Origin: Streptosporangiales bacterium
Lineage (GTDB): Bacteria > Actinomycetota > Actinomycetes > Streptosporangiales > WHST01
Length of the DNA stretch: 48,553 bases
Assembly (NCBI GenBank): GCA_009379955.1
Contig: WHST01000036.1
Location: forward strand, 1 to 48,553
Direction: 5' to 3'
Shown here: piece by piece, positions 1 through 48,553 of the stretch
How the letters are laid out: each line of letters starts with the position of its first letter
Position numbering within the stretch: position 1 is the stretch's first letter
Notes under the pieces: generated by a model
The model's database searches: none
Told to the model about the DNA's origin: nothing
The model's input: the letters and a program-made list of their open reading frames with translations, nothing else
Made by a program: the position numbers and the translations under genes

Positions 1-13
1 ACGCAGCATGCGG

Positions 14-26
14 TGGTTTGAAACCA
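14..26. repeat. Short perfect palindrome at window edge
   Basis: TGGTTT-G-AAACCA, 6-bp arms around one base, in the 124-bp segment downstream of the HNH gene. That segment is visibly richer in A/T than the rest of the window and holds no gene I can support. It could be a binding site or the edge of an element lying outside the window. Confidence 0.3.
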
Positions 27-124
27 TCACCTGTATGACGATCCCGAAGGGTCGACCTTCATCTCCAGCACAGCACGACAATCACGAGCATTCCAGCTTC
101 TACATCAGAACCTCACAATCATCT

Positions 125-1306
125 TCAGGACACACGGTGCCGGCGGCACAGGGGGTGGAGGTTCTTGGTGTTGGTGGCGCCGCCGTGTTCCCAGCGGGTG
201 GTGTGGTCGAGGTCGCAGGTCTTGGCGCGGCGGCGGCAGCCGGGGAACAGGCAGCGGGTGTCGCGGGCTTTGACGTAGCGGTCCAGTGCCGCGCTCGGCT
301 TCCTGGTGGGGACCGCGGCCGGGACGGGTTCGATCGGGTCGGTCAGGAGCGGGGTCCAGTCGCCGGGGCGGTAGGTCTTCTCCCCGCGCGTCCGCAGCCA
401 CCCGGTGCTCGGGTCGAACACGAGCCTGCGCCAGGTCGACCCGGTGCGAGACGCGATGTCTCGGGCGAGTGGGGCGGGGATCGGGCCGTGCCCGTGCAGC
501 TCGCCGGGCTCGGTGCCGCCGAGCAGGGTGTCCGCGGACACGGTGACCTCGACCCGCGCGGCGGGTGGTGCGTGGCCGGGGAGGGTGCCGAGGAGGAGGT
601 CGGCGACGGTGTCGGCGCGCCGCTGGTCCAGCGTCCGCTCATCGCCTGTCGTGGCGGTGCGGGCGAGGTCGTCGACGCGGGTCCACGCGGCGGCGGCGGT
701 GTCGCCGGCCATGATCGTGGTGAACGCCGACACCCCGTCGGGCAGTGGCTTCACCCACGCCGCCCGGTCCCTGACCCGCCACGCGGCCCGGTCCTGGGCG
801 CCGGCGGGGTCGACCGCCATCACCGCGCGGCGCAGCGCGGCACGGAACTCGCTCAGCGACTGCTCCGGCGCCTTGGGCAGCACCCGCTCCTCCACCGCCA
901 CCGCCAGGCCCGGGGACAGGGCCTGGGTCTCGTCGGCCAGGGCCCGCAGGTGCCAGTACGTGACCTGGCCGCGCGCCAGCAGACCGAGGGTCGCGGTGAA
1001 CACCGCGGTCGCGGACTCCGCGACCGCCAACCGGGAATGCACCGTGCCGTCCGACAGCCGCAGCAACGGCGCGAGCTCACCGCGGGTGTCGTGATCCCCA
1101 CCGGGATCATCGCCATACTCGAACGCGCCCAGGAGGTGCTGCTGCCGCGCGGCGAGCGCGGCCTCGCACCGCTGGTACAGCCCCACCATCCGCAACCGCG
1201 AGTCATGCGTCACCGCGGCGACGTCGACCGCGTCCAGGACCCGCTGCATCTCCGCACCGGGCGCCAGGGCCCCAGCGGCGACCACGTGCAGGTCACCCAC
1301 CGTCAA
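125..1306 (-). CDS. DUF222 / HNH endonuclease (13E12 family), short C-terminus
   Basis: Member of the multicopy actinobacterial DUF222 plus HNH family; the cellular role is not established. A helical DUF222 region fills roughly residues 15-290. The HNH nuclease core is visible at the end: Cys352 and Cys357, Cys364, the DLDH motif with His368, Asn382, Cys387 and His390. All HNH residues are therefore present. The protein stops only three residues after His390 (LCRRHRVS), where relatives usually continue for some tens of residues, so the tail may have been lost. The start used is TTG at 1306; a GTG two codons further in is an alternative, and no strong ribosome-binding site is visible. It is divergent from the VOC gene with 32 bp between. 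Confidence 0.8.
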   Translation of the reverse strand: MTVGDLHVVAAGALAPGAEMQRVLDAVDVAAVTHDSRLRMVGLYQRCEAALAARQQHLLGAFEYGDDPGGDHDTRGELAPLLRLSDGTVHSRLAVAESATAVFTATLGLLARGQVTYWHLRALADETQALSPGLAVAVEERVLPKAPEQSLSEFRAALRRAVMAVDPAGAQDRAAWRVRDRAAWVKPLPDGVSAFTTIMAGDTAAAAWTRVDDLARTATTGDERTLDQRRADTVADLLLGTLPGHAPPAARVEVTVSADTLLGGTEPGELHGHGPIPAPLARDIASRTGSTWRRLVFDPSTGWLRTRGEKTYRPGDWTPLLTDPIEPVPAAVPTRKPSAALDRYVKARDTRCLFPGCRRRAKTCDLDHTTRWEHGGATNTKNLHPLCRRHRVS

Positions 1307-1338
1307 CCAGACCCGCTACGTGACTGGGAGGTCCTGAC

Positions 1339-1728
1339 ATGACCAGTAAGTTCACCGAGCTTGCGATCGACTGTGCCGATCCCCACGGTCTCGCCCGGTT
1401 CTGGTGCTCGGTCCTTGGCTACGAGGTGCAAGACGAAGACGACGGAGTTGTCACCATTGGCTCGCCTCTGGTGCCTGACGGCAAGAACCGCCTTGGCCCG
1501 GTGCCACCGACGGTGACATTCGCGCACGTGCCCGAGGGCAAGACCGTCAAGAACAGGCTCCACCTCGACGTCAACCCAACCGACAGGGAGCAAGACGAAG
1601 AGGTCCGTCGCCTGCTCGACCTGGGTGCTCGACACGACGACGTCGGCCAAACCGGCGACGAGAGCTGGGTCTGTCTTGCCGACCCAGAAGGGAACGAGTT
1701 CTGCGTCCTTGCGGGCCGCCACCCCTGA
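1339..1728 (+). CDS. VOC (glyoxalase/bleomycin-resistance fold) family protein
   Basis: 129-residue single-domain vicinal oxygen chelate protein, the usual size for glyoxalase-like Glyoxalase_6 members. It opens with ELAIDCADP followed by LARFWCSVLGYEV, the typical first beta-alpha unit, has an HLDV strand near residue 75 and ends with WVCLADPEGNEFCVLAG, the family's closing strands where the last metal-ligand Glu usually lies. Such proteins bind small molecules or catalyse metal-dependent isomerisation or ring opening; the substrate cannot be read from sequence. A good ribosome site (GGGAGG) precedes the ATG at 1339. It stands alone, divergent from the HNH gene and convergent with the MerR remnant. 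Confidence 0.82.
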   Translation: MTSKFTELAIDCADPHGLARFWCSVLGYEVQDEDDGVVTIGSPLVPDGKNRLGPVPPTVTFAHVPEGKTVKNRLHLDVNPTDREQDEEVRRLLDLGARHDDVGQTGDESWVCLADPEGNEFCVLAGRHP

Positions 1729-1794
1729 TCGGAGACCCGTGTCTGTAAGGGATCCCGCTACGGGCTGGTCGGCGCGGACGCGGTAGCGGGTCTG

Positions 1795-2166
1795 TCAGCG
1801 CCGCCGACGTGCGTGTTCGTGATGGATGTGCTGCAGGTGTAGCTGATGCTGGCGCCGGTGGGTGCCACCGGTGATGCTCGCCGCCCGTAGCTGGATGTGC
1901 TCCTGGTACTGCGGGCATTCGCCGAGCTCCTCGTGGACGCGGCCCAGCACGTGGTGCAGGAACGCCTTGACGTGGGTGGCGTCTTCGATGATTCGCTCCA
2001 GCTCGGCGATTCGCTCGGCTGCGACAGCCTTTGCGCTCCCGACGCTGGCGGACGGCTGCAGGGCGAGCTCGCTGATCTCCCGCAGGGTGAATCCGGCCTC
2101 CTGCCAGAAGTCGATGGCTGCCAGCTGGCGCACACCGTCGGCGATCGCCGCGGTCCTGCTGACCAT
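1795..2166 (-). pseudogene. MerR-family regulator remnant, N-terminal half missing
   Basis: The readable part (123 residues from ATG at 2166) matches the second half of a MerR DNA-binding domain and its dimerisation helix: ADGVRQLAAIDFWQEAGFTL then REISEL, followed by a long helix with RIAELERIIEDA. The first winged-helix segment (IGELA..TG.S..TLRYYE) and the arginine-tyrosine turn before it are absent; the preceding codons give low-complexity sequence in every frame. The C-terminus is histidine/arginine-rich (HRRQHQLHLQHIHHEHARRRR region), possibly metal-binding or a frameshift tail. A short protein could be translated, but it would lack the recognition helix. It abuts a membrane-protein fragment and a perfect hairpin at 2171-2195. 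Confidence 0.6.
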
Positions 2167-2170
2167 CTTC

Positions 2171-2195
2171 GCCGGACTCGAGTTGCGAGTCCGGC
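2171..2195. repeat. Perfect 10-bp inverted repeat at the pseudogene junction
   Basis: GCCGGACTCG - AGTTG - CGAGTCCGGC: 10-bp arms with a 5-nt loop. It lies exactly where the membrane-protein frame ends and the MerR-like frame begins. It could be a hairpin that promoted a deletion, a terminator stem or an operator. Confidence 0.6.
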
Positions 2196-2368
2196 ACCCA
2201 CTCCTGGACCTGCGGCTGTTCGGACTCCCCGGCCCGCGTGACTGCCTCTCGGACCACAAGAACTCCGGCCCCGTACATCACCATCAGCAGCGGGAGGAGC
2301 AGCCAGGTGAGCGGCACCGCGACCGCCGTGAACGTCAGCTCCGCGCACAACGTCGTCAGCAACACCAA
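2172..2368 (-). pseudogene. Fragment of a membrane protein (two TM segments)
   Basis: Reading from a TTG at 2368 the frame encodes LLTTLCAELTFTAVAVPLTW, a second hydrophobic run LLLPLLMVMYGAGVLVV and then REAVTRAGESEQ. The YGAGVLVVREA stretch resembles actinobacterial membrane proteins carrying a YGSGALLIRE-type motif. After about residue 55 the frame loses any protein-like character and runs into the MerR remnant in a different phase. Upstream there is a stop (TAG) and no better start codon, so the beginning of the original gene may also be lost. Together with the MerR piece it looks like the scar of a deletion. Confidence 0.4.
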
Positions 2369-2429
2369 CGTCCACGCGCAGCACGCAACCGTCCCCGGTC
2401 CGGTGGAGTAGCGTTCTGAGCCCCGCTAC

Positions 2430-3692
2430 CTACCTGCATGCTTGCTCTCCTCGGTGTCGGACTTCAGCGCGGGTCATGGCTGTGTAGTCCTTGAGCTCGA
2501 CGACGTTGGCCACTCTGTCCATGCCTCGGCCGACCAGGCGTCTCGGCAGGTACGGCAGCATCCGGACGGACTGGTTGCGCAGCCAGAGCTTCGCTCGTGA
2601 GTCCGGCATCAGGCCGCCGTCACCGGCGCCGCGGGCGAACTCGTGGGCGTGGCTGACGAACTCGCGCATCTCCCGCTCATAGGTGGCATAGGCGAGGCGA
2701 TGGTCACCATTTGCCGCAGCGAGTTCGCCGGCCAGTATGTACGCGCCGACAAGCGCCAGGCTGGTACCGATGCCGGACATCGGCGAGGCGCAGTAGCCGG
2801 CATCCCCGAGCAGCACTATCCGACCGCGTGACCAGGTATCCACCTGAACCTGGTTGACCCTGTCGAAGTAGAAATCAGGCGCGTCCCAGATCGTGGACAG
2901 CATCCGAGGGATCTCCCACGCCTCCTCCTCGAAGGCGCGGATCACCATCCGTTTCTGCTCATCGATGTCACGCCTGTCGTACTGCAGTGGCGCCGAGGGC
3001 AAGAAGAACCCGGCCAACGCCGCGCCGGGCTCGGGCTGTGGGTAGAGACCGGCTGTCCTTCCAGGCCGGCCGTTGCCGCCGGGCATGGTGTACATCAGCT
3101 GCCAACCGTCGAGGTCCAGTGCGGTCGTGGTGGTGAAGAGCGACACGTAGCAGCCGAGGTCGCGGATGTAGCGCTCCTCTGGGCCGAACACCAGGCGGCG
3201 GACGTTGGAGTGCACGCCGTCCGCACCGACCAACAGGTCGAACCGCCTGGACGCACCCGTCTCGAACTCGACGTGGACGCCGTCGTCGTCCAGCTCGGCC
3301 GCCGTGATCGAATCTCCGAAGACGTACTCGACGTCGTCACGGCTCGCGTCGTAGAGGATCCGAGCCAAGTCGGTGCGCAGAATCGCCATCTCGGCGATGG
3401 GGCCGCCCGAGTCTCCGAACACCTCGGTGCTTAGCGTCGCAACCCTCTTGCTCTTGTGATCGACGAACGCCATGCCGCGTGCTCCGGTGTGCGCCTTCCT
3501 GACCTGGGGAATGATGCCGGTCCGCTCAGCCACCTGTCTGGCCGTACCGCGGATGTCGACTGCGTGACCACCGCTACGAGGCGCGGGCGCACGTTCCACC
3601 ACGGTCGCGTGGAACCCGAACCTGTGGAGCCAGTACGCCAGGGCGGGTCCTCCGATCCCGGCACCGGAAATGAGGATGCTGCGGTTCTTCAT
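2430..3692 (-). CDS. FAD-dependent monooxygenase (PHBH / TetX-like fold)
   Basis: 420 residues, full length for the flavoprotein monooxygenase family FAD_binding_3, which hydroxylates aromatic or polyketide-like small molecules using NAD(P)H and O2. Motifs: dinucleotide-binding GAGIGGPALAYWL at residues 10-22 with the acidic VVER at strand end; the central GADGVHS (DG-type motif); and the GDAGYCASPMSGIGTSLAL motif that contacts the FAD phosphates. The DG and GD motifs are both intact. The substrate is unknown; relatives include tetracycline- and rifamycin-inactivating enzymes as well as catabolic ones. It is divergently transcribed from a GntR-TetR chimera 199 bp away, which probably represses it. 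Confidence 0.88.
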   Translation of the reverse strand: MKNRSILISGAGIGGPALAYWLHRFGFHATVVERAPAPRSGGHAVDIRGTARQVAERTGIIPQVRKAHTGARGMAFVDHKSKRVATLSTEVFGDSGGPIAEMAILRTDLARILYDASRDDVEYVFGDSITAAELDDDGVHVEFETGASRRFDLLVGADGVHSNVRRLVFGPEERYIRDLGCYVSLFTTTTALDLDGWQLMYTMPGGNGRPGRTAGLYPQPEPGAALAGFFLPSAPLQYDRRDIDEQKRMVIRAFEEEAWEIPRMLSTIWDAPDFYFDRVNQVQVDTWSRGRIVLLGDAGYCASPMSGIGTSLALVGAYILAGELAAANGDHRLAYATYEREMREFVSHAHEFARGAGDGGLMPDSRAKLWLRNQSVRMLPYLPRRLVGRGMDRVANVVELKDYTAMTRAEVRHRGEQACR

Positions 3693-3788
3693 GGGTCTCC
3701 CTGCTGTGTCGTCGCAGCCGATGGCACGGTGTGCGTACGGCGTATCTGCGGTCTCCGTACACCGTCGACCGTAGCGACGGAGTGCTGC

Positions 3789-3801
3789 TCTCTGCTAGAG
3801 A
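3789..3801. promoter_or_regulatory. Candidate operator between monooxygenase and its regulator
   Basis: TCTCT-GCT-AGAGA, perfect 5-bp arms, inside the 199-bp divergent intergenic region; flanking GTG (3782-3784) and CAC (3804-3806) extend the symmetry loosely. It is a plausible site for the GntR-TetR regulator, by position only. A weak -10-like TACACT lies at 3844-3849 ahead of the regulator gene. Confidence 0.3.
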
Positions 3802-3891
3802 AACACGGGATTGGTGTCCTAGGTCGATCAGGAATTGAACTAGTACACTTCTCGCAGGCAGTGACCTCATCGATGGAGAGGGAGGGCCCCG

Positions 3892-4866
3892 GTGTCGTCG
3901 TCGACGCAGCGACCGGATCCGCCATACCGGGCGATCGCCGCGGAGATCCGTGCTCGGATCATGACCGGCAAACTGCGACCCGGAGATCGGGTGCCCTCCG
4001 TCCGGCAGATCGCCCAGCGATGGGGCGTTGCTGTCGCGACCGCAACCAGGGTGACCGCGACCCTCCGCGACGAGGGGCTGGTCGAACCGCGGGTCGGGTC
4101 CGGCACGGTGGTCAGCGCACACAGCAGTCACAGGCAGCCGGCCAGCCCGACCGCGCCCAACCTGGCCACGTCACCGACGCCACGGCAGGCGGGTCTCTCC
4201 GATCAGGCGATGAACCGGAAACACCTGCTGCGCACCGCGATCACGATCGCCGACACCGAGGGACTCGACGCGGTGTCGATGCGACGACTCGCGGCCCACC
4301 TCGGCGTCGGTCCGATGTCGCTGTACCGACACGTGGCGAACAAGGACGACCTGCTGATCCAGATGGCCGACAGGGCGTTCGGCGAAATCGACCTACCCGA
4401 GCCGGGCCCGGAAGGGTGGCGCGCCAAACTCGAGCTGATCGCCCGCCAGCAGTGGCAGCTGTGCCGACGACATCTCTGGCTACCCAGGACCGTCTCGTTC
4501 ACCCGACCCTTGCTCGTGCCCAGCATGATGGCGCACACCGAGTGGACGCTGCGCGCACTCGACGGGCTCGGGCTGCCCCTGACCACACGGATGCGCGAAG
4601 CACTCACTCTGCATGCACTGGTCCTCACCGTTGCTCTGTCCATGGCGGATGAAGCCGAAGCGGAGCAGAACACCGGCGTCACGCTCGACCGGTGGAGCGC
4701 GACACAACGAACACGAGCGCACGAACTGCTCAACAGCGGACGATTTCCACTGCTGGCAACAATTCCAGAAGGCACGGCACGGGACCTGGACCGATTGTTC
4801 GAATACAGCCTTGCCCGTCATCTCGACGGTTTCACCGCCCTGGTGAGACGTGACGATGCAAGGTGA
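3892..4866 (+). CDS. Chimeric GntR-TetR transcriptional regulator
   Basis: 324 residues with two different DNA-binding domains. Residues about 10-75 are a GntR winged helix (YRAIAAEIRARIMTGKLRPG, then VPSVRQIAQRWGVAVATATR and LRDEGLVEPRVGSGTVV). After a Pro/Ser/Thr-rich linker (about 80-105), residues 108-155 are a TetR helix-turn-helix (MRRLAAHLGVGPMSLYRHVANK) and the remainder is a TetR-type ligand-binding domain of the tetracycline-repressor C-terminal sort. The GTG at 3892 follows GGAGAGGGAGGG. The divergent FAD monooxygenase is the natural target: a ligand that binds the TetR half would release repression of an enzyme able to modify it. That link is inference from arrangement. I see no frameshift between the two halves. 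Confidence 0.87.
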   Translation: MSSSTQRPDPPYRAIAAEIRARIMTGKLRPGDRVPSVRQIAQRWGVAVATATRVTATLRDEGLVEPRVGSGTVVSAHSSHRQPASPTAPNLATSPTPRQAGLSDQAMNRKHLLRTAITIADTEGLDAVSMRRLAAHLGVGPMSLYRHVANKDDLLIQMADRAFGEIDLPEPGPEGWRAKLELIARQQWQLCRRHLWLPRTVSFTRPLLVPSMMAHTEWTLRALDGLGLPLTTRMREALTLHALVLTVALSMADEAEAEQNTGVTLDRWSATQRTRAHELLNSGRFPLLATIPEGTARDLDRLFEYSLARHLDGFTALVRRDDAR

Positions 4867-4931
4867 AGAGAGGCCCAACCCGTGGCCAACACACGGACAT
4901 CCGGTGGCGCGGGCGACGCAGGTCGGGTTCC

Positions 4932-6110
4932 ATGGCACCCATGCCCCGGAGACTCACTCGGGCGGTCGTCGCCTTCACCGCGACCACCGCACTCCTGCTG
5001 ACGGCAACCCCCAGCGGGGCCACGGCCGAGCCGCGCCACGTGAGTGGGTACGGGCCGTGGCACGCCAGGCTTCTCGGCGAGCACGTCGTCGGCAAGGACG
5101 TCGTGGTGGACGGGACGCGGGTGGGGGAGCTGTCGTCCATCGACTACGACCGGCGGACGGGGGCGTACTACCTGATCGCCGACGACACCGAGCTGGCGCC
5201 GGCGCACTTCTACACCGTCCGCATGCGGGTCTCGGGCAACGGTGTCAGCGGTGTCCGGTTCGCGCGGTCGACGTGGATCCTACGAACGGACGGCACGGTG
5301 TTTCCGGCGCTGTCCGGTGACGGCACCGAGCTCGCCGACCCGGAGTCGATGCGGGTCGATCCGCGGACCCGCACCCTGTACTGGGGGAGCGAGGGCAAGC
5401 GGGAGGTCGCGGCAGACGGCTCGGCGGAGCTGGTGGACCCGTGGGTGCGGCAGATGACGGTCGGAGGCAGAAACCTTCGACAGCTCGCGACGCCGGAGAA
5501 CATGCGGATGACTGCGACCGAGGCCGGGCCGCGACGCAACCTGGTGTTCGAGGGGCTCACCCTGACGGCCGACGGTCGCCAGGTGGTCGCGTCGGCCGAG
5601 GGTGCGCGGTACGAGGACGGGCCGATCGCCATGACCGGGCACGGCGCGGTGAACCGCCTGACGTGGTGGGACAGGCGCAGCGGGCGTGCGGTGCGTCAGC
5701 TCGCGTATCCACTCGACGCGATACCCGTCGCGCCCGAGCCGCCGTCGGCGGCGGCCGACAACGGCATCAGCGAGATCCTCGCCGTCGACCGGTGGCGCTA
5801 TCTCGTCGTGGAGCGCTCGTTCGCCAGCGGGGCCGGCAACAGCATTCGCGTCTACGAGGTCGACACCCGCGGCGCGACGAACGTGCTGCGCCGCACGTCG
5901 TTGTCGAGCGGCGACTATGCGCCGGTACGGAAGCGGCTCGTTCTCGACCTCGGCGCGGTCGGCCTCGAGCATGTCGACAACATCGAGGGCGTGACGTGGG
6001 GCCCGCGCCTGCCGACGGGCGAGCACAGCCTGGTGTTCGTGTCGGACGACAACTTCAACGACGTGCAGGTCACCCAGCTCGTGACCGTCGCCGTCCGGCC
6101 CAGCCGCTGA
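4932..6110 (+). CDS. Secreted phytase-like / esterase-like domain protein
   Basis: Exported beta-propeller-like protein of the 'esterase-like activity of phytase' family. The ATG at 4932 (or 4941) gives a short Arg-rich N-terminus, a hydrophobic core VVAFTATTALLLTATPSGA and an AxA-like cleavage region before EPRH. Family marks: GELSSIDYDRRTGAYYLIAD, the DPESMRVDP segment, NLVFEGLTLTADGRQV, and the C-terminal NIEGVTWGP...SLVFVSDDNFN. Members act on phosphate esters outside the cell, though few are characterised. The open frame extends 23 codons upstream to 4863, overlapping the regulator, but that stretch is basic and lacks signal-peptide shape. It ends 2 bp from the convergent TldE gene; the two stop codons form the palindrome TGACGTCA. 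Confidence 0.82.
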   Translation: MAPMPRRLTRAVVAFTATTALLLTATPSGATAEPRHVSGYGPWHARLLGEHVVGKDVVVDGTRVGELSSIDYDRRTGAYYLIADDTELAPAHFYTVRMRVSGNGVSGVRFARSTWILRTDGTVFPALSGDGTELADPESMRVDPRTRTLYWGSEGKREVAADGSAELVDPWVRQMTVGGRNLRQLATPENMRMTATEAGPRRNLVFEGLTLTADGRQVVASAEGARYEDGPIAMTGHGAVNRLTWWDRRSGRAVRQLAYPLDAIPVAPEPPSAAADNGISEILAVDRWRYLVVERSFASGAGNSIRVYEVDTRGATNVLRRTSLSSGDYAPVRKRLVLDLGAVGLEHVDNIEGVTWGPRLPTGEHSLVFVSDDNFNDVQVTQLVTVAVRPSR

Positions 6111-6112
6111 CG

Positions 6113-7501
6113 TCAGGACGCGTCGCTCACCGTGCTCATGTTGAAGTCGGCCACGCGCAGGGTCGGCATGGCGGTGCGGGTGAAGTAGTCGCCGAGCTCG
6201 CGTGCCAGCGTGCGGCGGGTGCCGCCGATCTCCAGGATGCGGCGCAGCATCTCGACGGGGCTCTCGTTGAAGCGGAAGTTGTTCACGGCCCCGACGACCT
6301 CGCCGCCTTCGACGAGGTAGACGCCGTCGCGGGTGAGACCGGTGAACAGCAGCGTGCGCGGGTCGACGGGACGGATGTACCAGAGGCTCGTGAGCAGCAG
6401 GCCGCGCGAGGTGTTCGCGACGACGGCGTCGGTGTCGACTGTGTCGTCGCCGCCCTCGGCGATCAGGTTGTCGACGGCGAACGTGGCGGGGCTGTCGGTG
6501 AGCGACGCGGTGTGCCGGGTCTGCAGCAGGGCGGACAGCGTGCCGCGGTCGATCCACGACACCGGACCGATCGGCAGTCCGTTGTCGAAGACGGAGTCGG
6601 CGGCGGACGAGCTGCGGGCGACGACGAACGGGCACGACCGCAGGCCCGGAGCGGCGGGATCGGACCGCAGGGTGAACGGTGTGTCGCCGAGGCGTTCGCC
6701 GATGCGGGTGCCGCCACCGGTGGCGGAGAACACCGAGCGGCCGTCGTGCGCGTCGCGGGCCGCGGAGGACGCGTAGAGGTACACGTAGAGGTCGGCGACC
6801 GCGGACGGGGGCAGGACGGTCTCGTAGCGACCGGCGGGCAGGTCGACGCGCCGCTTCGCCCAGTCGAGCTTGGTGACCAGGCCGGCCTCGAGCGCGTGCG
6901 CGTCGACGTCGGAGAAGTCGTCGGTGCCGACGCCCGTCCACACCGAGCGCGCGTAGTCGGCGGACTTGACGTTGAGCTCCAGCCGCCCGGTCGGCTGGTC
7001 GTGGCGCAGGCGCACGCCTGTGCCCGTGCCGAGGAAGGTGGAGGTGAGGTCGTGCTCCGCGAAGCCGAAGAGCAACCTGCCCTCGTGCGACGCCTGCGTG
7101 AACGCCTCGCCGAGCTGGGGCGCCAGCGACCCGAACACCCGGACGGACGTCTCGGCGGGTGGGTCGTCCCACGGCCCGGCGGGCGCGGTGTCGTCGGGGC
7201 GGGCGAGTGGACGCGCGTCGTCGGCGGCCGTGCCGGTGCGCGCGGCGTGCTCGGCCTCGCGGACGACGGCCTCGATCTGGTCGGCGGTCGCGCCGCCGCG
7301 CGCGATCGTGCCGACGGCGGTGCCGCGCTCGCCGCCGACGGTCGCGATGACGGTGAGGGTGCGCGAACGGCTCACCCCGTTGGTCGTCAGCGAGTTCTCC
7401 GCCCAGCGGAGGTCGGCATGGCTGTGCTCGTCGGCGACGACGACGCAGCCGTCCGCCGTGCTGAGCGCGAGCGCGCGCTCGACGGTCTCCTGTGGCGTCA
7501 C
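6113..7501 (-). CDS. pmbA: TldE/PmbA subunit of the TldD-TldE metalloprotease
   Basis: 462-residue partner of TldD. In the E. coli complex TldE is the non-catalytic half that shapes the central chamber, and the pair proteolyses small unfolded peptides (CcdA, microcin B17 leader). Seen here: the N-terminal TldD/PmbA fold (GCVVVADEHSHADLRWAENS), the central ETVLPPSAVADLYVYL, and the C-terminal domain with RDGVYLVEGGEVVGAVNNFR and FNESPVEMLRRI. The HExxxH motif of TldD is absent, as expected. The start is GTG at 7501, overlapping the TldD stop by GTGA, so the two are translationally coupled. An open frame continues to 8365 antisense-free but inside tldD; it lacks family similarity and is not part of the protein. 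Confidence 0.88.
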   Translation of the reverse strand: MTPQETVERALALSTADGCVVVADEHSHADLRWAENSLTTNGVSRSRTLTVIATVGGERGTAVGTIARGGATADQIEAVVREAEHAARTGTAADDARPLARPDDTAPAGPWDDPPAETSVRVFGSLAPQLGEAFTQASHEGRLLFGFAEHDLTSTFLGTGTGVRLRHDQPTGRLELNVKSADYARSVWTGVGTDDFSDVDAHALEAGLVTKLDWAKRRVDLPAGRYETVLPPSAVADLYVYLYASSAARDAHDGRSVFSATGGGTRIGERLGDTPFTLRSDPAAPGLRSCPFVVARSSSAADSVFDNGLPIGPVSWIDRGTLSALLQTRHTASLTDSPATFAVDNLIAEGGDDTVDTDAVVANTSRGLLLTSLWYIRPVDPRTLLFTGLTRDGVYLVEGGEVVGAVNNFRFNESPVEMLRRILEIGGTRRTLARELGDYFTRTAMPTLRVADFNMSTVSDAS

Positions 7502-9012
7502 GCGCTGTTCTCCTCGCCGGTGTTGAGGACGTTGATCCCGCGGAACAGTGCGCTCGGGCACCCGTGGCTCACCGGCGCCACCTGGCTCGGTTGTCCCTTT
7601 CCACACTGGAACGTGCCGCCGAGGACGTAGGTCTGCGGCCCGCCGACGGCCTCCATCGCCCCCCAGAAGTCCGGCGTGCGCGACTGGTACGCGAAGTCGC
7701 GCACCTGCCCGGCGAGCCGCCCGTCGCGGATGGCGTAGACGCGTTGGCCGGTGAACTGGAAGTTGTACCGCTGCATGTCGATCGACCAGGACCTGTCGCC
7801 GACGACGTAGAGCCCGCGCTCGACACCCGCGATGAGCTCCGCCGTCGAGGGTCCGCCGGCTGCGTGCCGCAACGACACGTTGGCCATGCGCTGCAACGGC
7901 ACGTGCCCGGCCGAGTCGGCGTACGCGCAGCCGTTGGAACGGCCGAGATCCTTCAGAGCGGCCATCCGGCGATCGAGCTGGTAGCCCACGAGCACGCCGT
8001 CGCGGACGATGTCCCAGCTGCCGGCCGCCACGCCCTCGTCGTCGTAGCCGACCGTCGCGAGACCGTGCTCGGTCGTCCGGTCGCCGGTGACGTGCATGGC
8101 GGGGGAGCCGTAGCGCAGGGAGCCGAGCTTGTCGAACGTCGCGAACGTGGTGCCGGCGTACGCGGCCTCGTAGCCGAGCGCGCGGTCGAGCTCGGTGCCA
8201 TGACCGATCGACTCGTGGATCGTGAGCCACAGGTTCGACGGGTCGATCACGAGGTCGAGGCTGCCGGACTCGACGGGCGGCGCCTGGGCCCGCTCGGCGA
8301 GATGGTCCGGCAGCTCGGCCAGCTCCGTGGCCCAGTCCCAGCCGGTGCCCGTGACGTACTCCCACCCCCGCGCGGCCGGTGGCGCGAGCGTACGAACGTC
8401 GGTGAACTGCGCGTCGTCGACGGCGACGACGGTGAGCTCGGGGGCCACCCGGACCCGCTGCTGCGTCGTGACGGTGCCGGCGAGGTCGGCGTAGAACTTG
8501 CTCTCCCGCACCGCGAGGAAGCTCGCGTCGACGTGGTCGACGCCGGGCCCGGCGAGCAGTGCGCGGCTGCGTTCAGCAAGCACCTCGACCTTGTCCGCGG
8601 TCGGCACCTCGAACGGGTCGACCTCGTAGGGGGACACCCAGGTCGCGTCCTCGTGCACGGGCTCGCCGGCGAGCTCGACCGGCCTGGTGTTGAGCGGCCG
8701 GCTCGTCCTCGCGACCTCGACGGCTCGCTCCGCCAGCACGACAGCCGCCGCGGGGTCGACGTCGACGCCCGCGGCGAACCCCCAGGTGCCGTCGTGGAGG
8801 ACCCGGACCGAGACGCCGACGTCGCCGGAGTCGGACGCGCCCTCGATCCGCGCGTCGCGCAACCTGATCCGCTGCCGGCGCACGCGCTCGACGCGGACCT
8901 CGGCGTGGGACGCGCCGAGGTCGCGGGCGCGCTGACGTGCGGCGTCGGCGATCGCGGAGAGGGGGAGCGCGAGCAGCTCGGGGTCGATCGCCGCGGGGGA
9001 GTCGTTGGCCAC
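7498..9012 (-). CDS. tldD: TldD catalytic metalloprotease subunit
   Basis: 504 residues, typical for TldD. It carries the zinc site HESIGHGTELDR (HExxxH) near residue 265, and the C-terminal Cys motif GGTFQCGKGQPSQVAPVSHG followed by FRGINVL, where the third metal ligand lies. With TldE it forms a heterodimeric peptidase that opens only to small or unfolded peptides and, in known systems, trims RiPP leaders or degrades antitoxin. No RiPP precursor is evident next to it; the RelE-type toxin-antitoxin pair lies 27 kb away. The start is GTG at 9012, six nucleotides after a TAGGGT -10 box, suggesting leaderless mRNA. It is divergent from fabG. Confidence 0.92.
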   Translation of the reverse strand: MANDSPAAIDPELLALPLSAIADAARQRARDLGASHAEVRVERVRRQRIRLRDARIEGASDSGDVGVSVRVLHDGTWGFAAGVDVDPAAAVVLAERAVEVARTSRPLNTRPVELAGEPVHEDATWVSPYEVDPFEVPTADKVEVLAERSRALLAGPGVDHVDASFLAVRESKFYADLAGTVTTQQRVRVAPELTVVAVDDAQFTDVRTLAPPAARGWEYVTGTGWDWATELAELPDHLAERAQAPPVESGSLDLVIDPSNLWLTIHESIGHGTELDRALGYEAAYAGTTFATFDKLGSLRYGSPAMHVTGDRTTEHGLATVGYDDEGVAAGSWDIVRDGVLVGYQLDRRMAALKDLGRSNGCAYADSAGHVPLQRMANVSLRHAAGGPSTAELIAGVERGLYVVGDRSWSIDMQRYNFQFTGQRVYAIRDGRLAGQVRDFAYQSRTPDFWGAMEAVGGPQTYVLGGTFQCGKGQPSQVAPVSHGCPSALFRGINVLNTGEENSA

Positions 9013-9018
9013 GCCCCG

Positions 9019-9024
9019 ACCCTA
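9019..9024 (-). promoter_or_regulatory. -10 box of tldD, leaderless type
   Basis: TAGGGT on the minus strand, then six bases (CGGGGC), then the GTG start at 9012. The spacing puts transcription start on the start codon. No Shine-Dalgarno sequence is present. Confidence 0.5.
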
Positions 9025-9086
9025 GTAGGACGCCGGCTGATAGCGTCCACGCGTTCGGTGATCGAGCGGTCGGCAGGAGGTCGAAG

Positions 9087-9791
9087 GTGGGGCGCACCGT
9101 CCTCGTCACGGGCGGCAACCGCGGCATCGGACTCGCGATCGCGCGGGCGTTCGCCGACGCGGGCGACACCGCGGTGGTGACGCATCGCGGCGGCGAGCCG
9201 CCGGACGGCCTGGCCGGCGTCCGTTGCGACGTCACCGACACCGGTCAGGTCGACAGGGCGTTCGCCGAGGTCGAGGAGCGCTTCGGCCCGGTCGAGGTGC
9301 TCGTCGCCAACGCCGGCGTCACGAAGGACCAACTGCTGCTGCGGATGTCCGAGGACGACTTCGCGTCCGTCGTCGACACCAACCTCACCGGCACCTACCG
9401 GGTGACCAAGCGCGCGTTGCGGGGGATGATCCGGGCGCGGCACGGGCGCATCGTGCTGGTCTCGTCCGTCGTCGCGCTCCTCGGTTCGCCCGGTCAGAGC
9501 AACTACGCGGCGTCCAAGGCGGGACTCGTTGGGTTCGCGCGGTCACTCGTCCGCGAGCTCGGCCCACGCGACATCACGGTCAACGTCGTGGCTCCCGGGT
9601 ACGTGGAGACCGCCATGACCGCCGACCTGCCCGCGGAGCGGCAGGCACATTACAAGCAGCAGATCCCGCTCGGTCGCTACGCCTCGACCGGCGAGGTCGC
9701 GGCCGTGGTGCGGTGGCTGACCAGCGACGACGCGGCGTACGTCACCGGTGCCGTGCTGCCGGTCGACGGCGGACTGGGAATGGGGCACTGA
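9087..9791 (+). CDS. fabG: 3-oxoacyl-ACP reductase (FabG/MabA type)
   Basis: 234-residue short-chain dehydrogenase reducing 3-oxoacyl-ACP with NADPH in FAS II. Seen: the nucleotide motif TGGNRGIG (residues 8-15), NAGVTKD, and the triad Ser127 (SSVV), Tyr140 and Lys144 (NYAASKAG), then the closing YVTGAVLPVDGG. The length and the RMSEDDF segment match FabG1/MabA of actinobacteria. The start is GTG at 9087 with AGGAGG 7 nt upstream and a -10-like TAGCGT at 9041-9046. It is followed after 2 bp by the enoyl reductase gene, the arrangement of mycobacterial fabG1-inhA and streptomycete fabG-fabI. Confidence 0.93.
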   Translation: MGRTVLVTGGNRGIGLAIARAFADAGDTAVVTHRGGEPPDGLAGVRCDVTDTGQVDRAFAEVEERFGPVEVLVANAGVTKDQLLLRMSEDDFASVVDTNLTGTYRVTKRALRGMIRARHGRIVLVSSVVALLGSPGQSNYAASKAGLVGFARSLVRELGPRDITVNVVAPGYVETAMTADLPAERQAHYKQQIPLGRYASTGEVAAVVRWLTSDDAAYVTGAVLPVDGGLGMGH

Positions 9792-9793
9792 CG

Positions 9794-10561
9794 ATGGGCA
9801 TTCTGGACGGCAAGACGATCCTCGTGGCCGGGGTCACGATGGACACCTCGCTCGGCTTCGGCGTGGCGAGGGTCGCGCAGGAGGAGGGTGCGCGGGTCAT
9901 CATCACGAACTTCGGCAGGGCCCTTTCGATCACGCGGCGGATCGCGAAGCGCCTGCCGGTCGAGCCGATCGTCCTCGAGCTCGACGTGTCGGACGAGGAT
10001 CACCTCGCGAGCCTCGCCGACCGCCTGGGCGAGCACGTCGACTCACTCGACGGCGTCATGCACTCGATCGCGTTCGCGCCGCAGTCATGCCTCGGCGGCG
10101 ACTTCCTGGAGGCGCCGTGGGCCGACGTCGCCGTCGGGCTCCAGGTGTCCGCCTACTCACTCAAGGCGCTGACGGCCGCGGCGCTGCCGCTGCTGCGCGA
10201 GGGCGGCTCCGTCGTGGGGCTGACCTTCGACGCGAGCGTCGCGTGGCCCGCCTACAACTGGATGGGCGTCGCGAAGGCCGGTCTGGAGTCGACCGCCAGG
10301 TACCTCGCGCGCGACCTCGGCCCGCGAGGCATCAGGGTCAACCTCGTGTCCGCCGGGCCTACCCGCACGCTGGCCGCCAAGAGCATCCCCGGGTTCGACG
10401 AACTCGAGGCGGGATGGGATGGGCGCGCGCCGCTCGGCTGGGACAACACCGACATCACGCCGACGGCCCGCACCTGCGTCGCGCTGCTGTCGGACTTCTT
10501 CCCGAAGACGACGGGCGAGATCGTCCACGTCGACGGCGGCTATCACGCCATGGGTGCCTGA
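9794..10561 (+). CDS. fabI: Enoyl-ACP reductase (InhA/FabI)
   Basis: 255-residue NADH-dependent enoyl-ACP reductase, the last reductive step of FAS II elongation. It has the atypical SDR motif AGVTMDTSLGFGVARVAQEE, SIAFAPQ, and the active pair Tyr154 and Lys161 in AYNWMGVAKAGLE, with Phe145 nine residues before the Tyr exactly as Phe149/Tyr158 in InhA. VNLVSAGPTRTLAAKSIPGF matches the substrate-binding loop of InhA. The ATG at 9794 lies 2 bp after fabG, so one transcript serves both. This suggests a functional FAS II pathway; whether it makes mycolate-like or ordinary chains cannot be told here. Confidence 0.93.
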   Translation: MGILDGKTILVAGVTMDTSLGFGVARVAQEEGARVIITNFGRALSITRRIAKRLPVEPIVLELDVSDEDHLASLADRLGEHVDSLDGVMHSIAFAPQSCLGGDFLEAPWADVAVGLQVSAYSLKALTAAALPLLREGGSVVGLTFDASVAWPAYNWMGVAKAGLESTARYLARDLGPRGIRVNLVSAGPTRTLAAKSIPGFDELEAGWDGRAPLGWDNTDITPTARTCVALLSDFFPKTTGEIVHVDGGYHAMGA

Positions 10562-10794
10562 GCCCTGAGCCGTCTACTCCCAGACGAGATCAGGTCGCCG
10601 CGGGCGGCTTACATGTGTGCATCTGGTCATGCGCATCTGCTGTCGGCTCCCCGAGTTCGGCCGGTTGATGCGTGGATCAACACGAGTTTCCTGTCCATGA
10701 CAGGCTAACCAACTGGAATTACCAGCGCAAGGCCCAACGTCACCGAGAGACGACGGAACGTGAGTTTCCGGGCAGTGACCTACGTGCAGTGCTT
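10562..10794. other. 233-bp convergent intergenic region
   Basis: Lies between fabI and the convergent Cys-rich gene. It is visibly less G/C-rich than the neighbours and contains the 13-bp palindrome CTGTC-CAT-GACAG at 10691-10703. Both strands contain open frames but none has protein-like composition or a ribosome site. I see no tRNA or clear terminator. Confidence 0.35.
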
Positions 10795-10965
10795 CTAGGT
10801 GCAGTGCCCTTCGAGGCAGATGAGGTCGGGCGGGCAGTCGGCGTCGAGGCCGCAGTCCTCGTCCGGCCCCGGACGCACGGAGGTGCGCTGGGCGAGGCGT
10901 GCCGCGAGCTGGTCGACGAGATCGTCCGACGGACGTGTCTCGGTGGGCTCGAGCGGCTGCGTCAT
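10795..10965 (-). CDS. Small 56-residue protein with Cys-rich C-terminus
   Basis: Not recognised as a named family. The ATG at 10965 is preceded by AGGAGG 12 nt upstream; an intervening ATG in another frame stops at once. The first 35 residues are acidic/helical (SDDLVDQLAARLAQRT) and the last 19 hold four cysteines: CGLDADCPPDLICLEGHC. The Cys spacing (C-x5-C-x5-C-x4-C) looks like a small disulphide knot or metal site. No signal peptide is present, so a cytosolic zinc or redox role is as likely as a disulphide. It lies 31 bp downstream of the GntR/FCD gene on the same strand and may be cotranscribed with it. Confidence 0.6.
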   Translation of the reverse strand: MTQPLEPTETRPSDDLVDQLAARLAQRTSVRPGPDEDCGLDADCPPDLICLEGHCT

Positions 10966-10996
10966 GCGAAAACCATGCCTCCTGGGTCCGCGGACG

Positions 10997-11755
10997 TCAA
11001 CGCGCCCGCTCACTGGGGGTGGTCGTGCGGGGGCGGCTGCGGGCGACCGCGGCCCTGGCCTTGGCCGAGATGCCGGCGTCGAGGACGGCGTCGCTGTCGA
11101 TGAGCGCGGTGAGCAGCCAGGTGCGGATCGCGGTGACGTGCTCGGCCGCGGCGCGCCTGGCGCCGTCGGGGTCGTGACGTGCGATCGCGTCGACGATCCG
11201 CCGGTGGTCGGTGCCCTCCGGCACGTTGGTCGGTTCGAGGCGGCGAGCGATCACGAAGGCCTGGTGCAGCTTCAGGTGCAGGTCCGCGAGCAACAGGTCG
11301 AGCTCGCGGTTGTTGCCGAGGGCCGTGAGCCTGCGGTGGAAGCGGTAGTGGGCGAGGATCTCCTCGGAGTTCGCCCAGGTATGTCCGGACGCGTCGACGG
11401 CGAACGCGGCAAGCTTCTCCAGCTCGCCCGGATAGCGCTGGCTGCCGATGGCCGCCTTGGCCGCCGCCATGGGTTCGAGCACGCTCTGCAGGTCGAGCAG
11501 GTCGCGAGCCTCGCGAACGGTGACCGACCGGATGCGGTAGCCGGACCGCGGCGTCGCGGTGATCCAGCCCTGCCGGCGCAGGACGGCGAGCGCCTCCCGT
11601 ACCGGCGTCTTGCTCATGCCAAGCAGCTCTGTCAGCTCGCCCTCCGACACCCAGGCACCCGGTGCGAGCTCACCGGTGACGATCCGGCGCTTGAGCGCGC
11701 CGATCGCCTCGTCGCTCAGGAGCACCGGCGTCTCCTGGATCCGCGCGTGGCTCAC
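10997..11755 (-). CDS. GntR-family regulator, FCD (FadR) subgroup
   Basis: 252 residues. The N-terminal winged helix contains LKRRIVTGELAPGAWVSEGE, then LTELLGMSKTPVREALAVLR and GWITATPRSGYRIRSV, the standard GntR layout. The C-terminal helical FCD domain (about residues 90-225) contains the metal/ligand residues of this fold in YRFHRRLTALGNN and DHRRIVDAIARHD; the paired His suggest a bound metal and a carboxylate effector. The start is GTG at 11755 with GAGGAG 9 nt upstream; the longer open frame to 11842 lacks this site. It is divergent from the thioredoxin gene. The target is unknown. Confidence 0.87.
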   Translation of the reverse strand: MSHARIQETPVLLSDEAIGALKRRIVTGELAPGAWVSEGELTELLGMSKTPVREALAVLRRQGWITATPRSGYRIRSVTVREARDLLDLQSVLEPMAAAKAAIGSQRYPGELEKLAAFAVDASGHTWANSEEILAHYRFHRRLTALGNNRELDLLLADLHLKLHQAFVIARRLEPTNVPEGTDHRRIVDAIARHDPDGARRAAAEHVTAIRTWLLTALIDSDAVLDAGISAKARAAVARSRPRTTTPSERAR

Positions 11756-11859
11756 CCCGTGGTCTCCTCGGTCCGTGCGACGGCACCCTGATATGACCAG
11801 TGCCAGGATTGATGGTGCCACCATTGCCCTACCGGACGCCAATGCGCAAGGGTTCGCGC

Positions 11860-12177
11860 ATGGTCCCGGTGCTCACGCGCGACGAGTACGTCGCCCTCGC
11901 GCGCGGTCGCGGCGCCCCCTTGCTCCTCCAGATGGAGGCGCCGTGGTGCGGCGACTGTCATCTCGCACTCCCGGAGCTCGAGGCGGTCGCCGAGCGGTAC
12001 GGCGACCGGCTGACGGTGCTGCGGCTCAACGCGGACGCCGATTCGCGCCTGCGTGAGGAGTTCGGCCTGCAGGGCTACCCCACCTATGTCTTCGTCGAGG
12101 ACGAGCGCGTGACCGCGTCGTGTCTCGGCGCTCCCGAATTCGGACTCACCCGGCTGGTCGAGATCATCGTTCCGTGA
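11860..12177 (+). CDS. Thioredoxin-like protein
   Basis: 105 residues with a thioredoxin fold: LLLQMEAPWCGDCHLALPEL carries the CxxC site (WCGDC) near residues 28-32, followed by LTVLRLNADAD and the cis-proline segment GYPTYVF. Ordinary thioredoxin has WCGPC; Asp in place of Pro raises a question about redox potential but is common in thioredoxin-like proteins. The ATG at 11860 has AAGGG 7 nt upstream; an in-frame ATG at 11842 would add six residues. The stop overlaps the GTG of the next gene (GTGA), so the two are coupled. It is cytosolic, as no signal peptide is visible. Confidence 0.82.
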   Translation: MVPVLTRDEYVALARGRGAPLLLQMEAPWCGDCHLALPELEAVAERYGDRLTVLRLNADADSRLREEFGLQGYPTYVFVEDERVTASCLGAPEFGLTRLVEIIVP

Positions 12178-13025
12178 TCGTACGGGTTCCCGAGGCCGCC
12201 GGCGTCGATATCTGGGCAGTGGCGGGCGACGGCCGCAGACTGGCCGGCACGGGCAGCGGCACGCTCGACGTCCCCGACGGTGCCGTCCTCGAGGTCAGGG
12301 GCCGCCGGCGCAGGCAGGCGCGCCTCGCCTGGCTCGCGGAGCTCGACGTCCCCGTCGTGTCGGTCGACGTCCAGCGCTCCGAGGTGGCGGCCTTCGACCT
12401 GATGGCCGTGGCGTCGATCCCCCATCTCGCGGTCCTGACGGCGGCCGGCGCGGGCATCGACGGGCCGACGGTGGCCGCGATCGCCCGCGCTCCGTCGCTC
12501 GCGGTGCTCCAGCTGGCCGCGCCGAACCTGCGCCGCGGAGACCTGCTCGCCTTGCGTACGGCCCTGCGGCTACGCCAGGTGCGCCTCGACGTGCCCCACG
12601 TCCCGCCCGAGGAGGTCGTGGAGGCGGTGGGCGAGCGGTCGCTCGTCGCGTTCGGTATGTCCCAGCCGCGGTTGACGGCGCTGCTGCTCGACCGGGTGTT
12701 GGCGCTCTGGCCGTTGCGCGAGCTCTCCGTCGCGGTCCAGTACGTCGACTCGGCGACCATGTCGGCGTTGCGGCGGCTCTCCGGCCTGAGGCAGCTGGCG
12801 ATCGACGGGGGCTGGACCGAGTTGACCGCGTGGGACGTCACCGCGCTTGTCACGGGCCTGCCCGAGCTTGCCGAGTTCGACCTCAGCGAGTCCGGGCGGC
12901 AGGTGTCACCCGACCTGCTGATCGGCGCGTGGTGGGTGCGGCCGGGCCTGCGGATCAACGGCCTGGCCATGGACGCCGCCTCGACCGGCCGCTTCGTCGA
13001 GCGCTGGCGGCTGGGCGAGGCCTGA
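12174..13025 (+). CDS. Leucine-rich hypothetical protein coupled to thioredoxin
   Basis: 283 residues; function not recognised. It is built of repeating segments of about 23-28 residues with the LRR-like pattern LxxLxLxxxxL: for example IPHLAVLTAAGAGIDG, APSLAVLQLAAPNLRRG, LRLRQVRLDVPHVPPE, LRELSVAVQYVDSATM, LRQLAIDGGWTELTAWD and LAEFDLSESGRQVS. This suggests a small leucine-rich-repeat solenoid of about six turns, possibly a protein-binding scaffold. Translation starts at GTG 12174 inside the thioredoxin stop, so the thioredoxin may act on or with it. No signal peptide or TM segment is seen. It converges on serB with 11 bp between. Confidence 0.65.
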   Translation: MIVRVPEAAGVDIWAVAGDGRRLAGTGSGTLDVPDGAVLEVRGRRRRQARLAWLAELDVPVVSVDVQRSEVAAFDLMAVASIPHLAVLTAAGAGIDGPTVAAIARAPSLAVLQLAAPNLRRGDLLALRTALRLRQVRLDVPHVPPEEVVEAVGERSLVAFGMSQPRLTALLLDRVLALWPLRELSVAVQYVDSATMSALRRLSGLRQLAIDGGWTELTAWDVTALVTGLPELAEFDLSESGRQVSPDLLIGAWWVRPGLRINGLAMDAASTGRFVERWRLGEA

Positions 13026-13036
13026 CGGCGACCCGC

Positions 13037-14254
13037 TCAGGGCTGGTCCTCGGCATCGGCGGCCTCGACCTCGTCGCGCGGGATGCCGAGCAGGAAGAGC
13101 AGCGAGTCGAGGTAGGGCAGGCTCAGGGACGTGTCGGCGGCCGCGCGGAGCGCGGGCTTGGCGTTGAAGGCCACGCCCAGGCCCGCCCGCTGGATCATGT
13201 CGAGGTCGTTCGCGCCGTCGCCGATAGCGACGGTCTGCCGCAGCGGGACCCCGGCGTCCGCGGCGAACCGTTCGAGCAGGTCGGCCTTGGCGGCGCGGTC
13301 GAGCAGCGGTCCGGTGAGCTCCCCGGTGAGCCGGCCGTCGACGACCTCGAGGGTGTTCGCCGCGACGTAGTCGATGCCGAGCTCGGCGGCCAGCGGCGCG
13401 ATGACCTGGGTGAACCCGCCGCTCACGACTGCAATCCGGTGGTCGAGGCGGCGCAGCGTGCGGACGAGTGTGCGGGCTCCCGGAGTGAGTCGCAGCTGCG
13501 CGCGCACGTCCTCCAGGACGCTCTCGGGCAGCCCGGCCAGCAGGCGTACGCGTTCGCGTAGCGACTCCGCGAAGTCGAGCTGCCCGGCCATCGCGGCCGC
13601 GGTGATCTCGGCGACGCGGGGACCGCAGCCGGCGTGCTCGGCGAGCAGCTCGATGACCTCGTCCTGGATGAGTGTGGAGTCGACGTCCATGACGACGAGA
13701 CGCTTGCCGCGGCGTTGCAGCCCGGACGGGTGGACGGAGACGTCGACGTGCTGCGCGACGGCCTCCTCGGTCAGGGCCGCCTTGAGCGCCTCGGCGTCCG
13801 CGCCCGACACCTCGAGCTCGATGGCGGTGCAGGGGTAGCGGGCGAGGCGCAGGATGCGGTCGATGTTCGCGCCGAGCGACGCGGTACGCCCCGCGATGGC
13901 CGCCACGGCACCCGGGCGCAGGGGAGCGCCGAGCAGCGTGACGTGCAACCGGTCGCTGCGCCGCGGATCGTTGTCGCCGGTACCCGGGGTCAGGTCGATG
14001 TCGACGCCGAGCTCGGACGCGACCTGATGGAGCCGCTTGGCGAGCCCGTTCTCCGGGTCGGGCGCGGCGAACAGGATGCCGAGGACGATCCACCCGCGGA
14101 TGACGATCTGCTCGACGTCGAGGACCTCGACCTCGCCCTCCTCGGCGACGCCGGCGAACACCTGCGACAGCAGGCCGGGACGGTCGCGACCGGTGAGGGT
14201 GACGAGGAGGGTGCGGGACGCGTCGGTCTCCGGGCGGGGCGAAGGAACCTCCAT
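13037..14254 (-). CDS. serB: Phosphoserine phosphatase SerB with N-terminal ACT domains
   Basis: 405 residues. It hydrolyses O-phosphoserine to serine, the last step of serine synthesis, in the cytosol. The N-terminal half holds two ACT-like regulatory domains (residues about 15-85, starting LLVTLTGRDRPGLLSQVF, and about 100-175), the actinobacterial arrangement in which serine gives feedback control. The HAD phosphatase follows: motif I MDVDSTL with Asp190 and Asp192, motif II VVSGGFTQVI, the catalytic Lys in AAKADLL, and motif IV IGDGANDLDMI. The C-terminus is acidic. The start at 14254 is followed on the other side by a 127-bp gap holding two CCACGTGG palindromes. Confidence 0.94.
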   Translation of the reverse strand: MEVPSPRPETDASRTLLVTLTGRDRPGLLSQVFAGVAEEGEVEVLDVEQIVIRGWIVLGILFAAPDPENGLAKRLHQVASELGVDIDLTPGTGDNDPRRSDRLHVTLLGAPLRPGAVAAIAGRTASLGANIDRILRLARYPCTAIELEVSGADAEALKAALTEEAVAQHVDVSVHPSGLQRRGKRLVVMDVDSTLIQDEVIELLAEHAGCGPRVAEITAAAMAGQLDFAESLRERVRLLAGLPESVLEDVRAQLRLTPGARTLVRTLRRLDHRIAVVSGGFTQVIAPLAAELGIDYVAANTLEVVDGRLTGELTGPLLDRAAKADLLERFAADAGVPLRQTVAIGDGANDLDMIQRAGLGVAFNAKPALRAAADTSLSLPYLDSLLFLLGIPRDEVEAADAEDQP

Positions 14255-14317
14255 GGTCCCTGCACGCTACCCGCGGCCGCTGCGCCGCCGCCGCCGACCC
14301 CGGGTGGTGCGGAGGGA

Positions 14318-14370
14318 CCCCACGTGGACGCATCGCATTGGCTATGGCACATACGACGCCGCCACGTGGG
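14318..14370. repeat. Paired CCACGTGG palindromes upstream of serB
   Basis: CCCCACGTGG at 14318-14327 and CCACGTGGG at 14362-14370, each centred on CACGTG, 42 bp apart. They lie in the gap between serB and the upstream conserved gene. A transcription-factor dimer site used twice is possible. Confidence 0.35.
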
Positions 14371-14381
14371 AGTCGGCCGCG

Positions 14382-15158
14382 CTACTCCGCGCCGTGCTCG
14401 GTCACGGAGTTGTACGCCGCGACGCGGGCGCGGCGTACGGCGCGTTCGAGGTCGCGCAGGGCGGAGCGGCGTGCGTCGGCCTCCCACGTGCTGACCGCGC
14501 CGCCGTCGTCGGCGAGGCCGACGGCCGAGATGGCGGCCAGGCGCGCGGCCTGCGCGGCGACCCGCAGCGCGCGCGGCGGGTACCCGGGCGCGAGGGTGAG
14601 GCGGTCGCTGCCGCCGCGCCTGATGCCGGCGAGTGTCGCCGCGGCGCCGGGGTTCCACGTCGCGACGTCGAGGTCGAGGAGCGCGTCGGCCGCGTCGCGC
14701 AGAGTCAGGGCAAGGTGCTGCTCGGCCTCCGCCAGCGTCGGCGTCGCGCCGGTTGCCCGGGTCAGCCGGTGGCGGGTCCAGCGCAGGCCGGTGTACGACG
14801 ATCCGCGCGCGTCGGCGGTCGGGACGAGCCCGGTGGCGTCGTCGCGGAGCTCGACGAGCACCGCCTCGCCGGCCTCGATGGCGCTGGCGTTGAAGTCCGC
14901 GGGGCCCGCCAGGCCGAGCGGGTCGCCCGGCGCCGGCAGCGCGAGCCGGAAGGCGGCGAGACCCCGGCCGCGGAGGTCGCCGAGCACCTGGCGCAGGGGC
15001 GTCTCAGCAGCCGTCGCGCCGGCGGTGACGACCTGGGCGCCGTGGGTCCGTTCGAGCGCGTCGACGACCTCGTCGAGGCCGCAGTGTCCGAGCAGCCAGG
15101 CGTTGCCCCAGCCGACCAGGTCGGCCGAGGCCGGGCACGAGATCTCCGGTGGCGCCAC
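14382..15158 (-). CDS. Conserved actinobacterial protein of unknown function
   Basis: 258 residues, not assigned to a function. The first half is alpha/beta (AWLLGHCGLDEVVDALERTH, AAFRLALPAPGDPLGLAGP, then a strand GEAVLVELRDD and GLVPTADARG), and the second half is helical with a Leu-rich segment ending in RRARVAAYNSVTEHG. It resembles proteins regularly found beside serB in actinomycetes, which I recall but cannot check here. No catalytic motif is obvious. The start is GTG at 15158, 6 nt after a TATCCT -10 box, so it is probably leaderless. The 127 bp to serB make a separate promoter for serB likely. Confidence 0.7.
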   Translation of the reverse strand: MAPPEISCPASADLVGWGNAWLLGHCGLDEVVDALERTHGAQVVTAGATAAETPLRQVLGDLRGRGLAAFRLALPAPGDPLGLAGPADFNASAIEAGEAVLVELRDDATGLVPTADARGSSYTGLRWTRHRLTRATGATPTLAEAEQHLALTLRDAADALLDLDVATWNPGAAATLAGIRRGGSDRLTLAPGYPPRALRVAAQAARLAAISAVGLADDGGAVSTWEADARRSALRDLERAVRRARVAAYNSVTEHGAE

Positions 15159-15164
15159 CCGTCG

Positions 15165-15170
15165 AGGATA
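15165..15170 (-). promoter_or_regulatory. -10 box, leaderless type
   Basis: TATCCT on the minus strand, six bases, then GTG at 15158. A good TANNNT match at the spacing seen for several other genes in this window. Confidence 0.5.
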
Positions 15171-15272
15171 GGCGCCTGTGTCGTACGTTTGTGCCGTGCG
15201 GCAGGGGGCGACTGCGAGAGGATGTCATGACGGGATCGACCGGGTGCGCCCCAGCGGAGGAGGCCGTCGCGC

Positions 15273-16058
15273 ATGGATGACGTGCTGCGGCTCGACTCCG
15301 TGTCCGTCGTCAGGAACGGTGCGACCCTGCTCGACGAGCTCAGCTGGAGTATCCGCGAGGGAGAACGCTGGATCGTCCTCGGTCCCAACGGCGCGGGCAA
15401 GACGACGGCGATGCGCCTCGCGGCCGCCCAGCTGTTCCCCACGAGCGGCACCGTCGACATCCTCGGCGAGCGGATGGGCGCGGTCGACGTCTTCGAGCTG
15501 CGGCCGCGGATCGGCGTGACCAGCTCCGCCGTCGCCGAGCGCATCCCGCCGGGGGAGCGCGTCCGCGACATCGTCATGACCGCCTCGTACGCCGTCATCG
15601 GCCGCTGGCGCGAGCAGTACGACGGCGCCGACGAGGGCCGGGCGCTCGAGCTGCTGTGGCAGCTCGGCTGCGGGCACCTGGCCGACCGCACGTTCGGCAC
15701 CCTGTCCGAGGGCGAGCGCAAGCGGACGCAGATCGCCCGCGCACTGATGACCGATCCCGAGCTGCTGCTCCTCGACGAGCCCGCCGCCGGCCTCGACCTC
15801 GGTGCGCGCGAGGACCTCGTCCGGCGGCTGTCCGGGCTCGCCGCCGACCCGTACTCACCCGCGAGCGTCCTCATCACCCACCACGTCGAGGAGATCCCAC
15901 CCGCCTTCACCCACTGCCTGCTGCTGCGCGACGGCCGTTCCGTGGCGCAGGGGCCGATCGGGGAGGTCCTCACCGCGGAGTCGCTGTCGAAGTGCTTCGG
16001 GGTGTGGCTGCGGCTCGACCGGATCGACGACAGATGGGTCGCCCGAGGTGCGCCGTGA
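15273..16058 (+). CDS. Stand-alone ABC-type ATPase
   Basis: 261-residue single nucleotide-binding domain: Walker A GPNGAGKT near residue 38, Q-loop region GVTSSAVAERIPPG, signature LSEGERKRTQIARALM, Walker B LLLLDEPAAGLD and the H-loop in LITHHVEEIPPAF. The signature has Glu where LSGGQ has Gly. It resembles iron/molybdate-family ATPases of the YlmA/ModF sort. No permease or binding protein lies beside it, so either the permease is elsewhere or it works without one. The ATG at 15273 follows GAGGAGG. The next gene has its own -10 box and is probably a separate unit. Confidence 0.85.
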   Translation: MDDVLRLDSVSVVRNGATLLDELSWSIREGERWIVLGPNGAGKTTAMRLAAAQLFPTSGTVDILGERMGAVDVFELRPRIGVTSSAVAERIPPGERVRDIVMTASYAVIGRWREQYDGADEGRALELLWQLGCGHLADRTFGTLSEGERKRTQIARALMTDPELLLLDEPAAGLDLGAREDLVRRLSGLAADPYSPASVLITHHVEEIPPAFTHCLLLRDGRSVAQGPIGEVLTAESLSKCFGVWLRLDRIDDRWVARGAP

Positions 16059-16093
16059 CCAGTCCGTTGTCCCCTGTGAGGGTCGGATCCGCG

Positions 16094-16099
16094 TAGGCT
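16094..16099 (+). promoter_or_regulatory. -10 box of the nfeD-SPFH-TSUP operon, leaderless type
   Basis: TAGGCT, six bases (GCAGGT), then the GTG start at 16106. Confidence 0.45.
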
Positions 16100-16105
16100 G
16101 CAGGT

Positions 16106-16558
16106 GTGAACTTCGACGCCTGGGTGTGGTGGCTGATCATCGCTGCCGCCCTCGGCATCCTCGAGGCGGTCACCCCGGTTCTCGTATTCGGCATGCTCGC
16201 GGTCGCGGCGGTGGCCGGCATGGTCCTGGCACTCGTCGGACTGCCCGTCGGCCTGCAGATCCTCGGGTTCTGCGTGGCGGCGATCGCGACGCTCGGTGTC
16301 GTCAGGCCGATCGTCAGGAAGTACTCGCGGTCGCGTCCAGGTGAGCGCTCCGGCGTCGCCAGGCTGGTCGGGCAGGACGCCCTGGTCCTCGAACGCGTCG
16401 ACGCCCACGACGGACGGGTCAAGGTCGGCGGTGAGGTCTGGTCGGCGCGGGCGTACGACCCGAGTCTGGTGCTGGAGGCGGGCTCCATGGTGCAGGTGAT
16501 CGAGATCGACGGCGCGACCGCGCTCGTCTACGGCACGGGAACGGAGCTCGAGCAGTGA
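16106..16558 (+). CDS. NfeD-family membrane protein
   Basis: 150-residue short-type NfeD. Hydrophobic segments at about residues 6-25 (WWLIIAAALGILEAVTPVLV), 30-48 and 50-68 form the membrane part. Residues about 85-150 form the soluble OB-fold of NfeD with VGQDALVLERVDAHDGRVKV and VIEIDGATALVYG. NfeD proteins partner with SPFH/stomatin proteins in membrane microdomains, and the next gene, overlapping by GTGA, is exactly such a protein. Confidence 0.9.
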   Translation: MNFDAWVWWLIIAAALGILEAVTPVLVFGMLAVAAVAGMVLALVGLPVGLQILGFCVAAIATLGVVRPIVRKYSRSRPGERSGVARLVGQDALVLERVDAHDGRVKVGGEVWSARAYDPSLVLEAGSMVQVIEIDGATALVYGTGTELEQ

Positions 16559-17652
16559 CCGCAGAAATCATCGCGATCATCGTGGTGGCGCTGGTCGTCA
16601 TCGTCACCCTGGCGCGGACGGTACGGATCATCCCGCAGCAGCGCGCTGGTGTCGTCGAGCGGCTCGGCAAGTACAACCGCACGCTCGAGGCCGGGCCACG
16701 GCTGATGATCCCGTTCTTCGAACGGATCAGGACCATGGCCGACCTGCGCGAGCAGGTGGTGCCGTTCCCGCCGCAGCCGGTCATCACCCAGGACAGCCTG
16801 AGCGTGAACGTCGACACGGTCGTCTACTACACCGTCACCAACGCGCGCGATGCGACGTACGAGATCGCCAACTTCATCCAGGGCATCGAGCAGCTCACCA
16901 TCACGACGCTGCGCAACGTCATCGGCTCGATGGACCTCGAGCGCACGCTGACCTCGCGCGAGGAGATCAACAACGCGCTGCGCGGCGTCCTCGACGAGGC
17001 GACCGGCAGGTGGGGCGTCCGGGTCAACCGGGTCGAGCTGCGCGCGATCGACCCGCCGCCGACCATCAAGGACGCGATGGAGAAGGCGATGCGCGCCGAC
17101 CGCGACAAGCGCGCCGCCATCCTCAACGCCGAAGGCACCAAGCAGTCCCAGATCCTGACCGCCGAGGGTGACCAGCAGTCGGCCATCCTCCGTGCCCGCG
17201 GTGAGGCGGAGGCCACGGTGACCCGCGCCGAGGGCGAGGCACGGGGACAGGCCCTGCGCGCCAAGGGCGAGGCGCAGGCGATCGAGACCGTGTTCGAGGC
17301 GATCCACGAGGGCGACCCGGACTCCAAGCTGCTGTCGTACCAGTACCTCCAGATGCTGCCGAAGCTCGCCCAGGGCGACGCGAACAAGTTGTGGATCGTG
17401 CCGAGCGAGCTGAGCAAGGCGCTCGAGGGCCTCGGTGGCGTCGTGGGCGCGTTGACCGGTGAGACCGACGAGGAGAAGGCGACCGCCGCCGACCGTTCGG
17501 CGAAGAAGGACGCGCGGGTGGCCGAACGCAAGCGCCAACGCGCGACCGGTGCCGAGCTCGCCCAGGCCATCGAGCAGCTCGGTGCCCCCGCCGTCGGTCC
17601 GGTGGCCGGTGACGTCGCGCGCCGGCCGGACGACGCCTCAAGCTCGGAGTGA
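16555..17652 (+). CDS. SPFH / band 7 (stomatin-like) membrane protein
   Basis: 365 residues. One N-terminal TM anchor (IIAIIVVALVVIVTLARTV) is followed by the SPFH domain: VRIIPQQRAGVVERLGKYNR, LEAGPRLMIPFFERI, DSLSVNVDTVVYYTV and WGVRVNRVELRAI. A long alanine/glutamate/arginine coiled coil (about residues 175-245, RAEGEARGQALRAKGEAQAI) is typical of paraslipins/QmcA. These proteins oligomerise on membranes and guard proteases or organise domains. It is coupled on both sides by GTGA overlaps to NfeD and a TSUP permease, so one operon makes all three. Confidence 0.92.
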   Translation: MTAEIIAIIVVALVVIVTLARTVRIIPQQRAGVVERLGKYNRTLEAGPRLMIPFFERIRTMADLREQVVPFPPQPVITQDSLSVNVDTVVYYTVTNARDATYEIANFIQGIEQLTITTLRNVIGSMDLERTLTSREEINNALRGVLDEATGRWGVRVNRVELRAIDPPPTIKDAMEKAMRADRDKRAAILNAEGTKQSQILTAEGDQQSAILRARGEAEATVTRAEGEARGQALRAKGEAQAIETVFEAIHEGDPDSKLLSYQYLQMLPKLAQGDANKLWIVPSELSKALEGLGGVVGALTGETDEEKATAADRSAKKDARVAERKRQRATGAELAQAIEQLGAPAVGPVAGDVARRPDDASSSE

Positions 17653-18401
17653 CGCCCCTGGAGGGCGCGGCCATCCTCGGAGCGGGAATCGCGGCGGGCG
17701 GCATCAACACGATCGTCGGGTCGGGCTCGCTGGTGACGTTCCCGACGTTGCTCGCGCTCGGGTACCCGCCGGTCGTCGCCAACGTGTCCAACACCGTCGG
17801 CCTCGTCCTCGGTGGGGTGAGCGGCGCGATCGGCTACCGCAGGGAACTCGCCGGGCAGCGCCGGCGGATCATCGAGCTCGGCGTCGCCGCGGTCCTCGGC
17901 GGGATCACCGGAGCGGCCCTGCTGCTCCTGCTCCCCGAGTCGGCGTTCGGCGCGATCGTGCCCGCGCTGATCCTCGTGGGCGTCGTGCTGGTGATCCTGC
18001 AGCCGAGGATCAACGGGTGGCTGGCGAAACACCGCGAGGCGGACCACGACCGGGTGGTCCCGATGCTCATCGGCGCGTACCTCGCCTCGGTGTACGGCGG
18101 CTACTTCGGCGCCGCGCAGGGCGTGATCCTGATGGGCGTGCTCGGCATCTTCGTGCACGACCACATGCAGCGACTCAACGCCGCGAAGAACGTCACGACC
18201 ACGATCGTCAACCTCGTGGCGGCGATCGTCTTCATGATCGTGGCCGACGTCTCCTGGGCCGCGGCGGGACTGATCGCGGTCGGCTCGATCATCGGCGGCC
18301 AGCTGGGCGCGCGCGTCGGTCGCAGGCTGCCGCCCCTGGCCCTGCGCATCGTCATCGTCGTCGTGGGCCTGGCGGCGATCGCGAAGCTGCTCCTCGACTG
18401 A
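17649..18401 (+). CDS. TSUP (TauE/SafE) family membrane permease
   Basis: 250-residue polytopic protein with about eight hydrophobic segments. The TSUP signature is seen near the start, GGINTIVGSGSLVTFPTLLA then VVANVSNTVGLV, and is repeated in the second half as GGYFGAAQGVILMGVLGI and AAKNVTTTIVNL. The family exports or imports sulfur-containing or organic anions such as sulfite, sulfoacetate or taurine. The substrate is undefined here. Coupling to NfeD-SPFH is unusual for this family and may place it in an SPFH domain. It converges on glgC with a 4-bp gap. Confidence 0.88.
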   Translation: MTPLEGAAILGAGIAAGGINTIVGSGSLVTFPTLLALGYPPVVANVSNTVGLVLGGVSGAIGYRRELAGQRRRIIELGVAAVLGGITGAALLLLLPESAFGAIVPALILVGVVLVILQPRINGWLAKHREADHDRVVPMLIGAYLASVYGGYFGAAQGVILMGVLGIFVHDHMQRLNAAKNVTTTIVNLVAAIVFMIVADVSWAAAGLIAVGSIIGGQLGARVGRRLPPLALRIVIVVVGLAAIAKLLLD

Positions 18402-18405
18402 CAAG

Positions 18406-19641
18406 TCAGGGGGCGGGCACGTGCTGGCCCTTGCCCAGCACGACGACGCCGCCGGCCGACACGGTGAAGCCGCGGGCCTCGTCCTCCGCGCGGTCGACGC
18501 CGATTCGCACGCCCTCGGGCACCACGACGTTCTTGTCGAGGATCGCCCTGCGGATCACGGCATGCCGACCGATCTGGACGCCCTCCATGAGCACCGACTC
18601 GCTCACCTCGGCCCACGAGTTCACCCGGACGAGGGGGGACACGACGGACCGTTCGACATGGCCACCGGAGACGATCGCGCCGTGCGACACGATCGAGTCG
18701 ACCGCCATGCCGGTGCGGTCGGTGGCGCTGAAGACGAACTTCGCGGGCGGGTAGGGCGGGTTCCCCGTGAGGATCGGCCAGTCGTGGTTGTAGAGGTTGA
18801 AGAGCGGGTTGACCGAGACGAGGTCCATGTTGGCCTCGTAGAACGAGTCGAGCGTCCCGACGTCGCGCCAGTAGCCGGACTCGCGGTCGGTCGCACCGGG
18901 CACGACGTTGCGTGCGAAGTCGTACACGTGCGCGTCGCCCGACTCGACGAACGCCGGGATGATGTCGCCGCCGAGGTCGTGCCTGCTGTCCCTGTCCTGG
19001 GTGTCCGCGGTGACGGCCTGCACCAGGGCCTCGGTGGTGAAGACGTAGTTGCCCATCGACGCGTAGATCTGGTCGGGGGCGTCCGGCAGGCCGACGGCGT
19101 CGGTGGGCTTCTCCCGGAACGACGTGATGCGGCCGGACCCGGCGTCGGCCTCGATGACGCCGAACTGGTCGGCCTCGGCGAGCGGCTGGCGGATCGCCGC
19201 CACCGTGACCCCGGCGCCGCTCGCGATGTGCTCGTCGAGCATCTGGCGCGGATCCATCCGGTAGACGTGGTCGGCGCCGAAGACGATGACGTAGTCGGGA
19301 CGCTCGTCGCTGATCAGGTTGAAGTTCTGGTAGATCGCGTCGGCGGAGCCGAGGAACCACCGCGGTCCGACGCGCTGTTGCGCGGGCACGGGCGAGACGT
19401 AGTTGCCGAGCAACGACGACATGCGCCACGTCAACGTGATGTGGCGGTCGAGGCTGTGGTTCTTGTACTGGGTGAGCACGACGATGTGCAAGAACCCGGC
19501 GTTCGCGAGGTTCGACAGGACGAAGTCGACGAGGCGGTACATGCCGCCGAACGGGACTGCGGGCTTGGCCCGGTCGGCCGTGAGCGGGAGGAGGCGGTTG
19601 CCTGCGCCGCCGGCGAGGACCATCGACAAGACCTTGGCCAT
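18406..19641 (-). CDS. glgC: Glucose-1-phosphate adenylyltransferase
   Basis: 411 residues. It makes ADP-glucose from glucose-1-phosphate and ATP, the donor for glycogen and maltosyl-phosphate synthesis. The nucleotidyl motif [20 protein letters not shown] at the N-terminus includes the catalytic/regulatory arginine and lysine; [11 protein letters not shown], the ADP-glucose motif [19 protein letters not shown] and the sugar-binding FREKP are present, and the C-terminal left-handed helix ([20 protein letters not shown]) is complete. The ATG at 19641 is preferred because TAGGGT lies 7 nt upstream, predicting a leaderless transcript; a GTG 9 nt earlier is possible. It is divergent from glgA across 56 bp. 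Confidence 0.95.
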
Positions 19642-19648
19642 GCCGCAC

Positions 19649-19654
19649 ACCCTA
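19649..19654 (-). promoter_or_regulatory. -10 box of glgC, leaderless type
   Basis: TAGGGT on the minus strand, seven bases, then ATG at 19641. It lies in the 56-bp divergent glgC/glgA region. Confidence 0.5.
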
Positions 19655-19684
19655 GTTTCCGCGGTGCGGTCTCGCGCAGGCGAG

Positions 19685-19690
19685 TACGCT
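19685..19690 (+). promoter_or_regulatory. -10 box of glgA, leaderless type
   Basis: TACGCT, seven bases (CCGTGCC), then ATG at 19698. The glgC and glgA -10 boxes are about 31 bp apart on opposite strands, so the promoters share their upstream DNA. Confidence 0.5.
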
Positions 19691-19697
19691 CCGTGCC

Positions 19698-20900
19698 ATG
19701 ACGCTCCGAGTGGACCTCATGACGAGGGAGTACCCACCCGAGGTCTACGGCGGCGCGGGGGTGCACGTCGAGTACCTCGCGCGCGAGCTCGCGCGGCTGC
19801 CCGCCGCTCCCGACGTCCGGGTGCACTGCTTCGGCGCGGAACGCGACGCCGCGGGCGTGACCGCGTACCAGCCGTCCGCCGAGCTCGCCGACGCGAACGC
19901 CGCGCTGCGGGTCATGGGCGTCGACCTCGCGATGGGCGCCGGCGCCGAGGGCGCGGACGTCGTCCACAGCCACACGTGGTACGCCTCGCTCGGCGGCCAC
20001 GTCGCGAAGCTCCTGCACGGCGTGCCGCACGTCGTCACGACGCACAGCCTCGAGCCGCTGCGACCGTGGAAGGCCGAGCAGCTCGGCGGGGGATACGCGC
20101 TGTCGTCATGGTGCGAGCGCACCGCACTCGAGTCCGCGGACGCCGTGATCGCCGTGTCCGCGGGCATGCGTGCCGACGTGCTGCGCTGTTATCCGCGCGT
20201 CGAGCCCGACCGGGTCACCGTCGTGCACAACGGCATCGACACCGAGGAGTACGCACCGGACACCGGCATCGACGTGCTCGGTCGCCTGGGCATCGACCCC
20301 GACCGGCCGAGCGTGGTGTTCGTCGGCAGGATCACCAGGCAGAAGGGGCTGCCGTTCCTGCTGCGCGCCGCCCAGGGTCTCGACGGCGACGTCCAGCTCG
20401 TCGTGCTCGCGGGCGCACCCGACACCGCGGAGATCGGCGCCGAGGTCAGCGGCCTGGTCGCGAAGCTGCGCGCCGGCCGCGACGGCGTCGTGTGGGTCGA
20501 CCGGATGCTGCCGAAGAGCGACGTGATCCAGGTACTCAGCCACGCCACGGTGTTCTGCTGCCCGTCGGTGTACGAGCCGATGGGCATCGTCAACCTCGAG
20601 GCGATGGCCTGCGAGACGGCCGTCGTCGCGACCGCGACGGGCGGCATCCCCGAGGTCGTCGCCGACGGCGAGACCGGGCTCCTCGTGCCGATCGACCAGG
20701 CCGACGACGGCACGGGCACCCCGCGCGACCCCGACCGCTTCGTCGCCGACCTGCACGACGCCCTCGCCGCCGTCCTCGCCGACCCGTCGCGAGCGGTCGC
20801 GATGGGGGAGGCCGGCCGCCGCCGTGCGATCGAGACGTTCGGCTGGTCCGTCATCGCCGAACGCACCCGCGACGTCTACGCCTCGCTCGTGGGGGCGTGA
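19698..20900 (+). CDS. glgA: Glycosyltransferase GT4, actinobacterial GlgA/GlgM
   Basis: 400 residues, GT4 with two Rossmann domains. Seen: [20 protein letters not shown] with the donor-loop glycines, [23 protein letters not shown], the C-terminal domain entrance [19 protein letters not shown], and the EX7E-type motif [19 protein letters not shown]. In actinobacteria this protein uses ADP-glucose to make maltose-1-phosphate (GlgM) or extend glycogen; both names are used for it. The neighbour glgC supplies ADP-glucose. The last codons overlap the start of a 24-codon upstream ORF for the ABC-F gene by GTGA. Confidence 0.93.
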
Positions 20901-20971
20901 CGACGCGGTCGGCGAATCCGGTTTGCCACTCGCGGTGGTCGCCTGGCATGCTCGACGACGTGGAGAGCTGA
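20897..20971 (+). CDS. 24-codon upstream ORF (candidate leader peptide) before the ABC-F gene
   Basis: GTG at 20897 overlaps the glgA stop by four bases, and the frame ends TGA at 20969-20971. It reads [20 protein letters not shown] then DVES. An internal ATG at 20948 gives a seven-residue version, MLDDVES. The stop codon overlaps the first arm of the stem at 20970-21032, the geometry expected if ribosome stalling or termination here alters that stem. It could be an accidental short frame; it is not known from any family. Confidence 0.35.
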   Translation: MTTRSANPVCHSRWSPGMLDDVES

Positions 20972-21032
20972 GCACCGATCGTCCCGCGTCCGCGGCCATG
21001 CCCGGCGGGTCATCTCGTCCCGAACGGTGCTC
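20970..21032 (+). promoter_or_regulatory. Stem-loop sequestering the ABC-F translation start
   Basis: GAGCACCGATCG at 20970-20981 pairs with CGAACGGTGCTC at 21021-21032: 11 of 12 positions pair, with one A-A mismatch. The 39-nt loop can form an inner stem between CCCGC (20983-20987) and GCGGG (21005-21009). The right arm ends 2 nt before the ATG at 21035, so the folded RNA would cover the ribosome-loading site. This is a candidate attenuator; a terminator for glgA is the alternative, but no U-run follows. Confidence 0.5.
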
Positions 21033-21034
21033 CC

Positions 21035-22657
21035 ATGTCTTCCCCTTCCGCGTCCGTGCGTGCCGCCGGACTCCTCATGTCGTACGGCGACCGCCGCGTC
21101 GTGGACCTGCGCGAGCTCGTCGCCGGTGCCGGTGAGCGGCTCGGCGTGGTCGGCGAGAACGGCTCGGGCAAGTCGACCCTGCTGCGGATACTCGCCGGGC
21201 AGGAGGAGCCGGACGCCGGCACCGTCACCGTCCACGGCGCCGTCGGACACCTGCCGCAGCAGATCGACCTGGCGCCTGGCCGCACCGTTCGCGACCTGAT
21301 CGAGGACGCGCTGCGCGACCTGCGCGGGGTCGAGGAACGGCTGCGCGTGCTGGGTGACCGGCTGGCGTCCGACCCGGGCGACGGCGTGCTCGACGCGTAC
21401 GCCGAGGCGCTCGCCGAGGCGGAGAACCGCGAGGTGTGGTCGGCCGACACGCGCGTCGAGGCTGCGTTCGCCGGGCTCGGCGTCGGCGACCTCGACCGTG
21501 ACCGCGCACTCGGCACACTGTCGGGCGGCCAGCGGTCGCGGCTCGCGCTCGGCGCGCTGCTGGTCCGGCGTCCCGAGGTACTGCTGCTCGACGAGCCGAC
21601 CAACCACCTGGACGACGCCGCGCTCGTGTACCTGGAGGAGGTGCTGACGGGCTGGCCGGGGGTGGTCGTCGCCGTGAGCCACGACCGGGCGTTCCTCGAC
21701 GCCGTGTGCACGTCGATCCTCGACGTCGACCCCGCACGCGACGGCGCGACGCGGTACGGCGGGCGCTATACCGACTACCTCGTGGCCAAGGCCGCGGAGC
21801 GTGCCAGGTGGGAGCAGGCGTTCGCGGAGTGGCAGGACGAGACGAACCGGCTGGAGCGCCTCGCCAGGGGCACGTCGCACCGTGTCGCACACAACCGCGG
21901 CCCGACGGACAACGACAAGTTCATCGTGAAGTTCAAGGGCGCGCGCGTCGACTCGGCCGTCCGGACGAGGGTGCGGGACGCCCAGCAGCGCCTCGAGGTA
22001 CTGCGCAGGGAGCGGGTACCGAAGCCGCCGAAGCCGCTGCGCTTCTCGCCACGCGAGGACCGGGGGACGAGCGAGGGAGTCGCCGTCTCCGTCCGCGACG
22101 TGGAGGTGCCGGGCCTGCTGGTGGTCGACGCGTTCGACGTCGCCCACGACACCAGGGTGCTTGTCACCGGGCCGAACGGCGCGGGCAAGTCGACGTTGCT
22201 CGCGCTGCTCGCCGGCGAGCTGGAGCCGGCGCGGGGTCGGGTGCTGACCCGCAAGGGGACACGGGTCGGTCGGCTGGCGCAGGACGTGCGGTGGAGCGAC
22301 CCGGGCCGCAGCGCCGCCGCGGCGTTCGCGGCGGGACGTCCGGGCGCGCCCGAGGAACACGTCTCCGCCCTGCTCGACGTCGGGTTGCTGCATCCCCGGG
22401 AGCTGCGGACGCCGGTGGGCCGGCTGTCGGTCGGCCAGCAGCGCCGGCTCGCGCTGGCGCGGCTGCTCGCTGACGACCCCGAGGTGCTGCTGCTCGACGA
22501 GCCGACCGACCACCTGTCGCTCGCCCTCGTCGAGGAGCTGGAGGACGCCGTCGGCCGGCGACGTGGTCCCGTCGTGCTCGTCAGCCACGACCGGTGGCTG
22601 CGCCGGCGCTGGACGGGCGACGCCGTCGAGATCGTCGGCGGACGCCTCAACGCATGA
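21035..22657 (+). CDS. ABC-F protein, two ATPase domains (ribosome-protection type)
   Basis: 540 residues, two nucleotide-binding domains and no membrane part, the ABC-F layout. Domain 1: Walker A GENGSGKST (residues 40-48), LSGGQRSRLALGALL, Walker B VLLLDEPTNHLDD. A charged linker (residues about 240-325, rich in Arg, Lys and Glu) corresponds to the P-site tRNA interaction motif. Domain 2: GPNGAGKST, LSVGQQRRLALARLL (Val replaces the first Gly) and LLLDEPTDHLS. ABC-F proteins bind the ribosomal E site; several actinobacterial members confer macrolide, lincosamide or pleuromutilin resistance, others regulate translation. The lack of a visible Shine-Dalgarno sequence and the strong leader stem favour induced expression, hence a resistance role, by inference. 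Confidence 0.88.
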   Translation: MSSPSASVRAAGLLMSYGDRRVVDLRELVAGAGERLGVVGENGSGKSTLLRILAGQEEPDAGTVTVHGAVGHLPQQIDLAPGRTVRDLIEDALRDLRGVEERLRVLGDRLASDPGDGVLDAYAEALAEAENREVWSADTRVEAAFAGLGVGDLDRDRALGTLSGGQRSRLALGALLVRRPEVLLLDEPTNHLDDAALVYLEEVLTGWPGVVVAVSHDRAFLDAVCTSILDVDPARDGATRYGGRYTDYLVAKAAERARWEQAFAEWQDETNRLERLARGTSHRVAHNRGPTDNDKFIVKFKGARVDSAVRTRVRDAQQRLEVLRRERVPKPPKPLRFSPREDRGTSEGVAVSVRDVEVPGLLVVDAFDVAHDTRVLVTGPNGAGKSTLLALLAGELEPARGRVLTRKGTRVGRLAQDVRWSDPGRSAAAAFAAGRPGAPEEHVSALLDVGLLHPRELRTPVGRLSVGQQRRLALARLLADDPEVLLLDEPTDHLSLALVEELEDAVGRRRGPVVLVSHDRWLRRRWTGDAVEIVGGRLNA

Positions 22658-22662
22658 TGCGA

Positions 22663-22678
22663 ACGATCGTGCCATACT
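22663..22678 (+). promoter_or_regulatory. Palindrome plus -10 box upstream of the TetR gene
   Basis: The 8-bp palindrome ACGATCGT (22663-22670) is followed at once by CATACT (22673-22678), a four-of-six -10 match, then six bases and the GTG at 22685. A repressor bound here would cover the core promoter, so self-regulation by the TetR protein is plausible. Confidence 0.35.
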
Positions 22679-22684
22679 GGAGCG

Positions 22685-23272
22685 GTGGACAAGGGCGCGC
22701 AGACCAGGCAGGCGATCGTCGGCACCGCCGTCGAGGTCGCGTACCAGGTCGGGCTCGGCGGCCTCACGATCGGCTCGCTCGCCGAGCGGCGCCAGATGTC
22801 GAAGAGCGGCCTGTTCGCCCACTTCCGCTCGAAGGAGGCCCTGCAGCTCGCGGTGCTCGGCCACGCGCGGGAGACGTTCACCGACCTGGTCGTCCGTCCC
22901 GCCCTGTCCGTCCCCCGAGGTGAGCGGCGGGTCCGCGAGCTGTTCGAGCGCTGGGTCGTCCTGGGCCGCGACCGGGTGCCCGGCGGATGCCTGTTCGTCA
23001 AGGCCGCCACGGAGTTCGACGACCAGCCGGGCCCATTGCGTGAGCAGCTGGCGCAGGACCACCGCGACCTGCTCGACGCGATCGCCCAGGTCAGTCGCAC
23101 GGCGGTGGCGTCGGGGGAGTTCCGCGCCGACCTCGACGTCGACCAGTTCGCGCACGACCTGTACGGCGTGATGCTCGTGTACTACCTGACCCTGCGGCTG
23201 CTCGACGACCCGGCGGCCGAGACGCGTACCCGGACGGCGTTCGAGGCCCTTCTGACCTCGTCCCACGCCTGA
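22685..23272 (+). CDS. TetR-family regulator
   Basis: 195 residues. The N-terminal helix-turn-helix is clear: QAIVGTAVEVAYQVGLGGLT, then IGSLAERRQMSKSGLFAHF and RSKEALQLAVLGHA. The C-terminal domain has the pattern RVPGGCLFVKAATEFDDQPG seen in the YfiR/TetR_C_16-like subgroup. It is followed after 20 bp by an alpha/beta hydrolase with its own AAGGAG site, which it most likely controls. The start is GTG at 22685 with no useful Shine-Dalgarno, consistent with a leaderless message from the CATACT box. Confidence 0.88.
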   Translation: MDKGAQTRQAIVGTAVEVAYQVGLGGLTIGSLAERRQMSKSGLFAHFRSKEALQLAVLGHARETFTDLVVRPALSVPRGERRVRELFERWVVLGRDRVPGGCLFVKAATEFDDQPGPLREQLAQDHRDLLDAIAQVSRTAVASGEFRADLDVDQFAHDLYGVMLVYYLTLRLLDDPAAETRTRTAFEALLTSSHA

Positions 23273-23292
23273 CCCTCACGAAGGAGAACCCG

Positions 23293-24195
23293 ATGACGAT
23301 CACGACCAAGTCGGATGTCAGGAAAAGCACGACCGTTCGTACACCGATCGAGGTACCCGGCCCGCTGCGGGCGGCGTTCGGCGTCCTCGACCGGGTGGCG
23401 CCGGGCGTCGCCGGGCGCTGGGCCGCGCGGCTGTGGTGCACCCTGCCGGCGGGTCGAGGACGGCGTAGGGACGACCGGCCGGCTCTCCCCGGCGACCGCC
23501 GGATGCTGACGACGCGGCGGGGCTGGCGGCTGGCCGTCGAGGCGTGGGGCCCGGCCGCGGCCGCTCCGGTGTACCTCGTGCACGGGTGGGGCGGCTGGCG
23601 CGGACAGCTCGGCGCCCTCGTCGAGCCGCTCGTCGCGGCCGGTCACCGGGTCGTCGCCTTCGACACCCCGAGCCACGGCGAGTCGGATCCCGGTGACCTG
23701 GGCGCTCGCCGCAGCACGGGCGCGGAGTTCGCGGACGCGCTCGTCCCGGTGGTGGCCGCATACGGACCGCCTGCCGCGGTCGTCGGCCACTCGCTCGGCG
23801 CCGCCGGCGTGGCCCTCGTCGCCCGTGACGGGCTCGTCGTGCCGCGGCTCGTGCTGGTCGCGCCGGCGGCGTACCCGCTGGGCGGGCTGTCCGACCTCCG
23901 CGCCGCGCTCGGGTTCGGCGAGCGCACCGAGCGCGCGTTCACGCGGCGCCTGGAGCGGCTCGCCCGCCGGCCGCTCGACGACTTCGTGGTGCCCGACCTC
24001 GCCGACCGGTGGATGCCGCCGCGGACCCTCGTCATCCACGACACCGACGACCGGGAGGTGTCCGTGCGCGAGGGCAGGGCGCTGGTCGCCGCCTGGCCGG
24101 GCGCCCGCCTGGTCGAGACGTCGGGCCTCGGCCACCAGCGCATCCTCCGCGACCCGTCCGTCATCGCGCAGGCGGTGTCGTTCGTCGGGCGTTAG
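23293..24195 (+). CDS. Alpha/beta hydrolase
   Basis: 300 residues. After a basic N-terminal extension of about 70 residues comes the fold: VYLVHGWGGWRGQLGALV (oxyanion-hole HGW), DTPSHGES, the nucleophile elbow GHSLGAAG, an acid in HDTDDREV and the catalytic histidine in GLGHQRIL, so the Ser-Asp-His triad is complete. It is probably an esterase or lipase on a small substrate and is cytosolic. Cotranscribed with the TetR gene upstream, it suggests response to an ester- or lactone-type compound. It converges on the MFS gene; the stops share bases in TTAG. Confidence 0.85.
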   Translation: MTITTKSDVRKSTTVRTPIEVPGPLRAAFGVLDRVAPGVAGRWAARLWCTLPAGRGRRRDDRPALPGDRRMLTTRRGWRLAVEAWGPAAAAPVYLVHGWGGWRGQLGALVEPLVAAGHRVVAFDTPSHGESDPGDLGARRSTGAEFADALVPVVAAYGPPAAVVGHSLGAAGVALVARDGLVVPRLVLVAPAAYPLGGLSDLRAALGFGERTERAFTRRLERLARRPLDDFVVPDLADRWMPPRTLVIHDTDDREVSVREGRALVAAWPGARLVETSGLGHQRILRDPSVIAQAVSFVGR

Positions 24196-25406
24196 CCGCT
24201 GCCGGGGCGGCGGGTCTGGCGGGCGGCGAAGGCCAAGGCGACGATCCCGGCCGCGAGGCCGACCACGACCCACAGGGCGTTGTCGAGGCCGTGGGCGTCG
24301 GCGAGGAAGCCGATGAGCGGCGGGCCGATGAGGAAGTCGCCGTAGCCGACCGTCGAGACCGCGGCGATCGCGTCGGCAGGGCGCCGGCTGCCGTCGCCGG
24401 CCGCGCTCATCGTGGCCGGGAAGACGATGGAGATGCCGAGTCCCCACAGTGCGGCGCCCGCGAGGCCGGCGGGCAGGCCGGGGAGCGTGAGGGTGCAGAC
24501 GACGCCGAGGGCCGCGACCGCGCCGCTGGCGCGCAGGGCGTTGGTGCGGCCGAGCCTCTCGATGGTGGTCGTGCCGATGAACCTGCCCGCGGTCATCGCG
24601 ATCGTGAACGTGGTGAACGCCGCGGCGGCCACGCCGGGGCTCGCGTCGCGCTCGTCGGTGAACAGCAGGGCGAGCCAGTCAGAGGCGGCACCCTCGCCGA
24701 CGGTGCCGCACAGGGTGAGCAACCCGATGAGCAGTAGCCGCACGTCGAGCACCTTCCACGCGGGCAGGTGCGTGCCCTCCTCGGACGGGGTGACCGCGCC
24801 CTCGGGGCCGTCGCCGCGGTCGGGCAGGTACCGCGACACCGCGACGAGGGTGACCACGAACACGAGGGTGCCGGCCACCGCGAGGTGTGCGCCGACCGGC
24901 AGGTGCAGGCTCGCGACGAGAGCCCCTGCCGCGGCGCCGACGATGCTGCCACCGCTCCAGCAGGCGTGGAACCTCGGCATCAGCTGGCGCCCGAGCAGGC
25001 GCTCGGCGTAGTGACCCTGGATGTTCATCGCGACGTCCCAGACACCCCAGCTCAGGCCGGCGAGGGCGAACGCGAGGCCGAGGGCGACGACGCTGGGCGC
25101 GAGGCCCGCCGCGGTGAACATGACCGCGGCGAAGATCGCGGTGGCGGTGACGACCGTACGGCTGCCGAACCTGCGCACCAGCATGCCGGTGGCCGGCATC
25201 GAGAGCAGCGAGCCGCCACCGATGCACAGCAGGGCGAGTCCGAGCGCGGCCGGTCGCGCGTCGACCTGGTCGCGGATCGCGGGGATGCGGGTGACCCAGC
25301 TGCCGTACAGCGCGCCGTTGCTGCCGAACACGACCGCCGTAGCGATCGCCGCGGTACGCGCGCCGCGGCGCATGGCCGTGGTGCTTCCCCCGTCGGATCC
25401 CGTCAC
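24192..25406 (-). CDS. Major facilitator superfamily transporter
   Basis: 404 residues with 12 hydrophobic segments, six before and six after a central charged loop near residue 205 (RGDGPEGAVTPSEEGTH). The signature at the 2-3 loop is GMLVRRFGSRTVV; FALAGLSWGVWDVAMNIQGH is typical of the YbjJ-like branch of the family. The substrate is unknown; sugar or drug efflux are both possible. The start used is GTG at 25406; an in-frame ATG at 25373 begins 11 residues later and lies directly before the first TM helix. It probably stands alone: a 181-bp gap precedes the DGPF gene in the opposite direction. Confidence 0.88.
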   Translation of the reverse strand: MTGSDGGSTTAMRRGARTAAIATAVVFGSNGALYGSWVTRIPAIRDQVDARPAALGLALLCIGGGSLLSMPATGMLVRRFGSRTVVTATAIFAAVMFTAAGLAPSVVALGLAFALAGLSWGVWDVAMNIQGHYAERLLGRQLMPRFHACWSGGSIVGAAAGALVASLHLPVGAHLAVAGTLVFVVTLVAVSRYLPDRGDGPEGAVTPSEEGTHLPAWKVLDVRLLLIGLLTLCGTVGEGAASDWLALLFTDERDASPGVAAAAFTTFTIAMTAGRFIGTTTIERLGRTNALRASGAVAALGVVCTLTLPGLPAGLAGAALWGLGISIVFPATMSAAGDGSRRPADAIAAVSTVGYGDFLIGPPLIGFLADAHGLDNALWVVVGLAAGIVALAFAARQTRRPGSG

Positions 25407-25505
25407 CGACCCAGACTGTCATCTCCCGCGGACGGCTGCGGTCACGGCAACGCGGCAGGAGGGTCCACCGACGGCCATCGGAGCCGTTGTGCCGTTCTGG
25501 CGCGC

Positions 25506-25533
25506 TGTCGTATTCGGGCTGTCGCCAATCGTC
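25506..25533 (+). promoter_or_regulatory. Candidate ECF-type promoter for the DGPF-sigma operon
   Basis: TGTCGT (25506-25511), 18 bases, then CGTC (25530-25533), about 55 bp ahead of the first gene. As I recall it, ECF42 sigma factors use a TGTCGA-like -35 and a CGTC-like -10, so this would give autoregulation; the motif memory is not checked. A second TGTCGC at 25520 shows how easily such words occur here. Confidence 0.3.
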
Positions 25534-25587
25534 AGTTAGGTAGAAGCTGACAGGATGATGCGCAGTCCCGAGAAGGAGAGCTTGTCG

Positions 25588-25950
25588 ATGAAGTACGTCT
25601 TGCTGTTCGTCGAGACGGAGCAGTTCGAGAAGGATCTCGAGGCGATGAGCCACGCCGACCGTGACCGGGCCTCCCAGCTGGCCAACAAGTGGATGGCTGA
25701 CCATGCCGACACGATCCGCGGCGGCAGCAAACTGCAGTCGGCGTCCACCGCGACCACGGTTCGGCTGGACGCCGGCAGCGAGCCGGTCATCACCGACGGC
25801 CCGTTCGTCGAGGGCAAAGAGGTCGTGAGCGGCTACACCGAGGTCGAGGTCGACGATCTCGACCAGGTGCTGAACATGGTCCGAACCTGGCCCGGCTGTC
25901 CTCTCGTGGAGATACGTCCAATCGTGGAGCTACCTCCCGCGCAGTCATGA
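25588..25950 (+). CDS. YCII/DGPF-domain protein
   Basis: 120 residues. It starts with KYVLLFVETEQFEKDLEAM, the first strand-helix of the YCII (dimeric alpha-beta barrel) fold, and carries the eponymous motif TDGPFVEGKEVVSGY. The ATG at 25588 follows GAAGGAG; the open frame continues 11 codons upstream without a site. DGPF proteins are the constant neighbour of ECF42 sigma factors; their biochemical role is unknown. The stop overlaps the sigma gene start (ATGA). Confidence 0.9.
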   Translation: MKYVLLFVETEQFEKDLEAMSHADRDRASQLANKWMADHADTIRGGSKLQSASTATTVRLDAGSEPVITDGPFVEGKEVVSGYTEVEVDDLDQVLNMVRTWPGCPLVEIRPIVELPPAQS

Positions 25951-27185
25951 CCTTCACCATCAAGGGACGGGCCGACGTCGACCGGACCGCTTCAGATCGC
26001 GAGCTCGAACAGATCGTCCGAGAGCACGCGGGCCGCCTGGCGACGGCGCTGATGCGGATCACCGGTGACTTCGCCATGGCCGAGGACCTGGTCCAGGACG
26101 CGGTACTGGCTGCCCTGCAACGGTGGCCGATGGAAGGCGTTCCTGACCGACCGGACGCATGGCTGTTCACCGTCGCCCGCAACCGTGGCCTCGACGCCCT
26201 GCGCCGCCAGAGCAACTACCGCGCCAAACTGGCTCAACTCCGGTGGCCCGTCCAGCCCACCAGCGACGACCGGCTCCGGCTGATCTTCACATGCTGCCAC
26301 CCGGCGCTCTCCCGGCCGGCCCAGATCGTCTTGACCCTGCGCGTCACCTGCGGGCTGACCACGGCGCAGATCGCCCGCGCCCTTCTCGTGCCCGAGACAA
26401 CCGTCGCCCAGCGCATCACGCGCGCCAAACGAAAGATCACCGAGGCGGGTATCCCGTATCGCGTCCCCGATCCGAACGAGCTCGGCGCCCGCTTGCGCGA
26501 AGTGCTTTCGGTCATCTATCTGCTCCTGAACGAGGGCTATCTCTCGACCGGTGAGCGCGGCCAATCACGAGATCTGGTCGATGACGCCGAATGGCTGGCC
26601 GCCCAGCTCTACGACCTGATGCCGACCGAGCCCGAGGTTGCCGGCCTCCTGGCACTGATTCGATTGCACCGAGCGCGCGCCGACGCCAGATTCGACCCCG
26701 GCGGAAACCTCGTGCTGCTCGAGCATCAGGATCGCTCGAACTGGGACCACGAGGCCATCGCCGCCGCATCTCGACTGCTCGCGCGAGCAGCGAAGCGCCA
26801 CCAACCCGGGCCCTACCAGCTCCAGGCGGCGATCGTCGCCTGCCACGCCGAGGCTGCCGACTGGGCCGATACCGACTGGGAACAGATCGGGCTGCTCTAC
26901 GACATGCTCGTGCACCTTGCGCCCTCGCCCCTCACCCGGCTGCACCGGTCCATCGCACGGCGCTACACCGCCGGGCCGGAAGCCGCCCTTGCCGAGGTCG
27001 ACGCCCTCGCCACGGCCCTCGACCGCTACCACCTCTACCACGCGATCCGGGCCGACCTGCTCCGGACCTTGGGCCGCGCGGATGAGGCCCGGGCAGCTAA
27101 CCGACGCGCCCTCGAACTCACGGCCAACCCCGCTGAGCAGGCCCTGCTCCGGCGAAGGATCGATTGGGGCGACGATGCCGGCTGA
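25947..27185 (+). CDS. ECF sigma factor with TPR-like C-terminal extension (ECF42 group)
   Basis: 412 residues. Sigma region 2 (about 15-85) contains ATALMRITGDFAMAEDLVQD and AWLFTVARNRGLDALRRQ; region 4 (about 115-165) contains LRVTCGLTTAQIARALLVPE then TTVAQRITRAKRKI. A helical extension of about 240 residues with repeat-like helix pairs follows (LNEGYLS, YDLMPTEPEVAGLLALIRLH, YQLQAAIVACHAEA, HLYHAIRADLLRTLGRADEA). That architecture and the DGPF neighbour define ECF42, which has no anti-sigma factor; the C-terminal domain is thought to control activity. It overlaps the next gene by 11 nt. Confidence 0.92.
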   Translation: MTFTIKGRADVDRTASDRELEQIVREHAGRLATALMRITGDFAMAEDLVQDAVLAALQRWPMEGVPDRPDAWLFTVARNRGLDALRRQSNYRAKLAQLRWPVQPTSDDRLRLIFTCCHPALSRPAQIVLTLRVTCGLTTAQIARALLVPETTVAQRITRAKRKITEAGIPYRVPDPNELGARLREVLSVIYLLLNEGYLSTGERGQSRDLVDDAEWLAAQLYDLMPTEPEVAGLLALIRLHRARADARFDPGGNLVLLEHQDRSNWDHEAIAAASRLLARAAKRHQPGPYQLQAAIVACHAEAADWADTDWEQIGLLYDMLVHLAPSPLTRLHRSIARRYTAGPEAALAEVDALATALDRYHLYHAIRADLLRTLGRADEARAANRRALELTANPAEQALLRRRIDWGDDAG

Positions 27186-27501
27186 CGACCAGAAGCGTTC
27201 TATCCAGGAGCACCTCGTGAACCGCATATTGCACGGATCCGGCCGAGCGCCGGCGGATCAACGCGCCCGAGCCTTCGACAACGCCGAGCTCTCCGAACCG
27301 CTCCGCCCGTTGCTCGACAAGGTTGCCACCAAGTCCGCTCAGGTCACCGACGCGGACTTCGCCACGGCGATGGAAGCGGGCTTCACTGATGACCAGCTCT
27401 TCGAGCTCGTGATCTGCGCCGCGGTCGGCCAGTCGACTCGGCAGTACGAAGCCGGCCTGGCCGCCTTGGCCGAGGCGATCGCGAACACGGAGACCGGATA
27501 G
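27175..27501 (+). CDS. AhpD-like helical protein, no CxxC
   Basis: 108 residues. Helical, with the pattern LLDKVATKSAQVTDADFATA and DDQLFELVICAAVGQSTRQY then LAALAEAI, which resembles one half of carboxymuconolactone-decarboxylase/AhpD proteins but lacks the redox CxxC. It probably acts as a partner of the next protein, which has the CxxC. The ATG at 27175 lies inside the sigma factor's last codons; the stop TAG shares its G with the GTG of the next gene. No independent function can be assigned. Confidence 0.7.
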   Translation: MPADDQKRSIQEHLVNRILHGSGRAPADQRARAFDNAELSEPLRPLLDKVATKSAQVTDADFATAMEAGFTDDQLFELVICAAVGQSTRQYEAGLAALAEAIANTETG

Positions 27502-28082
27502 TGCGGCCCCGTGTCCTCGACCACGGCTATGGCGTGGGACAGAAGCTGCTCTTCAGGCTGATTCGATTGATGTCCGGTCACCCGGTCCCGGATGCGGCCA
27601 AGATCACTTTCTACCGACCGGACTTCTACGGCACCCACGCGAAGAAGTTCACCCAGGAGGCAATGCGCGGCCGCTCGACATGGTCGGTTGGAGACCGAGA
27701 GCTGATGGCGGCCTACGTATCCACAGTGAATGACTGCCCGTTCTGCGTCGGCGCGCACACCGCGACCGCAACACAGGCCTACCAGGATCGGGAAAGGGTG
27801 GCCGCCGTACTCGCCGATCTCGACTTCGCCCCCATAGACGAAGGGCTCCGGGCAACGCTAGGGATGCTCGGCAAGCTGACCCGCGAAGGCACGCTGAGTG
27901 CCGACGACATCCGAGCCGTGCTCTCCGCCGGAGTCTCGCACCAGCAGATCGAGGACGCGCTCGCCGTCAGCTTCGCCTTCAACACGACCGACCGCCTCGC
28001 CAACGCGTTTGCCTTCGACGTGCTCAGTCAGGAAGGCTTCGAGGCGGGCGCGAAATATCTCCTCAAGCGAGGCTACCGATAG
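27501..28082 (+). CDS. AhpD/CMD-family peroxidase-related protein
   Basis: 193 residues. The carboxymuconolactone-decarboxylase-like fold has the redox site CPFCVGAHT near residue 78 (CxxC followed by His three residues on), as in AhpD, where Glu-Cys-Cys-His relays electrons to peroxide reduction. The upstream ELMAAYVSTVND provides the acidic residue. It is the last gene of the DGPF-sigma operon, which suggests the sigma responds to oxidative or electrophile stress. The C-terminus overlaps the end of the convergent NurA-like gene by 20 nt. Confidence 0.85.
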   Translation: MRPRVLDHGYGVGQKLLFRLIRLMSGHPVPDAAKITFYRPDFYGTHAKKFTQEAMRGRSTWSVGDRELMAAYVSTVNDCPFCVGAHTATATQAYQDRERVAAVLADLDFAPIDEGLRATLGMLGKLTREGTLSADDIRAVLSAGVSHQQIEDALAVSFAFNTTDRLANAFAFDVLSQEGFEAGAKYLLKRGYR

Positions 28083-29040
28083 GTTCGCGTTCGGCGGCCG
28101 CGGCACGCAGTCCCCGTCGCAGCAGCCGCACGTCGCCGAGGCGGGAACGCAGCAGGCGTTCGAGTCCCGCGATCGGGACGAGGTTCTGCGGGGCGCGCGG
28201 CTCCCTGAACTCGCGGCTCGCGAACCTCGGTAGCGTCGCGGCCGAGGTGTCGGCGAGCGCGATCGCGTCGGCCGCGGTGAGCTCCGCGGCGCACTCGACC
28301 CGCACGATGCCTGCCCACGGTGGGCCGCCGGGTCCCGGCAGGCGCAGGTACCAGGCGTGCCGCTTCCAGCTCGTGCCCATCGTGAACACGGGCGTGCGCT
28401 GGGCGGGTTCGAGGTCGGCGACGACGGGATCGAGCTCGACCGGCAGGTAACGGCGCTCCTGGCTCTTCACGTAGCCGAGGGTGCGCGGCAGGTGGGCACG
28501 TCCGCGCAGCGGGCCGTCGACGACGAGCACGTCGTCACCGTCGTCCGGCAGCTCCGCCCGCGCGAGCTCGGCGGCGACGAGCTCGGTCGCGCCGAGCTGC
28601 GCCTGGACGGCGGCGCGGAGCAGGTCGGGATCGCCCGGCTCGCCCCCGACCCGGCGCGCCGGGTAGGTCACCCCGGCGGTGCCCGGCAGCCGCACGTCGG
28701 TCGCGGCCGGGCTCGCCGAGAACAGTCCGCGGCGCACGACCTGCTCGACGACCCGGGCGGTGCCGTCGCAGCGGACCACGCCGGCGGCGTACGACGAGCA
28801 GAGTCCCGGGTGCGCGGCATTGTCGTCACCGACGATCCAGACGTTCGCGTCGAGCCGCCGGACGCCGTCGACGAACGACACCGTCGGCGCGGGACGCGTG
28901 CCGGCGGGCACCGGCAGCGGCTCCCAGTCGCCGGGTTCGCGCTCGACCGCGAGGTCGAGCTCCAGCCCGGCCTCGGGCTCGTCGGGAGCGTCGAAGCCGG
29001 TGCCGTACGCCGGTTCCCAGGCGTCGACGTGCAGGCGCAT
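28063..29040 (-). CDS. nurA: Probable NurA-type nuclease
   Basis: 325 residues. NurA is the single-strand endo-/5'-3' exonuclease that works inside the HerA ring during end resection. Family marks: TVSFVDGVRRLDANVWIV (Asp58, motif I, a metal ligand), VLVVDGPLRG (Asp175, motif with DGPL) and the following GYVKSQERRYLP (residues 189-200), then a C-terminal helix rich in Asp/Ala and FREPRAPQNLVPIAGLERLL. Length fits NurA. Overall similarity is recognised by these motifs and by the neighbours SbcC, SbcD and HerA; no search was run. Ten bases separate it from sbcC on the same strand, with GGGGAGAAGG as ribosome site. Confidence 0.65.
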   Translation of the reverse strand: MRLHVDAWEPAYGTGFDAPDEPEAGLELDLAVEREPGDWEPLPVPAGTRPAPTVSFVDGVRRLDANVWIVGDDNAAHPGLCSSYAAGVVRCDGTARVVEQVVRRGLFSASPAATDVRLPGTAGVTYPARRVGGEPGDPDLLRAAVQAQLGATELVAAELARAELPDDGDDVLVVDGPLRGRAHLPRTLGYVKSQERRYLPVELDPVVADLEPAQRTPVFTMGTSWKRHAWYLRLPGPGGPPWAGIVRVECAAELTAADAIALADTSAATLPRFASREFREPRAPQNLVPIAGLERLLRSRLGDVRLLRRGLRAAAAEREPIGSLA

Positions 29041-29050
29041 CCTTCTCCCC

Positions 29051-31513
29051 TCAGCTCACCCGGTGGACCCGAGCCGTGCGAGCGTCCTTGCTCAGCTCGA
29101 ACCGCACCGGGACGCGCTCGGCGAGCGCGGGCACGTGCGTGACGACGCCGACGACGCGGTCGCCGCGCGCCGCGAGGTTCTCCAGCGTGGCGGCGACGGT
29201 CTCCAGCGTGGTGGCATCGAGGGTGCCGAAGCCCTCGTCGAGCAGGATCGACTCCAGCGCGGCGGTCGTGCTCGACATGCCGGCGAGCTGTTCCGACAGG
29301 GCGAGCGCGAGCGCGAGCGAGGCCTGGAACGTCTCGCCGCCCGACAGGGTGCGGACCGGGCGCCGCAGATCGGCGTCGTGGTGGTCGAGGACGTAGAACT
29401 CGCCGGACTCGTGTCCCAGCTCGTACTGCCCGCCGCTCAGCTCGGCGAGGTTGCGCGACGCGCCCTCGACGAGGGTGTCGAGCGCCTCCTCCAGCAGCCA
29501 GCGCTCGAAGTTGTTGGCGCGCAGGTGGTCGGCGAGCCCCTTGGCCACGCGCGCGGTGGTCGTGTGGCGGTCGCGCTCCTCCCGCTGCTGGCTGACCTGG
29601 GCGAGGCGTTCGACGAGGCGCTGGTGCGCACTCTCGGCCTGGGTGGCGGCGACCGCGACGGCGGTGGTGAGGCCGCTCGCGTCGGCGGTGTCCGGTGCCT
29701 CGAGGTCGTGCTCGGCGAGCAGATCGCGCAACGCCGTGCGAATGCGGGTGACCTCCGCCTCCGCCCGCTCCACGGCCGCCCGTCGCTCGGGTAGCTCGTC
29801 GCGGCGCGCGGACGCGGTGTCGAGCGACCATGCGACGAGCTCCGACCACGCCGTGTCGAGTGCGTCGCGGTCGAGGACTGGTGGACCGTACGCGGCGAGA
29901 TGGTCACGGGCAGCGGCCAGCCTGGTCCACGACTCGCGCGCGCTCTCGGCCGCGCGCTGCTGGTGCTGCTGCGCGCGCTGGTGCGCCTGCCGCGCGTCGC
30001 GCACGGCCACGCCCGTCGCACGCCACCGCTGCCGCAGCTCGTCGGCCCTGGCGAGGAGCCGCTCGACGTCGGCGCGCTCGCCGTGGTCGGCGACGAGCGC
30101 ACGTGCCTGCGTCAGCGCGGCGTCGTGGTCGTCGAGGCGGGCACGCGCGGTGGCGTGCCGTCGTTCGGCGTCGTGGAGGGTCTTGGCGGCGGACACCTCG
30201 GCGGTGCGCGCCGCGGCGAGCGCCTTCTCGGCGGCGCGCAGCGCGGTGGCGTCGACCGGTGGCGGCAGTGCGCCGACGTCCTGCTCGCACACGGGACACG
30301 GTTCGCCGGCGACGAGATGCGGCCGCAGCGCGCCGGCGAGCTCACCGCGCTGGGCGTCGGCGTGGGCGAGCTCCGCTTCGGCCAGCCGGTCGCCGGCGGA
30401 CCCGTGCGCCGTACGCGCCGCGGTCACCTCGCCCGCGACGGTGCCCACCTCGGCGGTGAGCCGCTCGTGGCGGGTGGTCAGCTCGGCGAGCCGGTCGTAC
30501 GCCTCGAGCACCCGCCGCAGCTCGGCGGGATCAGCGGACTCCTCGGCGGCCACCCGCGCCTCGTCCTCGGCCGCCTCTGCCTCGGCGAGGCCGGTCTCGG
30601 TGGCCGCCACGGCCTCGGCGGCGTCGCCGAGATGGGCGGCCGTCGACGCGACGTCGTCGGGTACGCGCGCGGCGCCGAGCACCTCGACGGCCCGCTCGAG
30701 CTCGCCGAGGACGTGGCGGGCATCGGCGGTGGTCTCCTGTGCCCCGGCGAGCGCGGGCGCCTCGGCGTCGACGCGCTCGCGCAGCGCGCGGAGGCGTTGC
30801 GTCCGCGCGGCGGCCTCGTCGACGGCCGCGGGGTCGACGTCGCCGAGCGAGCCGAGCAGGCCTTGCGCGGCCTCGGCCCGCGCTGCGGAGTCACGGGCGA
30901 CCTCGCCCGCCCGGGTGGCGATGCGCCGGTAGACGTGCAGGCCGAGCAGGTTGACCAGGATGTCGCCGCGCTCGCTCGGCTTGGCGTGCAGGAACTGCGC
31001 GAACTCGCCCTGCGGCAGCACCACGCAGGTGACGAAGTGGTCGTACGGCAGGCCGAGCACCCGGGGGACGGCGGTGTCCATCTCCTTCGGCGTGGCCGCG
31101 AGCACCTCGCCGAGCACGGCGTCGGTCGCCTCGGTCTCGTCGCTCACGTCCTTGTCGAGGCTGGCGAGGTCGGCGTCGGCGGCGAGCCGCTGCAGGCCGG
31201 CCAGCGAGGTCTTGACCCGTCCCTTGCCGTCGCGGGTCACGACGCGGCTGGCGACGTAGCGCGTGCCGGCCGCCTCGAACACCAGGCGCACCCTGGCCTG
31301 CGAGCTCGACGGCGCCAGCGCGCCTGCGACGCTGCGCTGGTCGGCCCATCGCGGCACCGTGCCGTACAGGGCGAAGCAGATCGCGTCGAGGAGCGTCGAC
31401 TTGCCCGAGCCCGTCGGGCCGACGAGGGCGAAGAAGTCGGCGTCGGTGAAGTCGACGGTGCACGCGTCGCGGAAGACCGTGAAGCCCTCGAGATCGAGTC
31501 GCAACGGACGCAA
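29051..31513 (-). CDS. sbcC: SbcC/Rad50 SMC-like ATPase
   Basis: 820 residues, on the short side for SbcC. Walker A GPTGSGKST is at residues 32-40 (Lys38), Q-loop VVLPQGEFAQFL with Gln168, a long coiled coil broken by the zinc hook CPVC at 406-409, signature LSGGE at about 723-727, Walker B ILLDEGFGTLD with Asp759/Glu760, and a D-loop and H-loop in VVGVVTHVPAL. It forms a complex with SbcD (Mre11) that opens blocked or hairpin DNA ends. The start is TTG at 31513 with GGAGG 9 nt upstream. Its partner sbcD is not adjacent: 1145 bp with an opposite-strand GNAT gene intervene. Confidence 0.93.
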   Translation of the reverse strand: MRPLRLDLEGFTVFRDACTVDFTDADFFALVGPTGSGKSTLLDAICFALYGTVPRWADQRSVAGALAPSSSQARVRLVFEAAGTRYVASRVVTRDGKGRVKTSLAGLQRLAADADLASLDKDVSDETEATDAVLGEVLAATPKEMDTAVPRVLGLPYDHFVTCVVLPQGEFAQFLHAKPSERGDILVNLLGLHVYRRIATRAGEVARDSAARAEAAQGLLGSLGDVDPAAVDEAAARTQRLRALRERVDAEAPALAGAQETTADARHVLGELERAVEVLGAARVPDDVASTAAHLGDAAEAVAATETGLAEAEAAEDEARVAAEESADPAELRRVLEAYDRLAELTTRHERLTAEVGTVAGEVTAARTAHGSAGDRLAEAELAHADAQRGELAGALRPHLVAGEPCPVCEQDVGALPPPVDATALRAAEKALAAARTAEVSAAKTLHDAERRHATARARLDDHDAALTQARALVADHGERADVERLLARADELRQRWRATGVAVRDARQAHQRAQQHQQRAAESARESWTRLAAARDHLAAYGPPVLDRDALDTAWSELVAWSLDTASARRDELPERRAAVERAEAEVTRIRTALRDLLAEHDLEAPDTADASGLTTAVAVAATQAESAHQRLVERLAQVSQQREERDRHTTTARVAKGLADHLRANNFERWLLEEALDTLVEGASRNLAELSGGQYELGHESGEFYVLDHHDADLRRPVRTLSGGETFQASLALALALSEQLAGMSSTTAALESILLDEGFGTLDATTLETVAATLENLAARGDRVVGVVTHVPALAERVPVRFELSKDARTARVHRVS

Positions 31514-31546
31514 CGAACGGCACCTCCACCTGGCAGGCTAATCGAC

Positions 31547-32677
31547 GTGAACGCCTTTCCCATGGAGGACGTGCCGGGCGACCGCGTCGTCCTGCGGCAC
31601 CCACGGCCGGCCGACGTCGACGATCTCGTCGCGGTCGTGGACGACCCGCTGGTCAGGCGGTTCGTGCCGGCCCTGCCGGTGCCGTACACCCGTGCCGACG
31701 CCGAGCGGTGGGTCACCGAGACCGTGCCGGCCGCGTGGGCGGCGGGCGACGCGTGGTTCGCGGTGACCGAGCCGGGCGACGGCCGACTGGTGGGTCAGGT
31801 GGGCGTGTTCGGCGCGTCCGCGTACGACGTGGCCTCGACCGGTTACCTGATCGGTGCGGCGTACCGCGGCCGTGGGCTCGCCACCGCCGCGGTCCGGGCG
31901 GTCACCGACTGGGCGTTCGGCCATGGTGTGGCCCGGCTGGAGCTCGAGACCGACGTCGACAACGTCGCGAGCCAGCATGTGGCCCACGCCGCGGGCTACC
32001 GCCGCGAGTGCGTCCGCAGGGGAGCCGGTGCCCGTCGCGACGGCGGGCGCCGTGACCTCGTGGCCTTTGCCCGGCTGGCGGGCGATCCCGCGGGACCCGT
32101 CGCCCGCCTGCTGCCCGACCTGCCGTGCGGCGAGCTGTCCGACGGCGTGGTCACGCTGCGACCGCTCGTTGCCGACGACACCGCCTCGCTGCACCGGCTG
32201 TCCGGGCTGCCCGACGTCGTGGCCACCCGGGTGCCGCCGGAGGCGATGTCCGAGGAGGAGGCCCGAGGGCGGTGCACGAGCGCGGTCGCCGACTGGATCG
32301 CGGGCGACCTGGCGCAGCTCGCGATCCGCGACGCGTCGTCGGGGGAGTTCCTCGGGGAGATCAGCCTGCACTACCAGGCGCCCCGGCTCGGGCAGGCGAT
32401 GCTCGGCTACGCAATGCTCCCCGAGCACCGCCGCCGCGGCCACGTCGGCCGGGCGATCGACCTGGTCGCCGGCTGGGCGTTCGACTCGGTGGGGATCGTC
32501 CGGGTGACCGCCGGCACGCACGCCGGCAACGCTGCCTCGCAGCGGACGCTCGAACGCGCCGGCTTCTCGCGGGAGGGCGTACAGCGCCACCTGCTCCCGA
32601 ACGCCGACGGCACCCGCACCGACAACGTCATGTTCGTCCGGCTGCGGACCGACCGGCGTCAGCTGACCTCGTCGTAG
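31547..32677 (+). CDS. Protein with two GNAT acetyltransferase domains
   Basis: 376 residues, two RimJ/RimL-like N-acetyltransferase domains in tandem. Domain 1 (about 10-170): VVLRHPRPADVDDLVAVVDD, and the acetyl-CoA loop AYRGRGLATAAVRAVTDWAF, then RLELETDVDNVASQHVAHAA. Domain 2 (about 195-370): VVTLRPLVADDTASLHRLSG, PEHRRRGHVGRAIDLVAGWAF and RVTAGTHAGNAASQRTLERA. Both pyrophosphate-binding (R/Q-x-x-G-x-G/A) loops look intact. The substrate is unknown; related proteins acetylate protein N-termini or aminoglycosides. The start is GTG at 31547 (ATG at 31562 possible). Its 3' end overlaps that of sbcD by 19 nt and it is antisense to the cluster. Confidence 0.83.
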   Translation: MNAFPMEDVPGDRVVLRHPRPADVDDLVAVVDDPLVRRFVPALPVPYTRADAERWVTETVPAAWAAGDAWFAVTEPGDGRLVGQVGVFGASAYDVASTGYLIGAAYRGRGLATAAVRAVTDWAFGHGVARLELETDVDNVASQHVAHAAGYRRECVRRGAGARRDGGRRDLVAFARLAGDPAGPVARLLPDLPCGELSDGVVTLRPLVADDTASLHRLSGLPDVVATRVPPEAMSEEEARGRCTSAVADWIAGDLAQLAIRDASSGEFLGEISLHYQAPRLGQAMLGYAMLPEHRRRGHVGRAIDLVAGWAFDSVGIVRVTAGTHAGNAASQRTLERAGFSREGVQRHLLPNADGTRTDNVMFVRLRTDRRQLTSS

Positions 32678-33810
32678 AGGCGCTCGAAGAGGTCCTTGAC
32701 GGCGGTGTCGTCATGTCCGCGCTCCTCGAGGTACGCGGCGAAGAGCTGCCCCGGGGTGCGTCCGGTGCGGACGGCGCGCTGCCGGTCGTCGGAGCCGGCG
32801 ACGAACTCCGGGTCGACGCGCACCTCGAGCGCGTCGGGCAGCAGCTCCTGGACGGCCTCGCGGAGGCCGGCGCGCGGGCGTTCGCGGAGGAGCACGCGCA
32901 GCCACGCGCCCGCGGTGTTGTCGGCCAGTGCGGACACCTCGTCGAGGGTGCCGCGTACGGTGCGCAGCGCCGTGCCCGACGTGATCGGCTCGACGGTGAC
33001 GCGGGCGGGTGTGGCGGGGGCGACGTCGACGAGCAGCACGCCGGCCTCGTTGGCCTCCTCGCCGAAGTCGACCTGCAGCGGGCTGCCCGAGTAGCGGACG
33101 GGACACGGACCGGCAATCTCCTGCTGCCGGTGCAGGTGTCCGAGCGCGACGTAGTGGCACGACGCAGGGAAGACCGAGGCAGGGACGTGGTACGGGAAGA
33201 TCGTGTGGGCGTCGCGTTCGCCGCCGCCGAGCGCACCACCGGAGACCGTGAGGTGGCCGGTGACGAGGTTGACCGCCTGCTCACCGGACTCGAACGGCTC
33301 GGTGAGGCGTTCGACGAGCCGGCGCACCCAGTCGGCGTAGGTCTGCGTCGCCTCGGTGGTGGACAGGTCGAACATCTCCGCCGCGCGCACTGCGTGCCGC
33401 TGCGACAGGAACGGCAGGGCCACGAGCCGCCACGGCTCGCCGTCGCGGGTCTCGCCGGTCAGCAGGTGCTGCTCAGGCCGCGCGGCCACCTGGCCGACGA
33501 GGCGGACGCCCGCGGCGTCGGCCCACGGGCGCAGCGCGTCGATCTGCGCGCCGTTGTCGTGGTTGCCGGCGACGGCGACGACCTCGGCCCCGGTGCGCCG
33601 CAGGGCCGTGAGCGCGCGGGTCACCACCCGGACGGAGTCGGCGGCGGGGGCGGCGGTGTCGTAGAGGTCGCCGGCGACGAGCACCAGGTCGGGGCGCTCG
33701 CGCTCCGCGACGTCGATCACCTCGCGCAGCACGCGCGCGTGCTCCTCGGTACGGGCGCGTCCCTTGAGCACCTTGCCGACGTGCCAGTCGGCCGTGTGCA
33801 GGATCTTCAC
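32659..33810 (-). CDS. sbcD: SbcD/Mre11 nuclease
   Basis: 383 residues, calcineurin-like phosphoesterase fold. All five Mre11 motifs are seen: HTADWHVG (residues 5-12), VAGDLYD, VAGNHD, VTGHLTVSGG and VALGHLHR, with YSGSPLQVDF closing the nuclease domain. The C-terminal capping and SbcC-binding part follows (RTVRGTLDEVSALADN and onward). It makes manganese-dependent double-strand exonuclease and hairpin cuts. Nineteen bases follow herA on the same strand, so both are cotranscribed. It overlaps the convergent GNAT gene at the 3' end. Confidence 0.94.
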   Translation of the reverse strand: MKILHTADWHVGKVLKGRARTEEHARVLREVIDVAERERPDLVLVAGDLYDTAAPAADSVRVVTRALTALRRTGAEVVAVAGNHDNGAQIDALRPWADAAGVRLVGQVAARPEQHLLTGETRDGEPWRLVALPFLSQRHAVRAAEMFDLSTTEATQTYADWVRRLVERLTEPFESGEQAVNLVTGHLTVSGGALGGGERDAHTIFPYHVPASVFPASCHYVALGHLHRQQEIAGPCPVRYSGSPLQVDFGEEANEAGVLLVDVAPATPARVTVEPITSGTALRTVRGTLDEVSALADNTAGAWLRVLLRERPRAGLREAVQELLPDALEVRVDPEFVAGSDDRQRAVRTGRTPGQLFAAYLEERGHDDTAVKDLFERLYDEVS

Positions 33811-33829
33811 GGGCTCCCCTCGCAGGCGG

Positions 33830-35581
33830 TCAGAACGGGATGTCGTCGTCGGTGGTCCTGTCGGTCACCACCGCGAACGGGTCGACGGCCTGCGTCGCGG
33901 AACGCCGCGCCGACGCCGGTGCCGCGCCGGCCTCGGCCGGGCGCGTCGCCCAGGCGGGGAAGGGGAACTCCACGACCAGTGGCACCGGGATCTCCGGCTG
34001 GGAGACGAACATCGTGCCGGGCTTGGCGAGGACGGCACGTGCGCGCTGGGCCGGCGGCAGGAACGCGTACTCCGGGCGCGCGGACTCCGCGGCGTCGAGC
34101 CGACCGACGACGCGTACCGAGGAGTTGGCGATGATGCGGCGCTCCACCTCGGACGCGGTCTGCTGCGCGCCGATCAGGATCACGCCGAGGCTGCGGCCGC
34201 GCTCGGCGATGTCGAGCAGCACCTCCTTGATCGGGCTGCTGCCCTCGCGCGGCGCGTACTTGTTGAGCTCGTCGAGAACGATGAACTGCAGCGCGCGCCC
34301 GGTGGAGCCGCTCTCCTTGGCGTCGAAGAGCTGCTGCAGGGTCACGCCCACCACGAACCGCTGCGCGGTGTCGGGCAGGCTGTGCAGGTCGACGACGGTG
34401 AGCTGCGCGTCGCTGCCGATGACGCCGTGCGGCCGCTTCGCGGTGATGTCGGCGCGGACCAGCCGGTCGAGCGCCCGGCGGCTGGCGAGCAGCCGGCGCA
34501 GGAACGCGTTGACCGTGCCCATCGTCGTCGCGGCGCCCGCCCAGTCGACGCGGGTCGACTCGTCGAGCAGGCGCTCCTGGACGAACGCGACGATGTCGGC
34601 GTACGTGCGCAACAGCTCGCCCTCGACGTGGACCGCGCCCTCCTCGGTGGGCTTGGTGTCGCGCTGGAGCCGGGCGGCGACCTGGTGGACGACCATCGTG
34701 TACTGCTGGCGCTCGTCGTCGACGTCGGCGAAGGCGTACGGCAGCAGCGCCTGCGCGCAGAACTCCGCCGGCGTCCAGTAGAACGCGTCGACCCCGGTGT
34801 CGCGCACCGAGACGTCGGGCTTGCCGGTCGGGTCGCCGCGCAGCGGGGGAGCGAGCACCGCGACCGAGGAGAAGGGTTCCGCCGGCAGCCCGAGCTTGGC
34901 GTACTTGGCGCGCTCGGTGTCGTCGATGCGGGTGTTGGCGTGGTCGAGCAGCAGGAGGTCCTCGCCCTTGACCGAGAAGATCAGGGCCCTGGCGTTGTGC
35001 GCGTTGCCGAGCGCGCCGCCGCGGAACACCGAGTAGAGGAGCCAGGTGGCGAACGAGGTCTTCGTCGCGACGCCGGAGACCCCGGAGATCGAGACGTGCC
35101 CGCCGCGGGTGCCGTCGAGGAAGTCGAGGTCGAGGTAGATCGGCTCGCCGTCGCGACCGGCGCCCAGGGCGACCTTGCGGTCCATCTTGTCGAAGTACAG
35201 CGCCCTGGCTCGCTGCTGCTCGACCGCTCGGCGGACGACGGCGCCCGGACGCGGGGGCACGAACACCTCGGGCTCCACCCGGGTCACCGTGATCTCGGCG
35301 GCCTCCTGTACCTCCGCGGGCAGCATGCCGTCGGAGACGAGGAACACGTCGGAGTCGAACTGCGCCCCCTCGTGCCTGGCCCGCACGGCGGTGACGACGC
35401 CCGCGATCGCGACCGGCTCCCGGCCGGGCAGCTCACGCTCGGTGACCACGATGTCGTCGAGCTGCAGGTAGCTGTCGGGTCGTACCGCGACCCAGAAGTT
35501 CAGCGGGGTGGCGTCGGCGTTGCCCAGGACCCGGCCCACGGGCTCGCCGCCGGTGGGTCTGACCGCACCGTTCCGCTCCAC
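33830..35581 (-). CDS. herA: HerA-like hexameric ATPase (DNA translocase)
   Basis: 583 residues. HerA pumps DNA in the HerA-NurA-Mre11-Rad50 pathway. An N-terminal beta-barrel (HAS-barrel, about 10-115) is followed by the FtsK/HerA ATPase. The P-loop reads GVSGVATKTS (residues 167-176, Lys174): it has one extra residue and Thr instead of the last Gly of GxxGxGKS, though Lys-Thr-Ser is kept. Walker B is FIVLDELNKY (Asp437, Glu438); a sensor/arginine region is in IAERGRSLGVILIGAQQTAS. The GTG at 35581 is chosen because GGGAGG lies 9 nt upstream; the ATG at 35590 directly abuts that site. It heads the transcription unit with sbcD and is divergent from a PEP-mutase-family gene. Confidence 0.8.
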   Translation of the reverse strand: MERNGAVRPTGGEPVGRVLGNADATPLNFWVAVRPDSYLQLDDIVVTERELPGREPVAIAGVVTAVRARHEGAQFDSDVFLVSDGMLPAEVQEAAEITVTRVEPEVFVPPRPGAVVRRAVEQQRARALYFDKMDRKVALGAGRDGEPIYLDLDFLDGTRGGHVSISGVSGVATKTSFATWLLYSVFRGGALGNAHNARALIFSVKGEDLLLLDHANTRIDDTERAKYAKLGLPAEPFSSVAVLAPPLRGDPTGKPDVSVRDTGVDAFYWTPAEFCAQALLPYAFADVDDERQQYTMVVHQVAARLQRDTKPTEEGAVHVEGELLRTYADIVAFVQERLLDESTRVDWAGAATTMGTVNAFLRRLLASRRALDRLVRADITAKRPHGVIGSDAQLTVVDLHSLPDTAQRFVVGVTLQQLFDAKESGSTGRALQFIVLDELNKYAPREGSSPIKEVLLDIAERGRSLGVILIGAQQTASEVERRIIANSSVRVVGRLDAAESARPEYAFLPPAQRARAVLAKPGTMFVSQPEIPVPLVVEFPFPAWATRPAEAGAAPASARRSATQAVDPFAVVTDRTTDDDIPF

Positions 35582-35596
35582 GTTCAGCATCCTCCC

Positions 35597-35625
35597 TGTC
35601 GGCGGTGTGCCGTACGGTGCCGACA
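35597..35625. promoter_or_regulatory. Inverted repeat in the herA / PEP-mutase divergent promoter region
   Basis: TGTCGGC (35597-35603) and GCCGACA (35619-35625) are perfect 7-bp arms; the 8-bp palindrome CCGTACGG (35610-35617) lies between them, off-centre. It sits between two divergent genes, as an operator could. Confidence 0.35.
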
Positions 35626-35667
35626 CGCAGGCACTTGCCGATGAGCACAACACAGTAAGGGGATCCG

Positions 35668-36453
35668 ATGACGAGCAGGTCGACGGAGCGGCTGGTGGCG
35701 GACGCGCGGGTGCTCAGGTCGCTGCACCGACCGGGGGAGCCGCTGGTGCTGCCCAACGCCTGGGACGCGGGCAGTGCCCGCGCGGTCGAGGCGGCGGGTT
35801 TCCCCGTGGTGGCCACCGGGAGTGCCGCCGTCGCCGAGGCGTTGGGACTAGAGGACGGCGAGGCCGCCCCGGCCGGCGAGATGCTGGCGTCGGCGGCCAG
35901 GATCGCGGCGGCGGTGTCGGTGCCCGTGACGGTAGACGCCGAGGCCGGGTACGGCCTGCCGCCGGACGAGCTCGTCGAAGCGCTGCTGTCCGCGGGCGCG
36001 GTCGGCTGCAACCTCGAGGACACCGTGCACGCTGACGGCTCGCTCCGGGACATGGCGGAGCAGGCGGCGTACCTCGGCTCGGTGCGCGAGGCCGCGTCCA
36101 GGGCCGGCGTCGACCTGGTGATCAACGCCCGCGTCGACGTGTTCATCCTCGGCTGGGGCGAGCCCGGACAGCGCGTCGAGGAGGCCGTCCGCCGCGGCCG
36201 CGCGTACGCCGAGGCTGGCGCCGACAGCGTCTACCCGATCTTCGCCGCCGACCCCGACGAGATCGCCGCACTCGTCCAGGGCATCGGTGCGCCGGTCAAC
36301 ATCAACGCCGCGCCGCACGCGCAGTCACTCGCCCGCCTGGCGGAGCTCGGCGTGGCGCGGGTGTCGTACGGCCCCGGCCTCTACCGCCTGACCCAGCGGT
36401 ACCTGGGCGAGATGCTCGGTCGCATCACCGAGGGCGCCTATCCCGCACCGTAG
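35668..36453 (+). CDS. Isocitrate lyase / PEP mutase family enzyme
   Basis: 261 residues, TIM-barrel of the PEP mutase/isocitrate lyase superfamily. Marks: LVLPNAWDAGSARAVEAAGF, the metal and substrate loops VTVDAEAGYG (Asp, Glu), NLEDTVHADG and VINARVDVF. The KKCGH motif of true isocitrate lyase is absent, so a carboxyvinyl-carboxyphosphonate or 2-methylisocitrate-like or oxaloacetate-cleaving reaction is more likely; the exact substrate is not readable. The ATG at 35668 has AAGGGG 7 nt before it. It is a single gene, convergent with the toxin gene. Confidence 0.85.
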   Translation: MTSRSTERLVADARVLRSLHRPGEPLVLPNAWDAGSARAVEAAGFPVVATGSAAVAEALGLEDGEAAPAGEMLASAARIAAAVSVPVTVDAEAGYGLPPDELVEALLSAGAVGCNLEDTVHADGSLRDMAEQAAYLGSVREAASRAGVDLVINARVDVFILGWGEPGQRVEEAVRRGRAYAEAGADSVYPIFAADPDEIAALVQGIGAPVNINAAPHAQSLARLAELGVARVSYGPGLYRLTQRYLGEMLGRITEGAYPAP

Positions 36454-36475
36454 GAACCGGACGTCGGTCGGGACC

Positions 36476-36736
36476 TCACTGGTCGTAGACGTCGCGGCGA
36501 TGCCCGAGTCGCACGACCACGATCAGCAGCAGGTCATCGTGCACCGTGTAGATGATGCGGTAGTCGCCCACACGGACGCGCAACGCCGGCCGCCCCTGCA
36601 GAGCTCGCGCAGCAGGTGGGCGCGGGTCTTGTGCCAGCAACGCGATGGCGCCTTGAACCCGATGGCGAACGTGTGGATCGAGTTTGCGCAGGACCCTGGC
36701 AGCGGCCGGCCGCAGTTCGATGCGGTACTGGCTCAC
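36476..36736 (-). CDS. RelE/ParE-type toxin
   Basis: 86 residues, RelE/ParE-fold mRNA interferase-type toxin: YRIELRPAAARVLRKLDPHV, ALQGRPALRVRVGDYRIIYT and VVVRLGHRRDVYD, which gives the basic catalytic-cleft residues (Arg in RVGDYRIIY and the C-terminal RLGHRRDVY). It acts on ribosome-bound mRNA if it follows RelE, but ParE-type gyrase inhibition is not excluded. The GTG at 36736 overlaps the antitoxin stop by GTGA, the classic coupled toxin-antitoxin order (antitoxin first). Confidence 0.92.
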   Translation of the reverse strand: MSQYRIELRPAAARVLRKLDPHVRHRVQGAIALLAQDPRPPAARALQGRPALRVRVGDYRIIYTVHDDLLLIVVVRLGHRRDVYDQ

Positions 36737-36981
36737 GTCCAGCCGAGGTCGGCCTTGACCTGCTCCCAGGGAATGTTCGGACCTTCCTCGGCCATCGCCG
36801 CGTCGAAGGCCGCGACGTCCTCGGCGTCCTCCAGTGCGGTCATGAGCTGCTCGTAGCGCTCCGGGCTGACCAGTACGCCTGCTGGATGCCCGTAGCGCTC
36901 CAGGAACACCGCCTCGGTGCGGGCGGTGTCGATCGCCTCGGGCAGGTGCTCACGCGCTGCACTGATGTTCATGGTGGCCAT
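36733..36981 (-). CDS. Phd/YefM-type antitoxin
   Basis: 82 residues. The N-terminal Phd/YefM DNA-binding fold is ISAAREHLPEAIDTARTEAV, FLERYGHPAGVLVSPERYE, and the C-terminal acidic tail EEGPNIPWEQVKADLGWT wraps the toxin. The ATG at 36981 is placed 7 nt downstream of a TACAGT -10 box, so the message starts at the AUG; an ATG three codons further in is possible. The palindrome at 36990-37016 is its own operator, giving the expected self-repression with toxin as co-repressor. Confidence 0.92.
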   Translation of the reverse strand: MATMNISAAREHLPEAIDTARTEAVFLERYGHPAGVLVSPERYEQLMTALEDAEDVAAFDAAMAEEGPNIPWEQVKADLGWT

Positions 36982-36987
36982 GCAGTC

Positions 36988-37017
36988 ACTGTACAACTCT
37001 CCAAGAGTTTAGTACAA
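36988..37017 (-). promoter_or_regulatory. Promoter-operator of the toxin-antitoxin pair
   Basis: Plus-strand AACTCT (36995-37000) - CCA - AGAGTT (37004-37009) is a perfect 6-bp inverted repeat, framed by TGTAC (36990-36994) and GTACA (37012-37016). On the minus strand a -35-like TTGTAC (37017-37012), 18-bp spacer and -10 TACAGT (36993-36988) are covered by it. Seven bases later comes the ATG. Confidence 0.6.
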
Positions 37018-37026
37018 GACGCTCCC

Positions 37027-37893
37027 TCAGGGGCCGGCGCCCAACCGAGACGAGTCCTGCCTGAGGAAGTCCTGCAGGCCGGCGAGGTCGTCGGTGTTGA
37101 GGTGGTCGACGCCGGCGTCGCGCAGCTCGGTCCACACCGCCGTGCGAGCAGGGCCTGCCGTGTCGGGCGTCTCCCAGAAACGCAGGCGGTACCCCTTGGC
37201 GTGGGCGGTGTCGACGATCGTGCGCAGCTTCTCCCGCTGGTCCGCCGGGATCGGGCCGTCCCCGTTCCAGGCGAAGTGCGTCGTCCAGTTGTCGCTCACC
37301 AGCGGCATCAACGACGCGGGCGCGTCGGAGGCGAGGTCGGACAGCCGCCCGTCGTAGCCCGCGTAGCGGACCTTCTGCCGCGCCATCAGGTCGAACGCCC
37401 TGTTTCCGCTGACCACGGCCGTCACCGCGCGGGTCTTCTCGCGCCCGTGCCGCCAGTGCGTGACCAGCTTCGGGTACCGCTTCAGCTCCTTGTCGAGCGC
37501 GGCGTACGTGACCTCCGCCTCGCTCTTGACGTCGACGAGTAGCTGGAAGGGCCCGCGGTCGCCGGGGTAGACCGAGCCGCCGTTCTTCTTCGCGACCTCG
37601 TCGAGCGGGTCGAGGTAGAGGCTGCGCAGGGTGCGGGACGGGTCGACGTCGGCCAGGTCGTGGGCGACGAGCAGCCTGCCGTCGACGAGCCAGATGTCCG
37701 CCTCGACGCTGGTGAAGCCGTGGTCGAGCGCGTCGTGCAGCGGTCGGGGGTGCTCGTAGTCGTTGTGCGCGTGTGCCTGGCGCAGCGGCGCGGGGCCGGT
37801 GTCCGCGGTCGCCGTGCCGGGGACACCTCCGATCGCGAGCATGACGCCGAGCAGGAGGGACGTGGCGGCGGTGCAGCGGGTGCGGAGCCTCAT
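37027..37893 (-). CDS. Secreted glycerophosphodiester phosphodiesterase-like protein
   Basis: 288 residues with a signal peptide (RCTAATSLLLGVMLAIGGVP, cleavage near TATA|DTGP). The mature domain opens with AHAHNDYEHPRP, then GFTSVEADIWLVDGRLLVAH, FQLLVDVKSEAE and ends with VDHLNTDDLAGLQDFL, the layout of PLC-like/GDPD TIM barrels of the type acting on phosphodiesters outside the cell. The two His and the acidic pair (ExD, D..K) of the active site are present. The start is ATG at 37893; a GTG at 37905 is in frame four codons earlier. No downstream gene shares its strand. Confidence 0.8.
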   Translation of the reverse strand: MRLRTRCTAATSLLLGVMLAIGGVPGTATADTGPAPLRQAHAHNDYEHPRPLHDALDHGFTSVEADIWLVDGRLLVAHDLADVDPSRTLRSLYLDPLDEVAKKNGGSVYPGDRGPFQLLVDVKSEAEVTYAALDKELKRYPKLVTHWRHGREKTRAVTAVVSGNRAFDLMARQKVRYAGYDGRLSDLASDAPASLMPLVSDNWTTHFAWNGDGPIPADQREKLRTIVDTAHAKGYRLRFWETPDTAGPARTAVWTELRDAGVDHLNTDDLAGLQDFLRQDSSRLGAGP

Positions 37894-38009
37894 GGCAACG
37901 GACACTAGTCAGCTGTCGGTGCGGTAACCAGCCCGCGGCGGTGAACGTCCGGTGGCCGACGGCGGTACGCCCCGCCCTCCGAACCCCCGCGGCCTGCGAC
38001 GATGGGGGT

Positions 38010-38822
38010 GTGCCTGAGGTCGTCCATGTCACCGATCCCGCGGATCCGCGGCTCGCCGACTACGTCGACCTCACCGACGTCGAGCTGCGGCAGCGGCGGG
38101 AGCCTGCCGAGGGCCTGTTCATGGCCGAGGGCGACAAGATCGTCAGGCGGGCGCTCGAGGCGGGGTGCGCGGCCAGGTCGGTGTTGCTCGCGCCGCGCTG
38201 GCTCGACCGGATGGGTGACGCGCTCGCCGGCGTCGACTCCCCCGTGTACGTCGCGCCCGACGAGGTGCTCGAACGGGTCAGCGGTTACCGGGTGCACCGG
38301 GGGCCGCTCGCGGCGATGCGGCGGCCCGCGCCGATCGATCCGGTGCGGCTGGTCACGACCGGCCGGCACGTTCTCGTGCTCGAAGACGTCGTCGACCACG
38401 CCAACGTCGGGGCGGTCTTCCGCACCGCCGCCGCGTTCGCGTTCGACGGCGTGCTGCTCAGCCCGCGCTGCGCCGACCCGCTCTACCGGCGGGCGGTCAA
38501 GGTGTCGATGGGCGCCGTCCTCAGCGTCCCGTGGGCCCGGCTCACCGACTGGTACGCCGCCCCCGACCTGCTCCGCATCGCGGGACTGCGCAGCCTCGCG
38601 CTCACCCCGGCCGCCGACGCGGTCGACCTGCCGGAGCTGGCGCCGGACGATCTGCGGCGCTGCGCGTTGCTGCTCGGCGCCGAGGGCGACGGGCTGAGCG
38701 GCCACTGGATGCGCGCCGCCGACCTGCGCGTTCGCGTGCCGATCTCGTCCAAGGTCGACTCCCTCAACGTGGCGGCCGCGGCGGCGGTGGCGTGCTACGC
38801 GGTGGCCGTGAGCGCGCGGTAA
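38010..38822 (+). CDS. SpoU-family RNA 2'-O-methyltransferase
   Basis: 270 residues. N-terminal substrate-binding domain (about 1-100, with LFMAEGDKIVRRALEAG) and a C-terminal SpoU knot: VLVLEDVVDHANVGAVFRTA (motif 1, Asn-Val-Gly), LSPRCADPLYRRAVKVSMGA (motif 2) and ALLLGAEGDGLSGHWMRAAD then VPISSKVDSLNVAAAAAV (motif 3, the SAM knot). It methylates a ribose of tRNA or 23S rRNA using SAM; the target is not defined. The start is GTG at 38010 with GGGGG just before. Confidence 0.92.
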   Translation: MPEVVHVTDPADPRLADYVDLTDVELRQRREPAEGLFMAEGDKIVRRALEAGCAARSVLLAPRWLDRMGDALAGVDSPVYVAPDEVLERVSGYRVHRGPLAAMRRPAPIDPVRLVTTGRHVLVLEDVVDHANVGAVFRTAAAFAFDGVLLSPRCADPLYRRAVKVSMGAVLSVPWARLTDWYAAPDLLRIAGLRSLALTPAADAVDLPELAPDDLRRCALLLGAEGDGLSGHWMRAADLRVRVPISSKVDSLNVAAAAAVACYAVAVSAR

Positions 38823-38832
38823 GCGCGGCGGC

Positions 38833-38838
38833 TATCGT
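38833..38838 (+). promoter_or_regulatory. -10 box of the TetR gene at 38845, leaderless type
   Basis: TATCGT, six bases (GCAACC), then GTG at 38845. Confidence 0.5.
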
Positions 38839-38844
38839 GCAACC

Positions 38845-39465
38845 GTGCCCAAGTTCGTCGACCACGAGGCCAGGCGCGAGGAGATCGTCGAGGCCGTCTG
38901 GCGGCTGGTCGCCCGCGAGGGCTTCTCGGCAGTCACCATGAGGGATCTGGCGGCGGAACTCGGCTTCTCCAACGGGTCGCTCGCGCGCTACTTCCCGACG
39001 AAGGCGGCCATTCTCCGGGCCTCCCTCGAACGCGCCAACGCCGCGACCAACCGACGGGCTGCCGCGGCGATCGGTGACCGGGGAGGACTGGAGGCGTTTC
39101 GCCTGCTGTGCATCGAGATCATGCCCCTCGATCGGGAGAAGCTCGACGAGGCTCGCGTGGTGGTCGCTTTCTGGAACTACGCCGTCGGCGACGACGACCT
39201 CATCACCGTCTTCGACGCCGCGATGCGCGAGTGGCGTCTTCGCCTCGGCGACTACCTGAGCCAGGCAGCCAGAGATCACGAGATCGAGGTCGGCCATGAC
39301 CTCGATCTGGTAGTGGACACGGCGATGGCGATGTTGATGGGGCTGCAGATCAATGCGCTCTTCTCCGCTGCCTCGACCACCCCGGAGCGGCAGCTGCGCA
39401 TGCTCGACGGCTTGATCGCCGAGCTTCGGCGGCCGCTTCGCGCAGCGAGTCCCACATCGCCTTGA
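38845..39465 (+). CDS. TetR-family regulator overlapping a decarboxylase
   Basis: 206 residues. HTH: EIVEAVWRLVAREGFSAVTM, then RDLAAELGFSNGSLARYFPT and KAAILRASLERA. The C-terminal domain has the BetI/TetR_C_6 flavour (IMPLDREKLDEARVVVAFWN). The gene ends inside the convergent PLP-decarboxylase gene: 116 bp are shared. The operator candidate at 40919-40932, in the decarboxylase promoter, would be a natural target. GTG start, leaderless. Confidence 0.88.
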   Translation: MPKFVDHEARREEIVEAVWRLVAREGFSAVTMRDLAAELGFSNGSLARYFPTKAAILRASLERANAATNRRAAAAIGDRGGLEAFRLLCIEIMPLDREKLDEARVVVAFWNYAVGDDDLITVFDAAMREWRLRLGDYLSQAARDHEIEVGHDLDLVVDTAMAMLMGLQINALFSAASTTPERQLRMLDGLIAELRRPLRAASPTSP

Positions 39466-40858
39466 CGTGGTCCTCGGTCGTCGTGGGCGTGCCGATGGCC
39501 ACCCGGATCGTGAAGTGACCGTCGACCGAGGTGTGCGTGAGGAACGAGCGCCCGCGGGAGTTGACCGTGTCCATGGCCGCGCGGGTGGTGGCGTCGTCGG
39601 GTCGGCCTTCGTCGTCGACGACCTGCAGGCACACCAGCGCCAGTGAGGGCTCGACGGCGAGCGCGAAGCCCGGTTCCGCGCGGACCCGTTCCGCGAGATC
39701 CCGGGCCATGGCCACGTGCCCGCGGATCGTGGCACGAAGGCCCTCGAGCCCGGCTCCGTGCACGACGGACCAGATCTTCAGGGCCCGCAGCCGCCGTCCG
39801 AGGGGAACCTGCCAGTCGCGGTAGTCGACCACGGCTCCGGAGTCCGTCGCCGAGTTGCGTAGGTACTCCGGGGTGATCGACAGGGCTGCCGGGAGGATGC
39901 GTCCGTCCCTGACCCACAGGAAGGTGGCGTCGAAGGCGGTGTAGAGCCACTTGTGCGCGTCGGTGCAGAACGAGTCGACCAGGTCGACGCCGTCTACCAC
40001 CCACCGGAACTCCGGGCACAGGGCCGCGACGCCGGCCCATGCGGCATCGACGTGCACCCAGGCTCGGTGTTCCGCGGCCACGGCGGCGACTGCCCGGACG
40101 GGGTCGATCGCACCCGTACCGGTCGTGCCGACCGTCGCGCACACCATGACCGGCCGGAATCCGGCGGCGCTGTCCTCGGCGAGCAGGTCCGACAGCGCCT
40201 CGGGCGACATGGCGAGCGTGCCGGGAGTGACCGGCACGATGCGCAGGGCGTCCGCACCCAGTCCGGCGACACGCACGGCCTTGGCGAGCGAGGAGTGGGT
40301 CTCCGCGGTCCCGTAGACCCGCTCCCGTCCGTCGTTACCGGTCTCGTGCCAGCCTGGGTTGCTCCTGTGCAGCGCGGCGACGAGCGCGACGAGTGCCGCA
40401 GAGGAGGCGGAATCCTGCAGGACGCCCCCACCGCCGCCGTCGAAGGTGAACCCGTCTCCGAGGCCGAGCGCCGAGGCGAAACCGTCGAGCAGCGCCTGTT
40501 CGAGCTCTGTTCCCGCCGGCGAAGTCGACCACAGCATGCCTTGTGCACCCAGACCACCGGATGCGATGTCCCCGAGTAGCGACAGCAGGGAGGCGTTCGC
40601 GGGGAAGTAGCCGAAGAAGCTCGGGTGCTGCCAGTGCAGGGTCGCGGGCACGATCACGTCATCGAGCAGGGACAGGAGGTCGTCCTCGAGCGCCTCGGAC
40701 GGACGCTCGGGCAGCCCTCGCGGCAGGCGGGACAGCACCGCGCCCGGGGTGACCTCGGGACGCACCGGGAGATCGTCGAGACCACCGCGGTAGTCGGCGA
40801 CCCAGTCGATCAGGCGGTGACCGATCGAGCGGAACTCCTCGGGGTCGAGGTCAGGCAC
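39350..40858 (-). CDS. PLP-dependent aromatic amino acid / group II decarboxylase
   Basis: 502 residues. Fold type I PLP enzyme: WQHPSFFGYFPANASLLSLL, CATVGTTGTGAIDPV, HVDAAWAGVAALCPE, and the Schiff-base lysine in TDAHKWLYTAFDA (Lys303 in this numbering). The C-terminal FTIRVAIGTPTTTEDHV matches DOPA/tryptophan decarboxylases. The product would be an aromatic or other amine. The GTG at 40858 is chosen because GAGGAG lies 6 nt upstream; 15 more codons are open to 40903. The final 24 or so residues (RRSSRRACAAAAPGWSRQRR region) go beyond the family and overlap the TetR gene, so an old stop may have been lost. Confidence 0.9.
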   Translation of the reverse strand: MPDLDPEEFRSIGHRLIDWVADYRGGLDDLPVRPEVTPGAVLSRLPRGLPERPSEALEDDLLSLLDDVIVPATLHWQHPSFFGYFPANASLLSLLGDIASGGLGAQGMLWSTSPAGTELEQALLDGFASALGLGDGFTFDGGGGGVLQDSASSAALVALVAALHRSNPGWHETGNDGRERVYGTAETHSSLAKAVRVAGLGADALRIVPVTPGTLAMSPEALSDLLAEDSAAGFRPVMVCATVGTTGTGAIDPVRAVAAVAAEHRAWVHVDAAWAGVAALCPEFRWVVDGVDLVDSFCTDAHKWLYTAFDATFLWVRDGRILPAALSITPEYLRNSATDSGAVVDYRDWQVPLGRRLRALKIWSVVHGAGLEGLRATIRGHVAMARDLAERVRAEPGFALAVEPSLALVCLQVVDDEGRPDDATTRAAMDTVNSRGRSFLTHTSVDGHFTIRVAIGTPTTTEDHVKAMWDSLREAAAEARRSSRRACAAAAPGWSRQRRRAH

Positions 40859-40901
40859 GCTGTACTCCTCGGCGGGCTCGGCGGTGTCCCTCCCAGCCGG
40901 C

Positions 40902-40932
40902 ACCTTACATCTACGTCTGTTGACTAACCAAC
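40902..40932 (-). promoter_or_regulatory. Decarboxylase promoter with candidate TetR operator
   Basis: Minus strand: -35-like TTGGTT (40931-40926), 18-bp spacer, -10 TAAGGT (40907-40902). The partly symmetric GTTGACTAACCAAC (plus, 40919-40932) overlaps the -35 element. The TetR gene overlapping the 3' end of the decarboxylase is a plausible repressor. Confidence 0.35.
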
Positions 40933-40997
40933 CGGTGTGGCGTCACGCCGTGGTCGAGAAGAGTCCGCGACGTGACTTCCGGGCGCGCGATCGTGGG

Positions 40998-41003
40998 TAC
41001 CGT
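40998..41003 (+). promoter_or_regulatory. -10 box of the kinase gene, leaderless type
   Basis: TACCGT, six bases (GGTGCC), then GTG at 41010. Confidence 0.45.
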
Positions 41004-41009
41004 GGTGCC

Positions 41010-42641
41010 GTGACCAGCGATGCGGCGACGACCCCGCTTCGCCGACTCGGCGCGTACGAGCTGCGCTCGCGGATCGGCGAGGGCGGCATGGGAGTCGTCT
41101 ACCGCGCGCTCGGGCCGGACGGCCGCCCGGTCGCGGTCAAGGTCCTGCGGCCCCACGTCGCCGGTGACCGGGAGGGGCGCGCCAGGTTCGCCCGCGAGGT
41201 CAGGGCGATGCGCCGCGTGCACGGACCCCACGTGGCCGAGGTCCTCGACGCCGACGTCACCGCCGAGACCCCGTACGTCGTCACCCGGTACGTCGACGGG
41301 CCGCCGCTCTACCGGGTGGTGGCCGACGACGGTCCGCTGAGCGAGCGGGCCCTGGTGCGGCTCGGCACCGGCCTCGCCGACGCGCTGCAGGCGATCCACC
41401 GGGCCGGCGTCGTGCACCGCGACCTCAAGCCGGGCAACGTGCTCATGCTCGGGGGCGAGCCGGTCGTCATCGACTTCGGCATCGCCCAGGTCGCCGACGA
41501 GTCGCGGCTGACCTCGACAGGCATGCTCATCGGCACGCCCGGTTACCTCGCCCCCGAGGTCGTCGAGGGCAAGCCGGCGAGCTGGGCGTCCGACGTGCAC
41601 TCGTGGGCGGCGACCGTCGCGTACGCCGCGACGGGTCGGCCGCCGTTCGGCCGTGGCGCGTTCGAGGCGGTCATCTTCCGGGTCTTCTCGGGCAACGCCG
41701 ACCTCGACGGTGTGCCGCAACGCCTGCTGCCGGTCCTGCACGCAGCACTCCACCGCGACCCGCAGCGCCGGCCGCGGCCGGACGAGCTGGGCACCCTCGT
41801 CGAACGCGCGATGGCCACACGCCCCCGGGCCGCGGCCGCCTTCGTCCCACCTCTGGTGGTGGCTCCGGCGCACCCGCGGCCGACGAGACCGCTCACGGTC
41901 GCGCCCGCCGCCGCGCAGGCGCCGCCCGCGGAGTCACGGCCCGTCGAGGTACGTCCCCAGCAGCCGCCGGTGCCCGAGCAGGCGGCCGAGAAGCGTCCCC
42001 GCAACCCGTTCCCGCTGCGTCCGCGTCCGCTCTACACCACCCTCCTCGCGGTCGTGGCCGCGCTGGCGGGAGCGGTCGCGCCGTTCGTGGCGCTGCTCCT
42101 GCTGAGCATCGCCTTCGCGGTCGCGCGTACGGTCCACAGCCAGGCCCAGTTCGTGACCTTGCGCAGGGAGCGCAAGGGGCGCAGCGCCACCGACGGTCTC
42201 GTCGCGGTGACGGCCCTGCCGTGGCACTCGGTGCGGTCCGCGCTGTACACCGTCCTCACGATCCCGATCGCGGCGATCGGCGCGCTGGCTCTCGTGGTGC
42301 TGGTCGCGCTGTTCGCCCCCGCCGGGCTGCCCGCGACCAACACCCATGTCCTCGGCGGGCTGCTCGTCGGCACCACCGCCGTGCTCGCGTGGTGGGGTCT
42401 CGACGGGGAGGGCGTACGACTGGGTGGCAGGCGCATGCTCGGCTGGGTCGCGCAGCCGCGTCCGGTCGCGATCGTGTCCGGCCTCGTGCTCGGTGCCGTG
42501 GCGTTCGGGCTGCTGCTCGAGGCGATGGGCAGTGGCGTGCACTGGTGGCCCCTGCAGGAGGACCCGCGGGCGCTCGCCGGCGCTCCCCGCGCGGTGATCG
42601 GCGAGTTCCTCCGCTGGCTCAGCGAGCACCGCTTCTTCTGA
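41010..42641 (+). CDS. Membrane-bound Ser/Thr protein kinase (Hanks type)
   Basis: 543 residues. Kinase domain about 15-275: Gly-loop GEGGMG (23-28), Lys44 in VAVKVL, catalytic loop HRDLKPGN (His136-Arg-Asp138), DFG Asp155, activation loop and GTPGYLAPE, then DVHSWAATVAYAATGRPPFG. A Pro/Ala-rich linker (about 280-380) leads to a C-terminal block of about four or five TM helices (LLAVVAALAGAVAPFVALLL; ALYTVLTIPIAAIGALALVV; LVGTTAVLAWWGL; IVSGLVLGAVAFGLLLEAM). No PASTA or sensor domain is seen, so the signal is probably sensed in the membrane. It converges on DoxX (gap 8 bp). Confidence 0.93.
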   Translation: MTSDAATTPLRRLGAYELRSRIGEGGMGVVYRALGPDGRPVAVKVLRPHVAGDREGRARFAREVRAMRRVHGPHVAEVLDADVTAETPYVVTRYVDGPPLYRVVADDGPLSERALVRLGTGLADALQAIHRAGVVHRDLKPGNVLMLGGEPVVIDFGIAQVADESRLTSTGMLIGTPGYLAPEVVEGKPASWASDVHSWAATVAYAATGRPPFGRGAFEAVIFRVFSGNADLDGVPQRLLPVLHAALHRDPQRRPRPDELGTLVERAMATRPRAAAAFVPPLVVAPAHPRPTRPLTVAPAAAQAPPAESRPVEVRPQQPPVPEQAAEKRPRNPFPLRPRPLYTTLLAVVAALAGAVAPFVALLLLSIAFAVARTVHSQAQFVTLRRERKGRSATDGLVAVTALPWHSVRSALYTVLTIPIAAIGALALVVLVALFAPAGLPATNTHVLGGLLVGTTAVLAWWGLDGEGVRLGGRRMLGWVAQPRPVAIVSGLVLGAVAFGLLLEAMGSGVHWWPLQEDPRALAGAPRAVIGEFLRWLSEHRFF

Positions 42642-42649
42642 CTCCGGTG

Positions 42650-43081
42650 TCAGTCGGTCCAGGGGAGGGCGCGGACGGCGCGGTGCGGGATCGACTCGCG
42701 GCCCTCGACGTCGAGCGAGGCGATGACGAGGCCGCCGATGAGCGCGACGTTCTTCAGGAAGTGCATGCGGTGGTTGGCTCGCGTCGCCGGGTCGTCGTGC
42801 TCCCACCAGCGGTGGCCGGCGAGCGTGGTCGGGACGAGGCTGGCGGCGAGGCCGAGCGCGGCGACGCGCGGGAAGCGTCCGGTGGCGAGGGCGAGCCCCG
42901 CAGCGATCTTGCCCGTGGCGTCGGCGAGGGTGAGGGGCGACACGTACTCCTCGGGCACCCCCAGGGGCACGAGGAGGGCCTTCGCCTTCCGCACCCTCGG
43001 CTCCGGGTTCCTCAGCGCTTCGATCCCGCTGGCGACGAAGATCGAGGCGAGTGCCGACCTGGCCATTCTCCGGACGAGCAT
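42650..43081 (-). CDS. DoxX-family membrane protein
   Basis: 143 residues with about four hydrophobic segments: ALASIFVASGIEALRNP, the middle GKIAAGLALATGRFPRVAAL, GLAASLVPTTLAGHRWWEHD and LKNVALIGGLVIASLD. The pattern of PLTLADATGKIAAGLAL and NHRMHFLKNVALIGGL is typical of DoxX, linked to thiol or redox balance at the membrane in mycobacteria. The ATG at 43081 follows AAGGAG. No other subunit is nearby. Confidence 0.88.
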   Translation of the reverse strand: MLVRRMARSALASIFVASGIEALRNPEPRVRKAKALLVPLGVPEEYVSPLTLADATGKIAAGLALATGRFPRVAALGLAASLVPTTLAGHRWWEHDDPATRANHRMHFLKNVALIGGLVIASLDVEGRESIPHRAVRALPWTD

Positions 43082-43215
43082 GCTGTCTCCTTGCGCGTGC
43101 GGCGTGCGGCTCCTCCCCGATCCGCGCCACGGCGGCGGAAATACCGGGGATGGCGGTGAGTCTGTCATAACCTGGCGCCAGCCTCTCCTTCCCCAAGATC
43201 CTGGAGGCGGTTCAA

Positions 43216-44418
43216 GTGCGCCGTACGCACGTGCGGCGGCACCTGGTTGTGCTGGCATCACTGCTGGCACTGCAGGCGTCGCTCGTCGTCGTCCCCGCGT
43301 CGACCTCAAGTCCGTTCTCGCCCACCGCACACGCGGAAACGCCTGGTGAGAAGGCCAAGAAGCTCAAGGACGACCTGCGCCGGCTGGCCGGCGCCGAGTC
43401 GAGCCTGCGCACACAGGCCGACGCCGCCCGTGCCGCGCTCGTCGTCGGCACGGCGAAATGGGAGTCCGCCAAGAAGAAGCTCGCCGCCGCCCGCAAGGAC
43501 GCCGCAGCCAAGTCCGCGCTCGCCGCCGAGGCACAGGCCCAGACCGAGACCAAGCGGCGCGAGGTCGCCCAGTTCGCGGCGGCCGTCTACCAGAATCCCG
43601 TCGACTCGTCGTTCGCCTTCGCCACGGACGTCGGTACCGGCGACCCGCTCGGCCAGGCACGCGGCATGGCCGACCTCGACCAGGCGGGCGCGCAGCAGGT
43701 GTCGACGCTCGACGGCTTCGAGGCGTCGAAGATCGCGGCGAACATCTTCGAGCGGCAGGCGAAGGCCGCCGCACGCAAGGCCACCGGGCTCGAGGCCTCT
43801 CTCGCCGAACAGGCCGTGGCGCTGCGCGCCCAGGCGAAGAAGACCACGACACTCCTGTCGAAGGCCGTCGAGAAGGTCGACGACCTGCAGAGCACCATCG
43901 ACGGGCTGGAGGCCAAGGAGCGCAAGCGCGTCGCGAAGATACGAGCCAAGCAGGCCAGGGAACACGGCTACACCGGGGGCGGCGGCTCGTCCGGCGGCTC
44001 GTCGCATTGCCGCAAGTCGTCGCGGCTGAACTATCCGAACGGCCTGATCCCGCAGTCGGCGCTGTGCGCGCTGCCGCAGTCGGGCTGGTACCTGCGAGCC
44101 GACGCGGCGCGCAAGTTCTGGAAGCTCAACGCGGCGTACCGCGCACACTTCGGCGCGAACATCTGCGTGAACAGCGCGTACCGGCCGCTCCAGCGGCAGT
44201 ACGAGCTCTACGCGAGCATGCCCGCCGGTTACGCCGCCGTGCCCGGCACGTCCAACCACGGCAGGGGCATGGCGGTCGACCTCGGCTGCGGGATCAGCCA
44301 GTTCGGCACCGCCCAGCACAACTGGATGCGCAACCACGCCGGTCAATGGGGCTTCTTCCACCCGGCCTGGGCGCGCAGCGGGCCCATCGAGCCGTGGCAC
44401 TGGGAGTTCGGCGGGTAG
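43216..44418 (+). CDS. Secreted coiled-coil M15 D,D-/L,D-carboxypeptidase
   Basis: 400 residues. Signal peptide about 1-40 (LVVLASLLALQASLVVVPAS; likely AHA|ET). Residues about 42-250 form a long alpha-helical coiled coil (KLKDDLRRLAGAESSLRTQA, KWESAKKKLAAARKDAAAKS, DDLQSTIDGLEAKERKRVAK). A GGGGSSGGSS linker (about 255-265) leads to the M15 domain: SAYRPLQRQYELYASM, GTSNHGRGMAVDLGCG (His-x6-Asp zinc ligands), NHAGQWGFFHPAW and EPWHWEF (third zinc His). The combination recalls cell-wall hydrolases gated by FtsEX-type partners through their coiled coil. GTG start after GGAGG. It is likely exported and acts on peptidoglycan. Confidence 0.9.
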   Translation: MRRTHVRRHLVVLASLLALQASLVVVPASTSSPFSPTAHAETPGEKAKKLKDDLRRLAGAESSLRTQADAARAALVVGTAKWESAKKKLAAARKDAAAKSALAAEAQAQTETKRREVAQFAAAVYQNPVDSSFAFATDVGTGDPLGQARGMADLDQAGAQQVSTLDGFEASKIAANIFERQAKAAARKATGLEASLAEQAVALRAQAKKTTTLLSKAVEKVDDLQSTIDGLEAKERKRVAKIRAKQAREHGYTGGGGSSGGSSHCRKSSRLNYPNGLIPQSALCALPQSGWYLRADAARKFWKLNAAYRAHFGANICVNSAYRPLQRQYELYASMPAGYAAVPGTSNHGRGMAVDLGCGISQFGTAQHNWMRNHAGQWGFFHPAWARSGPIEPWHWEFGG

Positions 44419-44432
44419 TAGCCTCCGCCAGG

Positions 44433-45590
44433 ATGAGCACCGCTACCCTGCCGGAGCGCGCCGACGTCGTCGTCGTGGGCGGCGGCGTGATGGGCACGAG
44501 CACGGCGTTCCACCTCGCCGAGGCCGGCGTCGACGTCGTGCTGGTCGAGCGTGACGAGCTCGCGTCCGGGAGCACGTCGCGCGCGGCGGGCGGCGTCCGG
44601 GCCCAGTTCTCCGACCCGGTCAACATCGGCCTCGGCCTGCGCAGCCTGGAGGCGTTCGAACGGTTCGCGGATCGACCGGGCGGGGAGATCGACTTCGCGC
44701 AGCACGGATACCTGTTCCTGCTCGCCGACCAGGCCGCGGTCGCGGCGCACGAGCAGAACGTCAGGGTGCAGAACGCCCTCGGCGTCCCGAGCAGGATCGT
44801 CGACGTCCGCGAGGCGTGCGAGCTGTCGCCGCTCGTCAGTCCCGACGGCCTCGTCGCGGCTGCGTACTCTCCCCGCGACGGTCACTGCACGCCCGAGGCG
44901 GTGGTGCAGGGGTATGCCCGGGCCGCCCGCGCCCATGGCGCCGTCATCAGGCGGCACTGCGAGGTGCTCGGCATCGACGTCGACGGCGGACGCATCACCG
45001 GCGTGCGCACGTCGGGCGGGCACGTCGCGACCGGAGCGGTCGTGTGCGCCGCGGGCGCGTGGTCGGGGCAGCTCGGCGACATGGTCGGCCTCGATCTGCC
45101 GGTGCGGCCACTGCGCCGGCAGATCGTCGTGACCGAGGCCGTCCCCGACCTACCGCCGCGGATGCCGATGACGATCGACGCCGCCACGAACTTCTACTTC
45201 CACGACGAGGGCCCGGGCGTCCTGATGGGCATGCCCGACCCGCGCGACGCGTACGGCTTCGACACCAGCCTCGACGACGTGTGGCTGGCGGACCTCGCCG
45301 AGGCCGTCGCGTTCCGTGCGCCGCGGCTCGCGGAGGTCGGCGTCGCGCACCGGTGGGCGGGCCTGTACGAGGTGACCCCCGACCACAACGCCGTCATCGG
45401 CGAGGCGCGGACGGTCGGCAGGTTCCTCTACGCGACGGGCTTCTCCGGGCACGGTTTCCTGCAGGGCCCCGCGGTCGGCGAGGTGATGCGCGACCTCGTC
45501 CTCGGCCACACGCCCGTGGTCGACGTGAGCGCACTCGACGCCGCACGCTTCGCCGGCGGCGAGGCCCGCCCGGAACACAACGTCGTCTGA
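44433..45590 (+). CDS. FAD-dependent amine/amino acid oxidase (DAO family)
   Basis: 385 residues. FAD motif VVVVGGGVMGTSTAFHLAEA at about 12-31, then VLVERDELASGSTSRAAGGV, typical of the sarcosine/D-amino-acid dehydrogenase group; the C-terminal GLYEVTPDHNAVIGEA and LYATGFSGHGFLQGPAVGEV close the FAD site. His in GFSGHG is as in glycine/sarcosine oxidase beta subunits. It oxidises a secondary amine or amino acid; the substrate is unknown. A possible -10 (TAGCCT) lies 8 nt before the ATG. It is convergent with the AlkD gene. Confidence 0.9.
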   Translation: MSTATLPERADVVVVGGGVMGTSTAFHLAEAGVDVVLVERDELASGSTSRAAGGVRAQFSDPVNIGLGLRSLEAFERFADRPGGEIDFAQHGYLFLLADQAAVAAHEQNVRVQNALGVPSRIVDVREACELSPLVSPDGLVAAAYSPRDGHCTPEAVVQGYARAARAHGAVIRRHCEVLGIDVDGGRITGVRTSGGHVATGAVVCAAGAWSGQLGDMVGLDLPVRPLRRQIVVTEAVPDLPPRMPMTIDAATNFYFHDEGPGVLMGMPDPRDAYGFDTSLDDVWLADLAEAVAFRAPRLAEVGVAHRWAGLYEVTPDHNAVIGEARTVGRFLYATGFSGHGFLQGPAVGEVMRDLVLGHTPVVDVSALDAARFAGGEARPEHNVV

Positions 45591-45602
45591 GGACTGTCTC
45601 CT

Positions 45603-46292
45603 CTATGCGTCTCCAGTGTGGCGGCGGACGATCTCGTTGATCCAGATCGGCGCGTAGGGGGACGTGCAATTGGGCGGGGTGGGGTAGTCCTTGAGGACTT
45701 CGAGACTTTCGCCGATGCCGATCGCGCGGGCACGATGCTCGGGGTGATGGATGCCGATGGTGGCGAGGCATTCGTTCATGGCCCACTGCAGCCGGTACGG
45801 CGCGTCCTTCATGTGTGTCTCGATGAGGTCGAGGAGTGCGGGCAGGTCGAGTTCGTCGGGGGCTTTCGCCACGCGGTCGCTGGTCAGCGCCCACCCGGCG
45901 CTGGCGACGACCGGGTCGGAGTCAGCGAACCAAGCGGTGCGAAGTTCTTCGACATGCGCGCTCTTCTTGACGACGTAGTTGGTGAGCCAATCGTGCACCT
46001 TGGGGACGTGTGCGTCGCGGAGCATGGCGTCCAACTCGGACGCGGTGTACGCCTTGGGGCGGCTGATCAGGATCGCGACGAGACGGGCCGCGGTGTCGCC
46101 AGTCCCCCAGAGCTGACCGGCGAGGTCGTGCTGGGTCTTGAGGCGTTTGGCCACCGCGCGCAGCTTGGTGAGGTTGACACCGTGGTCGTCCCCGTGGCGT
46201 TCATTCACCGCACGGATCTTCGGTTCTTCCAAGGCCGCCAGTTCTGCCCTCACGTCGCTGACAGTGGCCTGGGGTACCGAACCAGTCGCCAC
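45603..46292 (-). CDS. DNA alkylation repair protein (AlkD-like HEAT)
   Basis: 229 residues, PF08713-type. HEAT-like helical pairs: LTKLRAVAKRLKTQHDLAGQ with LWGTGDTAARLVAILISRP, VHDWLTNYVVKKSAHVEELR and WALTSDRVAKAPDELDLPAL; these form the concave DNA-binding face of AlkD, which excises bulky or charged 3-alkyl purines without base flipping. The C-terminus is conserved (KDYPTPPNCTSPYAPIWINE). Codon use is a little less G/C-rich than in neighbours. The GTG start at 46292 has GAGGAG; 12 bp separate it from the FGE gene, so one operon. Confidence 0.88.
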   Translation of the reverse strand: MATGSVPQATVSDVRAELAALEEPKIRAVNERHGDDHGVNLTKLRAVAKRLKTQHDLAGQLWGTGDTAARLVAILISRPKAYTASELDAMLRDAHVPKVHDWLTNYVVKKSAHVEELRTAWFADSDPVVASAGWALTSDRVAKAPDELDLPALLDLIETHMKDAPYRLQWAMNECLATIGIHHPEHRARAIGIGESLEVLKDYPTPPNCTSPYAPIWINEIVRRHTGDA

Positions 46293-46304
46293 AACGATCT
46301 CCTC

Positions 46305-47276
46305 TCAGCCGACGTCGAGGACGCAGCGGAAGCCCTGGTTGCCCGACGACGAGTCCGGCGTGTTCTTCGTCCGCGCCGCGAGCCGGTAGCGGTTGCAGTA
46401 GGAGTCGTGGCAGAGGTAGGAGCCGCCGCGCATCACGCGCTCCTCGCCGGTGTCGGGTCCCCGCGGGTCGGGGATGGGGCTGTCGGCGTCGGAGGGGTGG
46501 TCGGTGCCGAAGCGGTCGGAACACCATTCCCAGACGTTGCCGCAGACGTTGGAGAGGCCGAAGTCGTTGGGGTGGAAGGCCGTGACCGGCGCCGTGCCGC
46601 GAAAGCCGTCCTCGACGGTGTTGGTGACGGGGAAGGTGCCCTGGAAGATGTTGCACAGCCACCGGTTCGTCGGTCGCAGCTCGTCGCCCCACGGGTAGCG
46701 GGTGCGCTCGCGGCCGCCGCGGGCGGCGTACTCCCACTCGGCCTCGGTGGGCAGTCGCTTGCCCGCCCACTCGGCGTACGCGGTGGCGTCGTGCCACGAG
46801 ACGTGGACGACGGGGTGCTGGTCGCGACCGTCGAGCGTGCTGTGCGGGCCCTCGGGCGTGCGCCAGGTGGCGCCGTCGGCGGCGCGCCACCAGGGCGCCT
46901 CGGCCGGGTAGCGGAGGTCCGCGGCCTGTAGCTCGCGGGGCAGCAGTCCGCCGAACACGAACGACCAGCCGAACCGCTCGGCCTCGGTCACGTATCCGGT
47001 GGCGCGGACGAACGCCGCGAACTGCCGCGTCGTCACCGCGCAGGTGTCGATCCGGAACGGGCGCAGCGTGACCTGGCGCACCGGGCCCTCACCGTCGTGC
47101 GGGTTCGCGTCGGGATCGTCGCCACCCATCGCGAAGGTGCCTCCGGGCAGCAGCACCGTGCCCGCCTCAGGACGCGGCCTGCGCCCCTTGACGGACCGCG
47201 TCGCAGAAGCGGTCGAGGCAGGCGGTGACGACGTTGCGGTCGTGGACCGACTGGGTGCGCAGCAGCCTTCGCTCAC
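46305..47276 (-). CDS. Formylglycine-generating enzyme (SUMF1 family) with N-terminal CxPxR
   Basis: 323 residues. The C-terminal catalytic fold is a full FGE: EAGTVLLPGGTFAMGGDDPD at the start, VTTRQFAAFVRATGYVTEAE, VHVSWHDATAYAEWAGKRLP, GNVWEWCSDRFG, and the active pair in RGGSYLCHDSYCNRYRLAAR (Cys289 and Cys294, the copper-binding cysteines of true FGEs), ending NTPDSSSGNQGFRCV. FGE oxidises the Cys of a CxPxR motif in sulfatases to formylglycine. Its own first residues are MSEGCCAPSRST, which contains C-A-P-S-R, the substrate motif. No sulfatase gene lies in the window. The GTG at 47276 has GGAG just upstream. It is cotranscribed with AlkD. Confidence 0.93.
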   Translation of the reverse strand: MSEGCCAPSRSTTATSSPPASTASATRSVKGRRPRPEAGTVLLPGGTFAMGGDDPDANPHDGEGPVRQVTLRPFRIDTCAVTTRQFAAFVRATGYVTEAERFGWSFVFGGLLPRELQAADLRYPAEAPWWRAADGATWRTPEGPHSTLDGRDQHPVVHVSWHDATAYAEWAGKRLPTEAEWEYAARGGRERTRYPWGDELRPTNRWLCNIFQGTFPVTNTVEDGFRGTAPVTAFHPNDFGLSNVCGNVWEWCSDRFGTDHPSDADSPIPDPRGPDTGEERVMRGGSYLCHDSYCNRYRLAARTKNTPDSSSGNQGFRCVLDVG

Positions 47277-47382
47277 GTGCTCCACCCTCTCAGACCGGGA
47301 CCGTCGTCGTGCGGATGACCTGAGGGCCGTGCCGGGCCCGTCGATACGCTTGCGGCACTGCCGTCGCCTGTGGAGGTCGTCC

Positions 47383-48342
47383 GTGTCCGAGCCCCGCCCG
47401 TTCCGTTCGCGCAGGACCTGCCTCGCCGTCCCGGGGAGCAGTCCGCGGATGATCGAGAAGTCCCGGTCGCTGCCCGTCGACGAGGTGTTCCTCGACCTGG
47501 AGGACGCTGTCGCGCCCGGCGCCAAGGCAGAGGCGCGCGCGACCGTCGTCGCGGCCCTGCGCGAGGGCGGCTGGTCGGGCACGCGGGTCGTCCGGGTCAA
47601 CGACTGGACGACGCAGTGGACGTACCAGGACGTCGTCGAGGTCGTGGGACAGGCAGGCGCGCACCTCGACGCACTGCTGCTGCCCAAGACCGCGTCGGCC
47701 GCGCACGTCACCGCGCTCGACCTGCTGCTCGCCCAGGTGGAGACGCAGGCCGGGCTCGAGGTCGGTCGCATCGGCATCGAGCCGCAGATCGAGAACGCCG
47801 CGGGACTCGCCGATGTCGACGCGATCGCCGCGGCGTCACCGCGGGTGGAGGCGATCGTCTTCGGGCCCGCGGACTTCATGGCGAGTATCAACATGCGGTC
47901 GCTCGTGGTGGGGGAGCAGCCACCCGGGTACGATGTCGGCGACGCGTACCACTATCCGCTGATGCGCATCCTGACCGCGGCGCGCGCGAACGGGCTGCAG
48001 GCGATCGACGGGCCGTACCTGCAGATCCGCGACGTCGACGGACTGCGCCGGGTCGCCGGCCGGTCCGCGGCGCTCGGCTTCGACGGCAAGTGGGTGCTGC
48101 ACCCCGGCCAGGTCGACGTCATCAACGAGCTGTTCTCGCCGACCCAGAAGGACTACGACCACGCCGAGCTGATCCTGGAGGCGTACGAGTGGCACACCTC
48201 CGACGCCGGCGGGCGGCGGGGAGCGGTCATGCTCGGCGACGAGATGATCGACGAGGCCTCGCGCAAGATGGCGCGCGTCGTCGCGGCGAAGGGCAGGGCG
48301 GCGGGACTGACGCGCACGCAGTCGTTCGTTCCGCCGAGCTGA
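47383..48342 (+). CDS. HpcH/HpaI-type CitE-like CoA-ester lyase
   Basis: 319 residues. TIM-barrel of the CitE/malyl-CoA lyase family: LAVPGSSPRMIEKSRSLPVD, VFLDLEDAVAPGAKAEAR (Asp and Glu for Mg), RVVRVNDWTTQWTYQD (substrate Arg), LLLPKTASAAH, RIGIEPQIENAAGL (Glu-Pro-Glu-like motif) and VFGPADFMASI (Asp metal ligand). It cleaves or forms malyl-CoA-like or citramalyl-CoA esters. The GTG at 47383 follows TGGAGG by 6 nt; an upstream TACGCT (47346-47351) may be its -10. It is divergent from FGE across 106 bp. Cytosolic. Confidence 0.92.
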   Translation: MSEPRPFRSRRTCLAVPGSSPRMIEKSRSLPVDEVFLDLEDAVAPGAKAEARATVVAALREGGWSGTRVVRVNDWTTQWTYQDVVEVVGQAGAHLDALLLPKTASAAHVTALDLLLAQVETQAGLEVGRIGIEPQIENAAGLADVDAIAAASPRVEAIVFGPADFMASINMRSLVVGEQPPGYDVGDAYHYPLMRILTAARANGLQAIDGPYLQIRDVDGLRRVAGRSAALGFDGKWVLHPGQVDVINELFSPTQKDYDHAELILEAYEWHTSDAGGRRGAVMLGDEMIDEASRKMARVVAAKGRAAGLTRTQSFVPPS

Positions 48343-48365
48343 CCGCTGCTTCACCTCACGAACGT

Positions 48366-48399
48366 GGACTTCACCTCGCCCCTGCACGAGGTGAAGTCC
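48366..48399 (+). terminator. Perfect 13-bp hairpin downstream of the CitE-like gene
   Basis: GGACTTCACCTCG (48366-48378) - 8-nt loop - CGAGGTGAAGTCC (48387-48399). It lies 23 bp after the stop, a position suited to a terminator, but no T-run follows. A partial copy of the left arm, CTTCACCTCACG, lies upstream at about 48350 and could compete for the right arm. Confidence 0.55.
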
Positions 48400-48431
48400 C
48401 TGTTGATCACGTTAACCACTGGGGGACCCTG

Positions 48432-48472
48432 GCGGGCCATCCCCTACGGGTGAAAAGTAGGGGGTGGCCCGC
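48432..48472. repeat. 16-bp inverted repeat with AGTAG/CTAC arms, 9-nt loop
   Basis: GCGGGCCATCCCCTAC (48432-48447) and GTAGGGGGTGGCCCGC (48457-48472): all 16 pair in RNA, one as U-G. GGGAC (48423-48427) and GTCCC (48476-48480) extend it after a small internal loop, and TGATCACG (from 48404) and CGTGATCA (from 48489) bracket it. It is far stronger than needed for termination. Confidence 0.55.
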
Positions 48473-48502
48473 GGTGTCCCTGGCGACGGCGTGATCACAA
48501 CG

Positions 48503-48549
48503 GTGCGGTAGAGCCCGCACGTCAACCTGCCGCTGGGGTCACCACCCAG
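48503..48549. other. Two alternative hairpins near the window end
   Basis: GTGCGG (48503-48508) can pair with CCGCAC (48515-48520), or overlapping GCGGTAG (48505-48511) can pair with CTGCCGC (48527-48533); the two exclude each other. CTGGG (48533-48537) with CCCAG (48545-48549) follows. The window stops here, so any gene downstream is not visible. 48343-48553 contains no gene I can support. Confidence 0.4.
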
Positions 48550-48553
48550 GTAT

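Follow-up and report, generated by a model that had tools for sequence, protein, structure and literature searches.

A herA-sbcD-sbcC-nurA cluster with Deinococcus-type HerA and NurA as a candidate DNA end-resection module in Actinomycetota

Accounts of break repair in actinobacteria usually centre on AdnAB, RecO and Ku/LigD. Here, we describe a locus from a Streptosporangiales bacterium (assembly GCA_009379955.1, contig WHST01000036.1; the window is the whole 48,553-nucleotide stretch of it that was analysed) and ask whether it encodes a further machine for trimming broken DNA ends, of which type, and whether that machine would work beside AdnAB or instead of it. Judged from their sequences, herA, sbcD, sbcC and nurA are four neighbouring minus-strand genes in the window for the parts of such a machine (Table 1). 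A sequence-only reading had equated them with the archaeal end-resection operon; the same four-gene membership holds, with real homologues, but HerA and NurA are of the Deinococcus type and the cluster is split by an antisense gene. We consider it likely that the locus is a bacterial double-strand-break end-resection module, combining a Deinococcus-type HerA-NurA pair with a dedicated SbcCD lineage and standing beside AdnAB.

Gene content and an antisense insertion

All four open reading frames were found on the minus strand at the positions given by the sequence-only reading, with clean translations; the open frame of herA reaches further, to a GTG at 35653.

Table 1. Genes of the cluster and the gene that interrupts it, in window coordinates
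Gene	Position	Strand	Product and best evidence
herA	33830..35581	-	Deinococcus-type HerA hexameric DNA translocase (predicted), 583 aa; phmmer 1e-140 to 7f6d_B
sbcD	32659..33810	-	Mre11-type nuclease, herA-linked lineage; TIGR00619 5e-52
GNAT acetyltransferase gene, double-domain	31562..32677	+	Pfam Acetyltransf_3 6e-50, 2 stretches
sbcC	29051..31513	-	Rad50-type ABC ATPase, CPVC zinc hook at residue 406; TIGR00618 3.7e-77
nurA	28063..29040	-	NurA nuclease, RNase H-like fold (predicted), 325 residues; phmmer 1.9e-18 to drNurA

The GNAT gene occupies the space from sbcC to sbcD in antisense orientation: it converges on sbcD, sharing 19 bases with it, and is divergent from sbcC. In two genus-mates, G002 and G004, the sbcD-sbcC junction measures about 88 bp and has no GNAT gene, and their GNAT relatives are distant ones located elsewhere in the genome. 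Of the three genomes compared, the insertion is private to this one; it interrupts the cluster and does not belong to it. With sbcD separated from sbcC in this way, the window copy is not one uninterrupted operon, and sbcC-nurA would need a promoter of its own, or transcription would have to run antisense through the GNAT gene. This break in any single transcript counts against the resection-module reading in the window's organism.

A minus-strand open reading frame at 31538-32590 was rejected as a fifth cluster gene, as it matches no family and the genuine coding sequence at that place is the plus-strand GNAT gene; long plus-strand frames across sbcC and herA were read as shadows of the coding strand. 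Beyond nurA, an ECF-type sigma factor gene with DUF6596 (25947-27185, plus strand) is followed by a carboxymuconolactone decarboxylase-family gene (27501-28082, plus strand), whose end shares 20 bases with the end of nurA.

Identity of HerA, NurA and the linked SbcCD

The assignment of HerA made in the sequence-only reading was borne out by a phmmer search of PDB sequences, in which the match to D. radiodurans HerA (drHerA, 7f6d_B) has 51% identity within the alignment and spans the whole length, taking in the HAS barrel, the RecA-like ATPase, Walker A and B, the trans Arg and the TR-motif Arg. Pfam and NCBIfam gave weak scores alone and PADLOC matches were likewise weak; no archaeal HerA was found at E<=1 among the PDB sequences searched. 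Residues K175, T176, D487, E488, R495, R513 and R552 of drHerA are all conserved, and those that matter for ATPase or translocation (K175, D487/E488, R495 and R552; PMC9960219) correspond to K174, D437/E438, R445 and R502 of the window protein. Across 97 relatives, K174/T175 (Walker A), catalytic D208, D437/E438 (Walker B), R445, R463 and R502 are near-invariant, with one R445K the sole exception at K174, D437/E438, R445 and R502. The acidic residues by which drHerA contacts NurA align poorly outside Deinococcus (PMC9960219); of D78, E80 and D81, the window HerA keeps D78 and has F and L at the other two positions.

NurA had been the weakest call, and its identity was settled by the search of PDB sequences after Pfam, NCBIfam and PADLOC alone had proved insufficient. 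The Pfam NurA model PF09376 gave E 0.064 and 13.2 bits against a 21-bit cut-off, a Pfam search for NurA across the whole genome found nothing, and neither NCBIfam nor PADLOC yielded a NurA match; phmmer aligned residues 1-313 with D. radiodurans NurA (drNurA, 7f6d_H). An AlphaFold2 model (13-row alignment, pLDDT 86.9, pTM 0.85) was compared with PDB structures using Foldseek, a check on the fold that had been suggested for this protein, and matched drNurA best (7f6d_G, 7e-17, TM 0.71), followed by Thermotoga TM1739 (1zup, 5e-13) and, at 2.5e-5, one chain of TdpAB (8wfd). In drNurA, cutting requires D53, K201 and R309, and efficient resection requires W8 (PMC9960219); these correspond to D58, K192, R282 and W8 of the window protein, all invariant in 87 sequences. 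The DG motifs on which the original call had relied contain D58, the counterpart of catalytic D53, and D175 (D184 in drNurA), both likewise invariant. By homology the protein is a true NurA, with an RNase H-like fold in its predicted structure, and with HerA it is of the bacterial Deinococcus type, not the archaeal type. Mn-dependent 5'-3' nuclease activity and a dimeric state are predicted by analogy with drNurA.

SbcD and SbcC, which the sequence-only reading had regarded as certain, were both recognized by NCBIfam models. SbcD scores above the cut-off of its family and has all five phosphoesterase motifs; SbcC scores 260 bits, under the family cut-off of 478 bits, and its Walker A, CPVC hook, LSGGE and Walker B motifs were located (at 32, 406, 723 and 757). 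In a tree whose canonical rows were drawn from one family only, herA-linked SbcD and the usual SbcD of Streptosporangiales form separate groups (branch 1.76, support 100/100), and across 151 genomes of the order cluster-type SbcD scores at least 297 bits and other SbcD at most 144 bits. By these sequence comparisons, the SbcD proteins encoded with herA form a lineage apart from the SbcD usual in actinobacteria. Relatives that bear the cluster mostly have both types. Only the cluster SbcD and SbcC were found in the window's genome, with no further SbcC match; the assembly is 97.4% complete, so a second SbcCD copy may have been missed.

Linkage, distribution and genomic setting

Conserved linkage of the four genes, proposed with the original reading as a check on it, was surveyed at three levels. 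Among 151 Streptosporangiales genomes, 36 have NurA relatives, 35 of these have full-length HerA, and cluster-type SbcD occurs in exactly those 35; in the 36th (G129) the contig stops inside the cluster. Nineteen loci of the order were fetched, and all 16 that are uncut read herA-sbcD-sbcC-nurA on one strand. In 80 named Actinomycetota loci (Micromonosporaceae, Glycomycetaceae and MAGs), the cluster is complete in this order in 69 and cut by contig ends in 10, and the last (L056) lacks the other genes in 6 kb downstream; median intergenic gaps of 18, 9 and 20 bp in these 80 suggest an operon in the relatives. Across the phylum, HerA of the window type occurs in 76 of 396 sampled genomes, about one fifth, and all four genes are present in 31 of the 36 loci that were read; two of the remainder (L167 and L169) have HerA alone in the stretch read and three reach contig ends. 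These loci show two gene orders, herA-sbcD-sbcC-nurA and nurA-herA-sbcD-sbcC, and in the HerA tree the nurA-first loci fall on one side of a single branch (88/83). A fifth conserved partner was sought in the flanks of the 36 phylum loci and no general family was found.

The sub-threshold Pfam score and the empty whole-genome Pfam search for NurA are what four unrelated repair genes, neighbours by chance and with a 325-residue protein that is not NurA, would lead one to expect. This explanation is refuted by the full-length and fold matches to drNurA together with the recurrent linkage and co-occurrence, and we give it practically no credence. As the four-gene set recurs across Actinomycetota, it is a real module passed on by inheritance rather than a grouping by chance.

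The setting of the cluster bears on whether it might serve defence, with HerA-NurA and SbcCD degrading phage or plasmid DNA in the manner of HerA-nuclease or NurA-like (TdpAB) defence pairs. A Streptomyces plasmid (L220, NZ_CP134205.1 412748-430349) carries a full herA-sbcD-sbcC-nurA cluster adjoining an ImmA/IrrE gene and TIGR02678/TIGR02680/DUF2397 genes, which we take to be Wadjet-type, and a cyanobacterial conjugative plasmid (L222, AP018315.1 38016-55695) has the genes in the order nurA-herA-sbcD-sbcC, which shows that the module also exists outside Actinomycetota. The patchy distribution within the order, flanks that differ between genera and the TdpAB match of the NurA model would also suit such a role; the first two of these also weigh against the resection-module reading. 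Against it, about 65 of 92 loci, essentially those of Micromonosporaceae and Glycomycetaceae, share upstream flanking gene content, which places the module at a fixed chromosomal position in these families; the window neighbours are metabolic or regulatory genes; PADLOC gave the poor results described above; and mobile DNA accounted for no more than four plasmid records and two partial phage matches. Genes for end joining also adjoin the cluster in other lineages: family f19 has Ku, LigD polymerase and ligase genes there, f44 and f48 have Ku, and Dactylosporangium has a ligase gene. On balance, we regard defence as an unlikely main role and retain end resection as the preferred one.

End-joining neighbours occur in several separate actinobacterial lineages, and in some lineages only. 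Ku, LigD polymerase or ATP-dependent ligase genes were observed beside the herA cluster at L166-L169, L186, L188, L199 and L117/L123/L132. At two of the f19 loci, L167 and L169, HerA has no NurA, SbcD or SbcC nearby, and its neighbours are Ku, LigD polymerase and ligase genes.

Proposed function and known systems

In the proposed resection pathway, SbcC-SbcD (Rad50-Mre11) would recognize and open blocked or hairpin ends, a HerA hexamer would pump the duplex into a NurA dimer, the dimer would split the duplex and cut the 5' strand, and the 3' tail left behind would pass to RecA. For the Deinococcus relative, the HerA hexamer, the HerA6-NurA2 complex and translocation-coupled 5' resection are established (PMC9960219), whereas the hand-over from Mre11-Rad50 to HerA-NurA was proposed from archaea and is still unclear there (PMC8708640). 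Stimulation or binding of HerA-NurA by Mre11-Rad50 has been shown in the literature for archaea. By analogy with these systems, we infer that the window HerA and NurA would form a complex, that SbcCD would hand over ends to it and that recombination would be its role in vivo. The replacement of contact acids E80 and D81 may count against a working HerA6-NurA2 complex here.

The window's genome also has Ku and, at C52, a tandem gene pair in which both proteins have UvrD helicase and PDDEXK_1 nuclease domains, the architecture of AdnAB. The module would accordingly act beside AdnAB and end joining rather than replacing them; of the earlier suggestion that it works in parallel with or in place of AdnAB/RecBCD, the parallel role is favoured and replacement of AdnAB is not supported, given the tandem pair.

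A resection route already offered by AdnAB-type proteins is also compatible with a set for fork and hairpin processing or anti-recombination, in which SbcCD would remove hairpins and HerA-NurA would degrade ends or reversed forks, limiting recombination. SbcCD is known for palindrome elimination (PMC2288612), and D. radiodurans lacking nurA-herA withstood UV and mitomycin C better (PMC9960219), which makes a pro-repair role less than certain. The biochemistry of drNurA-HerA, however, yields recombinogenic 3' tails (PMC9960219), and intermolecular recombination in D. radiodurans fell about 10-fold when nurA or herA was lost, as cited in PMC5448004. We rate this explanation as improbable, slightly more so than defence, and continue to favour end resection.

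More tentatively, and with somewhat less than even confidence, many Actinomycetota might possess, alongside AdnAB, a second resection machine that is complete in its parts. Its SbcCD lineage would be its own, distinct from the usual cellular SbcCD, and the four proteins would act as one stable or hand-over complex; in some lineages its placement by Ku and LigD would serve to balance recombination against end joining. Co-inherited HerA-NurA-SbcCD at the frequency sampled here would add a parallel resection route to these bacteria and would offer mesophilic bacteria for testing an archaeal-style hand-over from Mre11-Rad50 to HerA-NurA. Family-based surveys can miss such NurA proteins, since PF09376 scores the window NurA below its cut-off, and the nurA of the Streptomyces plasmid cluster is annotated as 'hypothetical protein' in its RefSeq record.

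Bacterial HerA-NurA is already known from the Deinococcus structure, and a review mentions HerA and NurA homologues in Actinobacteria (PMC8708640). No description of the actinobacterial four-gene module was found in the part of the literature searched, within which its spread over the phylum and its separate SbcCD lineage appear to be unreported. AdnAB shares the expected task of break-end resection and is an unrelated machine in which UvrD helicases are fused with PDDEXK nucleases; its genes lie elsewhere in the genome. The archaeal herA-mre11-rad50-nurA operon (PMC2288612) unites the same four functions in one cluster, but HerA and NurA here are far from the archaeal sequences and their Mre11/Rad50 partners are bacterial SbcD/SbcC. 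Another bacterium, Oceanithermus profundus, also groups these four genes, as nurA-hepA-sbcD-sbcC (noted in PMC5448004); this is a single organism, and nurA comes first and not last, an order also seen in other actinobacterial lineages. D. radiodurans NurA-HerA (7F6D, 7WRW and 7WRX; PMC9960219) resembles the window pair in both sequence families, in catalytic and translocation residues, in the unusual GVATKT Walker A and in the NurA fold; it differs in that PMC9960219 handles nurA and herA as an operon and describes no linkage to sbcCD, and in the interface acids E80 and D81 of drHerA, which are not conserved in actinobacteria.

Follow-up and report, generated by a model that had tools for sequence, protein, structure and literature searches.

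Formylglycine-generating enzyme (FGE), which underlies multiple sulfatase deficiency and is also used to label proteins, acts on the sulfatase motif C-x-P-x-R, the cysteine of which it turns into formylglycine. To our knowledge, there is no settled account of how FGE obtains its copper in cells. According to one report, the enzyme holds Cu(I) linearly by two thiolates, to which the substrate cysteine adds a third, and the structure 6s07 is that of the T. curvata FGE (PMC12123546). The S. coelicolor FGE purified from E. coli was described as needing copper pre-treatment for high turnover (PMC4505483). In human FGE, an N-terminal extension (residues 33–72) carries Cys50 and Cys52, and sulfatase activation is lost when these are changed to alanine; the review that describes this places a cysteine-bearing N-terminal extension only in higher eukaryotes (PMC7279497). 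By itself, the human core is reported to be active in vitro, where the extension is not required (PMC4505483).

The FGE gene and its N-terminal tail

The window (the whole stretch of 48,553 nucleotides that was analysed) contains an FGE gene at 46,305–47,276 on the reverse strand, which encodes 323 residues from a GTG start preceded at 3 nt by GGAG, a possible ribosome-binding site (47,280–47,283, reverse strand). The FGE-sulfatase domain PF03781 spans residues 38–319 (E = 2.2e-84; 283.5 bits, cut-off 23.3), and the closest solved structure is T. curvata 6s07 (core E = 6.9e-121), with S. coelicolor 6muj at E = 6.4e-114. The copper-binding pair Cys289 and Cys294 (CX4C), which lies in LCHDSYC (residues 288–294; 46,395–46,415, reverse strand), showed no variation in the FGE alignment and was aligned with the sites of 6s07 and 6muj. 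Judging from this domain and these matches, the protein is an aerobic FGE of the SUMF1 type, predicted to convert cysteine to formylglycine; no NCBIfam model scored above its cut-off for it.

The N-terminal tail (residues 1–38; 47,163–47,276, reverse strand) lies outside the Pfam domain. The first-pass annotation had claimed that the enzyme begins MSEGCCAPSR with an exact C-x-P-x-R, and the same residues, (M)SEGCCAPSR, are read from the 5′ end of the gene, GTG AGC GAA GGC TGC TGC GCA CCC AGT CGG (residues 1–10; 47,276–47,247). The motif CCAPSR occupies residues 5–10 (47,247–47,264, reverse strand) and includes the FGE-substrate core CAPSR (Cys6–Arg10; 47,261–47,247, reverse strand). Since PF03781 starts at residue 38, the motif is outside the catalytic domain, and the cysteine pair precedes the enzyme core, as in an N-terminal extension of the SUMF1 type. 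The sulfatase signature is given as C-[STACG]-P-[STA]-R-x(2)-[LIVMFW] (PMC7279497). The window tail, which reads CAPSRSTT, does not match this full signature at the hydrophobic position after R-x(2).

A cysteine pair conserved in one clade of FGEs

We gathered 410 loci by a genome-contig scan with the full-length query and by genome searches in which only the core served as query, which kept the tail from biasing the choice of loci in these searches; loci were thus selected for similarity to the window FGE core (to the whole protein in the contig scan). After 11 of the 410 rows were dropped as duplicate cores, leaving 399, and another 31 for lacking both copper cysteines or scoring under 150 bits, 368 relatives remained. 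One clade of the midpoint-rooted tree, hereafter the CC clade, holds 208 of these, the window copy (L089) not counted. Its support was 0.63, rising to 0.873 when the human and S. coelicolor sequences were added, and the human FGE core nests inside it (0.873).

A vicinal CC is present in the N-terminal tail of 200 of the 208 clade members. In 194 of them the pair lies at most 75 residues before the core (shuffle mean 16.6); in six more, which emerged after the inspected stretch was widened from 75 to 230 residues, it lies 78–143 residues upstream, and some of these are from Chloroflexota with repeat-like linker insertions. The eight members without CC include L241, which begins at a contig end, and L046, described below. 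According to the record titles, the clade members were drawn around genomes of Actinomycetota, Bacillota, Pseudomonadota, Verrucomicrobiota, Chloroflexota, and Acidobacteriota. The survey of N-termini proposed by the first-pass annotation was thus positive; besides the pair itself, the exact CCxPxR is found in 95 of the 208 relatives (window left out). Conservation across several phyla makes a role for the segment very likely.

Two variations were seen beside this pattern. The Microbacterium FGE L046 reads C-T-C-G-C-T-A-P in place of CC, with a C-x-C spacing like that of human Cys50 and Cys52. In L223, L224, L225, and L227, repeat-like segments such as PAPSPLVGEGWGEGKSGAA interrupt the linker from CC to the core, as though an intergenic repeat had invaded the coding tail.

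A substrate-like core in the tail

The consensus of the tail in the CC clade is C-C-[ATGS]-P-[SAG]-R. In the 195 tails counted (window included), which had already been selected for CC, the residue after the pair is one of A, T, G, and S in 92%, proline comes next in 170 (87%), the position after that is S, A, or G in 73%, and arginine is in register in 118 (61%) and absent there in 39%. The strictness of conservation therefore falls from the cysteine pair to the proline and then to the arginine. No comparable preferred positions were found in the linker from CC to the core (median distance 31 residues). The cysteine codons are mixed (TGC TGC 119, TGC TGT 38, TGT TGC 19, and TGT TGT 19), indicating that the amino acids are what is conserved.

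Of the 195 tails, 96 contain the exact CC.P.R, compared with a mean of 3.5 and a maximum of 11 when the residues after CC were shuffled (2000 rounds), although the relatives are not independent and the shuffles overstate the significance. A separate, exported clade comprises 61 FGEs, mostly with signal-like N-termini as judged by eye. Eleven of their tails contain C-x(1,6)-P-x-R-[FY], for example CCGVLPSRF and CHSGVPSRF (shuffle mean 0.08), and in nine of the 11 the residue after the cysteine is C or H, both of which are Cu(I) ligands. Three other exported tails read ECHE-[TI]-P, and most of the 61 have neither form. Chance was considered as the origin of the motif and rejected by the shuffles in both clades (96 versus 3.5 and 11 versus 0.08). 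The likeness to the substrate core, to which the first-pass annotation had drawn attention, is genuine: it greatly exceeds chance and extends to the two x positions, where small residues prevail.

This likeness invites two readings in which the tail behaves simply as a substrate or as a mimic of one. It might act as a pseudosubstrate lid only, its C-x-P-x-R lying in the groove and its cysteine capping Cu(I) for as long as no sulfatase takes its place, which would prevent idle oxygen chemistry and would have no part in copper delivery. Both the match to the substrate core, small residues included, and the report that the substrate cysteine binds Cu(I) directly (PMC12123546) agree with a lid; the extra cysteine, kept better than the proline or the arginine, is left unexplained, and the exported tails alter the spacing from cysteine to P-x-R, so that we regard this reading as unlikely. 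In the second, Cys6 would itself be converted to formylglycine, in cis or in trans, leaving an aldehyde on the enzyme with a regulatory role or as a by-product. The exact CAPSR of the window FGE and the CCxPxR of 95 of 208 relatives would suit such self-modification, but arginine is missing in 39% and proline in 13% of the tails, the exported tails are not C-x-P-x-R, and the cysteine in front has no place in it. Because the cysteine pair is kept better than the substrate-defining arginine, self-modification, possible in principle, appears improbable and less likely than the handling of copper by the tail that is proposed below.

The cysteine pair might alternatively be a redox device that reduces a Cys289–Cys294 disulfide for Cu(I) binding or senses oxidants. 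Apo-FGE was reported to form this disulfide, which must be reduced before copper binds (PMC12123546), and the tail pair is a dithiol; however, histidine replaces the second cysteine in some exported tails, and the proline and arginine would be unexplained. We consider this quite unlikely.

Start codons and the solved structures

A misplaced start codon, which the first-pass annotation had named as a way in which the segment could fall outside the protein, was rejected as a general cause. In the window gene, an upstream GTG at 47,285, three codons earlier, would merely extend the tail, and the stretch from CC to the core is free of start codons. The following GTG, codon 41, lies in the first core strand with GAGG 8 nt upstream, and a short form of the enzyme may arise from it. 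Two other genomes of the family start alike, with three residues between the start and CC (L093, MADSCCTPGR; L094, VSESCCAPGR). Across 194 loci (one of the 195 was skipped, having no start within 30 codons), the start immediately before CC is preceded by a Shine-Dalgarno-like match of at least 4 bases in 107, and the stretch from CC to the core lacks any start codon in 87. The first start after CC has such a match in 29 of 107, about the level of internal core codons (26.7%).

The placing of starts also bears on the model enzymes. The product of locus L105 matches the T. curvata 6s07 chain over 302 residues and is identical to it save for the first residue. The chain begins at an internal GTG, and the L105 frame extends 24 codons further to a TTG, through an extension that contains ERPACCAPSL. 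The TTG, the preceding GTGGAG, and CC are retained in three relatives, and we infer that the upstream TTG start is in use for the T. curvata FGE. The solved structure thus lacks the tail, in the case of T. curvata at least. The nearest intact relatives of the S. coelicolor FGE in the survey have the tail, and its sister L015 reads MSHDHRPCCAPSG before the part that matches the solved chain. Full-length FGEs might need less copper treatment.

Sulfatases and neighbouring genes

The statement of the first-pass annotation that no sulfatase is in the window was borne out by PF00884. Nine sulfatase matches lie on other contigs of the source genome, and the C-x-P-x-R signature is present in four of the eight loci examined; FGE substrates therefore exist in this genome. 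Two sulfatases of this genome (L003 and L006) read LCCPSR, with a cysteine at the first x of C-x-P-x-R. Among the contig-scan loci, 9 of the 32 from the CC clade and 8 of the 27 from elsewhere contain a sulfatase signature, and these similar proportions mean that sulfatase linkage does not separate the clades.

A DNA alkylation repair gene (PF08713; 45,603–46,292, reverse strand) begins 12 nt downstream of the FGE stop codon in an operon-like arrangement. Such a neighbour was found in no other surveyed locus, though many loci span only about 1.3 kb, a limit that applies equally to the citrate-lyase-like neighbour, which recurs in L093 (80% identity) and L095 (33%). A second FGE copy in a genome of the same genus (L417 and L419; G002 contig 37) matches from core residue 44 and has one TGA.

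Proposed function of the tail

The reading that we favour, with a probability of roughly 0.4, is that the flexible tail docks via P-x-R and places two thiols at the Cu(I) site, thereby loading or guarding the copper. In this proposal, based on conservation in the tails, (i) the tail would be a built-in arm of FGE; (ii) its P-x-R part would dock as a sulfatase peptide does, in the substrate groove of the same enzyme or of an adjacent FGE; (iii) docking would bring the cysteine pair to the buried CX4C site of Cys289 and Cys294; and (iv) the pair would take up Cu(I) and hand it over, or cap it as a third thiolate, to be displaced by an incoming sulfatase. The C-x(n)-P-x-R-[FY] segment of exported FGEs and the human extension with Cys50 and Cys52 could serve as equivalent arms. 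Besides the conservation of the tail, points in favour are the thiolate chemistry of the copper site, the reported need for human Cys50 and Cys52 in an enzyme whose core nests in the CC clade, the terminal cysteine pair of mercuric reductase (see below), and the copper pre-treatment required by the S. coelicolor FGE, whose nearest intact relatives have the tail. We favour an arm with two functions because a plain substrate needs no cysteine in front and should keep its arginine as well as its cysteine; a plain metal-binding tail is disfavoured because proline and arginine in the sulfatase register are not needed for metal alone. Of the options raised in the first-pass annotation, copper or thiol chemistry combined with substrate-like docking thus fits better, and plain self-modification, given the 39% of tails without the arginine, fits less well.

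Several observations count against such an arm. The tail has low confidence in both AlphaFold2 models: the mean pLDDT of the first three ten-residue blocks is 65, 60, and 55 in the window FGE, the N-terminal blocks of the L024 FGE are at 58, 74, 65, and 70, and docking of the tail in the groove could not be read from either model. The activity of the tail-less human core in vitro was recorded with copper supplied (PMC4505483), the copper pre-treatment of the S. coelicolor FGE may be a simple result of growth in E. coli, and eight of the 208 CC-clade sequences lack the pair. In addition, among the 98 FGEs outside the CC and exported clades, which have the same copper site, none has CC or C.P.R in its tail; an arm is therefore not essential to every FGE. 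In separate FGE clades the tails are very short or absent and have no cysteine pair, and such enzymes might load copper differently.

A further alternative, to which we give little credence, is that the tail stays outside the active site and binds a partner such as a copper chaperone, a sulfatase, or a retention factor (ERp44 in animals). ERp44, an animal ER factor, cannot explain a bacterial tail, and on this view the tail would resemble the substrate core by accident. In human FGE, Cys50 and Cys52 are indeed reported to bind ERp44 (PMC7279497, PMC4505483).

The copper-handling arm can also be put more broadly, as an ancient substrate-mimicking device, shared by bacteria and animals, in which the cysteine pair and P-x-R dock in the groove and Cu(I) is handed to the buried site. 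We hold this wider version to be rather doubtful. If true, it would explain why human Cys50 and Cys52 are needed in cells and the extension is dispensable in vitro, and the arm would have been overlooked since bacterial model enzymes were cloned from starts placed too late.

Comparison with known systems

In the open-access literature searched, no title or abstract dealt with a cysteine tail in bacterial FGEs, and no text was found that mentions CCAPSR together with formylglycine. Through the survey, a remark on a single protein becomes a feature of the FGE family of which these searches gave no description. The tail shares C-A-P-S-R with the sulfatase signature and differs from it in the cysteine at −1, the missing hydrophobic residue after R-x(2), and the lack of a sulfatase fold. 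The T. curvata (6s07) and S. coelicolor (6muj) enzymes share a closely similar core and the CX4C copper pair with the window FGE, whose substrate specificity is presumed to be that of aerobic copper-dependent FGEs; unlike the window FGE, the 6s07 chain lacks its tail, the CCAPSL found in the L105 DNA. The conserved tail, which combines a thiol pair with a resemblance to the substrate and is missing from the T. curvata chain that was crystallised, offers a direct test of how FGE obtains its copper.

In mercuric reductase (MerA), a flexible terminal cysteine pair is reported to pass Hg(II) to the buried CXXXXC of the opposing monomer (PMC4500099). Like FGE, it combines a flexible terminal pair with a soft-metal site formed by a buried CXXXXC; MerA is an unrelated protein with a C-terminal pair and Hg(II) as its metal, and the comparison is one of analogy only.

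The human extension resembles the bacterial tail in having a cysteine pair before a core that lies inside the CC clade, and its Cys52 is followed by G-T-P-Q-R. By contrast, the human pair is C-x-C rather than C-C and belongs to an ER protein in which it is tied to ERp44 retention. In their position and cysteine content, the bacterial tails speak against the restriction of such extensions to higher eukaryotes. Common descent of the bacterial tail and the human extension is plausible, on the grounds of position and tree rather than of an alignable linker, and the bacterial tail offers a model for the human N-terminal extension.
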